Shown piece by piece: positions 1 through 38,445 of a stretch of DNA of 38,445 nt. Location of the stretch: positions 1 through 38,445 of IMG/VR virus record IMGVR_UViG_3300047550_004288; one strand, written 5' to 3'. Within the stretch, counting starts at the first letter, position 1. Every line of letters begins with the position of its first letter. A program made the position numbers and the translations under genes. The notes beneath the pieces were generated by a model. The model was given only the letters and a program-made list of their open reading frames with translations, was not told the origin of the DNA and ran no database searches. Origin of the DNA: a virus.

Positions 1-2
1 GT

Positions 3-776
3 TCATATACTTATATCATTAAGAACGTTTATTCGGACCCTTCTGAAGTTTTTGATACTATCATTGGCGACGAACGTATTCTAGAACGTGCTAGAAGCGT
101 CACAGAGTCATATGATGACTTTATTCAATCGGCACAAAGTTATGGTACATCTAATGATTGGATGTACAGACTTGAAGGAGTAACAAACGCAAAGGAAACA
201 CTCAATGATGTCAAACGAAAACTGTACAGAGCAGTCGCAAACGTTAACATTCTTGAAGGTATTCGCTTCTACGTTAGTTTTGCTTGTAGTTTCGCCTTTG
301 GTGAACTTAAGCTTATGGAAGGATCAGCAAAGATTATTTCTCTTATTGCAAGAGATGAAAATCAACATTTAGCAATTACTCAAAATATTTTGAATAAGTG
401 GAAAGAAGGTGATGATCCTGAAATGAAGCAGATTGCAAAAGAAGAAGAAGAATGGGTCTACAAGATGTTTGATCGTGCGGTAAACGAAGAAAAGAAGTGG
501 GCAGATTATCTGTTCAAAGATGGTAGCATGATTGGACTTAACGATAAACTTCTTCAGCAATATGTTGAATGGATTGCTAATCGTAGATTGAAAGCAATTG
601 GTCTAAAACCTCAGTATGATATTTCGGCAAATAATAATCCACTTCCCTGGACTTCTCATTGGTTGAATTCAAAAGGACTTCAAAACGCACCTCAAGAAGT
701 GGAAATTGAGCAATATTTAATAGGAGGTATCAAACAAGATGTTACCAAAAATACTTTCTCAGGATTCAAACTATGA
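3..776 (+). CDS. nrdB: Ribonucleotide reductase class Ia beta subunit, 3' part (start lies outside the window)
   Basis: Small, di-iron/tyrosyl-radical subunit of aerobic ribonucleoside-diphosphate reductase, which makes dNTPs for phage replication together with NrdA (not in the window). The frame is open from base 3 and reads as protein well upstream of the first internal ATG at 162, so the gene is truncated by the window edge. The visible part carries the second half of the ferritin-like fold, with the di-iron ligand motif ARDENQH (Glu and His) following a helix that includes SFAFGELKLMEGS, and a C-terminal tail ending in FSGFKL that is expected to dock on NrdA. This gene is a standard member of T4-like cyanophage genomes. 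The identification is secure; only the N-terminus is missing. The 3' end overlaps the next small ORF. Confidence 0.95.
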   Translation, partial: SYTYIIKNVYSDPSEVFDTIIGDERILERARSVTESYDDFIQSAQSYGTSNDWMYRLEGVTNAKETLNDVKRKLYRAVANVNILEGIRFYVSFACSFAFGELKLMEGSAKIISLIARDENQHLAITQNILNKWKEGDDPEMKQIAKEEEEWVYKMFDRAVNEEKKWADYLFKDGSMIGLNDKLLQQYVEWIANRRLKAIGLKPQYDISANNNPLPWTSHWLNSKGLQNAPQEVEIEQYLIGGIKQDVTKNTFSGFKL

Positions 777-903
777 TGAATGGTGTGAACAAGCAATTCT
801 GAACGCTTATCAAGAAGCGGCAGAATGCGATGAGTTTATGTTTGGAGATTATGACTTTTGTAAGGAATGGTTAGGTACAAATGACTACATAGAGGAGGAA
901 TAA
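739..903 (+). CDS. Small acidic hypothetical protein (54 aa) overlapping the nrdB end
   Basis: This ATG-started ORF overlaps the last 38 bases of nrdB in another frame and is preceded by a strong ribosome binding site (AGGAGG at 722-727). It encodes 54 residues starting MLPKILSQDSNYDEW, acidic, with two Cys, and ending in EEE. Its stop codon lies in the loop of the terminator hairpin that follows, so it is the last gene of the nrdB transcription unit. No domain is recognised. The good binding site, the plausible amino-acid composition and the way it fills the space between nrdB and the terminator argue that it is real. Confidence 0.65.
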   Translation: MLPKILSQDSNYDEWCEQAILNAYQEAAECDEFMFGDYDFCKEWLGTNDYIEEE

Positions 904-916
904 CCTCCTCTTTTTT
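891..916 (+). terminator. Rho-independent terminator after nrdB
   Basis: An 8-bp stem AGAGGAGG (891-898) pairs with CCTCCTCT (904-911) around a 5-nt loop and runs straight into a T-run. The loop contains the stop codon of the 54-aa ORF. Confidence 0.85.
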
Positions 917-1078
917 ATGTCTAAAAATCAAATAACGAAAGAAGAACTTAAGATTCGTGTTTTGAAATTAAAAAATAATTTGTATAATGAACATATTAGG
1001 CACGATATGGATATGAAAGGACTTGCTCATAAATATCTGAATGAAGTCCTTGATATAATTGATGAATACAGATATTGA
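917..1078 (+). CDS. Small hypothetical protein (53 aa)
   Basis: The ORF starts with ATG directly after the T-run of the preceding terminator and encodes a charged, probably helical protein beginning MSKNQITKEELKIRV and ending DIIDEYRY. No domain is recognised. It overlaps the start of the GIY-YIG nuclease gene by 17 bases in another frame. Small charged helical proteins of this kind are common between structural and replication genes in T4-like cyanophages, but the function is unknown. The Shine-Dalgarno signal is weak, which lowers confidence in translation; the overlap with the downstream gene suggests coupling. Confidence 0.55.
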   Translation: MSKNQITKEELKIRVLKLKNNLYNEHIRHDMDMKGLAHKYLNEVLDIIDEYRY

Positions 1079-1505
1079 CTACGAAAACCCTTGGATTTAT
1101 AATGGAAGTCCTTTTACTAGTGATAATATTGATGACCATTATGGATTTGTTTATTTGATAGAAAATAAACTGAATGGTAGGAAATATATTGGAAGAAAAT
1201 ACCTTTGGCAATTCAGAACTCCAAAAGGTAAAAGTAGAAGGGTAAAATCAGAATCTAATTGGAAGGAATACTATGGGTCTTGTCCGGAACTTAAAGAAGA
1301 CATTGACAAATTTGGCAGAGAAAATTTTAGTAGAACTATCTTATCATTACATAAAACAAAGGGCAAAACAAACTTTGAGGAAACCCGACAGTTATTTGCC
1401 CACAATGTCCTCACAGAGGGACTTGACAACGGAACCCCAAGGTATTATAATTCACAAATCCTCAACAGGTACTTCCGAAAAGATTACTATGGAAACAACG
1501 ACTGA
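1062..1505 (+). CDS. GIY-YIG family endonuclease (Seg-like)
   Basis: This 147-residue protein carries the GIY-YIG nuclease core near its N-terminus: FVY at residues 29-31 and YIG at 42-44 in the stretch GRKYIGRK, followed by a conserved W.EYYGS region and LKEDIDKFGRENF, a helix typical of this fold. The family cuts DNA; in T4-like phages such free-standing enzymes (Seg type) are usually homing endonucleases, although some act in DNA processing. Only the catalytic module is visible; there is no obvious C-terminal DNA-binding domain such as NUMOD. The ATG at 1062 is preferred to a TTG one codon upstream. The gene overlaps both neighbours, which fits a compact phage operon. Confidence 0.8.
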   Translation: MNTDIDYENPWIYNGSPFTSDNIDDHYGFVYLIENKLNGRKYIGRKYLWQFRTPKGKSRRVKSESNWKEYYGSCPELKEDIDKFGRENFSRTILSLHKTKGKTNFEETRQLFAHNVLTEGLDNGTPRYYNSQILNRYFRKDYYGNND

Positions 1506-1662
1506 AGATATCGTCGCTCATGTGAGGGAATGGTCTCTTGACCGTGCAGCAGATATGGGTATTGATAAAGAGGATGCTCGCGCTATTCTTGCAGAGTTCT
1601 ATGAGTGGATTGAGCCTGAAGGCGATGAACTTGAAATTGTTTCTTTGGAACGTATGGATTGA
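1489..1662 (+). CDS. Small acidic hypothetical protein (57 aa)
   Basis: This ATG-started ORF overlaps the end of the nuclease gene by 17 bases. The protein begins METTTEDIVAHVREWS and ends SLERMD; it is strongly acidic and predicted helical, with no recognised domain. The same frame stays open upstream inside the nuclease gene, but that part has a composition unlike a phage protein and is read as a shadow, so the ATG at 1489 is chosen. It is followed by a candidate late promoter and then a terminator. The function is unknown. Confidence 0.6.
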   Translation: METTTEDIVAHVREWSLDRAADMGIDKEDARAILAEFYEWIEPEGDELEIVSLERMD

Positions 1663-1668
1663 CAAATC

Positions 1669-1675
1669 CTAAATA
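1669..1675 (+). promoter_or_regulatory. Candidate T4-type late promoter (CTAAATA)
   Basis: CTAAATA resembles the TATAAATA late promoter recognised by gp55-type sigma factors, and this variant is known from cyanophages. It lies between the 57-aa ORF and the secreted lysozyme-like gene, but a terminator-like hairpin follows directly, so its target is uncertain. Confidence 0.35.
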
Positions 1676-1693
1676 AAAACTTATAATGCTAAA

Positions 1694-1718
1694 ATCCCTG
1701 TTATGAGCAGGGTTTTTT
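1694..1718 (+). terminator. Rho-independent terminator
   Basis: A short GC stem CCCTG (1696-1700) pairs with CAGGG (1708-1712) around a 7-nt loop, followed by six T. It ends the nuclease/57-aa unit. Confidence 0.7.
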
Positions 1719-1818
1719 ATTATGAGTCTTTGACTTTGATTTAGAGCCGTGGAGATTGCCTTTTGAAAAGAAGGTGTACCCCTTTCTCTATACGGATGTA
1801 GAGTTCAACGTAAAATTA

Positions 1819-2442
1819 ATGCTAAACGTCTTTACTGTAGCCCTGCCTCTTCTGGCATCGGTTACAACCATTTCGGCAACACTGCCATCATCTGCTATTG
1901 CTCCTTCTTATTCTATTATTAAGGAGTTTGAACCAGAGAAGACAGCGATCCTAGAGGTTGCTCCCGATAAGCCAAAAGAAAAAAGGCTAATTTGTAAAGG
2001 GTGTAATGAGAATGAAAATGCCGCTCTGGCATATTTTCAATCTATCGGAATTAAAGATAAAAACGCCCTTGCCACCATTATGGGCAATATTAAGCAGGAA
2101 TCTATGTTCGTGCCTAATATCTGTGAAGGTGGTCATAGGACCGCATATCATAGTTGTGGAAGAGGTTATGGTTTAATTCAGTTTACTTCCTCTGACCGTT
2201 ATTATGGTTTGGGTTCCTTTGCTAAAAAAGTTGGAGGTAATCCTTCAGCACTCGATACTCAATTGCAGTATATTGTAACCGAACCACAGTGGAAGAATAT
2301 TGTGGATAGAATGAAAGTCCCTGGAAAATCTATTGATAGGTATATGAACTATGCCTACAGTTGGATTGGGTGGGGAATTCATGGTGCTCGTACACATTAT
2401 GCCTATGATTATGCTAATAGGATGATTACTGTGGAAGTTTGA
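1819..2442 (+). CDS. Secreted or membrane-anchored phage tail lysozyme-type hydrolase
   Basis: From this ATG the 207-residue protein starts with a hydrophobic segment (MLNVFTVALPLLASVTTISA) that looks like a signal peptide or anchor. A linker and a CKGC motif follow, then a domain of about 145 residues containing NALATIMGNIKQES, YGLIQFTS and a C-terminal region rich in Tyr and Trp. This pattern (Glu in GN.KQES, then G..QFT) matches the phage tail lysozyme family, peptidoglycan hydrolases related to transglycosylases. The frame is open back to about 1726; a TTG at 1756 would give 228 residues, but the GGAG there is only one base from it. The upstream frame reads like protein (EPWRLPFEKKVYPF), so the true start is uncertain. 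Likely role: cell-wall degradation. Confidence 0.75.
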   Translation: MLNVFTVALPLLASVTTISATLPSSAIAPSYSIIKEFEPEKTAILEVAPDKPKEKRLICKGCNENENAALAYFQSIGIKDKNALATIMGNIKQESMFVPNICEGGHRTAYHSCGRGYGLIQFTSSDRYYGLGSFAKKVGGNPSALDTQLQYIVTEPQWKNIVDRMKVPGKSIDRYMNYAYSWIGWGIHGARTHYAYDYANRMITVEV

Positions 2443-2468
2443 AAAAAAACTAATATAGATATAATATT

Positions 2469-2494
2469 AAAGAGGAATCTTTCCTCTTTTTTTT
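2469..2494 (+). terminator. Rho-independent terminator after the lysozyme-like gene
   Basis: A 9-bp stem AAAGAGGAA (2469-2477) pairs with TTCCTCTTT (2481-2489) around a 3-nt loop, followed by a T-run. Confidence 0.85.
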
Positions 2495-2520
2495 ATGTTT
2501 ATTTTTATCGATAAAAAAAT

Positions 2521-2727
2521 ATGACTGAACAACAAGAACATCTTAATAACCTCCTTCAACAGAGGCAATCTCTTGCTCAAGAACTTGAATCTCTTCAAGG
2601 ACAGGCAACTGCTAAAAGAGAACTCTTTTTAAAAGTTCAAGGTGCAATCGAGTATCTTCAACAGACTGGGGTAACTTTACCAGAACCAGAAGTTTCTGAA
2701 GAGGTTGAAGAAACTGAAGAAAATTAA
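2521..2727 (+). CDS. Coiled-coil hypothetical protein (68 aa)
   Basis: The protein begins MTEQQEHLNNLLQQRQSL and consists almost wholly of a Gln/Glu/Leu-rich heptad-like helix (about residues 3-50), followed by a Pro-Glu tail ending ETEEN. It is therefore likely to form a coiled coil, but no family with a known function is recognised. It stands alone between two terminators, so it is probably transcribed as a single gene. The AT-rich upstream region lacks a good Shine-Dalgarno sequence. Confidence 0.7.
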   Translation: MTEQQEHLNNLLQQRQSLAQELESLQGQATAKRELFLKVQGAIEYLQQTGVTLPEPEVSEEVEETEEN

Positions 2728-2756
2728 TTAATCTTATCATTATTAAGTATTAATTG

Positions 2757-2783
2757 AGAGGAGTAAAATTACTCCTCTTTTTT
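2757..2783 (+). terminator. Rho-independent terminator before the tRNA region
   Basis: A 10-bp stem AGAGGAGTAA (2757-2766) pairs with TTACTCCTCT (2769-2778) around a 2-nt loop, followed by a T-run. Confidence 0.85.
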
Positions 2784-2928
2784 ATGCTTGTTTTCGCCAA
2801 CAAGGGCGATGTTCCACCCAAAAGGTCTCTTACTTCATATGAGGTCTTAGAGTGCCCTTAGAGCGTCTCTGGGGAGGTTTAGAGTGGGGTTTTGATGAAA
2901 GGAAGTCTTGGTAAGGTATTGAGAGCCC

Positions 2929-2957
2929 TTGACATTAGATCTTAAAGCATCTAGACT
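2929..2957 (+). promoter_or_regulatory. Sigma-70-like promoter, weaker -10
   Basis: TTGACA (2929-2934), 17-bp spacer, TAGACT (2952-2957). The -35 box is consensus and the -10 box deviates at two positions. Confidence 0.5.
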
Positions 2958-3027
2958 ACCTTTGTTCGGGTTGAAGAGAAGCTATATTAAAGCTTCTAGA
3001 CTTTAAAATATCTTAAGGTTTAACCCC

Positions 3028-3056
3028 TTGACAAGTGATGAGCAGAGTAATATAAT
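3028..3056 (+). promoter_or_regulatory. Consensus sigma-70-type promoter of the tRNA array
   Basis: TTGACA (3028-3033), 17-bp spacer, TATAAT (3051-3056): an exact match to the bacterial consensus with optimal spacing, about 90 bp before the first tRNA. It is expected to be read by host RNA polymerase early in infection. Confidence 0.85.
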
Positions 3057-3061
3057 ACTCT

Positions 3062-3109
3062 CATGGGCAGCGGGGGTCCAAACCTCGCATAAGACCCGAC
3101 CCTCCCATG
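3062..3109 (+). ncRNA. Structured 5' leader of the tRNA transcript
   Basis: Directly at the predicted transcription start, CATGGG (3062-3067) pairs with CCCATG (3104-3109), and inside it GGGTC (3074-3078) pairs with GACCC (3093-3097). The two nested stems make a compact hairpin of about 48 nt that could protect the 5' end or act as a small RNA or processing site. Only the pairing is seen; function is inferred. Confidence 0.45.
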
Positions 3110-3143
3110 CCTCTCATAGATGCACAAACAGGGAGGTTTTTAT

Positions 3144-3218
3144 GGGACTGTCGCCTATGGGTTAAGGCCCACTGCTTATAACGGTGTGAACTGAGTTCAA
3201 GTCTCAGCAGTCCTACCA
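3144..3218 (+). tRNA. tRNA-Ile (anticodon TAT)
   Basis: A full cloverleaf is visible: acceptor GGGACTG with CAGTCCT, D-arm GCC/GGC, anticodon stem CACTG/CGGTG with loop CTTATAA, and T-arm CTGAG/CTCAG with TTCAAGT. CCA is encoded at the end. The anticodon UAU would read AUA, a codon favoured in AT-rich phage genes and usually read in bacteria by a modified CAU tRNA, so this is an unusual isoacceptor. Confidence 0.85.
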
Positions 3219-3291
3219 GCTCGATTAGCTATCTGGTGAAAGCACCCGACTCATAATCGGATACAGGTGGGTTCGATCCCCTCATCGAGCA
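3219..3291 (+). tRNA. tRNA-Met (anticodon CAT)
   Basis: The acceptor stem GCTCGAT/ATCGAGC is perfect, the anticodon loop is CTCATAA, and the T-loop is TTCGATC with one mismatch in the T-stem. It begins directly after the CCA of the previous tRNA; its own CCA is not encoded. A CAT anticodon could also belong to an Ile tRNA modified with lysidine; the sequence alone does not decide. Confidence 0.88.
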
Positions 3292-3292
3292 C

Positions 3293-3321
3293 TTGACCAT
3301 CAGGACTTTTTGAGTTATGAT
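3293..3321 (+). promoter_or_regulatory. Internal sigma-70-like promoter within an inverted repeat
   Basis: TTGACC (3293-3298), 17-bp spacer, TATGAT (3316-3321). The -35 lies in GACCATCA, which is repeated inverted as TGATGGTC overlapping and following the -10. Confidence 0.55.
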
Positions 3322-3334
3322 GGTCTCATACCAC

Positions 3335-3419
3335 GGGGATGTGGTGGAAGTGGTAGACACACCAGACTTAAAATCTGTTGGGCATAACGCCCGTGGGGGT
3401 TCAAGTCCCCCCGTCCCTA
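3335..3419 (+). tRNA. tRNA-Leu (anticodon TAA)
   Basis: A class II tRNA with a long variable arm (TGGGC...GCCCG region), acceptor GGGGATG/CGTCCCT with two wobble pairs, anticodon loop CTTAAAA and T-arm GGGGG/CCCCC. It reads the AT-rich Leu codon UUA. Confidence 0.92.
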
Positions 3420-3460
3420 CTAGGCAATTATGAGATCTATTTCTTATAATTGTTTATCTT

Positions 3461-3534
<74 letters not shown>

Positions 3535-3535
3535 C

Positions 3536-3567
3536 TTGACTTTTTATAAAAAAGTCTTCTATATAAT
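3536..3567 (+). promoter_or_regulatory. Internal promoter-like element overlapping a palindrome
   Basis: TTGACT (3536-3541) is followed by TATAAT at 3562-3567 (20-bp spacing) or CTATAT at 17-bp spacing. The -35 box begins the perfect inverted repeat GACTTTTT-ATA-AAAAAGTC (3538-3556). Confidence 0.45.
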
Positions 3568-3572
3568 AAAAT

Positions 3573-3662
3573 GGAAGGGTGGCCGAGTGGTTTAAGGCAG
3601 CAGTCTTGAAAACTGCCGTAGGTGCAAGTCTACCGTGGGTTCGAATCCGACCCCTTCCGCCA
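3573..3662 (+). tRNA. tRNA-Ser (anticodon TGA)
   Basis: A class II tRNA with a long variable arm (GTAGGTGCAAGTCTAC), acceptor GGAAGGG/CCCTTCC, anticodon stem GCAGT/ACTGC with loop CTTGAAA, and encoded CCA. It reads UCA. Confidence 0.93.
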
Positions 3663-3736
3663 CGGGATGTAGCTCAGTTTGGTAGAGCACTCGCTTTGGG
3701 AGCGAGTGGCCGTAGGTTCAAATCCTATCATCCCGA
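3663..3736 (+). tRNA. tRNA-Pro (anticodon TGG)
   Basis: It starts directly after the tRNA-Ser CCA. Acceptor CGGGATG/CATCCCG, anticodon stem CTCGC/GCGAG with loop TTTGGGA, T-arm GTAGG/CCTAT. It reads CCA, the main Pro codon in these genes. Confidence 0.94.
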
Positions 3737-3768
3737 CTTGGAGATTTATTCTCCATATATAAACTGAT

Positions 3769-3831
3769 AGAGGGTAAGTCTCTGTTATATCCTTATGAGA
3801 TATATTACACTTACTCCATCAAATGTAGGAA
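3769..3831 (+). repeat. Structured spacer RNA element, copy 1
   Basis: This and the segment at 4479-4541 share an identical 20-nt core (3782-3801, CTGTTATATCC onward) and similar flanks. Both fold: GGGTAAGT pairs with ACTTACTC here, and an inner ATATC/GATAT stem closes a CTTATGA loop. The stem bases differ from the second copy while pairing is kept. Confidence 0.6.
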
Positions 3832-3911
3832 GTGCAACACCTCTCGCTGGTTTATACTGGATGATGTGAAAGGTGATTCTGTCCGCACATAGAAATCCCT
3901 CCTACCACCAT

Positions 3912-3984
3912 TCCCTTATAGCTCAATTGGCAGAGCACGGAGCTGTTAACTCTGGGGTTCCTGGTTCGAGTCCAGGTGGGGGAG
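3912..3984 (+). tRNA. tRNA-Asn (anticodon GTT)
   Basis: Acceptor TCCCTTA/TGGGGGA with two G-T pairs, anticodon loop CTGTTAA, T-arm CCTGG/CCAGG with TTCGAGT, discriminator G. CCA is not encoded. The 175-nt spacer before it holds copy 1 of the repeated RNA element and a GTAGGA...TCCTAC stem. Confidence 0.93.
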
Positions 3985-4074
3985 TTGGAAGTGATCCTGC
4001 GATAACCTCAAGAGCACTCCTTCCAACTAAAACCTAGAATATTTCTAGGTCAGGGGGATGGCCTCCCCTGTTTC

Positions 4075-4147
4075 GCCCTTGTAGCTCAGATGGTAGAGCG
4101 CGGCTTTTGTAAAGCCGATGTCGCAAGTTCAAGTCTTGTCGGGGGCT
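4075..4147 (+). tRNA. tRNA-Thr (anticodon TGT)
   Basis: Acceptor GCCCTTG/CGGGGGC, anticodon stem CGGCT/AGCCG with loop TTTGTAA, T-arm GCAAG/CTTGT. It reads ACA. The 90-nt spacer before it folds into three successive hairpins (AGTTGGAAG/CTTCCAACT, CCTAGAA/TTCTAGG, AGGGG/CCCCT). Confidence 0.94.
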
Positions 4148-4148
4148 C

Positions 4149-4177
4149 TTGACATAATACTCATTATGTCTTATACT
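4149..4177 (+). promoter_or_regulatory. Internal sigma-70 promoter with -35 in a hairpin stem
   Basis: TTGACA (4149-4154), 17-bp spacer, TATACT (4172-4177). GACATAAT (4151-4158) pairs with ATTATGTC (4163-4170), so the -35 and spacer form a perfect 8-bp inverted repeat. Confidence 0.65.
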
Positions 4178-4225
4178 TCTCAAGTCCGTGTGAAGGAAGT
4201 GAGTTGGGTATTTTACCCAACATTT

Positions 4226-4297
4226 GGGAGATTAGCTCAACGGTAGAGCAACGTGCTGATAACGCGGAGGTTGGTGGTTCAAATCCATTATTTCCCA
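4226..4297 (+). tRNA. tRNA-Ile (anticodon GAT)
   Basis: Acceptor GGGAGAT/ATTTCCC, anticodon loop CTGATAA, stem ACGTG/CGCGG with one mismatch, T-arm GGTGG/CCATT with wobbles. It reads AUC and AUU. It is the second Ile tRNA of the array; a GTTGGGTA/TACCCAAC hairpin lies just upstream. Confidence 0.9.
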
Positions 4298-4355
4298 CTA
4301 GTGGGTTATAAACAACTTTCATCAAAGCATTTGTTCTCTGGCATATTCTCCACTC

Positions 4356-4440
4356 GCCCGAATGGCGGAATTGGTAAACGCAATAGGTTTAGGTCCTATC
4401 GCCCTACGACGGCTTACAGGTTCAAGTCCTGTTTCGGGTA
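4356..4440 (+). tRNA. tRNA-Leu (anticodon TAG)
   Basis: A class II tRNA: acceptor GCCCGAA/TTCGGGT, anticodon stem ATAGG/CCTAT with loop TTTAGGT, long variable arm, T-arm ACAGG/CCTGT. It reads CUA. Confidence 0.93.
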
Positions 4441-4469
4441 TTGACAAACTCTCAAAAGTTTGTTACTAT
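4441..4469 (+). promoter_or_regulatory. Internal promoter with hairpin in the spacer
   Basis: TTGACA (4441-4446), 17-bp spacer, TACTAT (4464-4469). ACAAACT and AGTTTGT form an inverted repeat starting in the -35 box, as in the other spacer promoters. Confidence 0.55.
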
Positions 4470-4478
4470 ATAAAAAGA

Positions 4479-4541
4479 TGGAGCATAAGTCCCTGTTATA
4501 TCCTTATGAGATGTATCACACTTATGCCATCACAAATGCGG
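4479..4541 (+). repeat. Structured spacer RNA element, copy 2
   Basis: Second copy of the element at 3769-3831. The outer stem GCATAAGT/ACTTATGC is perfect here, and the core (4493-4512) is identical to copy 1. The inner stem is ATATC/GATGT, where an A-T pair of copy 1 becomes a G-T pair. The element ends at the first base of tRNA-Gly. Confidence 0.6.
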
Positions 4542-4609
4542 ACATAGTTCAGTGGTAGAACGCTATCCTTCCAAGTTAGATGTCGTCGGTTCGAGTCCGA
4601 TTGTCCGCT
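4538..4609 (+). tRNA. tRNA-Gly (anticodon TCC)
   Basis: Acceptor GCGGACA/TGTCCGC, anticodon loop CTTCCAA, T-arm GTCGG/CCGAT with TTCGAGT. It reads GGA. It is followed by a hairpin TTGGAAATC/GATTTCCAA. Confidence 0.94.
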
Positions 4610-4760
4610 CTTGGAAATCGACAGATTTCCAAAGGGTGTGAGATATTATCATCACCCACACATTAAATTAGAGTTTTGTATCTTTTCGCAAAAGGTTCCG
4701 TGTGAGTAGCGTAACTATTCCGTATGCTCTATGAGCGAGATCACGTCACGATCTCATCCA

Positions 4761-4833
4761 GGGAGCATAGCTCAGAGGTAGTAGCGTCTGCTTTACACGC
4801 AGAATGTCGGGGGTTCAAATCCCTCTGCTCCCA
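4761..4833 (+). tRNA. tRNA-Val (anticodon TAC)
   Basis: Acceptor GGGAGCA/TGCTCCC, anticodon stem TCTGC/GCAGA with loop TTTACAC, T-arm GGGGG/CCCTC. It reads GUA. The 150-nt spacer before it has several hairpins, including GAGATC/GATCTC, but no tRNA or ORF. Confidence 0.94.
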
Positions 4834-4836
4834 TTT

Positions 4837-4844
4837 GATAAATA
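4837..4844 (+). promoter_or_regulatory. Candidate late promoter (GATAAATA) for the Dps gene
   Basis: GATAAATA differs from the T4 late promoter TATAAATA at one base and lies 17 bp before the Dps start codon. The same 9-mer GATAAATAC occurs before the porin gene at 30492. Confidence 0.5.
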
Positions 4845-4861
4845 CTTAGAAAAAGAGTATA

Positions 4862-5404
4862 ATGGAAAAACTGTTTAAACTCTTAAGTGATGCTCAAGCA
4901 TCACTTTTTGTTCTATTTCATAAAACTTGGGTCTATCACTGGAACGTTGTTGGAAAAGATTTTCAACAACTCCATACTCTTTTTGGTGGTCAATATGAGA
5001 CTATCTTTGAAGAGATTGATCGTCTTTCGGAACATATGAGATACTTGAATGTAAAACCTTTGAGTAGTTTAAATCGTGTTCTTGAGGTATCTAAAATTAA
5101 AGAAGCATCAAGTTCCGCGAATGCTGAAGATATGATTTCAGATCTTCTTCAATCAAATATTGATTTTTGTGATATGATGAGTAAAATATCGGAAGAATCA
5201 GAAACTCAAAAGTCATATGCTACAGCAAATCTAGTTCAAGATTTGATGGAGTCTCACGGTAAGTTTGTTTGGATGCTTCGTTCATTTTCAGATACTGGAA
5301 TGAAAAAAGTAGAAGAAGAAACTATGAAACCAGAACTAGAAGTGGAAGAAATTATAAAAGAAAACTTAGAAGTTGAGGAAACTGAAGAAACACCAGAAGA
5401 ATAA
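4862..5404 (+). CDS. dps: Dps-family ferroxidase / DNA-protection protein
   Basis: A 180-residue ferritin-like protein. Residues 18-60 contain HWNVVGKDFQQLH and EEIDRLSEH; the four residues H26, H38, D53 and E57 have exactly the spacing (12, 15, 4) of the ferroxidase ligands of E. coli Dps (H51, H63, D78, E82, recalled from the literature). Dps proteins form 12-mers that oxidise Fe(II) with H2O2 and protect DNA. Here the Dps core is followed by an unusual acidic tail of about 35 residues rich in Glu, which makes non-specific DNA binding through the C-terminus unlikely. It follows the tRNA array and a late-type promoter, and is followed 8 bp later by a zinc-ribbon protein. The role during infection is inferred to be oxidative-stress protection. 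Confidence 0.85.
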   Translation: MEKLFKLLSDAQASLFVLFHKTWVYHWNVVGKDFQQLHTLFGGQYETIFEEIDRLSEHMRYLNVKPLSSLNRVLEVSKIKEASSSANAEDMISDLLQSNIDFCDMMSKISEESETQKSYATANLVQDLMESHGKFVWMLRSFSDTGMKKVEEETMKPELEVEEIIKENLEVEETEETPEE

Positions 5405-5412
5405 TTGGGATT

Positions 5413-5670
5413 ATGGAAAATTTAAAAATCAGATGTCGTTCCTGTGGTAAGGAATTAGAGGGACATCCAACAAAAACGATTACTTGTGGTTGTCCCAATA
5501 TGGCAACTATTCGTGGAGATAAAATTTCTGCAATCGATTTATCTCAAATTGTAATGCTTAATTCATTAAAGCAAAGTCAAAAAACGAACGTTTTGACATC
5601 GCAAGATATTATGTGGCAAGAGGAAAGGCGCCAACGCAAAGTTAGAAAACTTGATTTTGAAGTACGGTAA
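5413..5670 (+). CDS. Small zinc-ribbon-like protein (85 aa)
   Basis: The N-terminal 30 residues contain CRSC (Cys 8 and 11) and CGC (Cys 25 and 27), the pattern of a four-Cys zinc knuckle. The remainder is a helix with a basic end (RRQRKVRKLDFEVR). No specific family is recognised. Eight bases separate it from dps, so the two are probably co-transcribed. The arrangement suggests a small nucleic-acid or protein-binding protein; that is inference. Confidence 0.75.
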   Translation: MENLKIRCRSCGKELEGHPTKTITCGCPNMATIRGDKISAIDLSQIVMLNSLKQSQKTNVLTSQDIMWQEERRQRKVRKLDFEVR

Positions 5671-5716
5671 AAATTTAATATTTTTTTAATCACTGTTACC
5701 GAATGAACACAAATTG

Positions 5717-5745
5717 TTGACGATGAAAGTTCCGTAACTATTATA
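5717..5745 (+). promoter_or_regulatory. Sigma-70-like promoter of the small-protein cluster
   Basis: TTGACG (5717-5722), 17-bp spacer, ATTATA (5740-5745), with TATATA one to two bases on as an alternative. It lies about 25 bp before the 49-aa ORF that opens the cluster. Confidence 0.5.
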
Positions 5746-5769
5746 TAGTAGTACTACGAATCAAAAAAA

Positions 5770-5919
5770 ATGGATCAACACACCTATGATAATTGGGTGA
5801 AGATCAAAGCAACATTTGAGGAATCTGGTAACATTGATAATATGTTCTATAAAAGAGCAGTAGAAATTGTTAAAACCAAAAAAGATCCTCTTGCTGAATT
5901 TCTTGGAGATAAGAAATGA
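5770..5919 (+). CDS. Small hypothetical protein (49 aa)
   Basis: ATG-started ORF encoding MDQHTYDNWVKIKATFEESG and ending FLGDKK, predicted to be two short helices; no domain is recognised. It follows a sigma-70-like promoter and overlaps the next gene by an ATGA junction. It is the first gene of a run of small ORFs up to 7524 joined by overlapping stop/start codons, which supports its being translated. Confidence 0.65.
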   Translation: MDQHTYDNWVKIKATFEESGNIDNMFYKRAVEIVKTKKDPLAEFLGDKK

Positions 5920-6119
5920 TGGAAGAACATGAAGAGTTTATCACACGCTCTGAAGTTCAGGAGATGATTGATGCAGCAATACGACGACACAACCGTAATG
6001 CTTCTATAATTAGCATGTGCGTCGGTTGGGTGGTTCTTGCTTTATTTGCTGAAGGACTCCTCCGACTAGTGGGTGTTATTCCACCTCTACTACCATGGCT
6101 CAAAATCACTTTGAACTAA
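5916..6119 (+). CDS. Small single-pass membrane protein (67 aa)
   Basis: It starts with ATGATG overlapping the previous stop. The N-terminal half is charged (EEHEEFITRSEVQEMIDAAI then RRHNRN) and the C-terminal half is a membrane helix of about 25 residues (SMCVGWVVLALFAEGLLRLVGV) with a short polar end. This gives a membrane protein with a helical cytoplasmic domain, of unknown function. It overlaps the next gene by 25 bases. Confidence 0.7.
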   Translation: MMEEHEEFITRSEVQEMIDAAIRRHNRNASIISMCVGWVVLALFAEGLLRLVGVIPPLLPWLKITLN

Positions 6120-6385
6120 TTTTTTTAGTTCCCTGGTTTATTCTTTTGATAATTACATTATCGATGTTTGTTCAGGGTTGGATGATTATGAATGCTCATC
6201 ATGGATACTCAAAAAATCCAAAAGTAAAACATCCAGAGTTAAATGACGTTAAAGCAGGAGATCCATTACTTGTGATAAGATTCACAGATGAAGATATGGA
6301 AGAATTGCAACAAAGAGTTCTTCAACAAAAAATGGAAGAACTCTTTGAAGAGCCATCTACCTATGAGGACGAAGAAGATGAGTAA
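6095..6385 (+). CDS. Small membrane protein with acidic tail (96 aa)
   Basis: An N-terminal membrane segment (about residues 7-32, IFLVPWFILLIITLSMFVQGW) is followed by a polar region with VKHPELNDVKAGDPLLVIRF and an acidic end (DEDMEELQQRV... EDEEDE). The start ATG lies inside the preceding gene in another frame. No function is recognised; the order of a membrane anchor and acidic cytoplasmic tail is clear. Confidence 0.75.
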   Translation: MAQNHFELIFLVPWFILLIITLSMFVQGWMIMNAHHGYSKNPKVKHPELNDVKAGDPLLVIRFTDEDMEELQQRVLQQKMEELFEEPSTYEDEEDE

Positions 6386-6467
6386 AACAATTTATACTGC
6401 CATGACTATTTTTGGTCTAATTGGAATAATGATAATATGGAGTCTTAATCACGCATATCTACAATGA
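6378..6467 (+). CDS. Membrane peptide (29 aa)
   Basis: The ATG overlaps the end of the previous gene and the stop overlaps the next start (ATGA). The peptide is almost entirely one membrane helix (TAMTIFGLIGIMIIWSLN) with a basic start MSKT. Position between two coupled genes and a clean helix suggest a real gene. Its size recalls small subunits of photosynthetic or respiratory membrane complexes, but no identity can be assigned. Confidence 0.5.
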   Translation: MSKTIYTAMTIFGLIGIMIIWSLNHAYLQ

Positions 6468-6742
6468 AAGAATTACCCATTACACTTTTAAGTTTTGCAG
6501 ATTTTTGGTTTGTCCCCTTAATTTGCTTATTTTTACTCTCTCTTATTATAGAACAGATTGTGATGAGAGTTGCAACATCAGAAATGGTGATATATCAAGT
6601 AATGAGAATTCGCAGATTGTTATGGCAACAAAATTTATTTTTAAATTTTATTTGGACTATATCTTATTTCTCTCTTATACTTCTTCAGGGAAAAGAACAC
6701 CCTAAAGATCCATTTTTAGATTCAGGAATTCTTTGGAGATAA
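6464..6742 (+). CDS. Small membrane protein (92 aa)
   Basis: ATGA overlap with the preceding peptide. There are two hydrophobic segments, about residues 11-33 (FADFWFVPLICLFLLSLIIEQI) and 58-75 (FLNFIWTISYFSLILL), joined by a basic stretch RIRRLLWQQ, which predicts a hairpin membrane protein with the loop in the cytoplasm. No family is recognised. Confidence 0.7.
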   Translation: MKELPITLLSFADFWFVPLICLFLLSLIIEQIVMRVATSEMVIYQVMRIRRLLWQQNLFLNFIWTISYFSLILLQGKEHPKDPFLDSGILWR

Positions 6743-6743
6743 T

Positions 6744-6863
6744 ATGTTTCATATTGTAGAAAAACTTGCCGCCAATCAATTTTTTCTTTTTCTTTGTGGT
6801 TGTGGATTGACAATCATTCCCTTTGCGGGTATTATGTACATACATTCAAAAGAAAAGGAATGA
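6744..6863 (+). CDS. Membrane peptide (39 aa)
   Basis: It starts one base after the previous stop and overlaps the next gene by ATGA. The peptide MFHIVEKLAANQFFLFLCGC continues as a hydrophobic helix and ends with a charged HSKEKE tail: a single membrane helix with a cytoplasmic end. Function is unknown. Confidence 0.55.
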   Translation: MFHIVEKLAANQFFLFLCGCGLTIIPFAGIMYIHSKEKE

Positions 6864-7099
6864 CCAAAGAAATTGACCAACTTCAATCATTTACCACTGA
6901 AGAATTTCAAAAAAATTTTGATGCTTTGATGAACAGGGTGGAAAATGGAGAATCTTTTATTCTGAAGCACGGAAATAAAAGTGTTGTCATTGTTCCATAT
7001 AACGAAGTTATAAATTGTTTTATTGAATCCGTAGAACAAAATCAATCTATTGATGATGAAGTCGTGCGTCTTCATACGGATCATGAAGAAGGATCCTGA
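6860..7099 (+). CDS. Phd/YefM antitoxin-like protein (79 aa)
   Basis: The sequence TTEEFQKNFDALMNRVENGE followed by SFILKHGNKSVVIVPYNEVI matches the Phd/YefM fold: a helix ending in a VENGE turn, a short strand, a (H/R)G(N/K) turn, and VVIVPY in place of the usual VAVLVP. In toxin-antitoxin pairs this fold binds DNA and a toxin. The C-terminal part (VEQNQSIDDEVVRLHT), where a toxin-binding tail would be, is acidic. No toxin gene of the RelE/YoeB or Doc type is found next to it. The ATG at 6860 overlaps the preceding stop; an upstream frame extension reads as shadow. It could be a solitary phage antitoxin or a transcriptional regulator. Confidence 0.65.
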   Translation: MTKEIDQLQSFTTEEFQKNFDALMNRVENGESFILKHGNKSVVIVPYNEVINCFIESVEQNQSIDDEVVRLHTDHEEGS

Positions 7100-7126
7100 T
7101 CTAAGGACACTTTAATAAGTGACCAC

Positions 7127-7155
7127 TTGACTTTTTGAATAGGTATTCGTATAAT
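7127..7155 (+). promoter_or_regulatory. Strong sigma-70-type promoter
   Basis: TTGACT (7127-7132), 17-bp spacer, TATAAT (7150-7155), 22 bp before the next start codon: a near-consensus early promoter. Confidence 0.8.
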
Positions 7156-7177
7156 AACTAAGTCAACACTCAAAACA

Positions 7178-7393
7178 ATGACTCTTACAGCAAAATTCAA
7201 AAAAGACGTTCAGACTCTTCGTGGTGCAGCAAATGGAGAATTTTACCTAGATGTAAAAAATCCAAAACTTTATAAAAAAGTTAGGCGATATTATGAAAAT
7301 GAAGGCGTCGTATTTTCTGGAGATCCTCTTGATGATTATGAAATCTTGATGGAATATGTTGCCAGTGATCTTGAATCTGTTGAGGTTGCATAA
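7178..7393 (+). CDS. Small hypothetical protein (71 aa)
   Basis: Encoded directly after a near-consensus promoter. The protein begins MTLTAKFKKDVQTLRGAANG and has LYKKVRRYYENEGV and an acidic end, suggesting a small mixed alpha/beta protein. No family is recognised. It overlaps the next ORF by one base. Confidence 0.7.
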   Translation: MTLTAKFKKDVQTLRGAANGEFYLDVKNPKLYKKVRRYYENEGVVFSGDPLDDYEILMEYVASDLESVEVA

Positions 7394-7524
7394 TGGAAAA
7401 ACTAATTGAAGTAAAGTATCAGTTCAAAGAACATCAAAATTCTGTTCTGCGTAAGTTCTTTAAATCTCAAGAACAAGTTAATTCGTTTAAAGTGCAACAT
7501 CCAGATTATATCTACTTGAATTGA
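7393..7524 (+). CDS. Small hypothetical protein (43 aa)
   Basis: The start ATG shares the last base of the preceding stop. The protein is MEKLIEVKYQFKEHQNSVLR onward, ending HPDYIYLN; basic and helical, with no recognised domain. Short but consistent with the coupled small-gene array. Confidence 0.55.
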   Translation: MEKLIEVKYQFKEHQNSVLRKFFKSQEQVNSFKVQHPDYIYLN

Positions 7525-7525
7525 T

Positions 7526-7762
7526 ATGAAAACCAAAGTTCTTCTGGAGCGTGAAGGATACCGCTTTATTGAAGCAGGTATTCTTGAGATAAACGGCAAA
7601 CCCGATTATCGTTTGCAAAAGCAAAATTACTATACCAAACGCTGGAATGACATTTATCTTTTTGACAATCAAATGCAATGTTTGACTGCTATGGAAGATC
7701 ATCAATATTGTCGTTGGTTAGATCCTGACAGGATTCCTTGTTATGTGAGAGACGATGACTAG
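7526..7762 (+). CDS. Small hypothetical protein (78 aa)
   Basis: The ORF starts one base after the previous stop. The protein has a regular alternation of strand-like and polar segments (VLLEREGYRFIEAGILEING, then KRWNDIYLFDNQMQCLTAM) and an Asp-rich end, suggesting a small beta-rich fold. No family is recognised. It probably shares the promoter at 7127. Confidence 0.7.
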   Translation: MKTKVLLEREGYRFIEAGILEINGKPDYRLQKQNYYTKRWNDIYLFDNQMQCLTAMEDHQYCRWLDPDRIPCYVRDDD

Positions 7763-7804
7763 TCTTGATTATAACTTAAATTCTTAATCTGGAGCAAATC
7801 ACTT

Positions 7805-8032
7805 ATGTCTAAATCTGATTTACTTCGGTGGATTGGAAATGGTCTTCTCATAATTGGTTATCAAGTTATGTTGTGGGGAGACTTTAAAAACGGTTTGTTA
7901 ATAAAATGTATTGGAGGATTACTAACATTACCTTTTGCTATCAAACTTAAACTCTGGGATGTATTATTCCTGTGCGCTTTCTTTGGTATTTCCGAAATGT
8001 CAAAGTTAGTTCAACTTTTCTTGGTTTCTTAA
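7805..8032 (+). CDS. Small multi-helix membrane protein (75 aa)
   Basis: Three hydrophobic stretches are visible (LLRWIGNGLLIIGYQVMLWG; LIKCIGGLLTLPFAI; WDVLFLCAFFGISEM) with short charged turns, predicting two or three membrane helices. No family is recognised. The stop codon is covered by a perfect 8-bp stem (8020-8027 with 8032-8039) that lacks a following T-run. The 120 bases after it contain no ORF. Confidence 0.7.
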   Translation: MSKSDLLRWIGNGLLIIGYQVMLWGDFKNGLLIKCIGGLLTLPFAIKLKLWDVLFLCAFFGISEMSKLVQLFLVS

Positions 8033-8165
8033 AACCAAGTGGTGGAGTCAAATGACCCCTTAAGGTTTCTTGCTTCCTTAAAGAGTAAGTGATGTGGATA
8101 GGGTAACCTTGCATTATGCTCAATTTCTAGTCAAAAAATTGGTGGCGAAACTAAAAGACCTATAG

Positions 8166-8190
8166 GAGAGTTGCATAAACTCTCTTTTTT
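8166..8190 (+). terminator. Rho-independent terminator before the glycan cluster
   Basis: GAGAGTT (8166-8172) pairs with AACTCTC (8178-8184), followed by six T. The stem-loop boundary carries TTGCAT, which can serve as a -35 for the promoter at 8193-8198. Confidence 0.8.
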
Positions 8191-8198
8191 ATTATAAT
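8171..8198 (+). promoter_or_regulatory. Promoter candidate embedded in the terminator, upstream of the glycan cluster
   Basis: TTGCAT (8171-8176), 16-bp spacer, TATAAT (8193-8198). The -10 is consensus. It would start transcription of the glycan gene cluster directly behind the terminator it overlaps. Confidence 0.5.
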
Positions 8199-8219
8199 TA
8201 AAAAATTTTTTTGAATCAT

Positions 8220-9134
8220 ATGAATAAGGACTCTAAAATTTTAATCGCTGGCGCCAAGGGAATGGTTGGTTCTGCTATTGTAAGAAACTTAAGAAGCAAA
8301 GGATATTACAATATTATTGAGGCAACTCGTAATAGAGTTGATTTTATAGATCAAGAAGAAGTCAAAAATTTCTTTGAAAGAAATAAACCAGAATATGTAT
8401 TTGTTGCCGCTGCAAAAGTCGGTGGAATTATTGGCAATAAAAATCATAAGGCAGAAATGATTTATCAAAATCTTATGATTCAGAATAATATCATTCACAA
8501 TTCTTTTTTGTATGATGTAAAGAAACTTTTGTTTTTGGGTTCTTCTTGCATTTATCCAAAGTTTGCTGAGATTCCAATTAAAGAAAGTGCCTTATTTAGT
8601 GGTTCTCTAGAACCAACAAATGATGCTTATGCAATTGCTAAGATTGCTGGGATTAAAATGTGCCAGTCTTATCGTGAGCAATATGGATTTGATGCAATCA
8701 GTTTGATGCCATGTAATCTTTATGGAATCAATGATAATTTTGATCTTGAGAACTCGCACGTTCTCCCTGCAATGGTTCGTAAATTTCATGAAAGTGGAGA
8801 AGTTGTTTTGTGGGGTGATGGATCACCTAAAAGAGAATTTCTTTATGCAGATGATTTAGCAGAAGCTTGTTATGTTTGTATGGAAAAGTATAGTGATTTT
8901 GAACAAATTAACGTAGGTACTGGTAAAGATATTTCATTAAAGGATTTGGCAAAAATGATCGCTGATATTGTTGGATTTACTGGAAATATTAAGTGGAATA
9001 CTGAAGTACCAAATGGAACTCTTCGCAAGGTTTTAAATGTAGATAAAATTAAATCTCTTGGTTGGGAGCCAAAGATTGATTTGTATGAAGGTATACGTAA
9101 AACTTACGAATGGTACAAAGAAAATTTGCCTTAA
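8220..9134 (+). CDS. fcl: GDP-L-fucose synthase
   Basis: Extended short-chain dehydrogenase that converts GDP-4-keto-6-deoxy-D-mannose to GDP-L-fucose using NADPH. The nucleotide-binding GAKGMVG is at residues 11-17, the family motif SSCIYP at 108-113, and the catalytic Tyr/Lys pair YAIAK at 137-141; AAAKVGG follows strand 4 as usual in this family. Length 304 fits the usual size of about 310. The ATG at 8220 is preferred over a TTG three codons upstream. The partner GDP-mannose 4,6-dehydratase is not in this window, so the substrate would come from the host or another part of the phage genome. It is the first gene of the glycan cluster. Confidence 0.93.
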   Translation: MNKDSKILIAGAKGMVGSAIVRNLRSKGYYNIIEATRNRVDFIDQEEVKNFFERNKPEYVFVAAAKVGGIIGNKNHKAEMIYQNLMIQNNIIHNSFLYDVKKLLFLGSSCIYPKFAEIPIKESALFSGSLEPTNDAYAIAKIAGIKMCQSYREQYGFDAISLMPCNLYGINDNFDLENSHVLPAMVRKFHESGEVVLWGDGSPKREFLYADDLAEACYVCMEKYSDFEQINVGTGKDISLKDLAKMIADIVGFTGNIKWNTEVPNGTLRKVLNVDKIKSLGWEPKIDLYEGIRKTYEWYKENLP

Positions 9135-9136
9135 TA

Positions 9137-9145
9137 TGGTATAAT
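9137..9145 (+). promoter_or_regulatory. Extended -10 promoter candidate
   Basis: TGGTATAAT: a consensus -10 box with the TGn extension, 27 bp before the GDP-mannose epimerase gene; no -35 box is seen. Confidence 0.4.
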
Positions 9146-9171
9146 ATATAATAGAAGATTATTATTCGTTT

Positions 9172-10215
9172 ATGTCGCAGAAGATTAAAACAGCACTTGT
9201 TCTTGGTGCTGGTGGCTTTATTGGTAGTCACATGGTTAGAAGACTAAAAAAAGAAGGATATTGGGTGCGAGGAGTAGATGTTAAAAATCCAGAACACTCT
9301 AGTACAGAAGCAAATGAATTTATTAGGGGCGATTTGACCGACCAACTTTTTGTTGAAAAAGTCGTTCAATTTAGGGGATACGGTAATAATTATTACAAGT
9401 TTGTTCCTTCAAAATATATTGGTCCCTTTGATGAGATCTATCAATTTGCTGCTGATATGGGCGGTGCTGGATATATTTTTACTGGCGATCATGATGCAGA
9501 TGTTATGAACAATTCTGCAACAATTAATCTTAATGTTCTACGGTCAGTGAAAGAAATGAACGAAAAAACTAATACCAATAAAACAAAGATTTTCTTTTCT
9601 TCATCTGCCTGCATGTATCCAGAACATATTCAGATGGATCCTGAAAATCCTGGACTAAAAGAACAAGATGCATATCCTGCAGGACCTGATAGTGAATATG
9701 GATGGGAAAAACTTTTTTCAGAGAGACTGTATTTTGCCTATCATCGCAATTATGGTATTCCAGTTAGGATTGCTCGCTACCACAATATTTTCGGTCCAGA
9801 AGGAACCTGGAGAGGTGGCAAGGAAAAGTCGCCAGCAGCAATCTGTCGTAAAGTAGCAGAACTTCCTGATGAAGGTGGAGAAGTTGAAATCTGGGGAGAT
9901 GGTGAGCAGACACGTTCATTCCTTTATATTGATGAGTGTATTGAAGCAACTTATCGTCTTGTTCAATCTAACTTTAAAGGACCAGTAAATATTGGTTCTG
10001 AAGAGATGGTAACCATCAATCAACTTGCAGATATTGCCGCAAAGGTAGCAGACAAAAAAATTACTAAAAAGCATATTGATGGACCTCTGGGTGTTCGTGG
10101 TCGCAATTCTAATAATGATTTGATTCGTGAAAAACTTCAGTGGGATTATTCAATGACACTTGAAGACGGAATTGCAAGAACTTATAATTGGATTAACGAT
10201 CAACTAAAGAAATAA
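9172..10215 (+). CDS. GDP-mannose 3,5-epimerase
   Basis: SDR-family epimerase that converts GDP-D-mannose to GDP-L-galactose (and GDP-L-gulose). Diagnostic features are GAGGFIG (12-18), AADMGGAGYIFTG (93-105), SSACMYPE with C147, SEYGWEK with Y176 and K180, and GTWRGGKEKSPAAICRK with K219. These lie at a constant offset of two from the catalytic C145, Y174, K178 and K217 of the plant enzyme as recalled, which strongly supports this identity over other epimerases. Length 347 is normal. With GDP-L-fucose synthase beside it, the locus points to a GDP-mannose-derived L-sugar supply for the glycosyltransferases downstream. Confidence 0.92.
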   Translation: MSQKIKTALVLGAGGFIGSHMVRRLKKEGYWVRGVDVKNPEHSSTEANEFIRGDLTDQLFVEKVVQFRGYGNNYYKFVPSKYIGPFDEIYQFAADMGGAGYIFTGDHDADVMNNSATINLNVLRSVKEMNEKTNTNKTKIFFSSSACMYPEHIQMDPENPGLKEQDAYPAGPDSEYGWEKLFSERLYFAYHRNYGIPVRIARYHNIFGPEGTWRGGKEKSPAAICRKVAELPDEGGEVEIWGDGEQTRSFLYIDECIEATYRLVQSNFKGPVNIGSEEMVTINQLADIAAKVADKKITKKHIDGPLGVRGRNSNNDLIREKLQWDYSMTLEDGIARTYNWINDQLKK

Positions 10216-10216
10216 A

Positions 10217-10909
10217 ATGTTTTGTTTTTCCTGTAAATATATTCCAGAGTCTCCAGTCAAAGAATGTGTCGATGCAATAAATTATTTCTATCCAAATGAA
10301 AAGATTTTAATCGCAGATTCTTGTTCTGATGATACTTCATATTTTCAATGGTTTTCTGATTATAAAAACGTTGAAATTTTTGAGAATAATCAAAGTAGGC
10401 AAGTAGGATCTTTATGGGAAGCATATAAAAGATATCCTGAAGAATCACACTACATTTTTCTTCAGGATACTTTCATCCTCAAAAAATCTTTGAATGAACA
10501 TCTTCAATCGGATAATGCTTTCATTTCCTTTATGTACTTTAATGAAGTAGTAGGACATAATAGTCAACAATATCAGTATGTTAGTGATGTTCTCTCCAAA
10601 ACTAGATACACACTTCCAAGTTCGTCTCAAATGATTTCATGTTGTTTTGGTCCATTGTTTATTGCTAGAAATTCTATCCTTAAAAATTTTGATAAAAAGG
10701 GATTAGTTGAAAGTTTAAAAACAAAAGATGTTTTTGAACATCAATGTGCAGAAAGAATCTTTGGAATATGTGCAGAACAGGAAGGATATCCTTTAAATCA
10801 ATATAATATAGAAGGTGATTATTTAAGTAGACATAATGAAGTAGTTTCTGGAAGTATTGAAACATTTAATAAACAATTCTTGATGACAAGAGGATTAAGA
10901 CTAAACTAA
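10217..10909 (+). CDS. Glycosyltransferase, GT-A fold (230 aa)
   Basis: The start follows the previous stop by one base. The N-terminal part has a GT2-like pattern: a strand, then ILIADSCSDDTSYF (residues about 30-43) and a later acidic motif at FLQDT in place of the usual DxD. FENNQSRQVGSLWEAYKRYP recalls the stretch before the metal site. The divergent metal motif leaves it open whether it is active as a metal-dependent enzyme. No close subfamily is recognised. Confidence 0.65.
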   Translation: MFCFSCKYIPESPVKECVDAINYFYPNEKILIADSCSDDTSYFQWFSDYKNVEIFENNQSRQVGSLWEAYKRYPEESHYIFLQDTFILKKSLNEHLQSDNAFISFMYFNEVVGHNSQQYQYVSDVLSKTRYTLPSSSQMISCCFGPLFIARNSILKNFDKKGLVESLKTKDVFEHQCAERIFGICAEQEGYPLNQYNIEGDYLSRHNEVVSGSIETFNKQFLMTRGLRLN

Positions 10910-10915
10910 ACTAAA

Positions 10916-12469
10916 ATGAAAGTAATTATTCCAATGTCAGGTATGAGTAGTAGATTTACTACTGCTGGATATTCTGTTCCAAAATATCTAATAGAAGTCA
11001 ATGAGAAAAAAGTAATTGAACATATTGTTGATTTGTATCCTAAGGATTCTGAATTTTTGTTCATTATTAATGATAAGCATAAAAAAGAAACAGAAGTTTT
11101 AACGATTCTTGAAAATATAGTAGAAAACAAAACAATCGTCACAATTCCTCAGCATAAAAAAGGACCTGTATTCTCTGTATCTCAATTCGAAAATTTGATT
11201 GATGATAATGAACAAGTGATTGTTAACTATTGTGATTTTTCAATGTATTGGAACTATCAAAACTTTGAAAACTTTGTGAATGAAACTAATTGTGATGGTT
11301 GTGTAGTTTGTTATACTGGGTTTCATCCACATATGCTTGGTAGTGATAACTATGCATTCTGTCGTACTAATGATAATAATAGGATTTTAGAAGTTCGTGA
11401 GAAGCAACCATTCACCGATAATAAAATGTCTGAGTTTGCTTCTACTGGAACTTATTATTTTAAGAAAGGAAGTTACATTAAAAGGTATTTTAAACAGTTG
11501 ATGGATGAAGACCTCAACATTAATGGTGAATATTATGTAAGTCTTGTTTATAATCTTCTTGTTCGTGATAATCTAATAAGTCTTGTATATGAAGTTCCCC
11601 ATATGTTGCAATGGGGAACCCCATTCGATCTTGATGTTTATAACAGTTGGTCAAACTATTATACTAAAGCACTAGAAGGACAGAAAGAAGTTAGACTTGA
11701 AAACTGCATTCTTGCTCTTCCAATGGCAGGTGCTGGTAGTCGTTTTTCAAAAGAAGGTTATGATCTATCGAAACCATTCATTCAAGTCAATGGTAAAAAT
11801 ATGGTAGATCAAGCAGTTCGTTGTCTGCCAAAAACTGATGATGTGATCTATGCTTGTCTAAAGGGTCATCAATCTCCTGGTCAAAATACTGTATGGATTG
11901 ATCAGGTTCTTGAAGGTCAGGCATGTACTACAGAAAGAATTGTAAATGTGATTGATCCAGATTCTTCTATTTTGATTTCTGCTTGTGATAATGGTGTATT
12001 CTATGATGCAGATAAGTTTTTAGAACTTGTTGAAGATGATAAAAATGATATAATAGTATGGACTTATAGGAATAATCATACAAGTCATTTGCAACCAGAT
12101 GCATATTCTTGGGTCAAATGTGATGAAGATGAAAATGTAAGTCGCGTTGATGTTAAAAATTTTACAGGAACAAATCCAGTAAATGAATTTGCAATTGTTG
12201 GAACAATGTTTTTTCGTTCAAGAGAAATATTCTTCTCTTCATTAAAATCACTATATGATAATGATGTAAGAACTAATGGAGAATTTTATGTTGATAGTAT
12301 GCTTAATGAAGCAATATCTCTTGGATATAAAGTTAAGAATTTTGAGGTAGATAACTATATTTGTTGGGGCACTCCAAACGATTTAAAGACCTATCAATAT
12401 TGGCAAAGATTTTTTAATAAAGTTGAATGGCATCCTTATGAATACTCAAAAGACTATTTTACCAATTGA
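10916..12469 (+). CDS. Tandem sugar nucleotidyltransferase (two NTP-transferase domains)
   Basis: The 517-residue protein contains two copies of a nucleotidyltransferase domain. Copy 1 begins VIIPMSGMSSRF (about 3-14) with PKYLIEVN and ends near WGTPFDLDVYNSW (about 242-255). Copy 2 begins LALPMAGAGSRFSKEGY (about 265-281) with SKPFIQVN and ends WGTPNDLKTYQYW. Both contain a NGE(Y/F)YV motif followed by a long C-terminal stretch. This family joins sugar-1-phosphates to NTP. The usual GGxGTRL is changed to SGMSSRF and AGAGSRF in the two halves. A double-domain enzyme of this kind is unusual; the substrates cannot be predicted. Confidence 0.8.
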   Translation: MKVIIPMSGMSSRFTTAGYSVPKYLIEVNEKKVIEHIVDLYPKDSEFLFIINDKHKKETEVLTILENIVENKTIVTIPQHKKGPVFSVSQFENLIDDNEQVIVNYCDFSMYWNYQNFENFVNETNCDGCVVCYTGFHPHMLGSDNYAFCRTNDNNRILEVREKQPFTDNKMSEFASTGTYYFKKGSYIKRYFKQLMDEDLNINGEYYVSLVYNLLVRDNLISLVYEVPHMLQWGTPFDLDVYNSWSNYYTKALEGQKEVRLENCILALPMAGAGSRFSKEGYDLSKPFIQVNGKNMVDQAVRCLPKTDDVIYACLKGHQSPGQNTVWIDQVLEGQACTTERIVNVIDPDSSILISACDNGVFYDADKFLELVEDDKNDIIVWTYRNNHTSHLQPDAYSWVKCDEDENVSRVDVKNFTGTNPVNEFAIVGTMFFRSREIFFSSLKSLYDNDVRTNGEFYVDSMLNEAISLGYKVKNFEVDNYICWGTPNDLKTYQYWQRFFNKVEWHPYEYSKDYFTN

Positions 12470-13541
12470 ATATTGGAATTCTGGGAGAACAAGAATTATA
12501 GAAGAAAAGGATGAAAACGGCAGAGATATAGAAGTAGCATATTTTTTTTCTTGCCAATTTGTAGGTATATCTAAATATTATCCACAACCACTAATCTATT
12601 CACATCAAGATCAAAAATTGACTCTCCCCACCAAAGAAATGTTTATGTCTCTTGGTAGGGGAACAGTATATGAAGAGAAAATGGAATATGAAGTAGAACT
12701 TCCTTTTCATTTTAAAAACTTCTGTTCAGTTCCGGTATTTTACTTTGTGTATAATATGGCAAACTATTATCATTTCATTTACGATACTTTGCCATACTTG
12801 TATTCATATTTTAATGAAAAGGTAATTCATCCAGATCTTAAACTTCTTATAAGTCCACCAGAAGGTAAAGATGATCTATACCCATTTGTATGGGAGTCAT
12901 TAGAACTTTTAGGTATTAGTAGAAAGGATGTTGTATTTCTCAATCCGGAGACATTGTACAATATTGTTTTAGTTGGATCTTCGTTGACTCATAATGGTCT
13001 TTCAAATACTCCGCCACACTCTGGTGTATTTGATATTATCAATCGTATGAAAGGAGATTATCAAGGACCAGAGAAGATTTATATTTCACGGCGCACTTGG
13101 TTGCATAATAACTTCGATAATATTGGAACCAACTATACTGAGCGTCGTCGTTGTGTGAATGAGGATGAAGTAGCAAAACTCTTTATGTCTCATGGATATG
13201 AGGAAGTCTTTTGTGAAAATATGACGATGAAAGAGAAGATTGGTCTTTTTAATTCTGCAAAATATGTTGCTGGACCCATTGGTGGTGGTATGTGCAATGT
13301 AATTTTTTCACCACCAGAGACAAAAGTTATTTCTATCAATAGTCCTTTATTTTTCGATATTAATACTCGTTTTGAATATTCAATGGTACATACGCAACTT
13401 TATCACTTTAATGATACTGAGTTTGTAGAAAAGATAGAGGAAAGCATAGAAAGCGATGGTGCTCTTTCTATCTCTGGTGGTTTAAACTCGCCTTGGAAGG
13501 TTGATCTAAATAAACTAGCAATATTTCTTAACAATGTCTGA
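12438..13541 (+). CDS. Glycosyltransferase family 61 protein (DUF563)
   Basis: The 367-residue protein contains the GT61 features: KIYISRRTW (about residues 212-220), RRCVNEDEVAKLF, a long helix with EEVFCENMTMKEKI, and a C-terminal AGPIGGGMCNVIFSPP. GT61 enzymes transfer sugars such as xylose or N-acetylglucosamine and act on surface polysaccharides in bacteria. The start ATG at 12438 lies inside the preceding gene and replaces a TTG five codons earlier. It overlaps the end of the nucleotidyltransferase by 32 bases and the next gene by 8. Confidence 0.82.
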   Translation: MNTQKTILPIEYWNSGRTRIIEEKDENGRDIEVAYFFSCQFVGISKYYPQPLIYSHQDQKLTLPTKEMFMSLGRGTVYEEKMEYEVELPFHFKNFCSVPVFYFVYNMANYYHFIYDTLPYLYSYFNEKVIHPDLKLLISPPEGKDDLYPFVWESLELLGISRKDVVFLNPETLYNIVLVGSSLTHNGLSNTPPHSGVFDIINRMKGDYQGPEKIYISRRTWLHNNFDNIGTNYTERRRCVNEDEVAKLFMSHGYEEVFCENMTMKEKIGLFNSAKYVAGPIGGGMCNVIFSPPETKVISINSPLFFDINTRFEYSMVHTQLYHFNDTEFVEKIEESIESDGALSISGGLNSPWKVDLNKLAIFLNNV

Positions 13542-14205
13542 AATACTAGAATTAGCAAGAGAAATTAGTGAATACACCATATGTGGTGAAGGAAATGTTT
13601 CTATGAGAACTGGTGAGAATACTTTTTTAATTAAAGCAAGTGGAACAAGTCTTCATACACTATCGAAAGAAGATTTGACTTTGTGTAATACAGATGGAGT
13701 TCAGATAGATTTATCGCACAAAAAACCAAGTATTGAAACTTCTTTCCATGCTTGGATTATGAAGACATTTGCTGATATTAATTTTATTGCTCATACTCAT
13801 CCACCACACACAACAAAAGTTCTTTGTACGGAACCAAGTATTCTTTATGATTTTGCAGAACATCGTTGGTTTCCTGATCAAATTGTAAGAAATGGCGTTA
13901 AATCTTGTGTCGTTCCTTATGCTCCTCCTGGTGAAGCAATTTTGAGATTGGTCGAGAGATATGTTTCTAGATTTGTTGATAAAGAAGGATATTTCCCTAA
14001 GTTGATTTTGTTACAAAATCATGGTATAATCACAGCATCATCTTCTATGAAAGATTGTGCTGCTGCATCTTTAATGTGTGAAAAATCCGCAGAAATTTTT
14101 GTTGGTGCTCATACTCTTGCTGGTGTTCATTTTCTAACACCACAGCAAGTTGCAGATGTAGATAAATGCCCAAATGAAAATTACAGGAGAAATATGTATC
14201 AATGA
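13534..14205 (+). CDS. Class II aldolase/adducin-family protein
   Basis: The 223-residue protein carries the signature of class II aldolases (L-fuculose-1-phosphate aldolase and L-ribulose-5-phosphate 4-epimerase): GEGNVS at 18-23, E68 in IETSFH, HTHPPH (H87 and H89) as two zinc ligands, and the third ligand H163 in QNHGII. The catalytic and metal residues appear intact, so it is probably an active aldolase or epimerase on a sugar phosphate. The exact substrate is unknown. The gene overlaps both neighbours, as in the rest of the cluster. Confidence 0.85.
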   Translation: MSEILELAREISEYTICGEGNVSMRTGENTFLIKASGTSLHTLSKEDLTLCNTDGVQIDLSHKKPSIETSFHAWIMKTFADINFIAHTHPPHTTKVLCTEPSILYDFAEHRWFPDQIVRNGVKSCVVPYAPPGEAILRLVERYVSRFVDKEGYFPKLILLQNHGIITASSSMKDCAAASLMCEKSAEIFVGAHTLAGVHFLTPQQVADVDKCPNENYRRNMYQ

Positions 14206-14513
14206 AAATCATTTACGTTGACATTGATGAAACCATTTGTCATAGAGAAACTTCTGTTGACTTTGGAACAACACATGATTATACAAAAGCAAAACCTATT
14301 CGAGAGAATATAGAAAAAATTAATAAACTTTATGATGAAGGTCATACAATAGTTTATTGGACTGCACGAGGTAGTCGCAAGCAAATTGACTGGACAGAAC
14401 TAACTTCAAAACAACTTGCTGAGTGGGGTGCTAAATATCACGAGTTGAGAGTAGACAAACCGTTTTATGATTTGTTTATTGAAGATAAATCTTTGAGGAT
14501 TGAGGAGTTGTGA
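14202..14513 (+). CDS. HAD-superfamily phosphatase (103 aa)
   Basis: Motif I is DIDETIC (D7 and D9, nucleophile and acid), motif II is in VYWTARG and motif III/IV in KPFYDLFIEDKS. At 103 residues it has no cap domain and belongs to the minimal HAD group often found in capsule and LPS clusters. It would remove phosphate from a sugar or sugar-nucleotide intermediate. Start overlaps the previous stop by ATGA. Confidence 0.82.
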   Translation: MKIIYVDIDETICHRETSVDFGTTHDYTKAKPIRENIEKINKLYDEGHTIVYWTARGSRKQIDWTELTSKQLAEWGAKYHELRVDKPFYDLFIEDKSLRIEEL

Positions 14514-14950
14514 TTATTATTTCGCATCGTGGTAATATAAGAGGACCTATTCCAGATAGAGAAAATCGTCCAAGTTATATTGATTGTGCAATTGGAAATG
14601 GATATCATGTAGAAATTGATGTTCGTTCAATAAATGGTGAACTTTGGTTGGGACATGATGAACCTCAATATAAGATAACTCATAGATGGTTAAGAGAAAG
14701 AAGAAATCATTTGTGGATTCATTGTAAAAATCTTCAGGCAGCAAAAGAATGTTGGATTTATCAATCTTTTTGCCATACAGATGATCCATTCACTTACACT
14801 TCAACTGGTAAAATCTGGTTGCATGATCTTTCTATGAAGATCGACCAAGGTGTGATTATTCCTCTGATTGACATTGAAAGTATTAATAATTATAATGGTG
14901 ATAAACCATACGCTGTATGTACAGATTATTTGAATTTAATTAAATTTTAG
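14510..14950 (+). CDS. GDPD-like phosphodiesterase-family protein (146 aa)
   Basis: A GTG start overlaps the previous stop (GTGA), and GAGGAG lies just upstream. The N-terminal half has the GDPD pattern: ISHRGN, NRPSYIDCAIGNGYHVEIDV (Glu and Asp), and WLGHDEP. The usual family has about 250 residues, so this is a short form with only part of the TIM barrel. It may act on a phosphodiester in the glycan or be a divergent enzyme; activity is uncertain. Confidence 0.7.
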   Translation: MIIISHRGNIRGPIPDRENRPSYIDCAIGNGYHVEIDVRSINGELWLGHDEPQYKITHRWLRERRNHLWIHCKNLQAAKECWIYQSFCHTDDPFTYTSTGKIWLHDLSMKIDQGVIIPLIDIESINNYNGDKPYAVCTDYLNLIKF

Positions 14951-14956
14951 GTAAGC

Positions 14957-15808
14957 ATGAAAGTAACTATTCTTGGTTCAAGGGGACAAATTGGATCATA
15001 TCTAACAGAGTATCTTCGTAGTAAAGGACATGAAGTTACAGAGTTTGATGTTGTAAATGGTGAGGAAGAAGATCTTACCAAAATTCCAAATACCAAATTG
15101 ATGCATGATATTCGTCTTGCAGATTTTGTATTTTTCTTAGCATTTGATGTCGGTGGATCTAGGTATCTAAAAAAATATCAACATACCTATGACTTTATTA
15201 ATAACAATACACGTTTGATGGCAAATGTATTTCAATATCTTGCTGAATATCGCAAACCATTTATATTTGCCTCTTCACAGATGAGTAATATGGGACACTC
15301 TCCATATGGTGTTCTAAAAAGGATTGGAGAACTCTATACTCAAACTCTAGGTGGATTGACTGTCAAATTTTGGAATGTCTATGGTGTAGAGAAAGACGCA
15401 GAAAAATCTCACGTTATTACAGACCTTATTCGTAAAGGATTTGAAGAAGGTGAGTTTGAGATGCTTACTGATGGAACTGAAGAGCGACAATTTCTTTATG
15501 CAGAAGATTGTTGTGAGGGATTAGAAACTGTGATGAACTGTTATGATAATTTTAAATCTACAGATCCACTACATATTACATCTTTCCGTAACGACTCTAT
15601 TAAGTCTGTTGCTGAAATTATTCAAGGACAATTCAATTTAATTGGTAAATATGATGTAAAAATTAAACCAGGAATCGCAAAAGATAGTGTCCAAATGGAT
15701 AAACGAAATGAGGCAGACACTTATATTACTGGGTGGTGGATGCCTAAAACTCCACTTGATCGGGGAATTGCAAAGGTATTTGACGATATGAAAAAGGAGT
15801 ATCTATGA
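14957..15808 (+). CDS. NAD-dependent epimerase/dehydratase, extended SDR
   Basis: The protein starts with MKVTILGSRGQIGSYL (Rossmann motif GSRGQIG), has SSQM as the catalytic Ser region and YGVLK as the catalytic Tyr/Lys pair (about 116-120). The C-terminal region EERQFLYAEDCCEGL is the usual substrate-binding part. Length 283 is short for the family. Its sugar-nucleotide substrate cannot be named. Confidence 0.82.
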   Translation: MKVTILGSRGQIGSYLTEYLRSKGHEVTEFDVVNGEEEDLTKIPNTKLMHDIRLADFVFFLAFDVGGSRYLKKYQHTYDFINNNTRLMANVFQYLAEYRKPFIFASSQMSNMGHSPYGVLKRIGELYTQTLGGLTVKFWNVYGVEKDAEKSHVITDLIRKGFEEGEFEMLTDGTEERQFLYAEDCCEGLETVMNCYDNFKSTDPLHITSFRNDSIKSVAEIIQGQFNLIGKYDVKIKPGIAKDSVQMDKRNEADTYITGWWMPKTPLDRGIAKVFDDMKKEYL

Positions 15809-16650
15809 GGTATTCAGTCTCACATGTAGGAAACAGACTTGGTAATGACATACAGCAATTTGCTAATTCAATTTTATTAGCGAAATACCACGGTGCTACC
15901 GTTGAACAAAGATTAGATCATACTATTGTAGATAAGTTTCTAATAAATTTTGGTAATGATGGAGAATTAGTTTCTGGTAAATTTTATGCTTGGGAACCTT
16001 TAGCACATGCTGAACTTGGATTTGCTGGTGGAAATGAACTTGGAATTAGTAGAGATTATGTTTATGAAAACATGCGCGAGGTTTGTAGAGATCATCTTTA
16101 TCAACATCTAAAAATAGAACATAAAAAACCTTTAGATGATGATACTCTTGTTATTCATATTAGAGGTGGTGATGTATTTGATCATGTCTATGACGTTCCA
16201 TTTAACTATGTTCAAAATCCTTGGATTTATTATGAAAAATTGATTGAAGAATTCTCAAAGATTATTGTGGTTGCAGAACCTGAATTTTCTTCTAATACAA
16301 CTACAATCAATCAAAGTCCAATATTAGAAAGATTGAGGGATATAGATAAAGTTGAAGTTCAATCATCTTCTGTTGCTGAAGATTATGCCACTTTATTAAG
16401 TGCAAAAAATCTTGCTACATCTGGCGTAGGAACTTTTGCAATTTCTGCAGCACTATGTTCTAGAAACATTAAAAATCTTTTTGTGACCAATTTGTGTTTG
16501 ACAGAACATTTAAATTATAATATGATGATTGATACTGATGTCATTGTACATGAGATGGAATTGCCAGGTTATATTCCTGTTTATCCATGTAGTTGGAAAA
16601 ATGATAAATCTCAAAGAAAATTTATGATGGAGTATAAATTGCCAGAATGA
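15805..16650 (+). CDS. Fucosyltransferase-like glycosyltransferase (GT11/GT23-type fold)
   Basis: The central motif LVIHIRGGDVF matches the HxRxGD signature of alpha-1,2- and alpha-1,6-fucosyltransferases, which bind GDP-sugar. The N-terminus GNRLGNDIQQFANSILLAKYHGA resembles the GNQLFQYA opening of GT11. The C-terminal part GVGTFAISAAL corresponds to the conserved S.FS.W region. It is divergent from the other three GT11 members here. Most likely it uses GDP-fucose or GDP-L-galactose made by the first two genes. Confidence 0.68.
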   Translation: MRYSVSHVGNRLGNDIQQFANSILLAKYHGATVEQRLDHTIVDKFLINFGNDGELVSGKFYAWEPLAHAELGFAGGNELGISRDYVYENMREVCRDHLYQHLKIEHKKPLDDDTLVIHIRGGDVFDHVYDVPFNYVQNPWIYYEKLIEEFSKIIVVAEPEFSSNTTTINQSPILERLRDIDKVEVQSSSVAEDYATLLSAKNLATSGVGTFAISAALCSRNIKNLFVTNLCLTEHLNYNMMIDTDVIVHEMELPGYIPVYPCSWKNDKSQRKFMMEYKLPE

Positions 16651-17639
16651 AAATATTTGTAACTGGATGCGCCGGTCTTCTTGGTGCTAACTATACACGC
16701 CATTTATTAATAAATGGCCATACTGTCATTGGAATTGATGATCTATCTGGAGGTCATAAAGCATTTATTCCAAAGGCAGAAAATTTTACATTTGTAAAGT
16801 TAGATCTTGAAAAAAGAAAAAGAGTAGTAGAACTGTTTGAAGAACATGAACCTGATGTTCTTCTTCATTTTGCTGCATATGCAGCTGAAGGTTTATCGCC
16901 ATTTATTCGTAATTATAATTACAGAAACAATCTTATTTGCTCTGCGAATCTAATTAATGAATGTATTACATATAATACTAAGATGATCTTTACATCTAGT
17001 ATGGCTGTGTATGGTGAACAAGAACCTCCCTTTACAGAAGATAAACGACCACAACCAATCGATCCTTATGGAATTGCAAAGTATGCAGTAGAATGTGATT
17101 TAAAACTTGCACATGAGCAGTTTGGTCTTCGTTACAATATTGTTCGTCCACATAATGTTCTTGGTGTTTATCAAAATATTTGGGACAGATATCGTAATGT
17201 AATTGGTATTTTTATCCGTAAAACATTAAATGGTCAACCAATTTTAGTTTATGGTGATGGAGAACAGACAAGAGCGTTCTCCGATATCAAATATTATATG
17301 GAACCTTTTGATAAACTCTTGACAGATCACGATAATGAAATTTTTAATATTGGTGCTGACAAGTATTTTTCACTTAATGAAGTTGCAGAAACTGTTCAAC
17401 GAATTGGTAAAAAGTACGGATATGAAGTTCCTATTGAACATGGACAACCAAGACATGAAGTAAAACACGCTTATTGTGATCACACAAAAGCAAAGAAAAT
17501 ATTAGACTTTAAAGATGATACTAAACTTGAAGAACTTATTGAAAGTGTTTTTATTTGGGCTATGAAACAACCAAACAGAAAGGTTAAAAATATGGAGTAT
17601 GAAGTGACAAAAGACATTTATAATTATTGGGAAAATTAA
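16647..17639 (+). CDS. NAD-dependent sugar epimerase (GalE-like SDR)
   Basis: GCAGLLG at 7-13 binds NAD, IDDLSGG follows strand 2 as in UDP-glucose 4-epimerases, SSMAVYG holds the catalytic Ser, and YGIAKYAVE the catalytic Tyr/Lys. Length 330 matches GalE. The sugar specificity cannot be read. The gene sits between two transferases with overlapping ends. Confidence 0.85.
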   Translation: MKIFVTGCAGLLGANYTRHLLINGHTVIGIDDLSGGHKAFIPKAENFTFVKLDLEKRKRVVELFEEHEPDVLLHFAAYAAEGLSPFIRNYNYRNNLICSANLINECITYNTKMIFTSSMAVYGEQEPPFTEDKRPQPIDPYGIAKYAVECDLKLAHEQFGLRYNIVRPHNVLGVYQNIWDRYRNVIGIFIRKTLNGQPILVYGDGEQTRAFSDIKYYMEPFDKLLTDHDNEIFNIGADKYFSLNEVAETVQRIGKKYGYEVPIEHGQPRHEVKHAYCDHTKAKKILDFKDDTKLEELIESVFIWAMKQPNRKVKNMEYEVTKDIYNYWEN

Positions 17640-18289
17640 TGACTTATACTAAATCCGATATTAATAAACTCAAACTTAAGTTTGATGGGGTTGAAAAAAT
17701 AGAAAATAATCATTCACAAGCATTGCAAGATATGTTTGTTCTTACCATGCTAAATGGTAAGTCTGATGGTTTTTACGTTGAGATTGGTGGATCTGATCCT
17801 ATCAACATTAATAACACATATATACTTGAGCAAACTTTTGGTTGGAAAGGTCTTTCTTTTGAAATCGATGAAGAGATAGTGGAGTATTATAATTCTACGA
17901 GAATTAATAAATGCATATGCTTGGATGCTACAACAGCAGACTATTCAAAAATTTTTGAAGAAAACAATCTTCCAAAACATATCGATTATCTTCAGGTTGA
18001 TATTGAACCAGCCTGGCAAACCTTAAAATCACTAAAACAAGTTGATCTGGATACATATAGGTTTTCTGTAATTACATTTGAAACGGATGCCTATCAAGGA
18101 AACAATGCTGTAATTAAAGAATCAAGATCGATTCTTACAAATTATGGATATCAATTAGTTGCTTCTAACGTTAGTAATCTAGGTAATCCATTTGAAGATT
18201 GGTATGTTGATCCACAAGTTGTTTCTGAAAATATTTGGAAACAATTCCAATGCGATAATTTAGAATCTTTGGAGGTTATTTTTAAATGA
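17639..18289 (+). CDS. FkbM-family methyltransferase
   Basis: The sequence QDMFVLTMLNGKSDGFYVEI (about residues 31-50) and the following IGGSDP have the FkbM pattern, with a SAM-binding G.IG.. region, then WKGLSFEID and a later VDIEP motif. FkbM proteins O-methylate sugars or polyketides. The ATG at 17639 is used in place of an upstream TTG. It overlaps the previous stop and the next start. Confidence 0.8.
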   Translation: MTYTKSDINKLKLKFDGVEKIENNHSQALQDMFVLTMLNGKSDGFYVEIGGSDPININNTYILEQTFGWKGLSFEIDEEIVEYYNSTRINKCICLDATTADYSKIFEENNLPKHIDYLQVDIEPAWQTLKSLKQVDLDTYRFSVITFETDAYQGNNAVIKESRSILTNYGYQLVASNVSNLGNPFEDWYVDPQVVSENIWKQFQCDNLESLEVIFK

Positions 18290-19038
18290 GTTGGGTATTA
18301 CATGAAAGTCCTACAAGAGCATATTTAACTTCTTGTAAGCGAGCTGCACTTGATGATCAATTTTTTTCTGTTTTTAAAAGAGATCCTGGTTATAGACATG
18401 TTTTAGAGCATGTTCCCTTTGAGGAAGGACAAAAATATCTAGACGCTATCAAGATTGACTATAGTGATAAATTGGATGAGATTAAACAAAATGATAGTCT
18501 AGGTTCTCCTTTTGTGTTTGAATATCCAAATGTGGGAGTCATTTCTCCAACAACTCTTCGATATATTAAAAACACTTCTGATATTGTAAACAAGTTTGGA
18601 ACTGATATTAAATCAATTGTCGAAATTGGTGGTGGATATGGTGGTCTCTGTAAAGTTTTAAGTTCTTTTATTAATTTTGAAAGTTATTTGATCATTGATT
18701 TAGAGGAACCTAATTTACTTTCAAGAAAATATTTAAGTCATTTTAACCTACCTACTCTTTCGCATAGGTCTGAAGAGATTGATTCCATTGAAGAAAATTT
18801 TGACTTGTTAATTAGCAACTATGCATTTTCTGAATGCGAAAGAGAAGTTCAAATGGAGTATATTGAAAAGTTTGTAAAGAAATCGAATAAGTTTTATATG
18901 ATGTACAATGATTTTGGACCAACTAATATTCATCATAAGGAACTGATTGAATTACTTTCTGATGAGTATGATATTGAATTTTATGCCGATCATGGTATTG
19001 AAACAGAACCTAAAGTAATGTATGGAGTAAGGAAATGA
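18286..19038 (+). CDS. Putative sugar O-methyltransferase
   Basis: The SAM-binding site is at SIVEIGGGYGGLCKVL (about 113-128). It is followed by a region with FDLLISNYAFSECER and a Glu/Tyr motif, which matches the NanM-type putative sugar O-methyltransferase family. Length 250 is consistent. It is the second of three methyltransferase genes in a row. Confidence 0.78.
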   Translation: MSWVLHESPTRAYLTSCKRAALDDQFFSVFKRDPGYRHVLEHVPFEEGQKYLDAIKIDYSDKLDEIKQNDSLGSPFVFEYPNVGVISPTTLRYIKNTSDIVNKFGTDIKSIVEIGGGYGGLCKVLSSFINFESYLIIDLEEPNLLSRKYLSHFNLPTLSHRSEEIDSIEENFDLLISNYAFSECEREVQMEYIEKFVKKSNKFYMMYNDFGPTNIHHKELIELLSDEYDIEFYADHGIETEPKVMYGVRK

Positions 19039-19715
19039 AACCACAAACAATAGTTTATAAACCAAAAAAGAGAGAACCTAAAGTTGAGAAACTTTTTTCT
19101 CTAAAAGAACTTTATGAACAGGCATGTTCAGAATATATGTCTGACATTTATATGCATCTTCCTGTGCTGTATGAGTATGCCAAAAATTGTGAGCATGTAA
19201 CTGAGATGGGTGCTAGAGGTGGTAATAGCACTCGTGCGTTTCTCTATGCAAATCCTAAGAAGTTTGTTTCTTATGATTACCAATATTCAACACCAGAACC
19301 TCATTTGATTTCTGAAGTTAATGCTTTGATTTCTATTTTTGAAAAGTCTAAAGAGCAAGGTGTTAATTGCGAATATATTGGTGCTGATGTTCTTCAGGTA
19401 GAGATTGAAGAAACTGATCTTCTCTTTATTGATACTTGGCATTGTTACTCACAACTTAAAAAGGAATTGGAGATTCATTCAGATAGAGTTAGAAAGTATA
19501 TTGCTTTTCATGATACTTTTACTTTTGGTCAAAAAGGTGAAGGATATCCATCTCTTGATGTAAATCATCCAAATCGTGATGTAATGAATGGTGATGGTGG
19601 AATTCGTAGAGCAATTGATGAGTTTCTTGCCTCAAACTCTAACTGGAGTATTTGTTATGAAACTGAAGAAAACAATGGATTGATTATTATTGAGAGATCC
19701 GATGAAGATATTTGA
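19035..19715 (+). CDS. SAM-dependent methyltransferase (226 aa)
   Basis: The class I fold is indicated by HVTEMGARGGNSTRAFL (about residues 54-70; motif EMGARGGNST) and LLFIDTWHCY. This pattern occurs in the Methyltransf_24/CmcI-like group. Target is presumably a sugar, judging from the neighbours. The C-terminal part contains FHDTF and a glycine-rich stretch. Confidence 0.72.
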   Translation: MKPQTIVYKPKKREPKVEKLFSLKELYEQACSEYMSDIYMHLPVLYEYAKNCEHVTEMGARGGNSTRAFLYANPKKFVSYDYQYSTPEPHLISEVNALISIFEKSKEQGVNCEYIGADVLQVEIEETDLLFIDTWHCYSQLKKELEIHSDRVRKYIAFHDTFTFGQKGEGYPSLDVNHPNRDVMNGDGGIRRAIDEFLASNSNWSICYETEENNGLIIIERSDEDI

Positions 19716-20562
19716 TTGCTTTCGGTTCTTTAATGAACTAGAACTTTTAGAAATCAGATTAAATGTATTAAAAGATGTAGTGGACTACTTTGTTATTACA
19801 GAGTCTCCTTTTACAATTAGTGGTAATGAGAAACCTCTTTATTACTTAGAAAATAAGGATAAGTTCAAAGAGTTTAATCATAAAATTATTCATAATGTAA
19901 CCGAAGTTATTCCAGATGATTATACAGATTATCTAGAAAAAAAACCATATCATACTGCGTATAGTGATATTGATTTGAATTGTGGTCTTCCATATATTGA
20001 GATACCAATCAGGTATCAGAGAGATATGTACGCAAGAAACTGCACTATCTATGGCCTTTTAGATGTAAATGTTCGAGATGATGACATCATTATCACTAGT
20101 GATGCTGATGAGATTATTAATCCAAAAGTTTTAGAAGATTTGGATTGGTTTGATTCAGATAATCATTATCTTGTATATCAACGTTTATTTTATTACAAAT
20201 TAAATTATCTTCACATGGAGAATTGGATGGGTTCTAGAATTTGTACTTGGAAATATCTTAAAGAAACAAGTGTGGATAAACTCCGTGGAGATCATGCCAA
20301 CGCATATAAAATTGAAAATGGCGGATGGCATTGGAGTTTCTTCGGAGATGCTGAAAAGTTTAAACAAAAAATTTCTTCCTATGGAGATTATCATTTAAAT
20401 GTTCCATCAATTACGGATAATATCCAAGAAAAAATAGAAAATGGTTTAGATCCTCTTAATCGTTCTACTCCTCTTGTCGTGGTTCCTATTGATGACAGTT
20501 ATCCAGATTATATTATCAACAACCAAGAAAAATATTCTTCACATATTAAAGTATGGAACTGA
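19702..20562 (+). CDS. Glycosyltransferase family 17-like protein
   Basis: The N-terminus MKIFDCFRFFNELELLEIRL, then VVDYFVITESPFTISGNEKP, is the classic opening of GT17, the family of beta-1,4-mannosyl-glycoprotein GlcNAc-transferases. A DADE motif (TSDADEII) gives the metal-binding site. In bacteria and viruses, GT17 proteins act on surface glycans. Length 286 fits. The ATG at 19702 is used; an upstream TTG is less likely. Confidence 0.83.
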   Translation: MKIFDCFRFFNELELLEIRLNVLKDVVDYFVITESPFTISGNEKPLYYLENKDKFKEFNHKIIHNVTEVIPDDYTDYLEKKPYHTAYSDIDLNCGLPYIEIPIRYQRDMYARNCTIYGLLDVNVRDDDIIITSDADEIINPKVLEDLDWFDSDNHYLVYQRLFYYKLNYLHMENWMGSRICTWKYLKETSVDKLRGDHANAYKIENGGWHWSFFGDAEKFKQKISSYGDYHLNVPSITDNIQEKIENGLDPLNRSTPLVVVPIDDSYPDYIINNQEKYSSHIKVWN

Positions 20563-21485
20563 TTGAAGGAGTAGCACTCTCCAAGCTTTGTGATTATTCT
20601 TTTGGTGATCAGTCTGGGCAATGGGGAAATATCTATACCTCTTTTATGAAGGATGCAAACCTCACAAATGTTGAGTTTGTATCCAAGTTATTTGAGATAA
20701 AGAAAAGTCGTGATTATATGACTTTGTTCATTGATAATATTCGTTTATATAAAAGACATATTAAAGAGGTAAGTGAGGCGGATAGACCTTATATCAATTC
20801 ACTCCATGCTAAGAATGACTTACTACACTTGTGTAGTAACTTTCCTGACATGAAGTTTATTATCTTTACTAATCTGGAAGACACGCCGATTGATGAGTAT
20901 ATTTTTGATGCAATACCAGATAATGTGCTTTGTATTTCTGCAGTAAATGCCATCGCACATGGAGGCAAAGTTATTCCTGCTCCTTATGGTTTGCAGAGAA
21001 GAATGTCTCCAGATGATAAACGAATTGATGATCTTATTAGCTCAAGAAACTTTTTACCAATTAATCCACCAGGACTTCTTTATGTGAGTCATAATGAAGG
21101 TTCTCATATTGAGAGAGTAGGTGTTAAAGATTTTTTTCGTGATAAACCTTGGGCAGAAGTTCATGAAAAAAGAGTGTCATTCTCTGTGTTTCTTTATAAC
21201 TTGTCACAATCTAAGTTTATGATTTGTCCCAGAGGAAATGCAATTGACTGCCATCGTAATTGGGAAGTTATCTATTATAGAAGAGTTCCTATAATGAAAC
21301 GCCATTCATATCTTGAAGAACTATATAAAGACTTGCCTGTTTTATTTGTGGATGAATATTGTGAAGTAACTGAAAAATTGCTAAAAGAAAACGATCATTT
21401 GTTTCAACAAGCACAGACAATGAACTTGACTAAATTGACATTACCTTATTTTTTTGATACAATAATAAAAAATAGTTTACCTTAA
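20553..21485 (+). CDS. Exostosin-like glycosyltransferase (GT47-type C-terminal region)
   Basis: The C-terminal third contains SKFMICPRGNAIDCHRNWEV, then RRVPIMKRHSYLEELYKDLP and LFVDEY, which match the conserved Rossmann part of exostosin/GT47 proteins and related phage transferases. The N-terminal part is not recognised. Length 310. It overlaps the GT17 gene by 10 bases. Confidence 0.7.
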   Translation: MELIEGVALSKLCDYSFGDQSGQWGNIYTSFMKDANLTNVEFVSKLFEIKKSRDYMTLFIDNIRLYKRHIKEVSEADRPYINSLHAKNDLLHLCSNFPDMKFIIFTNLEDTPIDEYIFDAIPDNVLCISAVNAIAHGGKVIPAPYGLQRRMSPDDKRIDDLISSRNFLPINPPGLLYVSHNEGSHIERVGVKDFFRDKPWAEVHEKRVSFSVFLYNLSQSKFMICPRGNAIDCHRNWEVIYYRRVPIMKRHSYLEELYKDLPVLFVDEYCEVTEKLLKENDHLFQQAQTMNLTKLTLPYFFDTIIKNSLP

Positions 21486-21487
21486 TA

Positions 21488-22234
21488 ATGTTAAATCCAA
21501 ATTTACCTAATATTGAAATAACTTTTTTTAACATCATAAAAGAATATTTTGATGTCATTTTTGATATTGGATGTAGAGAAGATATTGATTATATTGAAAA
21601 TTCATGCGACAAATCAAGAGAATTTCACTTATTTGATCCAGATCCTAACTTCGTACAAAAATGTTATGATAAACTAGAACTTTTGAATCCAATTGATGAC
21701 ATTGAAAATTTAATATATTTGAATGCCATTGGATTGGGATCTGAAGAAGGTGAGATGTCCTATTATCCAAATACGCAGTCTTTTGTTTTTAGAACGCATC
21801 ATTGCCAATCTCAAGATATTGGAATTTCTTTTCCAGTCAAAAAATTAGATAATTATTGTGAAGAAAATTTTGTAAAAAAAATTGATTTTTTAAAAATCGA
21901 TACAGAAGGAATGGAAATGGATATTTTTCTTGGTGGTAAAGATATAATTAAAAATTCAACCAAGGTAATTCAATTTGAATTTGCTTCAACAACGATTGAT
22001 AGAAATATAGATGCCGATGATCTTGTTGGATGGATTAAAAATGACTTTGATCTTTACTTACAAAAAGTAGCAGTAGAACATCCTTACCATCAATATAATG
22101 ATCAAATGTTAACTCCTTTAGTGGATGAAATATATTCTATCATTAAAAAAGATATGATTGATGGATCTGGATGTAATTTAGTTGCGATAAAAAAAGAATA
22201 CTCTAACGAAATATATAATAAATTTACAAAATGA
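21488..22234 (+). CDS. FkbM-family methyltransferase (second)
   Basis: The motif FLKIDTEGMEMDIFLGG in the middle of the protein is the FkbM signature, with an N-terminal VIFDIGCREDIDY as the SAM-binding G-loop. Length 248. Like the gene at 17639 it may O-methylate a sugar. It follows the previous gene by two bases and overlaps the next. Confidence 0.85.
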   Translation: MLNPNLPNIEITFFNIIKEYFDVIFDIGCREDIDYIENSCDKSREFHLFDPDPNFVQKCYDKLELLNPIDDIENLIYLNAIGLGSEEGEMSYYPNTQSFVFRTHHCQSQDIGISFPVKKLDNYCEENFVKKIDFLKIDTEGMEMDIFLGGKDIIKNSTKVIQFEFASTTIDRNIDADDLVGWIKNDFDLYLQKVAVEHPYHQYNDQMLTPLVDEIYSIIKKDMIDGSGCNLVAIKKEYSNEIYNKFTK

Positions 22235-23145
22235 TAGTAACTGAATTATATAACGGACAGGGATTTGGAAATCAACTCTTTGCCTATGTGACTACAAGAA
22301 TGCTTGCTCATCGTTTGGGCTATGATTTTGGTATTATTCATCCAGAAAGATGGAAAGGATATAAAATTATGGATGTTGATATGGGAAAAGAAGTGATTGG
22401 TGGAGAAAGTCCAGAAGGAGGACCTCCAACATCTCTTCCCGAAGGAATCAAACATTACTATAGAGAGCACATTCATGCATATGATAGGAGTGTTCAATTA
22501 GGAACAAATCTGCAACTTACGGATAAAAGATTACTTAGAATTAAAGACAACACTAAGATTGATGGCAATTTTCAATCCGAAGATTATTTCTATAAAGACT
22601 TTCATTTGGTAAGGCAGTGGTTGAAAATTAAACCAGAAGTTGAACATCATGAGACTTATGGTGATAATATTTGTGTAATCTACTTTAGAGGTGGAGACAA
22701 TATTGGAAATGCTGGATGTTGGCTTCCTAGATCTTTTTGGTTAAATGCCATTGATAGAATGATAGAGTACAATCCAAAAATGGAATTTGCAATTATAACT
22801 GATGACCCTAATGCTGCCAATCAAATGCTTCCAGAGTATCCTGCATATCATAAAAATATTGCATGGGACTTTGTGGCACATAAAAATTGTAAACACATGA
22901 TTACTGCAGCATCAACTTTTGCATCTTTTCCTCTGTGGTTAAGTGAAACTCTGGAATATTGTATTGCTCCAAAATACTGGTTTGATCATAACCGTTCTCA
23001 GGGATGGTGGGCACTTGGAAGCAGTATTTATAGTTATGTTTCTCATTACATGGATCGAGATGGAAAACTCTTTACACCAGAAGAATGTAAGGTAGAATGG
23101 GAAGAGTATAAAAAGACTAGTAATATTTACGGAGATGATGTATGA
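22231..23145 (+). CDS. Fucosyltransferase-like glycosyltransferase (GT11-type)
   Basis: GQGFGNQLFAYVTTRMLAHR at residues 9-28 is the GT11 opening, and VIYFRGGDNI holds the donor-binding RxGD. The C-terminal region AASTFASFPLWLSE corresponds to the family ASSTFSWW pattern. GT11 enzymes transfer L-fucose from GDP-fucose. An acceptor cannot be predicted. Length 304 is slightly longer than the two typical GT11 genes downstream. Confidence 0.78.
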   Translation: MIVTELYNGQGFGNQLFAYVTTRMLAHRLGYDFGIIHPERWKGYKIMDVDMGKEVIGGESPEGGPPTSLPEGIKHYYREHIHAYDRSVQLGTNLQLTDKRLLRIKDNTKIDGNFQSEDYFYKDFHLVRQWLKIKPEVEHHETYGDNICVIYFRGGDNIGNAGCWLPRSFWLNAIDRMIEYNPKMEFAIITDDPNAANQMLPEYPAYHKNIAWDFVAHKNCKHMITAASTFASFPLWLSETLEYCIAPKYWFDHNRSQGWWALGSSIYSYVSHYMDRDGKLFTPEECKVEWEEYKKTSNIYGDDV

Positions 23146-23816
23146 TTGAACTACCAAATGTAACTCTATTTTGTATTTCTTCTAATAATGTGGAAGGCGC
23201 TCTTTTTGCTCTACAACATAGTATGAGGGGTATTAAGTATGGCGCTGTTAAATTGATTACACATGAAGATCCTGGTAATTTACCAGATGGAATTCAGTTT
23301 TCTCAATGTTACGAAATTAAGTCCATTCATGATTACAACTATTATTGCATCTATAATCTCTCCCAACATATTTACACTGATTATTGTTTACTTGTTCAAC
23401 CAGATGGTTTTGTGATTAATCCAGAGCAATGGGATAATGATTGGTTTAATTATGATTACATTGGTGCTCCTTGGTCTGAGGCTCCTGATGCCTATATTGA
23501 TCCATGGGGTAAACAGCATCGTGTAGGTAATGGTGGATTTTCTTTCCGTAGTAAGAAGTTACTTGATGTTCCAAAGAGAGCATATATTCATTTTGATGTG
23601 AATTGGGGAGACTTTTATAAGCATATGAACGTTGGTTTTACATCGGAAGATGGAAATATTTGTGTTCATAATCGTCACATTTATGAAGCACTTGGTTGCA
23701 AAATTGCTCCTCTTGAAGTTGCTGCAAGATTTTCACACGAAAGACCTCTACCAGAAACACAAGGTATTACTCCATTTGGATTTCATTATTTTCTCCCAGA
23801 AGGTACAAAACTATGA
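23142..23816 (+). CDS. DUF5672-type putative glycosyltransferase
   Basis: The features IYTDYCLLVQPDGFVINPE, YDYIGAPWSEAP, then VGNGGFSFRSKKLLD fit the DUF5672 family, a GT-A-like group found in surface polysaccharide loci. VQPDG may replace the DxD metal motif. Length 224 is normal. Overlaps both neighbours by ATGA. Confidence 0.8.
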   Translation: MIELPNVTLFCISSNNVEGALFALQHSMRGIKYGAVKLITHEDPGNLPDGIQFSQCYEIKSIHDYNYYCIYNLSQHIYTDYCLLVQPDGFVINPEQWDNDWFNYDYIGAPWSEAPDAYIDPWGKQHRVGNGGFSFRSKKLLDVPKRAYIHFDVNWGDFYKHMNVGFTSEDGNICVHNRHIYEALGCKIAPLEVAARFSHERPLPETQGITPFGFHYFLPEGTKL

Positions 23817-24619
23817 TCGGACATAATCACTTAGGTAAAAATGGGCGTCTTGGTAATCAGATGTTTCAGTATGCGTCTACAAAAGGTATCGCAGCAAATC
23901 GTGGATTTGATTTCTGTATTCCACCTGGACCAGTAAAAGATGAAGAGTTTAATGACGAAGAAAATCAGCATAAACTCTTTATGGCATTTCAACTCTCATC
24001 AGTCAAAGAGGTAAATCTGTTCCCTGCTCCATACCGACAAGAAGCAAGTTTTAATTTTGATGAGGACCTGTTTAATAACTGTGAAGACAATGTAAATCTT
24101 TATGGTTATTTGCAGTCGGAAAAATATTTCAAACATATTGAAACTGAAATTCGTAAAGACTTTATTTGGCGTGATGATGTTTGGAACACATGTAAAGAAA
24201 TTTATGATCAGATTATTCCTGATGGAGAAGCAATTTCTTTACATGTTCGTAGAACTGATCAGGTCATAAAACAAAAGTATCATTATCTTCAGACTGATCA
24301 TTATTTTACTAAAGCACTTGCAAAACTTCCTAACGACTTACCTGTAATTGTGTTCTCTGACGAACCAGAATGGTGTAAGACACAAGAACTTTTTTCTGAT
24401 GATAGATTTTTAATCTCTGAATCAAGTGACAACATTCATGACATGTGTTTAATGTCAATGTGTCAGTATCACATTATTGCTGCCAGCACTTTCAGTTGGT
24501 GGGGTGCTTGGTTGGCAGATAGTAAGAAGGTGATTGCACCATCATCTTGGTTTGGTCCACAGGCAAGTTTAGATGATAGTGATTTAATACCTGAAGAATG
24601 GGAGAGAATCAATGCCTGA
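23813..24619 (+). CDS. Alpha-1,2-fucosyltransferase-family protein (GT11)
   Basis: A typical GT11 sequence: GRLGNQMFQYASTKGIA, YGYLQSEKYF, SLHVRRTD, FSDEPEWC and AASTFSWWGAWL. The donor-binding motif is HVRRTD instead of the usual HVRRGD. Length 268 is within the family range. The gene is related to that at 26168, so the two probably arose by duplication. Confidence 0.88.
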   Translation: MIGHNHLGKNGRLGNQMFQYASTKGIAANRGFDFCIPPGPVKDEEFNDEENQHKLFMAFQLSSVKEVNLFPAPYRQEASFNFDEDLFNNCEDNVNLYGYLQSEKYFKHIETEIRKDFIWRDDVWNTCKEIYDQIIPDGEAISLHVRRTDQVIKQKYHYLQTDHYFTKALAKLPNDLPVIVFSDEPEWCKTQELFSDDRFLISESSDNIHDMCLMSMCQYHIIAASTFSWWGAWLADSKKVIAPSSWFGPQASLDDSDLIPEEWERINA

Positions 24620-25376
24620 GATTTCCGTATGTATTCCAACATATGAGTACAAAGGACAAGGAGTTCAGTTTCTTTCTGAACTTTTTGATTCATTAGAGAC
24701 ACAAACATTTAAAGATTTCGACGTTGTAATTTCCGATCATAGTGTAGATGATGAAATTATGAATTTTTGTCGAGACAATGATTATGATCTTAACATCACT
24801 TATATCAAAAATCCAAATGGGAGAGGATATCAATCACCAAATACAAATTGTGTATTGCAAAATGCTGAAGGAAAAATACTCAAACTAATTTATCAGGATG
24901 ATATTTTTGTAAGTGATTTGGCACTTGAGAAAATTAAAAATGCATTTATCCAAACAAACTGTAAGTGGTTGTTTCATGGATTTAGCCACACTACTGACGG
25001 TGTAGAAACACATAGAGATTGTGTTCCTCGTTGGTGTGATATGATGCTTGAAGGAAGAAATCTTTTAGGAAGTCCATCTTGTATTGCAATTCTAAATGGT
25101 TGTGAACTTGAGATGGATGAAAATATCAAACTACTTATTGATACTGAACTCTACCATAGAATGAGAATGGAGTTTGGTATGCCTCATATTATTGAAGATA
25201 TTTTGATTGCAAACAGAGAGCATGATATTCGTATCAGCACTGGTGGAATCCAATATGATCGTTTCATTGAACATCCTGAAGGTGGTTGGTTAATCAATCA
25301 ATCAGAGTTAGACTATGTTGAAGAAAAACATAGAATTTTTTGTAGAGGTGGAAGGAAATATCCAGATGAAAATTGA
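24612..25376 (+). CDS. Glycosyltransferase family 2 protein
   Basis: The N-terminus ISVCIPTYEYKGQGVQFLSE and FKDFDVVISDHSVDD are the opening of GT2, and KLIYQDDIFV supplies the DD metal site. NPNGRGYQSPNTNCVLQNAE lies between. Length 254 fits the single-domain GT2 type. The acceptor is unknown. Confidence 0.87.
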   Translation: MPEISVCIPTYEYKGQGVQFLSELFDSLETQTFKDFDVVISDHSVDDEIMNFCRDNDYDLNITYIKNPNGRGYQSPNTNCVLQNAEGKILKLIYQDDIFVSDLALEKIKNAFIQTNCKWLFHGFSHTTDGVETHRDCVPRWCDMMLEGRNLLGSPSCIAILNGCELEMDENIKLLIDTELYHRMRMEFGMPHIIEDILIANREHDIRISTGGIQYDRFIEHPEGGWLINQSELDYVEEKHRIFCRGGRKYPDEN

Positions 25377-26181
25377 TTTATCAGAAGCGACATTTATAAT
25401 CCCTATTAGAATTGAGTCTCAAGATAGACTTAGAAATGTTATAACAACAACAGCATTTCTTTTGGAAAATTTTGATACTAATATTTTTATTAAAGAAGTT
25501 GATTCACAATCAATTTTTGAAAAAAACGCGCTTCCAATTTTAAAAGACATCTTAGATGTTGATGTAAAGGTTAATCATATTTTTGAGCAGAGTGATGAAC
25601 CGTTGTTCCATCGTCAAAAAGTTTTGAATGAAATGATCGTTTCTGCAAATACAAAAATTGTAGTCAACTATGACTGTGATGTTTTGCTTCCACTTGGTTC
25701 TTATTATGAAGCATATCAATCAATTCTACATCATATTCATGACGTAATCTATCCATACGGACAAGGAATGTATCAACAACAAGTTAGAGCAACTGATGAA
25801 ATTGTATCACACTTTTTGCAAACAGGTGACTTTGTATATCTTGATCAACATTCAAATCTTCACACATCAGATTTTGGATGGGTTCAGTTCTTTAATCGTC
25901 AAGTTTATATTGATGGTGGAATGGAGAATGAAAACTTTAAAGCGTATGCTCCAGAAGATAAAGAAAGATTTTACAGATTTACAACTTTGGGTTATAATGT
26001 AGGACGAATTAATGACTATGTTTATCATCTAGAACACGCAAGAGGAGAAAACTCTTGGTTCAGCAATCCTCATATGACTTCTAATATAGAAGAGTGGGAA
26101 AAGATACAAAAGATGAACAAACAACAATTGATAGAGTATTATTCACAACAAGATTATCTAAAGAAATATGCTGGCGTTTAA
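25366..26181 (+). CDS. GT-A glycosyltransferase, galactosyltransferase-like
   Basis: The sequence has ATFIIPIRIES, then KIVVNYDCDVLLP (DxD as DCD), and a C-terminal GWVQFFNRQVYIDGGMENEN with YAPEDKERFYRF and YHLEHARGENS. This resembles the C-terminal part of GT7-type galactosyltransferases (conserved GG-NEN-ED). The start ATG at 25366 has a GAAGG sequence 12 bases upstream and overlaps the end of the GT2 gene; an earlier TTG is less likely. Confidence 0.75.
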   Translation: MKIDLSEATFIIPIRIESQDRLRNVITTTAFLLENFDTNIFIKEVDSQSIFEKNALPILKDILDVDVKVNHIFEQSDEPLFHRQKVLNEMIVSANTKIVVNYDCDVLLPLGSYYEAYQSILHHIHDVIYPYGQGMYQQQVRATDEIVSHFLQTGDFVYLDQHSNLHTSDFGWVQFFNRQVYIDGGMENENFKAYAPEDKERFYRFTTLGYNVGRINDYVYHLEHARGENSWFSNPHMTSNIEEWEKIQKMNKQQLIEYYSQQDYLKKYAGV

Positions 26182-27025
26182 TAATATTGGAAGTCTAGGA
26201 AGACTTGGAAATCAAATGTTTGAGTATGCTGCAGTTCGTGGAATTGCTGCTAAACATGGATATGAATGGTGTATTCCTCCATTTCATAGAAAAGGTATTG
26301 AAAACTATAGCCTACATGAATGTTTTAAGTTAGAATCTGTAGCAGAAGAAAATCTAAATTTTGTTGAGCACTTTCAATATGTTGGTGAGAGATTTTTTCA
26401 TTTTGATGAGGAACTCTTTGAGCAATGTCCAGATAATGTAAGTCTTCATGGATTCTTTCAGTCTGAAAAATATTTTCAACATATTTCAAATGAGATCCGC
26501 AAAGATTTTACCTTTCATGATGAGCATCTTGGTCCATGTAGAGAAATGATGAGTACTCTTGATGGACAAGAACCAATTATGCTTCATGTTCGTAGAGGTG
26601 ATCCTAATCTCGTGGATCCCCGTGGATTTAAATGGTCCTATACTCAATGTGGAGATCAGCACCCGGTTCAACCAATAGAATATTATGAAAAAGCACTTTC
26701 TGAATTTGATAATGATCAACCAGTAGTTGTTTTTTCAGATTCCCCCGAGTGGGTCAAAAACCAAGAGTTCTTTTCTGGTGATAGGTTTTTGATCTCAGAA
26801 CCACAAGAAAAATATGCAGATGGTTCTTATACTCCTTATGCAGATTTATGCTTGATGTCTTTATGTTCTCATGCTATTATTGCTAATAGTAGTTTAAGTT
26901 GGTGGGGCGCTTGGTTGATATCAAATCCAAACAAAAAAGTCGTTGCTCCAAAAATGTGGTTTGGATCCGCATATGCTGATAAGAATACTAAAGATCTTTA
27001 TTGTCCCGATTGGATAGTGTTATGA
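26168..27025 (+). CDS. Alpha-1,2-fucosyltransferase-family protein (GT11, second)
   Basis: GRLGNQMFEYAAVRGIA, HGFFQSEKYFQHI, MLHVRRGDPN and ANSSLSWWGAWL are all GT11 landmarks; the donor motif here is the canonical HVRRGD. Length 285. It is closely similar to the gene at 23813, including the FFSGDRFLISE stretch. It would transfer L-fucose (or the related L-galactose) from a GDP donor. Confidence 0.92.
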   Translation: MLAFNNIGSLGRLGNQMFEYAAVRGIAAKHGYEWCIPPFHRKGIENYSLHECFKLESVAEENLNFVEHFQYVGERFFHFDEELFEQCPDNVSLHGFFQSEKYFQHISNEIRKDFTFHDEHLGPCREMMSTLDGQEPIMLHVRRGDPNLVDPRGFKWSYTQCGDQHPVQPIEYYEKALSEFDNDQPVVVFSDSPEWVKNQEFFSGDRFLISEPQEKYADGSYTPYADLCLMSLCSHAIIANSSLSWWGAWLISNPNKKVVAPKMWFGSAYADKNTKDLYCPDWIVL

Positions 27026-27783
27026 ATAGAATTTCAAACTATGAAGAATTAAAAAACAGAATAGTTAATTGGTTAAAGAATTATGTATCAGAAACTTCAT
27101 CGATCAACTCTTTTGTTGTGGGTGTTTCTGGTGGAATTGATTCTGCTGTAGTCTCTACTCTTTGTGCGGAGACTGGACTACCAACATATGTTCTTTCTAT
27201 GCCTTTGCATTCAAGTACAAAGAATGATGATCTTTCTGATTCATATTGCAATACTTTAGAGAAAAAATATAAAAACGTTACTAAAGTTAGAATTAATTTG
27301 TCATCAACTTACGACCAACTTTTCAAATCTCTTAATTTCTGGACTGGAGAAGGTGAGTTTACTTCCAATAATTTGGCAAACGCAAATACCAAGTCACGTC
27401 TTAGGATGGTAACATTGTATCAGATTGCTGGTTCTGTGAATGGTATTGTGGTGGGAACTGGAAATAAAGTTGAAGATTATGGTGTTGGATTTTATACTAA
27501 ATATGGTGACGGTGGAGTTGATATTGCTCCTATCGCAGACTTGTATAAAACTGAAGTATGGGAACTTGGAAAACATCTTGGTGTAGATCAACGTATCATC
27601 GATGCACCTCCAACAGATGGTCTCTGGGAAGACGAAAGAACTGATGAGGATCAGATCGGAGTTTCTTATGCTGATCTTGAAGAAGCAATGGAACTCGGAA
27701 CTGGACCTGCACTTGAAGTCTTGAAAAAGTTTAATACACAAAACAAACATAAAATGATTGCTATTCCTACATTCAAACTATGA
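27022..27783 (+). CDS. nadE: NAD+ synthetase (ammonia-dependent type)
   Basis: The adenylation PP-loop SGGIDS is at 36-41, and GTGNKVEDYGVGFYTKYGDG with IAPIADLYKTEVWELGKHLG is diagnostic for NadE, which converts nicotinic-acid adenine dinucleotide to NAD+. There is no glutaminase domain, so it belongs to the short form of about 250 residues. It is unusual inside a glycan cluster; it could raise NAD(H) for the dehydrogenases or be an auxiliary metabolic gene. The ATG at 27022 overlaps the previous stop. Confidence 0.92.
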   Translation: MNRISNYEELKNRIVNWLKNYVSETSSINSFVVGVSGGIDSAVVSTLCAETGLPTYVLSMPLHSSTKNDDLSDSYCNTLEKKYKNVTKVRINLSSTYDQLFKSLNFWTGEGEFTSNNLANANTKSRLRMVTLYQIAGSVNGIVVGTGNKVEDYGVGFYTKYGDGGVDIAPIADLYKTEVWELGKHLGVDQRIIDAPPTDGLWEDERTDEDQIGVSYADLEEAMELGTGPALEVLKKFNTQNKHKMIAIPTFKL

Positions 27784-28553
27784 CAGTAACGATAGAAGAA
27801 GTTAAAAAGTTTTGGAATGACCGTCCATGTAATGTCCGACATTCTAGTAAAGAGGTTGGTACAGAAGAATACTTTAATGAAGTAGAGAGAAAAAAGTTTT
27901 TTGTAGAACCTCATATTCTCGACTTTACTAATTTTGAACAATGGAATGGTAAGAAGGTTCTAGAAATTGGTTGTGGTCTTGCAACAGCAGGAATTAATTT
28001 TTCTTTTTCCGGTGCTGATTATACTGGTGTAGAACTGTCAGAAGAAAGTTTATCTCTTGCCAAAAAGAGATTTGAAGTATTTGGTCAGATTGGAACATTT
28101 TATTCTGGCAATGCAGAGCAACTTTCTTCTTTTGTTCCTGTTGAAACTTATGATTTGATTTATTCTTTTGGCGTCATTCATCACAGTCCTCATCCAGAAA
28201 AAATTGTTTCTGAACTTAAAAAGTATATGAATGAGAATAGTGTTCTCAAGATTATGCTTTATGCAAAAAACTCCTGGAAGAACTATATGATTGAGACAGG
28301 GCTGGACCAACCTGAAGCACAATATGGTTGTCCAATTGCAAATACCTATACTAAAGAAGATGTGGTAGAATTGTTGGATGGGTATGAAGTTCTGTCTATT
28401 GACCAGGACCATATCTTTCCCTATCAAATAGAACCATATAAGCGTGGAGAATACATCAAACAACCTTGGTTTGGTGCAATGTCTCCAGAAATGTTCAGAG
28501 CACTTGAGAAAAATCTTGGTTGGCACTTACTGATTACAGCGAAACTAAAATGA
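27780..28553 (+). CDS. Class I SAM-dependent methyltransferase
   Basis: KKVLEIGCGLATAG is motif I, YTGVELSEESL motif II and YSFGVIHHSPHPEKIV motif IV, the Methyltransf_11/25 pattern. The remaining C-terminal part is not recognised. Length 257. It sits between NAD synthetase and UDP-glucose dehydrogenase, with ATGA overlaps on both sides. Confidence 0.85.
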   Translation: MTVTIEEVKKFWNDRPCNVRHSSKEVGTEEYFNEVERKKFFVEPHILDFTNFEQWNGKKVLEIGCGLATAGINFSFSGADYTGVELSEESLSLAKKRFEVFGQIGTFYSGNAEQLSSFVPVETYDLIYSFGVIHHSPHPEKIVSELKKYMNENSVLKIMLYAKNSWKNYMIETGLDQPEAQYGCPIANTYTKEDVVELLDGYEVLSIDQDHIFPYQIEPYKRGEYIKQPWFGAMSPEMFRALEKNLGWHLLITAKLK

Positions 28554-29662
28554 AAATAGGAGTTATTGGCGCAGGAAGACTTGGCATTTGCTTTGCTCTT
28601 CTACTAGAACAGGCAGGATATGATGTGATTGTTTCTGATGTTCGTGATGATTATGTCATTGGACTGAACAATCGAATCATTAATACTAGTGAACCAGAGG
28701 TTGCAGAGCTTCTTGATGATGCAAAGAACTTTATCGCTGTACTTGACAATGTTGAAGTCATTAAACAAGCAGACATTATCTACACACTGGTAGCAACTCC
28801 ATCTTTATCAGATGGTAGTTATGATGTTAGTTCTGTTTGGAAAGTGATTGATGATATTCAGTCGTGTGAGTTTCCTCTTAATAATAAAAGTTTTGTAGTT
28901 GGATGTACGACTAATCCTGGTGATTGTGAATTGTTCCAGACACAATTGAATCCATATGGCATAGACGTTTATTACAATCCAGAATTCATTGCACAAGGAT
29001 CGATCATTAAGGATCTACGCCATGCTGACATGGTTTTAATTGGTGGTAATGGTGAGAGATTGGATGATATTAAAGAAATCTATTCAAAGATCCAATTCAC
29101 AGAACCTCATGTTTATACAATGAGTACGACTGCTGCTGAATTGGTAAAACTAGCAGTCAATTGCTTTCTCACAACCAAAATCAGTTATGCCAATATGGTG
29201 GGTGAGGTTATGACTCTTGCTGGATTGGAAACTGAAATTAAAACAGTTCTGAATGCAATTGGTGCTGATAGTCGTGTTGGATCAAAATATTTGAATTATG
29301 GATATGGATTTGGTGGTCCGTGCTTACCAAGAGACAATCGTTCTTTTGCTGCTTATGCAAAAAAACTTGGACTTGAATATAATCTGGGAATAACTACGGA
29401 CGAGTTCAATAATGAACATGCAAGATTCTTGATGGAATACCTTATCAAGAAAAATGAAAGAAATCTTCCTTTCTGTTTCCATTATATTTCTTATAAGGAA
29501 GGAACAGATATTCTTACAGAAAGTCAGCAATATCGTCTGTGTCTTGACTTATTGGATCAAGGTTATAAAGTGTATGTTATTGAAGATTATGTAAAATCTC
29601 AATGTGATGATAGAATTATCTTTGGTGTGCCTTGCGAAGAAGTGTTTTGGGTTGATTTATGA
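28550..29662 (+). CDS. ugd: UDP-glucose 6-dehydrogenase-family protein
   Basis: Rossmann motif GAGRLG (7-12), NPEF with E145, the K200/N204 pair in ELVKLAVNCFL, and the catalytic cysteine in GFGGPCLPRD (C258) fit the UDP-glucose/GDP-mannose dehydrogenase family, which makes UDP-glucuronate or GDP-mannuronate with NAD. Length 370 is slightly short compared with the typical 390-450, with a reduced C-terminal domain. The close presence of NadE is notable since the enzyme uses two NAD+ per turnover. Whether the substrate is UDP-glucose or another nucleotide sugar is not decided by sequence. Confidence 0.88.
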   Translation: MKIGVIGAGRLGICFALLLEQAGYDVIVSDVRDDYVIGLNNRIINTSEPEVAELLDDAKNFIAVLDNVEVIKQADIIYTLVATPSLSDGSYDVSSVWKVIDDIQSCEFPLNNKSFVVGCTTNPGDCELFQTQLNPYGIDVYYNPEFIAQGSIIKDLRHADMVLIGGNGERLDDIKEIYSKIQFTEPHVYTMSTTAAELVKLAVNCFLTTKISYANMVGEVMTLAGLETEIKTVLNAIGADSRVGSKYLNYGYGFGGPCLPRDNRSFAAYAKKLGLEYNLGITTDEFNNEHARFLMEYLIKKNERNLPFCFHYISYKEGTDILTESQQYRLCLDLLDQGYKVYVIEDYVKSQCDDRIIFGVPCEEVFWVDL

Positions 29663-30468
29663 ATGAACTTGTAGATAAAAACAAATCGATTTATAAACTT
29701 AAAGGAATAGGACCAATTTATTATCTTAATCTTGATGGGCAACCAGAAAGAAAAGAATATATGGAAAATCAATTTAAGTATTGGGAGATTGAAAATTATA
29801 ATCGCATCTCTGCTTATGATGGTAGAGAAGATGATTTAAGTGATATTATTTCTGGTAGATATCCAGAAATGATGACCTCCGGAGAAATTGGATGTATTAC
29901 ATCCCACCTTAAAGCAATTAAATATTGGTATGAAACTTCGGATAGTCCATACGCTGTCATCATGGAAGATGATTGTAATTTAGATCTGGTTAAATATTGG
30001 AATTTTACCTGGCAAGATTTTCATTCACAAATTCCATATGACTGGGATGTTATTCAAATTGCAATTATTTGCACTGGGGATATTCATGTAAAACTTCATA
30101 AAAGATTTGTAAATGACTTTTCGACTGCTTGTTATTTAATCAATAGGCATCACGCAGAAAAACTTATTAAATTTCACGTTCGTGGAGAAAAATATAAATT
30201 GGATAATGGTGTAAAACCACGACCAGTTGCAGATGATTTAATTTATAATTCTGGCAATACTTATTCAATCCCACTTCTCCTTTATCGAATTGAGTTGGGT
30301 TCTTCTATACATCCAGAACATATTAATGCTTTTCATAGAGGTAATTACAATGCTCTATCTAATTTTTGGCAACAAACTGGTGCTTCTATCGATATTAGAG
30401 AATATATGGATTATGATCCATATTTGGGAAGGATAACGGATAATTCTGCTTCTCAATCTAAAGCTTGA
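29659..30468 (+). CDS. Glycosyltransferase family 25 protein
   Basis: The N-terminal IYYLNLDGQPERKEYMENQF is the GT25 opening, GEIGCITSHLKAI follows, and YAVIMEDDC has the acidic metal motif. GT25 includes LPS beta-galactosyltransferases. It is the last gene of the cluster; the stop codon overlaps a TTGACA sequence that may be the -35 box of the porin promoter. Confidence 0.85.
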   Translation: MNELVDKNKSIYKLKGIGPIYYLNLDGQPERKEYMENQFKYWEIENYNRISAYDGREDDLSDIISGRYPEMMTSGEIGCITSHLKAIKYWYETSDSPYAVIMEDDCNLDLVKYWNFTWQDFHSQIPYDWDVIQIAIICTGDIHVKLHKRFVNDFSTACYLINRHHAEKLIKFHVRGEKYKLDNGVKPRPVADDLIYNSGNTYSIPLLLYRIELGSSIHPEHINAFHRGNYNALSNFWQQTGASIDIREYMDYDPYLGRITDNSASQSKA

Positions 30469-30500
30469 CATAATCTCAAAGAAAATGTTAAGATAAATAC
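30465..30500 (+). promoter_or_regulatory. Promoter region of the porin gene: sigma-70-like plus late motif
   Basis: TTGACA (30465-30470), 18-bp spacer, TAAGAT (30489-30494), overlapping GATAAATAC (30492-30500), the same late-type motif as before dps. Either early or late transcription is possible. Confidence 0.5.
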
Positions 30501-30568
30501 CGTGAAGTGACAGTGCCGCAATTATTTGCATAGTCACAGATTATGTCCTATAGAACAAAAAACTTTTT

Positions 30569-32068
30569 ATGAAACTCAAACAACTGATGCTTGCACCCGT
30601 TGCTCTGGGAATGGTTGCTCCTGTTGCTGCGAATGCCGCAGATCTTAATATGGTAGCAGTCAATCAATATTCCACTTCTGAACAGGTTACAAGTGTCACT
30701 CAATTGTCTGATGTCCAACCTAGTGATTGGGCTTATCAGGCACTCAGCAATCTTGTTGATCGTTATGGTTGCGTTGCTGGTTATCCTAACGGCACCTATG
30801 GTGGTGGTAAGGCAATGACCCGCTTTGAGGCAGCAGCACTTCTGAATGCTTGTCTTGATCGTGTGACTGAAGTAACTGATGAACTTCAGCGTCTTTCTAC
30901 CGAGTTCCGTGAAGAACTGTCCGTCATTCGTGGTCGTGTTGACAAACTGGAAAGGCAAGTTGGCACTCTTCAGGCAACTCAATTCTCCACCACCACCAAA
31001 CTCAAGGGTGAGGCAACCTTCGTTTTGGGTGGTGTAGATGGTGCTCGTCTTGCTAACAGCAGCAATGTCGGCAACACTGCTTTCAACTATGATGTTCGCC
31101 TAAGTTTTGATACTTCCTTCACTGGTAAGGATCTGTTGAAGACCCGTCTGCGTTCTGGTAATTTCTCCAGTCAACCCTTTGGTTCTTCCTCGTCTCTGTT
31201 CAAACTGGACAAGGCAGAAACTTATGCAAACACTGTAACTCTTGATCGTCTGTACTACAGTTTCCCTGCACTTGCTAAGGGCGTGACTCTGACTGCTGGT
31301 GCTCTGGTTCGTAACACTGAAATGGCATGGGTTCCTACTGCATACAAGTCGGATATCCTTGACTTTTTCTCCGTTGCTGGTGCTCCTGGTGTCTACAACA
31401 AGGCAACTGGTTCTGGTTTTGGTATTCAGTATGCTCAACCTGGAAAGAAAGGTGGTATCGTTGCTGGTCTGAACTATGTCGCTCAAAACGGTAATGATAG
31501 TTCCAAGGGTCAGTTTGATGAGACTGGTGCTCTGAACCTTCTTGCTCAATTTGGTTACCGTGCTCCTCAGTATGGTGTTGCATTCGGTTATCGTTATGGT
31601 ACTGAAGGTACTCGCGTTCGCACCTTCAATGCCATTAACGGTGGTTCTGGCAACCTTGCATCTGGTCAAACCTCAAATGGTTATGCTATCAACGCATATT
31701 GGCAACCCAAGACCTCTGGCATCATTCCTTCTGTGAGTGCTGCTTATGGTTGGAACGATGTTAGTCTGAATGCTGCTGGTCGTACCACTCCTACTGGTGC
31801 TACCAACTCGCAGACTTGGATGGCAGGTCTTCAGTGGAGCGATGTATTTGCTAAGGGTAACGCTGCTGGTTTTGCCATCGGTGCTCCCGGTAACGCTGCT
31901 TCTCTCACTGATAGTCAGAAAGCTATTATTTGGGAAACCTTCTATCGTTACAAGGTTAGCGATAACATCAACATCACTCCTTCTGTGTTCTATGTTTCTA
32001 ACAACCAAGGTCTGAAGAATGCTTCGGATAACTATGGTGGTGTGATTCAGACAACCTTTAGGTTCTGA
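30569..32068 (+). CDS. Cyanobacterial-type outer-membrane porin with SLH domain
   Basis: The 499-residue protein has a signal peptide (about 1-23, ending AANA), an SLH-like domain with VQPSDWAYQALSNLVDRYG and YPNGTYGGGKAMTRFEAA (about 48-95), a coiled-coil (about 97-135), and a long beta-barrel that ends in the C-terminal TTFRF aromatic signature. This matches the cyanobacterial SLH/OprB porins, which anchor to peptidoglycan and transport solutes such as iron or inorganic ions. The gene is visibly richer in G and C and uses codons such as CTG and CGT more than its neighbours, a sign of host origin. It is flanked by a promoter and a terminator, so it is probably an independent unit. Confidence 0.9.
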   Translation: MKLKQLMLAPVALGMVAPVAANAADLNMVAVNQYSTSEQVTSVTQLSDVQPSDWAYQALSNLVDRYGCVAGYPNGTYGGGKAMTRFEAAALLNACLDRVTEVTDELQRLSTEFREELSVIRGRVDKLERQVGTLQATQFSTTTKLKGEATFVLGGVDGARLANSSNVGNTAFNYDVRLSFDTSFTGKDLLKTRLRSGNFSSQPFGSSSSLFKLDKAETYANTVTLDRLYYSFPALAKGVTLTAGALVRNTEMAWVPTAYKSDILDFFSVAGAPGVYNKATGSGFGIQYAQPGKKGGIVAGLNYVAQNGNDSSKGQFDETGALNLLAQFGYRAPQYGVAFGYRYGTEGTRVRTFNAINGGSGNLASGQTSNGYAINAYWQPKTSGIIPSVSAAYGWNDVSLNAAGRTTPTGATNSQTWMAGLQWSDVFAKGNAAGFAIGAPGNAASLTDSQKAIIWETFYRYKVSDNINITPSVFYVSNNQGLKNASDNYGGVIQTTFRF

Positions 32069-32091
32069 TAAACAACTCATAAGTTGAGTGG

Positions 32092-32118
32092 AAGCACCCA
32101 TTCTTTGGGTGCTTTTTT
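32092..32118 (+). terminator. Rho-independent terminator after the porin gene
   Basis: AAGCACCCA (32092-32100) pairs with TGGGTGCTT (32106-32114) around a 5-nt loop, followed by T's. Confidence 0.9.
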
Positions 32119-32134
32119 ATTTGCAAGTCAAAAC

Positions 32135-32179
32135 CTTAACCAAATCTTAGTGGACTTTTATTTTTGGTTTAGGTACAAT
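32135..32179 (+). promoter_or_regulatory. Putative Pho box and -10 of pstS
   Basis: CTTAACC (32135-32141) and CTTAGTG (32146-32152) repeat with an 11-bp period, as in cyanobacterial Pho boxes, and a TACAAT -10 box follows at 32174-32179. No -35 box is present, as expected for a PhoB-type activated promoter. Host PhoB control of cyanophage pstS is established; this particular site is inference. Confidence 0.6.
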
Positions 32180-32203
32180 TACAATCGTAGTTATTCAATT
32201 TTT

Positions 32204-33166
32204 ATGAAACTCAAAAACTTTATTGCTATTGGTCTGGTTTCTGCTCCTATTGCGGCATTTGCTGGACCTGCTTTGAATGGTGCAGGTGCCACTTTTCCTG
32301 CTCCTCTATATCAACGATGGTTTCAAGATTATTCCATCTCTACAGGAAATCGTGTAAACTATCAGAGCGTAGGAAGTGGTGCCGGTGTGCGCCAATTTAT
32401 TGCTGGAACAGTTGATTTTGCAGCATCTGATGAACCAATCAAACCTTCAGAGGCAGCAAAGGTTAAGCGTGGTGTTGTTCAGATTCCTATGATTGGTGGA
32501 ACGATTGCTATTGCATATAATAAACCTGGATGCAAATTGAAACTGACTCAAAAACAAGTTGTTGATATTTTTGCTGGTCGTATCACCGATTATAAACAGG
32601 TTGGATGTGCTGCTGGTAAGATGTCAGTTGTTCATCGTTCTGATGGTTCTGGTACTACTTTTGCATTTACTAACTCTCTTGATGCATTCGGTGGTTGGAC
32701 TGCTGGTGTAGGCAAATCAATTAATTGGCCAACTGGTGTAGGTTCCAAAGGTAACGAAGGTGTTTCTGGAACGATTAAGAATACTCCTGGTGCAATTGGT
32801 TATGTAAATACTGGATTTGTCCGTGCAAATAAACTTCAAGCAGCAGTTCTTCAAAATAAGGCAGGTAAGTTTGTTGGACCTTCTGCTGTAACTGGTGCTT
32901 CTGCTCTGAATGGTATTACACTTGATGCAAATCTTGCTGGTGAAAATCCAAATCCTTCAGGTACAAATTCTTATCCCATTTCTACTTTGACTTGGATTCT
33001 TGCATATAAGACTGGTAACGGTGCCAAGGCAGATGATATTCGTGCTGCTCTGAACTATGCTCTTAGTTCAAAGGCACAAATGATTGCTGATGATCTTGGT
33101 TATGTTCCTCTTTCTGGTTCGATTCTCAATAAATCCAGAATTAGAGTAAAACAAATTGGTCAGTAA
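32204..33166 (+). CDS. pstS: Phosphate-binding periplasmic protein
   Basis: The 320-residue protein has a signal peptide (MKLKNFIAIGLVSAPIAAFA, cleavage after A20), then the PstS pattern GAGATFPAPLYQRWF, VGSGAGVRQF, FAASDEP and RSDGSGTT, all phosphate-binding motifs. It captures phosphate for the host ABC transporter PstABC during infection. It is a well-known auxiliary gene of cyanophages, here behind a putative Pho box. The upstream frame extension to 32084 has no protein-like features, and the ATG at 32204 gives the signal peptide. Confidence 0.96.
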   Translation: MKLKNFIAIGLVSAPIAAFAGPALNGAGATFPAPLYQRWFQDYSISTGNRVNYQSVGSGAGVRQFIAGTVDFAASDEPIKPSEAAKVKRGVVQIPMIGGTIAIAYNKPGCKLKLTQKQVVDIFAGRITDYKQVGCAAGKMSVVHRSDGSGTTFAFTNSLDAFGGWTAGVGKSINWPTGVGSKGNEGVSGTIKNTPGAIGYVNTGFVRANKLQAAVLQNKAGKFVGPSAVTGASALNGITLDANLAGENPNPSGTNSYPISTLTWILAYKTGNGAKADDIRAALNYALSSKAQMIADDLGYVPLSGSILNKSRIRVKQIGQ

Positions 33167-33205
33167 TGTAAGCATTTATACTTATAAAGTCATAAAATCC
33201 TAACA

Positions 33206-33231
33206 AAAGGGGCTTGACGCCCCTTTCTTTT
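33206..33231 (+). terminator. Rho-independent terminator after pstS
   Basis: AAAGGGGC (33206-33213) pairs with GCCCCTTT (33219-33226) around TTGAC, followed by a T-rich run. The loop with the first stem base forms the -35 box TTGACG of the hli promoter. Confidence 0.85.
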
Positions 33232-33242
33232 TGCTATATACT
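33214..33242 (+). promoter_or_regulatory. hli promoter embedded in the pstS terminator
   Basis: TTGACG (33214-33219), 17-bp spacer, TATACT (33237-33242), 27 bp before the hli start. The -35 box is in the loop of the preceding terminator. Confidence 0.7.
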
Positions 33243-33269
33243 GTTGTAACGTTTCTTAACAAAAGTAAA

Positions 33270-33479
33270 ATGACTGTTACAAAAAACGAATTCGGACAAA
33301 TGAATATGTGGGCAAAAGAACCTTCGATGTATATGACGAAGGAAGATCTTGAGCGTTATGGTATTGAACCTTATGCTGAGAAAGCGGAGAAGATGAATGG
33401 GCGCTGGGCAATGGTCGGTTTTGTTGCTGGTGTTATTTCTTATGCTATCACTGGTAACTTCTTCTTCGGGGTCTTCTGA
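33270..33479 (+). CDS. hli: High-light-inducible protein
   Basis: The 69-residue protein ends in one membrane helix with the chlorophyll-binding motif EKMNGRWAMVGF (E40, N43, R45), followed by a YAITGNFFFGVF tail. Hli/SCP proteins belong to the light-harvesting family and protect photosystem II and chlorophyll under high light. The N-terminal half (NEFGQMNMWAKEPSMYM, then TKEDLERYGI) is a typical extension of longer Hli proteins. The ATG at 33270 is chosen; the upstream extension is promoter sequence. Next gene overlaps by one base. Confidence 0.92.
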   Translation: MTVTKNEFGQMNMWAKEPSMYMTKEDLERYGIEPYAEKAEKMNGRWAMVGFVAGVISYAITGNFFFGVF

Positions 33480-33565
33480 TGACTGAAGCAATTTTCACTC
33501 TAACAGGGGTTGCGTTTTTGGTTCTTTTGAGTTATGCTGTTGAGAAGGTCGTAGAAACTTACTGA
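33479..33565 (+). CDS. Single-helix membrane peptide (28 aa)
   Basis: The ORF begins at the last base of the hli stop (TGATG) and ends sharing a base with the next start. The peptide starts MTEAIFTLTGVAFLVLLSYA and is one hydrophobic helix with a VEKVVETY end. It resembles in size and layout the tiny subunits of photosystem II or the cytochrome b6f complex, but no match can be claimed. Its tight placement in the hli operon suggests a thylakoid function. Confidence 0.6.
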   Translation: MTEAIFTLTGVAFLVLLSYAVEKVVETY

Positions 33566-33729
33566 TGAGTGCTAACATGCTTGGGCAACTCAATCTTGCC
33601 CTTCAAGAACTTGTAGAATCAGGTGCCTGGTCTAATGATGATGAACTTAAGGTTTGCGTCGCAGGCACTCTTAAAAAAGACAAATTTATTGTAATTCAAA
33701 ACACTACTAAAAGAGGAGAAAACAAATGA
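33565..33729 (+). CDS. Small hypothetical protein (54 aa)
   Basis: The start shares the last base of the previous stop. The protein starts MSANMLGQLNLALQELVESG and has LKVCVAGTLKKDKFIVIQNT: a helix followed by two or three strands. A good RBS for the next gene (AAAGAGGAG) overlaps its 3' end. No family recognised. Confidence 0.65.
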   Translation: MSANMLGQLNLALQELVESGAWSNDDELKVCVAGTLKKDKFIVIQNTTKRGENK

Positions 33730-33845
33730 AAAATCTTTTTACTGATGCTGCCGAAAAAATGAACGGTCGTCTTGCTATGATCGGTTTTATTGCTGCTGCA
33801 GGATCTTATCTCACTACTGGTCAAATTATTCCTGGCGTTTTCTGA
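33726..33845 (+). CDS. hli: High-light-inducible protein, short form (39 aa)
   Basis: It has a single helix with the motif AEKMNGRLAMIGF (E10, N13, R15) and ends YLTTGQIIPGVF, the same C-terminal signature as the first hli. Short Hlis of this size are common in cyanophages. The gene is preceded by AGAGGAG and overlaps both neighbours (ATGA at its start; one shared base at its end). Confidence 0.92.
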   Translation: MKNLFTDAAEKMNGRLAMIGFIAAAGSYLTTGQIIPGVF

Positions 33846-33856
33846 TGGAGGTTAAA

Positions 33857-34384
33857 ATGCGTAGAGAAGGTTATCAAGTTCCTCAAGTTGAATTTGTATT
33901 CCGTGAGGCAGGTGAATTTGTAACTCGTACATCCGCAGAAATCTTCGATGGAAAACGTGTTGTCGTATTCAGTTTGCCTGGTGCTTTCACTCCTACTTGC
34001 AGTGCCTATCAGTTACCTGGATTCGAAGAGAAATACAACGACTTTATTAGTCTTGGCATCGACGATATTTACTGCATCTCTGTTAATGATGGGTTTGTGA
34101 TGAATGCCTGGAAGCAGGACCAAAATATCGAGAATGTAAAACTCATTCCAGACGGTAATGCATATTTCACACGTTCTATGGGTATGCTTGTCAATAAGTC
34201 TAACCTTGGTTTCGGTGATCGTTCTTGGCGTTATGCTATGGTCGTGGATAATGGAATCATCGAAAAACTATTCGTTGAGTCAGGTCAGCGTGATTATGCC
34301 GACACCGACCCTTATATGGAAACCACTCCAGACAATGTGTATAGTTATATCAAATCTACAATTCTGGAAGAAGAATTAGTCTGA
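33857..34384 (+). CDS. Peroxiredoxin (type II / Prx5)
   Basis: The motif FSLPGAFTPTCSAYQLPGFE contains the peroxidatic C48 with the conserved Pro and Thr of the active site; GIDDIYCISVNDGFVMNAWK and a C-terminal region with RSWRYAMVVDNG are typical Prx5. These enzymes reduce H2O2 and organic hydroperoxides with thioredoxin, glutaredoxin or glutathione. A GGAGG at 33847-33851 sits 5 bases before the ATG at 33857 and favours that start, but ATG at 33845 (four codons longer) is possible and would couple to hli. It closes the hli operon. Confidence 0.9.
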   Translation: MRREGYQVPQVEFVFREAGEFVTRTSAEIFDGKRVVVFSLPGAFTPTCSAYQLPGFEEKYNDFISLGIDDIYCISVNDGFVMNAWKQDQNIENVKLIPDGNAYFTRSMGMLVNKSNLGFGDRSWRYAMVVDNGIIEKLFVESGQRDYADTDPYMETTPDNVYSYIKSTILEEELV

Positions 34385-34398
34385 AATAGGAAATAATT

Positions 34399-34424
34399 AA
34401 AGCGTCTAAAGAGGCGCTTTTTTT
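34399..34424 (+). terminator. Rho-independent terminator after the peroxiredoxin gene
   Basis: AAAGCGTCT (34399-34407) pairs with AGGCGCTTT (34412-34420) around AAAG, followed by a T-run. Confidence 0.88.
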
Positions 34425-34431
34425 ATAAATA
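34424..34431 (+). promoter_or_regulatory. T4-type late promoter (TATAAATA)
   Basis: TATAAATA is an exact match to the T4 late consensus, 25 bp before the start codon, directly behind a terminator. Confidence 0.8.
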
Positions 34432-34456
34432 TCTTCAGTGTTCAAAAATATAAAAA

Positions 34457-35128
34457 ATGACCCTAGATCTTCATAACTTTTTTAAGTATTATGATGATAG
34501 TAATGAGAATCATATAGCAGCAGTTCAGTGGTTGGAGGACAATCTTCCTGCTGAATTTTTAGATGATTCAGAAACAGATTGGATTGGAATTTATAGAACT
34601 AAACCACCTACACCAGCAGTTCTTGATGTTCCTTATTTCAATCAAGTCGATAATTACAGAGACGCACATAGAACTTGTAACTCATCATCTTGTGCCATGT
34701 GTCTTGCTTTCCTGAAACCAGGAAGCATTAAAGGTGATGACGAATATGTAAAGAAGGTATTTGCCATTGGTGATACAACAGATCATGCTGTTCAGACAAA
34801 AGTTCTGGCAGGTTATGGTATTAAGTCAAGTTTTAGTTACAACCTTTCATTTGCTGATATTGATAAGAGTCTTGATAGAGGAAAACCTGTTGTAATTGGT
34901 ATTCTTCATCGTGGTCCTTTATCTGCACCTACTGGCGGGCATATGTGTGTAGTCATTGGTAAAACTCCAGATGGTAAAGGATATTTTGTAAATGATCCTT
35001 ATGGATCATTAAATGATAATTATACAGGTCCTGTGACTAACGGTAAGAAGACAATTTACACAAAAGCAGTTCTTAAGTATCGTTGGTGTCCAGGAGGTAA
35101 TGATGGATGGGGAAGAATCTTCGATTAA
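34457..35128 (+). CDS. C39-like cysteine peptidase with N-terminal anchor domain
   Basis: Residues about 4-47 form a domain (LHNFFKYYDDSNENHIAAVQ, then WLEDNLP and W42...IYR) that recurs in the next-but-one gene. After a Pro-rich linker, a peptidase C39-like domain follows: VPYFNQVD, C74 in RTCNSSSCAM (the catalytic cysteine, with Asn in place of Gly after it), His in GGHMCVVIG and Asp in VNDPYG. C39-like enzymes cut peptides and may act on cell-wall cross-links or on precursor proteins. It is driven by a perfect late promoter, so it is probably virion- or lysis-associated. Function of the N-terminal domain is unknown. Confidence 0.78.
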   Translation: MTLDLHNFFKYYDDSNENHIAAVQWLEDNLPAEFLDDSETDWIGIYRTKPPTPAVLDVPYFNQVDNYRDAHRTCNSSSCAMCLAFLKPGSIKGDDEYVKKVFAIGDTTDHAVQTKVLAGYGIKSSFSYNLSFADIDKSLDRGKPVVIGILHRGPLSAPTGGHMCVVIGKTPDGKGYFVNDPYGSLNDNYTGPVTNGKKTIYTKAVLKYRWCPGGNDGWGRIFD

Positions 35129-35249
35129 TTTTAGAAGAAAGATCTTACAAAGAATTAAAGATCTAACAAACAGCGGAAAACATTTAGAGGCACAACAACT
35201 TTATCAAAAGTATTTCGGAGGAAGTAATGGCAAAAGTCGATCTTCATAA
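35103..35249 (+). CDS. Small hypothetical protein (48 aa)
   Basis: The ORF starts inside the end of the peptidase gene and overlaps the start of the following anchor-GH19 gene. The protein begins MDGEESSINFRRKILQRIKD and has a helix KHLEAQQLYQKYF. It is basic and helical, with no recognised family. The overlap with both neighbours and lack of a clear RBS lower confidence. Confidence 0.45.
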   Translation: MDGEESSINFRRKILQRIKDLTNSGKHLEAQQLYQKYFGGSNGKSRSS

Positions 35250-35942
35250 CTTTTTTAAGTTTTATGATGAAAAAAATCCAAATCATGTAAAAGCAGTTCA
35301 GTGGTTAGAGGATAATCTTCCAATTAAATATCTGGAAGACAACTCTGAGTGGGCGGAGATTTATAGAAAAAAGTAGTATCCGCTGCTCCTGCTTCATCTG
35401 GTAGCAGCGGTCCTGTTCTTGTAACAAAGACACAACTTGCTTACATTTGGAATTGTGGTGAAAATCTAATTGGTGATGATGAAGTAAATGAAATGAATCA
35501 CGGTTTAAATTTCTTTAAAATCAATACACCAGTTCGTATCAGACACTTCCTTTCACAAATCTCTCACGAAAGTGGTGGTGGAAGATATAAGGAAGAACTT
35601 GCTTCAGGTGCTGATTACGAAGGTCGTTCAGATCTTGGTAATACTCAATCAGGTGACGGCAAAAAGTATAAGGGTGCCGGATACATTCAAATGACCGGAA
35701 GAGCAAATTATCAGGCATTTGCAAATTACATCAAGGATCCTAAAGTTATGGATGGTGTAACTTATGTTGCAAAAAACTATCCTATGACAAGTGCAGGTTT
35801 CTGGTGGCACAATAACAATATGAATGATTTATGTGATTCAAACCCAACAGTTGATCAAGTTACAAAAAGAGTCAACGGTGGTTATAACGGTTTAGATGAT
35901 CGTAAAAAGTATTATGCTCGTTGCTGTGAAGTTATCAAATAA
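35227..35942 (+). CDS. GH19 lysozyme/chitinase-family endolysin, probably joined by a -1 frameshift
   Basis: The first frame (35227-35376, good RBS GGAGGAAG) encodes 49 residues: the same anchor domain as in the peptidase gene, ending EIYRKK and stop. The GH19 domain is in the -1 frame, with no usable start until an ATG at 35493 inside the domain. At 35367-35373 the slippery heptamer A AAA AAG stands right before the stop; slipping by -1 continues as [13 protein letters not shown], then GH19, giving about 238 residues. Key GH19 motifs: ISHESGGG (E115), DYEGR (E132) and [15 protein letters not shown]. An 8-bp hairpin follows the heptamer. The enzyme would cut peptidoglycan sugars. An indel or real split gene is the alternative. 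Confidence 0.8.
35367..35410 (+). promoter_or_regulatory. Candidate programmed -1 frameshift signal
   Basis: Slippery A AAA AAG (35367-35373) is followed directly by TAG in frame 0. GGAG lies 8 bases upstream (35355-35358), and CCGCTGCT (35380-35387) pairs with AGCAGCGG (35403-35410), starting 6 nt after the heptamer. These are the three elements of the E. coli dnaX frameshift site. Confidence 0.65.
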
Positions 35943-35995
35943 ATAGTTGCAATCATTACTGATTCTTGATCTTAATTGGTCTGAATCTACATAGT

Positions 35996-36015
35996 CCGAG
36001 TCCTCTGTGATTCGG
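35996..36015 (+). other. Hairpin in the intergenic region after GH19
   Basis: CCGAGTC pairs with GATTCGG around CTCTGT. There is no T-run; it could be an RNA-stability element. The rest of the 140-bp gap shows no clear promoter. Confidence 0.35.
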
Positions 36016-36084
36016 TGAATACTTTACTTTTAAACACACTTCGGTCTGTTTCGTTTAGTACACACTGAGTCATAGAGGATTCTT

Positions 36085-37698
36085 ATGTCTTACACTAAAA
36101 AGGCGCTGGCTGCAGCGTCTGTGCTTCTTATTGGAGTGCCAACAGCAGCATTATCTCATACCAACTCCATTGGATATGTTGGAGGTGGTGGAGGCAGTGT
36201 AACTTTTTGGTATGGTAACTGGCATCCAGGAACTACCTTTAATGAAGGTACTTTGACCCTACAAGGTATCAATGGAACTAATTTTGCTCCAACAACTGTA
36301 AACTGGACTTTACTTTCGGCAACCAGACCAGATGGTTTGATTGATGGTGTAAACTATTTTACTTCTGATGGAACGCAGTTGGTTGCTTATCCTAGTAATC
36401 CAATATCTTATACTTGGCAGGGCGTAACCTTTACAGGTCTTGCCGCTGGTGATTACCAGTTCACCTATAATGCCGCAGGGTCTCCAACAGTGAACTGGAT
36501 GCCTATGGATAGTGTGATTCTTTCCAGCACAGTTTCACTTTCAGCAGCAGCACTTTCTGGTGATGCTAACCAAAATGGTATTCTTGACATTTATGAGACA
36601 GGTGGAACACCCCCACCACCAACGTTGGTATCAAGTGCTCTTACTTATAATGTAAATGTAAGTATTGCGAATCCTACTTTTACATCTAATACTGTTATTA
36701 CCCACACTTCCTCTGAGAGTAGTGGAAAGCAGACACTGAACTTTGATGCTGCTACAACTGTTACTGCCACAACTGTAACAACCACCACAACCACACCAGT
36801 CACAACTGATACTTATAGTGACAACTCCACTGTTGTTACAAACGGAACACCAGTTGTCACTATAAGTTCTGCAAGTCAGTCTGAAGTTTCACATCAGTAC
36901 GGTGATTTCTCTGGTCGTATTGATCAACTAGAAGTTCTTGATGATATTAGTGGTTCTATCAATAGACTTCTTGAACATGAACCAATTACAAATCATAAGA
37001 GAAGATTTAGAGTATTTGAGAACAATAGATTTGCACAATCATACAATGCTGATGAATATAAGGCATCATCAAGAATACTTGGTGGTGGGTTTGAATATGA
37101 TTTAACAAAAGGATGGACTGCTGGATCACATTATAATGACATCTATACTGAAATGAAAGGTGTAGATAGTGTCTCACATCTTAAGAGACAGCATGTTGGT
37201 TTGTTCAATAGTTTCCACGGTAGAGATATTGCATTAGTTACCAATGCTGGTGCATCACAAGACAAGTATGATTATTCTAGAACACTTGAGTATTCTTTTG
37301 GAAACTGGGGTAAAGTGGAAGGTCAACAATGGTGGGTTCATAATAGATTGTATGTAAATAACTCTGGATGGTTTAAACCATTCTTAGGTTATACTGTTTC
37401 TAATATAAGTAGAAATGCATATACCGAAACAGGTTCACCAGAATCTGCCAGAAGTGTTGGTGCATTTAATAAGACAACTCATGTTGGAGAAGCAGGCCTC
37501 AAACTGGAAACTAGATTTGGTGGCAAGAAACACGATGTTTTTGGTGTCAGTGTTGATGGTGCTTATGGTACTGATAATTCTTATGGGATTACCGCAGCAT
37601 TAGATTACAAAGAAGTATTGTTTATTGAAGGTTCTCATGGTGTAAGTGATGATCTAACTACTAATTCGATTGCTGGTAAAGTTAAATTTAGGTTTTAA
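36085..37698 (+). CDS. Secreted autotransporter-like outer-membrane beta-barrel protein
   Basis: Residues 1-24 are a signal peptide (KKALAAASVLLIGVPTAALS). The exported part includes a Gly-rich stretch, an aromatic region with TFWYGNWHPGTTF and a calcium-loop-like GDANQNGILDIYE (about 159-171), followed by a long Thr-rich low-complexity tract (about 195-262). After a short coiled part (RIDQLEVLDDISGS) the C-terminal 240 residues have alternating strand patterns and end KVKFRF, an outer-membrane barrel signature. The layout (signal, passenger, linker, barrel) is that of an autotransporter. Its role in a phage is unknown; it may change the surface of the infected cell. Confidence 0.78.
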   Translation: MSYTKKALAAASVLLIGVPTAALSHTNSIGYVGGGGGSVTFWYGNWHPGTTFNEGTLTLQGINGTNFAPTTVNWTLLSATRPDGLIDGVNYFTSDGTQLVAYPSNPISYTWQGVTFTGLAAGDYQFTYNAAGSPTVNWMPMDSVILSSTVSLSAAALSGDANQNGILDIYETGGTPPPPTLVSSALTYNVNVSIANPTFTSNTVITHTSSESSGKQTLNFDAATTVTATTVTTTTTTPVTTDTYSDNSTVVTNGTPVVTISSASQSEVSHQYGDFSGRIDQLEVLDDISGSINRLLEHEPITNHKRRFRVFENNRFAQSYNADEYKASSRILGGGFEYDLTKGWTAGSHYNDIYTEMKGVDSVSHLKRQHVGLFNSFHGRDIALVTNAGASQDKYDYSRTLEYSFGNWGKVEGQQWWVHNRLYVNNSGWFKPFLGYTVSNISRNAYTETGSPESARSVGAFNKTTHVGEAGLKLETRFGGKKHDVFGVSVDGAYGTDNSYGITAALDYKEVLFIEGSHGVSDDLTTNSIAGKVKFRF

Positions 37699-37701
37699 TC
37701 T

Positions 37702-38211
37702 ATGGAAATCGGAATCACTACAAATGCTGTCATTTTAGTTTTATCTACTATTTTTATTGGAGTTGCTACACCAATAAAAACTTATATTGGAGTTACCGCT
37801 AATCCAAATTTTGGTAACCCAATGTGGAAGTCAAGTGAAAAAAATTCCAACAGACAAATTAATCTGAAAGAACCAATAGGAGTATTTGGTATTCAGCATG
37901 ATGTGAATAAAAATGTTAGACTTTTTCTGGAGCATCAAAGTAGTATTCCGGAAAAAGATGATGGTTTAGGATTTAATCATCTTGGAGTGAAACTTTTATT
38001 TCCTGTTGAAAAAAATACAAATTTATACACCGGAATATCATTACATTCTCCTGAAATGGATAATGACAGAACAAAAATGAATAATCCAATTGTTATACTT
38101 GGTGGAGAATATGGGGGTCGAGATGTGAAAACTTTTGCAGAGTATATTAGTTCCGCTGATGATTTTAATAATGGTAGGTTTTATACCGGAATAAAATATA
38201 TCTTTAACTAA
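37702..38211 (+). CDS. Small outer-membrane barrel-like protein (169 aa)
   Basis: The N-terminus ITTNAVILVLSTIFIGVATP looks like a signal peptide. The rest alternates polar and hydrophobic residues in strands, with IGVFGIQHDVNKNVRLFLEH, YTGISLHSP, ILGGEYGG and the end YTGIKYIFN. The pattern suggests an eight-strand barrel, but no known family is assigned. It starts 4 bases after the previous stop and is probably co-transcribed. Confidence 0.65.
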   Translation: MEIGITTNAVILVLSTIFIGVATPIKTYIGVTANPNFGNPMWKSSEKNSNRQINLKEPIGVFGIQHDVNKNVRLFLEHQSSIPEKDDGLGFNHLGVKLLFPVEKNTNLYTGISLHSPEMDNDRTKMNNPIVILGGEYGGRDVKTFAEYISSADDFNNGRFYTGIKYIFN

Positions 38212-38214
38212 ATA
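38208..38214 (+). promoter_or_regulatory. Candidate late promoter (CTAAATA)
   Basis: CTAAATA(C) overlaps the stop of the previous gene, 58 bp before the favoured start of the next. It matches the variant seen at 1669 and in other cyanophages. Confidence 0.45.
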
Positions 38215-38272
38215 CAAAAGAAACTTCACTCATAAGACAATGAGCAGTACACCACAAAAAAAGGAAAGATGT

Positions 38273-38445
38273 ATGAGCACTATTGTTAGAATTACTGTAC
38301 TGAGTTGGAGTGCTGCCTTACTCACAGCATCATATGCTGGACTTCTTTCAAAGATGGACCCAACATTTATTGCTACAGTATTTACTGCTGCTGCGGCAAC
38401 CTTTGGAGTTGATACTCTGAAGAAAGGAGATAAGGAAGATGAGCA
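38273..38445 (+). CDS. Small two-helix membrane protein, holin-like, cut by the window end
   Basis: The ATG at 38273 follows a good RBS (AAGGAAAG); an in-frame ATG at 38240 gives an 11-residue longer form. The protein MSTIVRITVLSWSAALLTAS with a second hydrophobic helix (FIATVFTAAAATFGV) and a charged end KKGDKEDE shows two membrane helices and a charged tail, the layout of a holin. It lies 2.3 kb after the GH19 lysozyme gene, and no other holin is seen here, but the identification is inference. The stop lies outside the window. Confidence 0.6.
   Translation, partial: MSTIVRITVLSWSAALLTASYAGLLSKMDPTFIATVFTAAAATFGVDTLKKGDKEDE

Follow-up and report, generated by a model that had tools for sequence, protein, structure and literature searches.

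Programmed -1 ribosomal frameshifting of the dnaX type very probably yields two products, a free 49-aa 'anchor' domain and an endolysin fused to that domain, from a single gene of a virus whose relatives by sequence are T4-like Synechococcus phages (Kyanoviridae). The gene lies in a stretch of 38,445 nt, here called the window, which is IMG/VR record IMGVR_UViG_3300047550_004288, positions 1 to 38,445, read as a single strand 5' to 3'. In the window, the enzyme is predicted to be made only when the ribosome slips. A preliminary description of this DNA had proposed a dnaX-like -1 frameshift, and comparison with relatives strongly supports this; the upstream GGAG that formed part of the proposal is not conserved, and the layout seen in the window is a minority form. 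To judge from the comparison, the finding is also wider than first described, with the cassette present across an enzyme family and in both frame orientations. Viruses of freshwater cyanobacteria thus carry a cassette that probably makes two proteins from one lysis-enzyme gene.

Layout of the locus

The zero-frame ORF encoding the 49-aa domain (35227-35376, + strand) ends AGA AAA AAG TAG and is predicted to give the free-domain product. The slippery heptamer A_AAA_AAG occupies 35367-35373 and is in phase with the zero frame, as had been described, and the zero-frame stop, TAG, abuts it at 35374-35376. A -1 slip leads into the GH19 frame at the GTA codon at 35373. From there the -1 frame, which begins VVSAAP, is open through the GH19-like endolysin domain to 35942 (35373-35942, + strand), and its earliest ATG is at 35493. 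The 8-bp perfect stem of the preliminary description is confirmed: the 5' arm, CCGCTGCT (35380-35387), starts 6 nt 3' of the heptamer and pairs with the 3' arm, AGCAGCGG (35403-35410). A Shine-Dalgarno-like GGAG, a possible stimulator, is located 8 nt 5' of the heptamer (35355-35358). All of these elements are on the + strand.

The neighbouring upstream gene (34457-35128, + strand) encodes a C39-type peptidase which, as noted at the outset, has a second copy of this domain at its N-terminus, in frame with the catalytic part. Its junction lacks the heptamer and serves as a negative control; A_AAA_AAG is present at the corresponding junction in 0 of 112 C39 paralogues. A further 49-aa ORF (MMDGEESSINF...YQKYFGG; 35100-35249) overlaps both the C39 gene, at its 3' end, and the anchor gene, at its 5' end; L004, L005, L009, L013 and L159 have ORFs resembling it in the equivalent position. 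Directly 3' of the locus, 36085-37698 encodes a 537-aa protein without a Pfam match; its positional counterpart in DSL-LC03 bears the annotation autotransporter outer-membrane beta-barrel protein.

A cassette of the dnaX type calls for a single host tRNA-Lys that decodes both AAA and AAG. The window contains 12 phage tRNA genes, clustered at 3144-4833, and tRNA-Lys is absent from these 12, so slippage on AAG would rely on the host tRNA-Lys.

Frameshift-type genes

The layout of the window recurs in L003, L004, L005, L006, L008, L011 and L012, as shown by scanning viral contigs and by searching directly for the pattern. L003 is the same gene as that of the window (100% protein identity), leaving seven distinct frameshift-type genes including the window's. 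The matches among L003-L012 come from six metagenome datasets, as judged by contig name. The seven genes differ pairwise by 7-20% of nucleotides, with a pairwise dS of about 0.3-2.9, and have all kept the heptamer, the zero-frame stop and the stem, the comparison of homologues that had been suggested as a check. In each there are exactly six A's followed by TAG (TAA in L005), and the short product ends right at the slip in 7/7.

Homopolymers are common sites of indels and single-frame relatives of the gene exist, both of which would be expected if the window's layout reflected a sequencing or assembly indel, or a gene in decay. A read error is ruled out by the six other distinct genes that share the six A's and the zero-frame TAG or TAA at 7-20% divergence, and a pseudogene by the conservation and by the dN/dS values. 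In the seven genes, dN/dS is 0.046 for GH19, 0.103 for the anchor and, for the stretch from the slip to the first -1-frame ATG (codon 40), a closely similar 0.116 (dS 0.73), and the -1-frame linker is conserved. With the same state held in seven distinct genes at such synonymous distances, an indel or decay has a negligible probability.

The -1 frame before the first ATG aligns with the GH19 N-terminus of the single-frame fusions described below. The preliminary description had held that the GH19 domain lacks a start that would include its conserved N-terminus, and this is true of the -1 frame in all seven genes: no ATG, GTG, TTG, CTG or ATH was found 5' of the conserved QL[AS]Y[IV]W motif. 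The earliest -1-frame ATG is at codon 40 in six genes; in L008 it is at codon 41, with a TTG at codon 32 in addition. These codons could in principle serve as an internal start (ATG 35493 in the window), with GH19 made separately by coupled reinitiation after the TAG and without any frameshift. This is highly improbable, since the stretch before the ATG is strongly selected as protein in the -1 frame and matches the N-terminus of the single-frame enzymes, and the conserved motif has no start before it. Since selection on the -1 frame as protein begins at the slip and the frame has no start of its own, ribosomes can reach it only from the upstream ORF.

Single-frame relatives

The anchor domain is also found in single-frame fusions, comprising eight GH19 genes and about 98 GH24 genes. 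The GH24 set includes DSL-LC02 and DSL-LC03; as these were assembled from metagenomes and are uncultured (PMC10611076), the genes found to carry the cassette include none from a cultured phage. At the junction, A_AAA_AAG is in phase in seven of the eight single-frame GH19 genes and in the approximately 98 GH24 genes. The sole exception is L018, in which it is replaced by A_AAA_AGG. Taken together, the heptamer is in phase in 112/113 genes. Single-frame homologues without a slippery heptamer had been named in advance as evidence against a frameshift; among such homologues sharing domain and junction, only L018 lacks it. The more distant GH19 relatives, L020-L041, have no heptamer, and their N-terminal domain is different or diverged.

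In 95/105 single-frame genes, a -1-frame stop is present at the second codon past the slip (background 0.12 per codon), and in the other 10 this early stop is absent. It may be TAG, TAA or TGA, and is formed via Thr-Ser, Gly-Asn, Ser-Ser, Thr-Glu, Asn-Glu, Ala-Glu or Ser-Asp. The single-frame genes would therefore correspond to the arrangement of E. coli dnaX, with the long product in frame and the short one obtained by slipping, and the window and its kin to its mirror image. The window layout is the minority, frame-swapped form of this wider system. In the GH19 tree the frameshift-type and single-frame forms are intermixed, with three changes; a single frameshift-type clade is not rejected (AU p 0.087).

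Two further contigs carry GH24 genes. L247 (VGTM01000161.1) is a cyanophage contig with a GH24 cassette (GGA AAA AAG ACT AGT) that has been assigned to a 'Euryarchaeota' MAG, most probably through misbinning. In L252 (the isolate Synechococcus phage S-CRM01, g113/g112), a GH24 lysozyme is annotated as two hypothetical proteins. At about 1300-1350, near CTAAAAGAAAAAGATGG and 5' of the conserved C-terminus, its frame shifts by -1, which may be a sequencing error or another frameshift.

Conservation of the heptamer

Across 96 GH24 genes, codons 48-50 (GGA/AAA/AAG) show zero synonymous changes on the tree. GGA ranks lowest among 21 Gly columns, AAA and AAG take the two lowest places among 19 Lys columns, and nearby codons provide a contrast, with 27 synonymous changes at Arg47 and 29 at Ala43. 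No in-phase A_AAA_AAG is found elsewhere in the gene in 95 GH24 genes.

The GGAG had been proposed as a further stimulator in the manner of dnaX. It is indeed present in the window at the spacing given above, but the equivalent region in relatives is unprotected, with Ala43 and Glu44 (16 synonymous changes) free to vary on the GH24 tree. The likeness to dnaX therefore holds for the heptamer, the stem and the short product ending at the slip, and does not extend to a conserved upstream Shine-Dalgarno element.

The downstream stem

The linker that encodes the stem is rich in Ala, Gly and Ser, so chance stems had to be excluded, a caveat already attached to the preliminary description. The window stem has a predicted energy of -17 kcal/mol, with a z-score of -4.3 against dinucleotide shuffles and of -3.1 against synonymous recoding of the linker; for the frameshift-type genes the mean MFE z against synonymous recoding is -2.8. 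A stem starting exactly at +6 is found at p < 0.05 against synonymous recoding in 36/74 distinct GH24 sequences.

The 6-mer at +6 has a perfect 6-bp Watson-Crick partner downstream in 67/90 distinct sequences, compared with at most 8/90 for 6-mers at other offsets (0 to 15); the sequences are related and the events non-independent, and the offset and arm-swap controls carry the same relatedness. In the arm-swap test, the complement of a sequence's own arm scores 0.78 (class mean), against 0.27 for the arms of other sequences. The arms co-vary as GCTGCA/TGCAGC, GCGGCA/TGCCGC, GCTGGA/TCCAGC, GCTACA/TGTAGC, GCTGTA/TACAGC and CCGCTG/CAGCGG, and pair 3 of the stem is found as T-A, G-C, C-G and A-T. 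Alignment of the downstream regions with MAFFT leaves the 3' arms unaligned because loop length varies, and the arm-swap and offset tests were used instead. The stem thus goes beyond chance despite the composition of the linker, exceeding synonymous recoding as well as the offset and arm-swap controls.

Structures that stimulate frameshifting are placed 5-8 nt past the heptamer (PMC4066793), and the start at +6 falls within this range for -1 stimulators. Weak stems are present in the single-frame genes L098 and L106. In DSL-LC02 the stem is unremarkable against dinucleotide shuffles (z -0.3), since the Ala-rich linker itself favours stems; against synonymous recoding, the more pertinent control here, it has p 0.03. 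A stem at this place is shared by the single-frame relatives too, so its presence is by itself no mark of the layout seen in the window. A search of Rfam gave no match.

A separate lineage with G_GGA_AAG

A_AAA_AAG has been lost in L159, L172 and L259, which come from three datasets (L159 and L172 differ at 16/934 bases). Here the domain runs into a short Cys-x-x-Cys tail ending CTG GGA AAG TAG. G_GGA_AAG, which is also the slippery site of lambda G/GT, is in phase, the zero-frame stop is immediate, and GH24 is in the -1 frame. An 11-bp stem begins at +6 (z -6.5). As a GTG start is possible in the -1 frame, this lineage is weaker as a stand-alone case. It has the appearance of an independent re-invention, reaching the same layout from different bases.

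This lineage also bears on slippage by RNA polymerase, in which the six A's would give rise to mRNAs with an extra base and ordinary translation of these would produce the fusion. The A run is correctly placed for such a mechanism, which is that of Thermus dnaX (PMC5009743). It remains very unlikely here: the genes counted have a run of six A's, the heptamer never departs from the X_XXY_YYZ phase, the stem is conserved exactly at +6, and G_GGA_AAG contains no homopolymer. Ribosomal frameshifting is the preferred reading.

Identity of the enzyme and of the N-terminal domain

The GH19-like domain of the window has 63-69% identity to cyanophage proteins, annotated for the most part as endolysin, and matches the PHROG endolysin family with an E value of 1.4e-41. 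Against Pfam PF00182 it scores 13.3 bits, below the cut-off of 25.5. The GH24 (T4-type lysozyme) domain of the relative L083 matches PF00959 with an E value of 1.9e-21 (77 bits; cut-off 22.3).

The C39 peptidase upstream and the GH24 and GH19 relatives have N-terminal domains homologous to the 49-aa domain. Searches of Pfam and NCBIfam gave no match to it, and a search of the PDB gave no relative. An AlphaFold model of the anchor-GH19 protein was poor (pLDDT 46) and was set aside. The name 'anchor' reflects a putative role in binding the wall or a partner.

In L034 and L035, two tandem copies of a domain related to the anchor (hhalign probability 96) precede GH19, without a heptamer at the junction. 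This fits a benefit from having more than one copy of the domain per enzyme. L250 (Synechococcus phage S-CREM1) has one gene of 393 aa, annotated as a lysozyme, in which the anchor domain is internal and lysozyme-like sequence lies N-terminal to it; this is domain shuffling of the same parts. In L105 and L159, zinc-ribbon-like Cys-x-x-Cys inserts are present in the anchor-GH24 linker.

Predicted products and their possible roles

The slippery signal, the two possible products and the -1 frame as protein are conserved, as far as can be read from the genes themselves. In the proposed mechanism, ribosomes would translate the domain, meet the heptamer and pause at the hairpin, which, lying 6 nt 3' of A_AAA_AAG, would stimulate the slip, and we infer that a share do slip back by one base. 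Where the layout is that of the window and its closest kin, the share that does not slip would stop and release a free domain of about 49 residues, and the slipping share would go on to make the enzyme. Most relatives encode the enzyme in frame, and there a slip would terminate one codon on to give the free domain. The fused product would consist of the N-terminal domain, an Ala/Gly/Ser linker and a lysozyme, GH19-like in the window and GH24 in most relatives. The rate of slippage is probably near half, because the frames have been swapped; in dnaX, a one-base change can invert the roles at an efficiency close to 50% (PMC5009743). The slip may in this way dose enzyme and free domain in a fixed ratio.

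We give an even chance to the proposal, made by analogy with other endolysins, that the free domain would associate with the enzyme as an additional subunit, one that binds the wall or a partner. The main functional rival is that the frameshift is real but only controls how much enzyme is made, with the free 49-aa domain a by-product that has no job. Frameshifting often throttles expression, for example in IS transposases (PMC4066793), and any binding by the free domain is putative. Several features argue the other way: the early -1 stop has persisted while both the residues around it and the kind of stop have changed, the roles of the zero and -1 frames have been swapped, which would leave the dose little changed only if both products were similar in amount, and related domains are fused in tandem to GH19 in L034 and L035. 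Control of enzyme amount alone is therefore somewhat unlikely. The fuller reading with a functional free domain is evenly poised, namely that a two-subunit endolysin is widespread in cyanophages, with its free N-terminal domain supplied by a -1 frameshift in a near-even ratio, and that the signal has outlasted exchange of GH19 and GH24, inversion of the frames and re-invention of the heptamer.

For annotation, standard gene calling splits the enzyme of the window's kin and loses its N-terminus, and the short product is missed in the single-frame relatives.

Comparison with known systems

Most of what is known of frameshifting in tailed phages comes from genes for structure and assembly, and lysis enzymes are a class of gene with almost no precedent for it. 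No described case of an endolysin frameshift of this kind was found in the open-licence literature, which is weak evidence of absence. A lactococcal lysin (Shearman 1994), from an unrelated phage group, is cited in the PRFect paper (PMC10885494) as known to be frameshift-containing. Lysis enzymes with such a conserved, swappable cassette would extend tailed-phage frameshifting to a further class of gene. The lambda G/GT tail-assembly chaperone resembles the cassette in that a programmed -1 shift fuses two products in a fixed ratio; those are structural assembly genes, whereas the cyanophage cassette is in lysis enzymes.

The cassette shares with E. coli dnaX (tau/gamma) the A_AAA_AAG heptamer, the hairpin just 3' and, in its common form, the -1 stop one codon in. 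A reversed dnaX, in which the long product is made by the slip and the zero-frame stop comes right after the site, is reported for a few bacteria (PMC5009743). Unlike dnaX, the cyanophage cassette is in a phage lysis enzyme gene and has no conserved upstream Shine-Dalgarno element, and its family includes both orientations in one gene family, two catalytic domains and a second type of heptamer.

In CTP1L, CD27L, Lys170, LysIME-EF1 and LysP7951, the full-length endolysin is accompanied by a free binding-type domain made from the same gene (PMC4777826, PMC9430671). The free domain of CTP1L sets oligomeric state and activity (PMC4777826), and LysP7951 forms a 1:5 complex (PMC9430671). A survey of such two-polypeptide endolysins set aside the phages of Gram-negative hosts, in which isoforms were deemed unlikely. 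The cassette would be a second route to an enzyme with a spare domain, in phages of Gram-negative picocyanobacteria. The known two-polypeptide endolysins use an internal start, provide a C-terminal domain and belong to phages of Gram-positive hosts, whereas the cyanophage endolysins would use a frameshift and provide an N-terminal domain, with the short product predicted to arise from termination rather than from initiation.
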